Positions 1 to 8,489 of a stretch of 8,489 nt of DNA are shown here, piece by piece. The notes under the pieces are model-generated. The model saw only the letters and a list, made by a program, of their open reading frames with translations. It had not been told where the DNA came from and ran no database searches. A program made the translations under genes and the position numbers. The stretch is from Deltaproteobacteria bacterium (GTDB lineage: Bacteria; Desulfobacterota; BSN033; UBA1163): contig VGRU01000159.1 of the NCBI GenBank assembly GCA_016875255.1, positions 1 through 8,489 on the forward strand, written 5' to 3'. Position 1 is the stretch's first letter. Each line of letters opens with the position of its first letter.

Positions 1-1
1 G

Positions 2-73
2 AATAGAAGGCAGGAGACATCGTTTTCCGCTGGCAGTGATGCCGACGACTGCAAAACGACAAAACAGGCATAA
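2..73 (+). CDS. C-terminal end of an upstream reading frame, possibly the preceding integron cassette gene (partial, unidentified)
   Basis: Frame 2 is open from the window edge to a TAA at 71-73, giving 23 hydrophilic residues that end in KTTKQA. The TAA sits inside the R'' box (GCATAAC, 68-74) of the attC site, an arrangement common where a cassette gene ends at its recombination site. That placement is the only real argument that this frame is coding. The tail is too short to assign to a family. Frame 3 is also open here and runs on through the attC to 218, so the choice of frame is uncertain. Confidence 0.3.
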   Translation, partial: NRRQETSFSAGSDADDCKTTKQA

Positions 74-130
74 CCAGGCGCTGAAGCCGATCGCCCAAAA
101 AACGGGCTCCGGCTTAGCTCTATGTTATGT
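68..130 (+). other. Integron attC recombination site
   Basis: R'' GCATAAC (68-74) pairs with R' GTTATGT (124-130), with one G-T wobble. L'' (78-89, GCGCTGAAGCCG) pairs with L' (110-120, CGGCTTAGCTC), leaving G83 unpaired as the extrahelical base and one C79/T119 mismatch. An inner GCCC/GGGC stem (93-96/104-107) closes an A-rich loop. Box order, the 3-nt R''-L'' spacing and the 63-bp length match short attC sites such as that of aadA cassettes, whose arms I recall as very similar. Strand exchange would occur between G124 and T125, so the following cassette begins at 125. R' deviates from GTTRRRY at one position. No integrase gene is visible in the window. Confidence 0.8.
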
Positions 131-171
131 GCATAAAAACTCTATATTTCCGTCTTACCCAAAAACAACAC

Positions 172-202
172 TTTACAATGATACCAATAATGATACTATA
201 AT
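172..202 (+). promoter_or_regulatory. Putative promoter of the hicAB cassette with an 8-bp direct repeat
   Basis: TTTACA (172-177) and a perfect TATAAT (197-202) are separated by 19 bp, slightly longer than ideal. Two copies of AATGATAC lie at 177-184 and 189-196, 12 bp apart, between the two hexamers. HicB-type ribbon-helix-helix antitoxins repress their own promoters, so the repeats are candidate operators (inference). Transcription would start near 208, leaving almost no leader before the ATG at 206. Either translation is leaderless or the true start is a later ATG such as 224. Toxin-antitoxin cassettes usually carry their own promoter, which fits. Confidence 0.5.
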
Positions 203-205
203 TAT

Positions 206-465
206 ATGGCTGCAATAGATGACATGCTTGCACAAATGAGGCGAAATCCAAGAGATGTTTGATTCAGCGAATTGTGTAAGGTATGTGATCATTTTTTTGG
301 GGAGTCTCGGCAAGGTGGGGGCAATCATCGAATTTACAAAACCCCGTGGCAGGGTGACCCCCGAATAAATATTCAGAACCATAAAGGAAAGCCAAGGCAT
401 ACCAAGTGAAACAGGTGCTATTGGCTATTGAAAGATTGGAGGTAGGTTATGGCCCTGAAAAATGA
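206..465 (+). pseudogene. hicA: hicA, HicA-family mRNA interferase toxin, disrupted by a stop and a frameshift
   Basis: HicA toxins are small double-stranded-RNA-binding-fold ribonucleases that cleave translated mRNA; HicB neutralises them. Restored, this gene encodes about 86 residues. Conserved HicA features are FSELCKVCDHFFGE, the GGNHRIY segment with the expected catalytic His (residue 41), KTPWQGDPRINIQ, and the C-terminal KAKAYQVKQVLLAIERLE. Two lesions break it. Codon 19 is TGA (260-262) where relatives usually have Arg before FSELC, consistent with CGA to TGA. One base is also missing near 389-390 (GGA-AA-GCC), which moves the reading frame so that the C-terminus continues to the TGA at 463-465. 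The end overlaps the hicB ATG by 17 bp, the usual toxin-first layout. Ser-to-Asn before the His is a further deviation. It is probably inactive, but sequencing error has not been excluded. Confidence 0.82.
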
Positions 466-779
466 TCGATATACCTATCGGGTAACCTGGTCTGAAGACG
501 ATAACGAATATGTAGGGTTGTGTTCTGAATTTCCCAGCTTGAGTTGGCTCGCTAACAACTCCAGGAGTAGCCTTAAAAGGAATCCGTAAATTAGTTGAAG
601 ATGTCGTGAAGGATATGCACAACGAAGGTGAAGCTGTTCCTGAGCCAATCGCCTGCAGGCATTATAGTGGCAAATTCATCGTGCGAGTTCCTCCGCAAGT
701 TCATCGAAAACTTGCAATCCAAGCAGCGGAGTCTGGAGTCAGTCTGAATCGTCTTGCCAGTTCAAAGTTAAGTCAATAG
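449..779 (+). pseudogene. hicB: hicB, HicB-family antitoxin, disrupted by a one-base insertion
   Basis: This is the antitoxin partner of the overlapping hicA. The first frame from ATG 449 gives a HicB N-domain (YRVTWSEDDNEYVGLCSEF, then PSLSWLA), which has a degenerate RNase H-like fold. It then runs out of frame to a TAA at 593-595. Skipping one base near 557 restores TPGVALKGIRKLVEDVVKDM and HYSGKFIVRVPP, followed by QVHRKLAIQAAESGVSLNRL and a TAG at 777-779. The C-terminal part is a ribbon-helix-helix DNA-binding segment. The corrected product is about 109 residues, normal for this HicB group. A good ribosome site (GGAGG, 439-443) precedes the ATG. A truncated product would keep part of the toxin-binding domain but lose DNA binding. 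Because hicA is also broken, decay of the whole module is the simplest reading. Confidence 0.85.
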
Positions 780-967
780 AGCTCTACACATAATCGGGTA
801 AGGGACGGTAATTAGCCGTCCCCCCCCCACCACGCATCATGCGGGTCCCTGCCCGCCGGCAGGCAGGCGCAATGGGCGGTTCGCAGAAATCATGGGGCCT
901 TAGCCGGATCGTGAATCTGAATCCACAGTGTGCGAATAGAAACAAGCCCTCTCCCCTCTTAGTAGTA
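780..967. repeat. Repeat-rich gap between hicB and livF, with short GC palindromes
   Basis: No gene is visible. Three inverted repeats are present. GGGACGG/CCGTCCC (802-808/816-822) flanks TAATTAG and is followed by a C-run. CGCAT/ATGCG (833-843) has a one-base loop. A 20-bp near-palindrome centred on GCCGGC (848-867) has one mismatched pair. The first resembles palindromes I have seen near REP-associated transposases, but that is recollection only. None is followed by a T-run on either strand, so no classical terminator can be called for hicAB or for the convergent livF. No attC R''/R' pair was found here. Confidence 0.5.
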
Positions 968-1696
968 TTACCCCCCTAAGTAGAGGCGGCGGACGTCGGG
1001 GTTCTGGAGGAGGTCTTGGCCTTTTCCTTCAAACCGATTGTTTCCCATCTCCAGGACATAAGCGTAATCCGAATATCCCAGGACCATGGCCGCCTTCTGC
1101 TCCACGATGAGGCAGGGAAGACCTGAATTCTTAATCTCAACGATCTTCTCAAATACAGTCTTGACCCATTTGGGCGAAAGCCCGAGAGAGGGTTCGTCGA
1201 GAAGAAGGAGTTTGGGCTGGATCATCATCGCCCTTGCGAGGGAGAGCATCTGCTGTTCCCCTCCGCTCATATGAGCGGCTTTTCTCTTCTTTCGCTCCAT
1301 CAACCAGGGAAAGAGTTGATAGACCCGTTCAAAAGATTTCTCTTTCTCCTGCCGGTCCTTAATCGTCCAGGCACCCATATCGAGGTGCTCCTGGACGGTC
1401 ATATCAGGAAAGATGACCCTTCCCTGCGGATTGAAGGCCATACCCTTCTCAACGATCTGATAGGGAGGCGTATGGGTCACCTCCTCATTCATAAAGAGGA
1501 CTCTTCCGGAGGTGACTTTTAAGAGACCTGCGGCCGCCTTGAGGACCGTCGATTTTCCGGCTCCATTGGGTCCGATCAGGCCGACGATCTCACCTCTTGC
1601 CACCGAGAGGGAGATGCCGTGGAGGATCTCCATCTTTCCGTAACCGGAGACAAGACCCTCGATCAATAAAATTTTTTCTTCTTTTCTTTCCATCAT
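968..1696 (-). CDS. livF: LivF-type ATPase of a branched-chain amino acid-family ABC transporter
   Basis: This cytoplasmic nucleotide-binding subunit hydrolyses ATP to drive LivH/LivM. The 242-residue product has Walker A GPNGAGKST (42-50), the Q-loop region NPQGRVIF (Gln91), the ABC signature MSGGEQQ (143-149, Met replacing the usual Leu) and Walker B LLLLDEPS (163-170). VEQ near residue 198 stands where other ABC ATPases have the H-loop His, which is normal for LivF. The reading frame is open upstream to 1747, but I choose the ATG at 1696 because it overlaps the livG stop as ATGA and gives the usual LivF length. The ATG at 1693 is an equally possible start. It is the last gene of the transport operon and is translationally coupled to livG. 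Nothing in it indicates the substrate. Confidence 0.95.
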   Translation of the reverse strand: MMERKEEKILLIEGLVSGYGKMEILHGISLSVARGEIVGLIGPNGAGKSTVLKAAAGLLKVTSGRVLFMNEEVTHTPPYQIVEKGMAFNPQGRVIFPDMTVQEHLDMGAWTIKDRQEKEKSFERVYQLFPWLMERKKRKAAHMSGGEQQMLSLARAMMIQPKLLLLDEPSLGLSPKWVKTVFEKIVEIKNSGLPCLIVEQKAAMVLGYSDYAYVLEMGNNRFEGKGQDLLQNPDVRRLYLGG

Positions 1697-2403
1697 CTTC
1701 CGAAATAGTGTTCCAGTAATCTTTCGTCCTGCTGGACAAGGCTGCAACTTCCTTCTGCAATCTTCTGACCGTAGTTGAGCGCAATCGCATTCTGACAGTG
1801 GTTCATGATCACGCCCATATCATGTTCAACGATGATGAAGGTCTTTCCCCCTTCGTTGAGCCGGTGGATCAATGCCATCAGTTCATTCTGGAGCGTGGGG
1901 TTGATGCCGGCCGCAGGTTCATCAAGCAAGATGAGCTCGGCATCGAGCATCAGCACTTGAGCCAGCGAGAGGAGTTTCTGCTGGCCGAAGGAGAGGTCAG
2001 AGGCATAATCATCTTTCTTCTCCGCGAGCTTGACCAGATGGAGAAGTTCCAAGGCCCTCTCCATCACCTTTTTCTCCCTTCCCTTTCCCACGACGATGAG
2101 GTTCTCGAGAAGGGTCATCTTCGGGAAGATCCGGATGATCTGATAGGTCCGGCCAACCCCTCTCCGGGCAATCTCATAAGGCTTCTTGCCCGTGATCTCT
2201 TCCCCTTTAAAGAAGACATGCCCTGAATCGGGCTGAAGCACTCCGGTGATGAGGTTGAAGAGGGTCGTCTTGCCTGCTCCGTTGGGGCCGATCAGGCCGG
2301 TGATTGACCCTTGCTCAATATCAAAGGAACAATGATCCAGCGCGGCCACCTCACCGAATTTCTTCACCACATCATCGATTCTTAATAGAGGATCCTTTGT
2401 CAT
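1693..2403 (-). CDS. livG: LivG-type ATPase of a branched-chain amino acid-family ABC transporter
   Basis: This is the second cytoplasmic ATPase, expected to pair with LivF under the LivH/LivM membrane dimer. Its 236 residues carry Walker A GPNGAGKTT (39-47), Q-loop RTYQIIRIF (Gln88), signature LSFGQQK (137-143), Walker B LILLDEP (157-163) and the H-loop IIVEHDM (His194). The C-terminus (IAEGSCSLVQQDERLLEHYFG) is the LivG-type ending. It is about 20 residues shorter than E. coli LivG, mostly after the ENL segment near residue 100; compact versions are common. The ATG at 2403 follows livM by 38 bp. That spacer holds a 14-bp tandem repeat and only a weak ribosome site (GGCGGT). The stop overlaps the livF start. 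Confidence 0.95.
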   Translation of the reverse strand: MTKDPLLRIDDVVKKFGEVAALDHCSFDIEQGSITGLIGPNGAGKTTLFNLITGVLQPDSGHVFFKGEEITGKKPYEIARRGVGRTYQIIRIFPKMTLLENLIVVGKGREKKVMERALELLHLVKLAEKKDDYASDLSFGQQKLLSLAQVLMLDAELILLDEPAAGINPTLQNELMALIHRLNEGGKTFIIVEHDMGVIMNHCQNAIALNYGQKIAEGSCSLVQQDERLLEHYFGR

Positions 2404-2410
2404 CTTACCG

Positions 2411-2438
2411 CCTACTGCTTTCTGCCTACTGCCTTCTG
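2411..2438. repeat. Two tandem 14-bp units in the livM-livG spacer
   Basis: CCTACTGCTTTCTG (2411-2424) is followed directly by CCTACTGCCTTCTG (2425-2438), differing at one base. On the coding strand the repeats end just before the livG ribosome-site region. This looks like a short simple-repeat insertion in the 38-bp gap between the two genes. Confidence 0.8.
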
Positions 2439-2441
2439 GAT

Positions 2442-3389
2442 CTATATCTTCCTGATCCTCGGAAGGATGCCTTTCTCCTTCATCCAGCCTAAAAGACCCT
2501 GAGGAAAAAATAGGATCAATGCGATGAGAATCGCTCCAAAGATCGCCATATAGAGAATGGTCAATTCAGCCCAGAGGATCTCATGGATGAAGGTAAAGAG
2601 TGTTGCCCCGATGGCCGGACCAAAAACCGTTCCCACACCTCCGAAGAGGGTCATCACAATGGGAGTGAGGGTGAGGTGGATGGTGAAGCCAAAGGACGGA
2701 TCAATATAGTTCTGATAGGTAAAATGGATCGCCCCTGCCAGCCCCGTGAGAAAGGCGCTGAAGGCAAAGGCGATGATCTTGTCCCGTGTGGTATGGATAC
2801 CCAGGGTCTCTGCGGCCTGTTCATCCTCTCGGATGGCCATGAGCCGGAGACCAAATTTGGAGGAGGTGATCTTATAACAGATGATGACCGTCATGAATGC
2901 CAAGAATAGAATCGACCAGTAGAGTGCGGAGAGGCTGATGCCTGCGACAAAAGGAACGCCTTTGCCTCCATGCGTGATGGGTTCGAGATATTCCGTGCCG
3001 ATGAGTTCCCTTGTCCCTTCGGTCAGGGCCACCATGGAGATGGCAAAATAGACCCCTTTGATCCTGAGGAGGATATACCCCACGCCAATGGAGACGATGC
3101 CGACAAAGAGGGCTCCGATGGGCCAGGCGAAAAGCCAGAAGAATTTATGGTCGGCGATGAGGAGACTGGACACATATCCGCTGACACCGATGAACCAGGC
3201 GAGACCCAAATTGGTATAACCTGTCAATCCCGAAAAAAGGTTCCATCCTGAGGCGTAGACCGTGAAGATGAGGATGAGAACCAGAAGGGTCATCCAGTAG
3301 TCCGTGGCAAAGAAAGGGATCGAGATGAGAAAGGCCATGAGAATGGCAATCCCTAACAAGACTCGATTTCTTCCTAATAAAGGACTCAT
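2442..3389 (-). CDS. livM: LivM-type permease of a branched-chain amino acid-family ABC transporter
   Basis: This inner-membrane permease forms the transport channel with LivH. The 315-residue product is strongly hydrophobic, with roughly eight to ten membrane segments. LivM-type features are SGWNLFSGLTGYTNLG (47-62), the cytoplasmic ATPase-coupling loop FGLRLMAIREDEQAAETLGI (179-198), and GGVGTVFGPAIGA (250-262) with the FFPQGLLG ending. The frame opens at a TTG at 3407, but the first ATG (3389) starts just before the first membrane segment, with a modest AAAGAAG purine tract upstream, so I prefer it. Upstream lies a repeat-filled gap of about 540 bp, an unusually long break inside a liv operon. 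A separate promoter for livMGF cannot be excluded. Confidence 0.93.
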   Translation of the reverse strand: MSPLLGRNRVLLGIAILMAFLISIPFFATDYWMTLLVLILIFTVYASGWNLFSGLTGYTNLGLAWFIGVSGYVSSLLIADHKFFWLFAWPIGALFVGIVSIGVGYILLRIKGVYFAISMVALTEGTRELIGTEYLEPITHGGKGVPFVAGISLSALYWSILFLAFMTVIICYKITSSKFGLRLMAIREDEQAAETLGIHTTRDKIIAFAFSAFLTGLAGAIHFTYQNYIDPSFGFTIHLTLTPIVMTLFGGVGTVFGPAIGATLFTFIHEILWAELTILYMAIFGAILIALILFFPQGLLGWMKEKGILPRIRKI

Positions 3390-3437
3390 AACGGATACTT
3401 CTTTCAAATAAAATGGTCTTTCGGTTAAGGTAACGAA

Positions 3438-3902
3438 GCCCGTTTGGTTCAGGGGTAAGGGTTACGTGACAACGTTCAAGACATCGTTTACTGATTTTAC
3501 GTTCAGGACATCGTTTACTATTACCCCAATTGAGTCAAAAGTTTTATAAAATCCCCTCTAACTCCCCTTTGCCAAAGGGGAGAACCCATGATCATCCCCC
3601 TTTGGAAAAGGGGGAATGAGGAGGATTTTAAAATGTGACCCAAACGCTCGATCGTGGCCTAAGCATCAATGAAACTATTCAATAAAGGATTTTTTTTCGC
3701 TCAATTGGGGTATTATTCTTTTGTCAACAAGGCACTATTCAGATCAAAGAATATAAATATCAACATCAACTGTGTGACTGATGATACTGGTCACGGTATT
3801 AATATATAGACTCAAAGCCCTAAGTTAACGATGTCCTGAACGTTATCAGTTACGGTTTATATCATTTCAAGACGAACCACATAACCTTTTGACGAAACGG
3901 GC
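3438..3902. mobile_element. Mosaic of nested inverted repeats between livH and livM, probably non-autonomous element remnants
   Basis: The livH-livM gap contains no credible gene. GCCCGTTT (3438-3445) and AAACGGGC (3895-3902) form possible outer ends. Inside them, a 21-bp unit beginning ACGTTCA occurs twice in direct orientation (3472-3492, 3499-3519; one mismatch) and once inverted (3824-3843; 19 of 20 bases). Further in, TACCCCAATTGAG (3522-3534) is matched exactly in inverse by 3700-3712, and a C/G-rich double hairpin sits at 3546-3634. The TGTCCTGAAC core recalls ends of IS481-family insertion sequences (recollection). No transposase remains, so I read this as stacked MITE-like insertions. 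Target-site duplications were not identified. Confidence 0.6.
3546..3634. repeat. C/G-rich double-hairpin intergenic repeat
   Basis: CTCCCCTTTG (3562-3571) faces CAAAGGGGAG (3573-3582). CCCCCTTT (3596-3603) faces AAAAGGGGG (3606-3614). Outer arms TAAAATCCCCTC and GAGGAGGATTTTA bracket both. This pattern resembles a dispersed repeat family of C-runs and G-runs around AAATCCCC that I have seen in deltaproteobacterial intergenic regions (recollection). It sits inside the larger TACCCCAATTGAG inverted repeat. Confidence 0.7.
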
Positions 3903-3933
3903 GTCTTTACCCTCCCCCCTTGACTATTGACTT

Positions 3934-4785
3934 TCATTTCTTAAACAATCCTGTCGGTTTGAGCAGGAGGATGAGAAGGATGGTCATCGAAGGAATGATC
4001 TGGGCCATCTTGGCGCTCCAATATTGAGTCACCAGACTCTCAAGCACTCCGATGATCAGACCTCCTGCTAAGGCTCCCTGGATATTTCCCAACCCGCCCA
4101 ATACCACAATAGCGAAGGCTTTTGAAACATAACTTACACCCATCTGTGGAAAGATAACCCACTGAAGGCTGACAATGGCCCCAGCGGCTCCAGCAAGAGC
4201 AATCCCCATTCCGAAGGTCACGGCCCTCATTTTCATCGTATTGATGCCGCAGACCAGAGCCACCTCCGGATTCTGTGAAGTGGCCCTGATCCCCTTTCCC
4301 AGTCTGGAGTATTTCAGAAAGGTAAAAAGGGCTGCTGTGATGCCAATGGCAAGAAAAAAGGAGACGGTTTTGCTCTTTGCGAAGACCAACCCGAAAAAGG
4401 GAAAGCTGCCGGTCAAATAAGGAACGGAGCGGTAGGTATTGGTCCAGAAGAACTGCGCCAGATTCCAGATGAGGATTGACATGCCAAAGGTCAGGATCAG
4501 CGCGGAAAGCTCCGGGGCCTTCGTCAATCTCTCGGTGATCCGTTTATGAATCATTGTGCCGGCGAAGAAGAAGACGGGGATGGCGAGAATTACCGAGAGT
4601 AAAGGGTTCAGGTGAAGCAGGCTGAAGGACCAGAAGGCTAAATAGGCGCCCAGCATGACAAACTCGCCGTGGGCAATGTTGACAATCCCCACGACCCCCC
4701 AGACCAATGTGAGGCCCATTCCGACCAGAGCATAGAGGGAGCCCAGCATCACTCCCCGAATGAGGATCTCAAGGAAGTTGACCAT
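3934..4785 (-). CDS. livH: LivH-type permease of a branched-chain amino acid-family ABC transporter
   Basis: This inner-membrane permease partners LivM. Its 283 residues form about eight hydrophobic segments. LivH hallmarks are GVMLGSLYALVGMGLTLVWG near the N-terminus, NIAHGEFVMLGAY (36-48), the ATPase-coupling loop SRLGKGIRATSQNPEVALV (160-178), VVLGGLGNIQGALAGGLIIG (227-246) and the terminal KPTGLFKK. The ATG at 4785 gives the standard LivH N-terminus. The 15 bases upstream contain no recognisable Shine-Dalgarno sequence, and a long palindromic element starts only about 15-25 bp away. Translation initiation may therefore be weak. It is separated from the upstream binding-protein gene by 329 bp and from livM by the second repeat region. 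Confidence 0.94.
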   Translation of the reverse strand: MVNFLEILIRGVMLGSLYALVGMGLTLVWGVVGIVNIAHGEFVMLGAYLAFWSFSLLHLNPLLSVILAIPVFFFAGTMIHKRITERLTKAPELSALILTFGMSILIWNLAQFFWTNTYRSVPYLTGSFPFFGLVFAKSKTVSFFLAIGITAALFTFLKYSRLGKGIRATSQNPEVALVCGINTMKMRAVTFGMGIALAGAAGAIVSLQWVIFPQMGVSYVSKAFAIVVLGGLGNIQGALAGGLIIGVLESLVTQYWSAKMAQIIPSMTILLILLLKPTGLFKK

Positions 4786-4811
4786 AGCAAAGTTCTACCG
4801 GAATAATGGAA

Positions 4812-5106
4812 TGCTGGAATGATGGAATATTGGGTAAATATCAAAAATATCATTATTCGTTGCAGTTTAGCGCTTTGAAGCTGGTCAATGACTTTTGTGC
4901 GGGAAAATAGGGGCATCAGGCGACCAGGATATCAGGGTGCAGAATACCAGGGTACCAGGAATTCAGATAAAGAATAACAGTTTTAGGTTTGACCTGATAT
5001 CCCAATATCCTGATGTCCACTTCCTGATTACCTGATCGTCTGATAACCGCTTCAAAGGGCTAAAGTATTACCATTATTCCAATACTCCAATATTCCATCA
5101 TTCCAT
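4812..5106. repeat. Nested imperfect palindrome of about 295 bp between the binding-protein gene and livH
   Basis: At least four arm pairs are nested in order. GGAATGATGGAATATTGG (4816-4833) is exactly complementary to 5087-5104. TTTAGCGCTTTGAAGC (4866-4881) pairs with 5049-5064 with one mismatch. TCAGGCGACCAGG (4916-4928) pairs with 5031-5043 with two mismatches. GGATATCAGG (4927-4936) pairs exactly with 4993-5002. A related GGAATAATGG/CCATTATTCC pair lies at 4800-4809/5071-5080, outside the strict nesting. The element almost fills the 329-bp gap and has no coding potential. In RNA it would form one long hairpin. Confidence 0.85.
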
Positions 5107-5114
5107 GTCTTCGT

Positions 5115-6440
5115 TTATTTTCCCCATCCCGGAAAGGGAAAGATGACATCGGCCGTCTTTATCCCTGCCGGAAAGACAATCTGCTTTGCCATTCCCTCGA
5201 TGGCCACCTGATTGGGAAGAAGTCTTCTCCCTTCAGCCTTCTGCCACTGGATGAGGTTGGTTGTCTTTCCGACCTGCCAACCCGAATCCGGATGGCCAAG
5301 GGGATTGACTTCATATTCGCCGAAGATAGTGGTGGTCTTGATCGAATACAACTTATCCCTCAGCGCCTTCTTGTCCTCGATATTGCCCACCTCCTTGACC
5401 GCCCGCTCCAGGATCTGCCCTGCGGCAAAGCCGGCGGCGGCATGGTAGGAAGGTTCGCTTTTATACTCTTTCAGATAGGCGGTGTAAAAATCGAGGTTTC
5501 CAGGTGTTTTGACAAAGGGCTCCCAGAATGTCTCTCCTGTGACATAATTGGCATCCCCTTTCAGCGATTTAGTAAAATCGGCAATCGAAGGTCCAACCAG
5601 GAACCCAAACATTTTCGGTGTAGCATTGACAGCCTTTGCCGCCTTCACCAATCCGATCGAATCAGGGAGATATCCTCCTCCGATGATCAGATCAGGCTTC
5701 TGCGACCATGCCTTCGACATCATGGGCTCCCAGTCTGCTGTCTCTTTTGGATAGGCCTCGTCGAGCACCACCTGCATTCCCATCTCTTTGGCCTTTACCA
5801 CAAGAGGTCGGGTTGCTCCGATGGGAAAGGCTGTATCGGAATAGATGAAGGCCGCAGTCTTTGCCCCTTTCTCTTTTCCAAGCATGAGGCATCCGTAGAG
5901 ATTCTTCCAGGCCGGAGGAAGCACACCCACAAACCACTCCCTCTTTTTTCCCTCCCAGATGACCGGCGCATTGGCCAGTGGAGTGATGATGGGGATTTTG
6001 TAATCCTCCGCCAGAGGCGCAATGGCATTGGAGACCGCACTTCCGTAAGGTCCAAGGATCAGATCGACCTTGTCCGAGACGACCAGTTTTCGAATCAATT
6101 TAATCGCCTCGCTGGGGTCGCTCTTATCATCATAGACGACAAACTCCACCTGCCTTCCGAGAAGTCCTGGCCCCGGACATCCCAGTTTCTCCACCTCGCC
6201 AAAGGTGCAGCCTCTCTCATTGATGACCTTCCCCCAGAGTTTATACCCGCCGACCTCCAATTCTCCTTCGCGTGCCCATGCTCCGGTCAGGGAGATGGCG
6301 ACCCCGATCTTGAGAGGGCCTTTCGGCTGTGCAAACGCCGTCTTTCCCGCAAAGCCGCCCATGCCCAGGGCTGCCGTTCCAATAATTGTTCCCTTTAAAA
6401 AATCCCTTCTGCTCAATCCTTTCTTGTCCTCTTTTTTCAT
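5115..6440 (-). CDS. Tat-exported periplasmic substrate-binding protein of a LivK-type ABC transporter
   Basis: This protein captures the ligand in the periplasm and delivers it to LivHM. The 441-residue precursor begins with a twin-arginine signal: SRRDFLK (10-16), a hydrophobic stretch, then AFA with predicted cleavage after Ala37. The mature part has the type I periplasmic-binding (Peripla_BP_6) layout: LKIGVAISLTGAWAREGE (43-60), LLGRQVEFVVYDDKSDP, LILGPYGSAVSNAIAPLAE and IPIITPLANAP. A short insertion before LLGR carries Cys78 and Cys88, which might form a disulfide. The family binds amino acids, amides, aromatic acids and other small ligands, so the substrate cannot be read from the sequence. 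It lies 65 bp after the CoA ligase gene and has the strongest ribosome site in the operon. Confidence 0.92.
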   Translation of the reverse strand: MKKEDKKGLSRRDFLKGTIIGTAALGMGGFAGKTAFAQPKGPLKIGVAISLTGAWAREGELEVGGYKLWGKVINERGCTFGEVEKLGCPGPGLLGRQVEFVVYDDKSDPSEAIKLIRKLVVSDKVDLILGPYGSAVSNAIAPLAEDYKIPIITPLANAPVIWEGKKREWFVGVLPPAWKNLYGCLMLGKEKGAKTAAFIYSDTAFPIGATRPLVVKAKEMGMQVVLDEAYPKETADWEPMMSKAWSQKPDLIIGGGYLPDSIGLVKAAKAVNATPKMFGFLVGPSIADFTKSLKGDANYVTGETFWEPFVKTPGNLDFYTAYLKEYKSEPSYHAAAGFAAGQILERAVKEVGNIEDKKALRDKLYSIKTTTIFGEYEVNPLGHPDSGWQVGKTTNLIQWQKAEGRRLLPNQVAIEGMAKQIVFPAGIKTADVIFPFPGWGK

Positions 6441-6448
6441 ATCGATTC

Positions 6449-6455
6449 CCTCCTT
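6449..6455 (-). promoter_or_regulatory. Strong Shine-Dalgarno of the binding-protein gene
   Basis: On the minus strand AAGGAGG lies 8 bases before the ATG at 6440. It confirms that start and contrasts with the weak sites of livH, livM and livG, consistent with higher synthesis of the binding protein than of the membrane subunits. Confidence 0.85.
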
Positions 6456-6505
6456 ATCAGAAGACTTATAAACAAATCGACATTAACAAACTTTTCCTTT
6501 TCCTG

Positions 6506-8173
6506 TCAATTGGATGTAGAACGATCACCCTGCTTCTCAATCTCTCTGCTTTTTAACTCCGCTCTCCTGATCTTGCCGGTGGTCGTCTTTGGCAATTCCC
6601 TTAAAAACTGCAGCTCCTGGGGGCATTTCTGGGGGTCCAATTTCTCACTTGCATATTTCAGGATCTCCCGGGAAAGCTTATCCGAGGGCTGGCTGGAAGC
6701 CTTTAGCGCAACAAATGCCTTAATCTTTTCACCCGTTTTTTCAATGGGGATGCCTACGACTGCCGCCTCCATGACCGCAGGATGTTCGAGTAGAATTTTC
6801 TCCACTTCGAGGGGGGCAACGGTCTGAGAGGCTGTCTTAATTAGTTCTTTATCCCTTCCGACGAACCAGAAATATCCTTCCTCATCCCTGTAGGCTTTGT
6901 CGCCGGCAAAATACCAGTCTCCCCGAAAGGCCTTGGCCATGGCCTGAGGGTTTTTCCAGTATTCTTTCATCAATCCCGGGGGCCTTTCAGGTTCTATTTT
7001 TAGAGCAACATAGCCTTCGGTCAAAGGAGACATCTCCCTTCCCTGTTCATCCACGACAGCCATGGTGTGGCCGGGCGTGGGAAGGCCGATGGAGCCATAC
7101 CGGATGGGTTTGCAGCGGAAATTTGCAAGGAGGGCAACGGTTTCCGACTGTCCATAAAATTCATAGAGGTCAAGCCCTGTTCCTTCTTTCCAGGCCTTGA
7201 CAATCTCGGGGGTTAAGGGTTCGCCGGCACATAGGCTGAGACGAAGGTTCTCAAGATCGTAACTCCGAAGGTCTTCCTGAATGAGCATCCGGTAAACACC
7301 GGGAGAGGCGCAGAAGGTGGTGACACCAAATCGTTCGATCACGCCCAGTGAGATCTTCGGATTAAAACCCCCGATGGGATTTCGCTGAAGCACTGCGGCT
7401 CCGCAGATCCACTGTCCGAAGAGTTTTCCAAAGGCTGTTTTGGCCCATCCGGTATCCGCCACTGCCATATGGAGGTCCGTGGACCGGAGATCGTCCACAT
7501 ACTTTCCTGTGACAATATGAGCGAGAGGATAGGCGTGGGTGTGAAGAACCATCTTGGGATAGGATTCAGTGCCCGAAGTGAAGAAGATGAGAAGCGGGTC
7601 TGTGCTTCTGGTCCTGCCCACTGTCCTTTGATCCAGTTTGGCAGAAGCGTTGTTCATCGCTCCCTCATATTCGGTCCATCCGTGGCATTTGCCTCCCACG
7701 ACAATATAATGCCTGAGCGAAGAACATTCGTGCTGAACCTCAGCAACTTTGGTGACATGTTCCATGCTGGTAACGGCTAAGATGGCTTCGGACTGATTAA
7801 CCCTGAACTTGACATCCTCGGAAGTCACCAGGACAGAAGTGGGCATAGGGATCACCCCCAACTTGATCATCCCCATCATGGCCACATACCATTCCGGGAT
7901 CCGGGGAAGCATGAGCAGAACCCGGTCTCCTTTCTTGATCCCCATCTTGAGAAGGAGATTGGCGAACTGATTGGAGAGCCTCATCAAATCGTAGAAGGTG
8001 TGTCTGACAGCGTGAAGCCCGGTATCATCGACAGAGATGAGGGCCAGTTTGGTCCGGTCTTCAGCCCATCGGTCGATCCCGTCAAAGCCGAAGTTATAAT
8101 ACTCCGGAATCTCCCACTTGAATTCGCGATAGGTCTTTTCATAATCGATAAGATTGGGAATGATGTCTCTCAT
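6506..8173 (-). CDS. AMP-forming acyl-CoA synthetase, ACSM/benzoate-CoA ligase-like
   Basis: This protein would activate a carboxylic acid with ATP and CoA through an acyl-adenylate, giving acyl-CoA, AMP and pyrophosphate. The 555-residue product has the ANL-family order: P-loop FTSGTESYPKMV (198-209), the ACSM-like DTGWAKTAFGKLFGQWICGA (240-259), YEFYGQSET (337-345), Asp425 in YFAGDKAYRD, the hinge segment GRDKELIK (439-446) and catalytic Lys534 in TTTGKIRR. Two places deviate: TTG of the P-loop is ESY, and the usual GYR after the hinge is SQT (449-451). I start at the ATG at 8173 because GGAGAAGAGAG precedes it; a TTG at 8194 and an ATG at 8188 are in frame. First gene of the operon. Its substrate is probably linked to what the transporter imports (inference). 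Confidence 0.88.
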   Translation of the reverse strand: MRDIIPNLIDYEKTYREFKWEIPEYYNFGFDGIDRWAEDRTKLALISVDDTGLHAVRHTFYDLMRLSNQFANLLLKMGIKKGDRVLLMLPRIPEWYVAMMGMIKLGVIPMPTSVLVTSEDVKFRVNQSEAILAVTSMEHVTKVAEVQHECSSLRHYIVVGGKCHGWTEYEGAMNNASAKLDQRTVGRTRSTDPLLIFFTSGTESYPKMVLHTHAYPLAHIVTGKYVDDLRSTDLHMAVADTGWAKTAFGKLFGQWICGAAVLQRNPIGGFNPKISLGVIERFGVTTFCASPGVYRMLIQEDLRSYDLENLRLSLCAGEPLTPEIVKAWKEGTGLDLYEFYGQSETVALLANFRCKPIRYGSIGLPTPGHTMAVVDEQGREMSPLTEGYVALKIEPERPPGLMKEYWKNPQAMAKAFRGDWYFAGDKAYRDEEGYFWFVGRDKELIKTASQTVAPLEVEKILLEHPAVMEAAVVGIPIEKTGEKIKAFVALKASSQPSDKLSREILKYASEKLDPQKCPQELQFLRELPKTTTGKIRRAELKSREIEKQGDRSTSN

Positions 8174-8219
8174 AACTCTCTTCTCCATTTCCAAAGAAAG
8201 AGATATAATGGGTCACAGC

Positions 8220-8235
8220 ATCATTATACGATGAT
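8220..8235. promoter_or_regulatory. Short inverted repeat overlapping the operon -10, candidate operator
   Basis: ATCAT (8220-8224) and ATGAT (8231-8235) form 5-bp inverted arms around TATACG. They cover the -10 hexamer of the minus-strand promoter in the divergent intergenic region, a typical repressor position. The arms are short, so chance is possible. Confidence 0.35.
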
Positions 8236-8252
8236 ATTCCAAACTCGTTCAA
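8223..8252 (-). promoter_or_regulatory. Sigma70-like promoter of the CoA ligase-liv operon
   Basis: Reading the minus strand, TTGAAC (8252-8247) and a perfect TATAAT (8228-8223) are separated by 18 bp. The predicted start, near 8216, gives a leader of about 40 bases before the ATG at 8173. This is the only well-formed promoter I see between the two divergent genes. Confidence 0.6.
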
Positions 8253-8279
8253 CACAAATCGCTTGTTAAGGGGGATGCA

Positions 8280-8489
8280 ATGAAGAGATTTGTCGAACTG
8301 AACCATATTCTCGAAGATGGCATGATGGCTTACCCTGGTCTGCCACGGCCCAAGATCGGGGCCTTTCTTGACCATCAAGCGTCACGATCCCGTTATGAAG
8401 GTCAGGCGGAATTTTATCTTGGGAAAGTGGAGATGGTCTGCAATGTCGGGACTTATCTGGATAGCCCATTCCACCGCTTTCCTGATCAG
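8280..8489 (+). CDS. Cyclase/kynurenine-formamidase-family protein, N-terminal part
   Basis: Seventy codons are visible before the window ends. The start MKRFVELNHILEDGMMAYPG and the later NVGTYLDSPFHRF match the opening and the signature region of the cyclase family (PF04199: kynurenine formamidase, isatin hydrolase and uncharacterised relatives), metal-dependent amide or lactam hydrolases. The usual signature is HxGTHxDxPxH. Here the first His is Asn55 and the second is Tyr59, while Asp61 and His65 remain, so metal binding may be altered or this is a divergent subgroup. A ribosome site (AAGGGGG, 8268-8274) supports the ATG. It is divergent from the CoA ligase gene with an 86- to 106-bp gap depending on the ligase start, suggesting shared control. 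The reaction is unknown. Confidence 0.8.
   Translation, partial: MKRFVELNHILEDGMMAYPGLPRPKIGAFLDHQASRSRYEGQAEFYLGKVEMVCNVGTYLDSPFHRFPDQ

Follow-up and report, generated by a model that had tools for sequence, protein, structure and literature searches.

The left 950 bases of the window, by which we mean the whole analysed stretch of 8489 bases, are very probably what decay has left of the outer end of a chromosomal integron array, probably that of a deltaproteobacterium. In this reading, an attC site is followed by a hicAB gene cassette, an intron had entered the attC of that cassette, and a deletion brought the remains up to livF (Table 1).

Table 1 Features of the left part of the window
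Feature	Position	Strand	Remarks
Possible tail of the previous cassette's gene	2..73	+	Open frame from the window edge, 23 codons; TAA stop inside R''
attC of the previous cassette	68..130	+	Fold, scanner and covariance model; loop family like that of relatives' attCs near integrase genes or fragments
attC, R'' GCATAAC	68..74		
attC, spacer	75..79		
attC, L''	80..89		Extrahelical G83
attC, terminal structure	90..109		
attC, L'	110..118		
attC, spacer	119..123		
attC, R' GTTATGT	124..130		
hicAB gene cassette, from crossover point 124/125 to its own interrupted R''	125..792	+	TATGTG at 126-131 complements CACATA at 787-792; intact parallel in L140
Conserved hicAB promoter/operator stretch	163..205	+	TTTACA at 172, TACTAT ending at 199; shared block; generic scan at chance level
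hicA pseudogene (toxin)	206..462	+	In-frame stop near 260, frame change near 390
hicB pseudogene (antitoxin)	449..779	+	Frame change near 555; HicB domain within 606-779
Surviving R'' piece of the hicAB cassette's own attC, CACATA	787..792	+	Complement of the cassette start
3' stump of a probable group IIC-attC intron	793..949 (to about 949)	-	Alignments to relatives' introns; maturase end
Stump, last 19 maturase codons and stop	949..890		Followed by domain V (split by the insert), domain VI and the 3' end ..ACCCGAT at 793
20-nt palindrome inserted in intron domain V	848..867	.	Alignments to L051 and L057
GGG at the intron/livF junction	947..949		Either side of the junction possible
livF-like ABC ATPase gene, array end against it	968..1747	-	Domain search; native 3' flank to about 947

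The left edge of the window lies 67 bases before the attC. From 968 rightwards, a domain search identified two ABC ATPases, two BPD_transp_2 permeases and one periplasmic binding protein, which we take to be livF, livG, livM and livH with their binding protein from the gene order and the domains. The stretch from 968 rightwards also holds an AMP-binding enzyme, called acyl-CoA ligase in this analysis, and the start of a possible cyclase whose PF04199 score is below the cut-off. The reading frames of the liv genes and of the AMP-binding enzyme are uninterrupted from end to end; therefore, sequencing error is unlikely to be the source of the lesions in hicAB and the intron. For the AMP-binding enzyme, the three most similar copies (84-88% identity) belong to the MAGs G001 (uncultured proteobacterium, locus L001), G002 (Deltaproteobacteria bacterium, L002) and G003 (uncultured bacterium, L003), of which L001 has the same liv operon as the window and is the synteny partner. 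By eye, we also observed repeats between the liv genes (3420-3900 and 4800-5110 of the window), among them a short inverted ctcccctttg..aaaggggag element as well as repeated strings resembling ggaatgatggaatattgg.

The site at 68-130 is a genuine attC. Pairing of its R'' and R' cores closes an imperfect hairpin that has L'' and L' boxes, unpaired spacers and an extrahelical base, and each core departs once from the consensus RYYYAAC / GTTRRRY. The bottom strand of 66-133 folds at -15.2 kcal/mol (z -2.85) with none of 200 shuffles as good, while for the top strand z is only -1.94 and 10 of 200 shuffles do equally well. A rule-based attC scanner gave a score of 12.25 for 68-130, the runner-up in the window reaching 8.7. 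Its background at that level was four matches at three places in 50 loci (1.57 Mb of strand); when the entire window was dinucleotide-shuffled 200 times, eight matches arose. The spacer bound of the scanner had excluded 68-130 and was relaxed after the window had been viewed, with the background counted under the relaxed rule; therefore, the covariance model is the cleaner test. Trained on six attCs from four related genomes with the window excluded, it matched 68-130 with 46.3 bits (E 1.2e-11), which was its sole match in the window, and no second match appeared in the window and 50 loci together (793,982 bases). The earlier note had read an attC here, with its elements in order, and had named a bottom-strand fold and a covariance model as ways to check it; both, the latter with our own six-site model, agree with that reading. 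In addition, the loop GATCGCC..AAA..GGCTCC is common to the window and attCs of G002 and G012. No DNA match to window 1-76 was found among 297 genomes of the phylum.

It is extremely improbable that 68-130 is a chance palindrome, or a terminator unrelated to integrons, beside an ordinary chromosomal hicAB. A terminator scan does flag part of it (104-120), but one such match is what chance would give (1.0 expected), and most of the fetched hicAB relatives do not lie between attCs according to the model. However, a match of E 1e-11 to an attC model built without the window already contradicts such a reading, as do the loop sequence shared with attCs near integrases and the cassette end and intron stump that lie beyond hicAB.

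Integrons are widespread in the order of G001. The integron integrase TIGR02249 scored above its curated cut-off in nine of the 17 genomes, including G001, G002 and G003, the holders of the closest ligases, and in none of 14 named controls; weaker matches, of the kind expected from other tyrosine recombinases, occurred in every one of the 17 genomes and 14 controls. The attC model, with at most 150 candidates scored per genome, matched in 15 of the 17 genomes (up to 37 matches in one, G002) and was silent in G001 and G004, of which G001 nonetheless has the integrase. Under the same candidate limit, it matched in none of ten other genomes, an empty answer that alone shows nothing. In 39 other loci, the model gave 34 matches at E up to 1, namely 29 around integrase matches (L072-L086, six being training sites), three in L093, one in L091 and a weak one in L071. 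The model is narrow, since it found none of the attCs expected in L056-L058. These counts, together with the published deltaproteobacterial attC model (PMC8352920), contradict the earlier remark that the lineage is not noted for integrons. The proposal of a CALIN-type locus is not clearly borne out, either: besides its single complete attC, the window has a remnant of another, and PMC9892861 uses a minimum of two attCs with no integrase nearby. None of the proteins identified across the 8489 bases is an integrase, and the window thus holds no complete integron.

Next to the attC, hicA and hicB lie together as pseudogenes of a HicAB type II toxin-antitoxin module, with HicA recognised by alignment only. 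Compared with the intact HicA of L140, the hicA of the window shows 64% and 84% identity in two frames, and the C-terminus of HicB belongs to Pfam PF05534 (E 5e-16). The intact HicA of L140 itself matched neither Pfam nor NCBIfam. The stop and frame change in hicA and the frame change in hicB bear out the description of the module as decayed. As for the separate promoter claimed for it, the stretch lies inside a block shared with relatives, in which the match begins at 161-171 in 13 of the 20 fetched hicAB loci, but the generic promoter scan adds no evidence because its one site (172-199) compares with an average of 1.4 in shuffles.

Within an array, the first base of a cassette follows the G of the preceding R' and its last part is its own attC, whose R'' must therefore complement the cassette start. 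In nine arrays, the R' of one attC is the complement of the next R'' (7/7 bases) in 20 of 34 neighbour pairs, and the two cores within one attC are complementary in 3 of 43. These arrays are nine loci with at least three model matches; the count leaves aside the partial matches L078 5986 and L138 8575, L093 with its overlap with L140, and all loci that have just one or two matches. The locus L107 does not enter into the analysis. The cassette of the window begins with TTATGTG (125-131), and behind the hicB stop stands CACATA, in which all six surviving bases agree with the complement of 126-131; therefore, the far end of the cassette is present, with the rest of the hicAB attC lost. Since the intron end lies inside this attC remnant with its six complementary R'' bases, 125-792 is one cassette minus most of its attC. 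An intact counterpart is found in L140 of G143, another genome of the phylum, where attC, promoter, hicA, hicB and the R'' CACACAAC, matching the start GTTGTGTG, follow one another. This locus contains eight attC matches in 6.8 kb, with hicAB between two attCs.

The hicAB module travels by means other than cassettes too. A DNA search with 60-960 matched some part of the query in at least 39 of 297 phylum genomes at E 0.001 or better, at least 31 of these through hicAB and at least 8 only through the attC, intron or palindrome stretch; with two candidates scored per genome, these counts are lower bounds. Among the 20 fetched hicAB loci (flank up to 1.5 kb), attCs stand on both sides only in L093; L091 has one weak attC (19.5 bits) and L097 a partial match of 12.7 bits. 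The closest hicAB copy, in G009 (L087), is 90% identical and has no good attC in 16 kb (best 14.7 bits). We observed that this copy is framed by the inverted pair TTCTAACGGGGTTTAC / GTTTACCCCGTTAGAA and palindromic repeats, which are not attCs. Three other copies, L088, L089 and L090, resemble the window (82-85%) up to base 792 and then read ACATA(C/G)CAA, which is one base off an R'' core plus spacer. The attC model did not accept these remnants, which are perhaps decayed attCs.

Directly behind hicB, on the strand opposite to the cassette, lies the 3' stump of an intron, which marks the other end of the cassette and was absent from the earlier note. Its DNA matches copies in G002 (78%) and G006 (81%). 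The G002 copy stands behind codons for GVPQGGPL, which reads as a reverse-transcriptase motif. The G014 copy closes a frame with a group II maturase domain (PF08388) that reads ..QQGLVSIRTLWI, and the minus strand of the window at 949-890 reads GLVSIRTLWIQIHDPAKAP and then a stop, with GLVSIRTLWI common to both. Apart from the 20-nt insert, an alignment of domains V-VI can be made to the end of an intron that lies 3' of arr-2, beside intI1, in a Klebsiella plasmid (L057) and whose reverse transcriptase passes TIGR04416. A group IIC-attC intron has domains I-VI and a class C maturase; of these, domains V-VI and 19 maturase codons are left, and the assignment is a probable one, made from alignments with L051 and L057 and from the end of the L136 maturase. 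We also considered 793-949 as an insertion sequence or a terminator repeat, but the maturase frame of L136 and the arr-2 parallel spoke for an intron.

The intron 3' end ..ACCCGAT is found in the window, L056, L057 and L058, followed by TATG, TATG, TATG and TAGG, respectively. It has been reported that IIC-attC introns enter the bottom strands of attCs at R'', with the consensus TTGT/T and opposite to the cassettes (PMC7923331). In the window, the 3' junction between 793 and 792 lies in R'', opposite to the cassette, so that the target place, orientation and letters fit; TTGT itself is not visible because only the 3' exon side survives. Rfam assigns RF00029 to the intron of a Glaciecola array (L056) and gave no match for the window stump even at E 5. 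Its domain V-VI match was obtained only in L056, not in L051, L136 or L057, the last matching only D1-D4. Over the whole window, Rfam gave no match at gathering scores, and over 1-1000 at E 5 it gave only a microRNA family far below the gathering score. A plasmid search with window 1-900 returned, among the best 20 of 124, distant hicAB matches and a 60-base Klebsiella match that is noise-like at E 0.8 and corresponds to the intron end.

Of five distinct intron stumps examined in the order, four are located between attCs on the opposite strand (L052 in G002, L108 in G006, L109 in G014 and L110 in G008), although one of the two attCs flanking L110 is weak (15.7 bits). At the fifth, L051 in G002, the covariance model found no attC. 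As further exceptions, the 3' exons of L052 and L110 begin with TCG and have no R'' core, and the last bases of the L108 intron are gone. These two exons, the report that IIC-attC introns also use terminators (PMC7923331) and the fetched hicAB homologues, most of them outside attC pairs, would all be compatible with a lone attC beside a hicAB that was never a cassette, the intron behind hicB having targeted a terminator. We nevertheless consider this very unlikely: the exon at the stump, TATGTG, repeats cassette bases 126-131 at the target position, the resemblance of L088-L090 to the window extends up to base 792, and the intact hicAB between two attCs in L140 has a like layout from the stop to R''. 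The fossil gene cassette proposed in the earlier note is thus borne out by the covariance match, the R'' remnant at the far end, the intron in R'', the integrases and arrays of relatives, and the intact cassette elsewhere.

At the other end of the stump, similarity of the livF flank to G009 extends as far as 947 and the intron matches in G006 and G014 start at 949; therefore, the two meet within the GGG. This junction was probably made by a deletion. In G012, an attC-like remnant is located a few bases behind livF and, by alignment, resembles an attC of G015 with the 20-nt palindrome inserted. The covariance model is silent on this remnant, and folding leaves the R boxes of the remnant unpaired, so that its identification is one by alignment. 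It is unlikely that the array was instead part of a mobile element that ended by chance beside livF, which would make the junction an insertion edge. Such an origin would accord with a window that has neither integrase nor left context, and with L001, which at livF shows no match to the left 950 bases and no attC; against it stand the aligned attC-like remnant beside livF in G012 and the attCs in 15 of the 17 genomes of the order.

The 20-nt palindrome in the stump is of the type CCTGCCTG..GGCAGGCAGG, which we also observed in L141 (G012) at about 2926-3025. A strict pattern of this palindrome, which the window copy does not fit, found five copies in 25 regions of the order, together 308,599 bases; the 735,364 bases of L004-L050 contained none. 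Counted by eye, short matches to the palindrome stretch occur in seven of the 17 genomes of the order.

From these remains, we infer the following history of the array end. An integron integrase would have recombined the folded bottom strand of attC sites, cutting between G124 and T125, and hicAB, with its own promoter, the HicA toxin and the HicB antitoxin, would have been an array cassette that began at 125 and was closed by an attC of its own. A group IIC-attC retro-intron may then have reverse-spliced into the bottom strand of the hicAB attC, within the R'' core and opposite to the cassette. A later deletion would have removed the 5' part of the intron, the remaining attC and whatever came next, leaving what remained of the intron next to the livF 3' flank. 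The decay of hicA, hicB and intron domain V would have proceeded through small changes and one small insert. As a result, excision of the cassette by itself would presumably have become impossible, and the two toxin-antitoxin proteins would be broken.

Several known systems resemble parts of this locus. The CALIN of Halorhodospira halochloris, as described in PMC7923331, likewise has an attC cluster without an integrase, type II toxin-antitoxin cassettes and 5'-truncated group II introns (H.ha.F1/F2), one of which lies in a cassette with a frameshifted HicA gene; a truncated group II intron in a toxin-antitoxin cassette with a frameshifted hicA is therefore already in print. In contrast to the window, where the stump aligns to an attC-targeting intron and sits in R'' opposite to the cassette, the two introns of H. 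halochloris are reported there as group IIB (class E). In the Klebsiella plasmid (L057) and in the Glaciecola plasmid (L056, behind a GFA gene), the intron is likewise opposite to the gene, with alike domains V-VI and ..ACCCGAT before TATG, but both keep D1-D4 matches and L057 a full reverse transcriptase, whereas about 157 bases are left in the window. We read the L057 intron as class IIC-attC from its position and orientation, not from a classifier. A hicA-hicB pair within an integron array is also known from G143 (L140/L093, where in L140 it is intact and not broken as in the window) and is described for Treponema denticola (PMC4909258). Chromosomal attCs of deltaproteobacteria are described as recognisable by a taxon-specific covariance model (PMC8352920), as is the attC of the window by our own model, built from six sites.

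All parts of the locus are thus known in kind and no new type of element is involved; what is unusual is how legibly both ends can be read. One wider role that can be imagined is quite unlikely: IIC-attC introns would act as array breakers in the order, where an occupied attC blocks excision, deletions run into the flank and arrays become fixed and worn at that place, and the 20-nt palindrome, settling in hairpins, may silence attCs and ribozymes. The hosts of the palindrome under the silencing idea would be intron domain V in the window and the attC-like stem beside livF in G012.

The locus shows how the end of an array dies, with both boundaries of a dead cassette readable, one as an attC and one as the stump of an attC-targeting intron. 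The impression of an odd lone attC is corrected by the integron-rich order around it. With integrons so common in the order of the closest relative, one should expect to meet such fossils there, and they can be counted.
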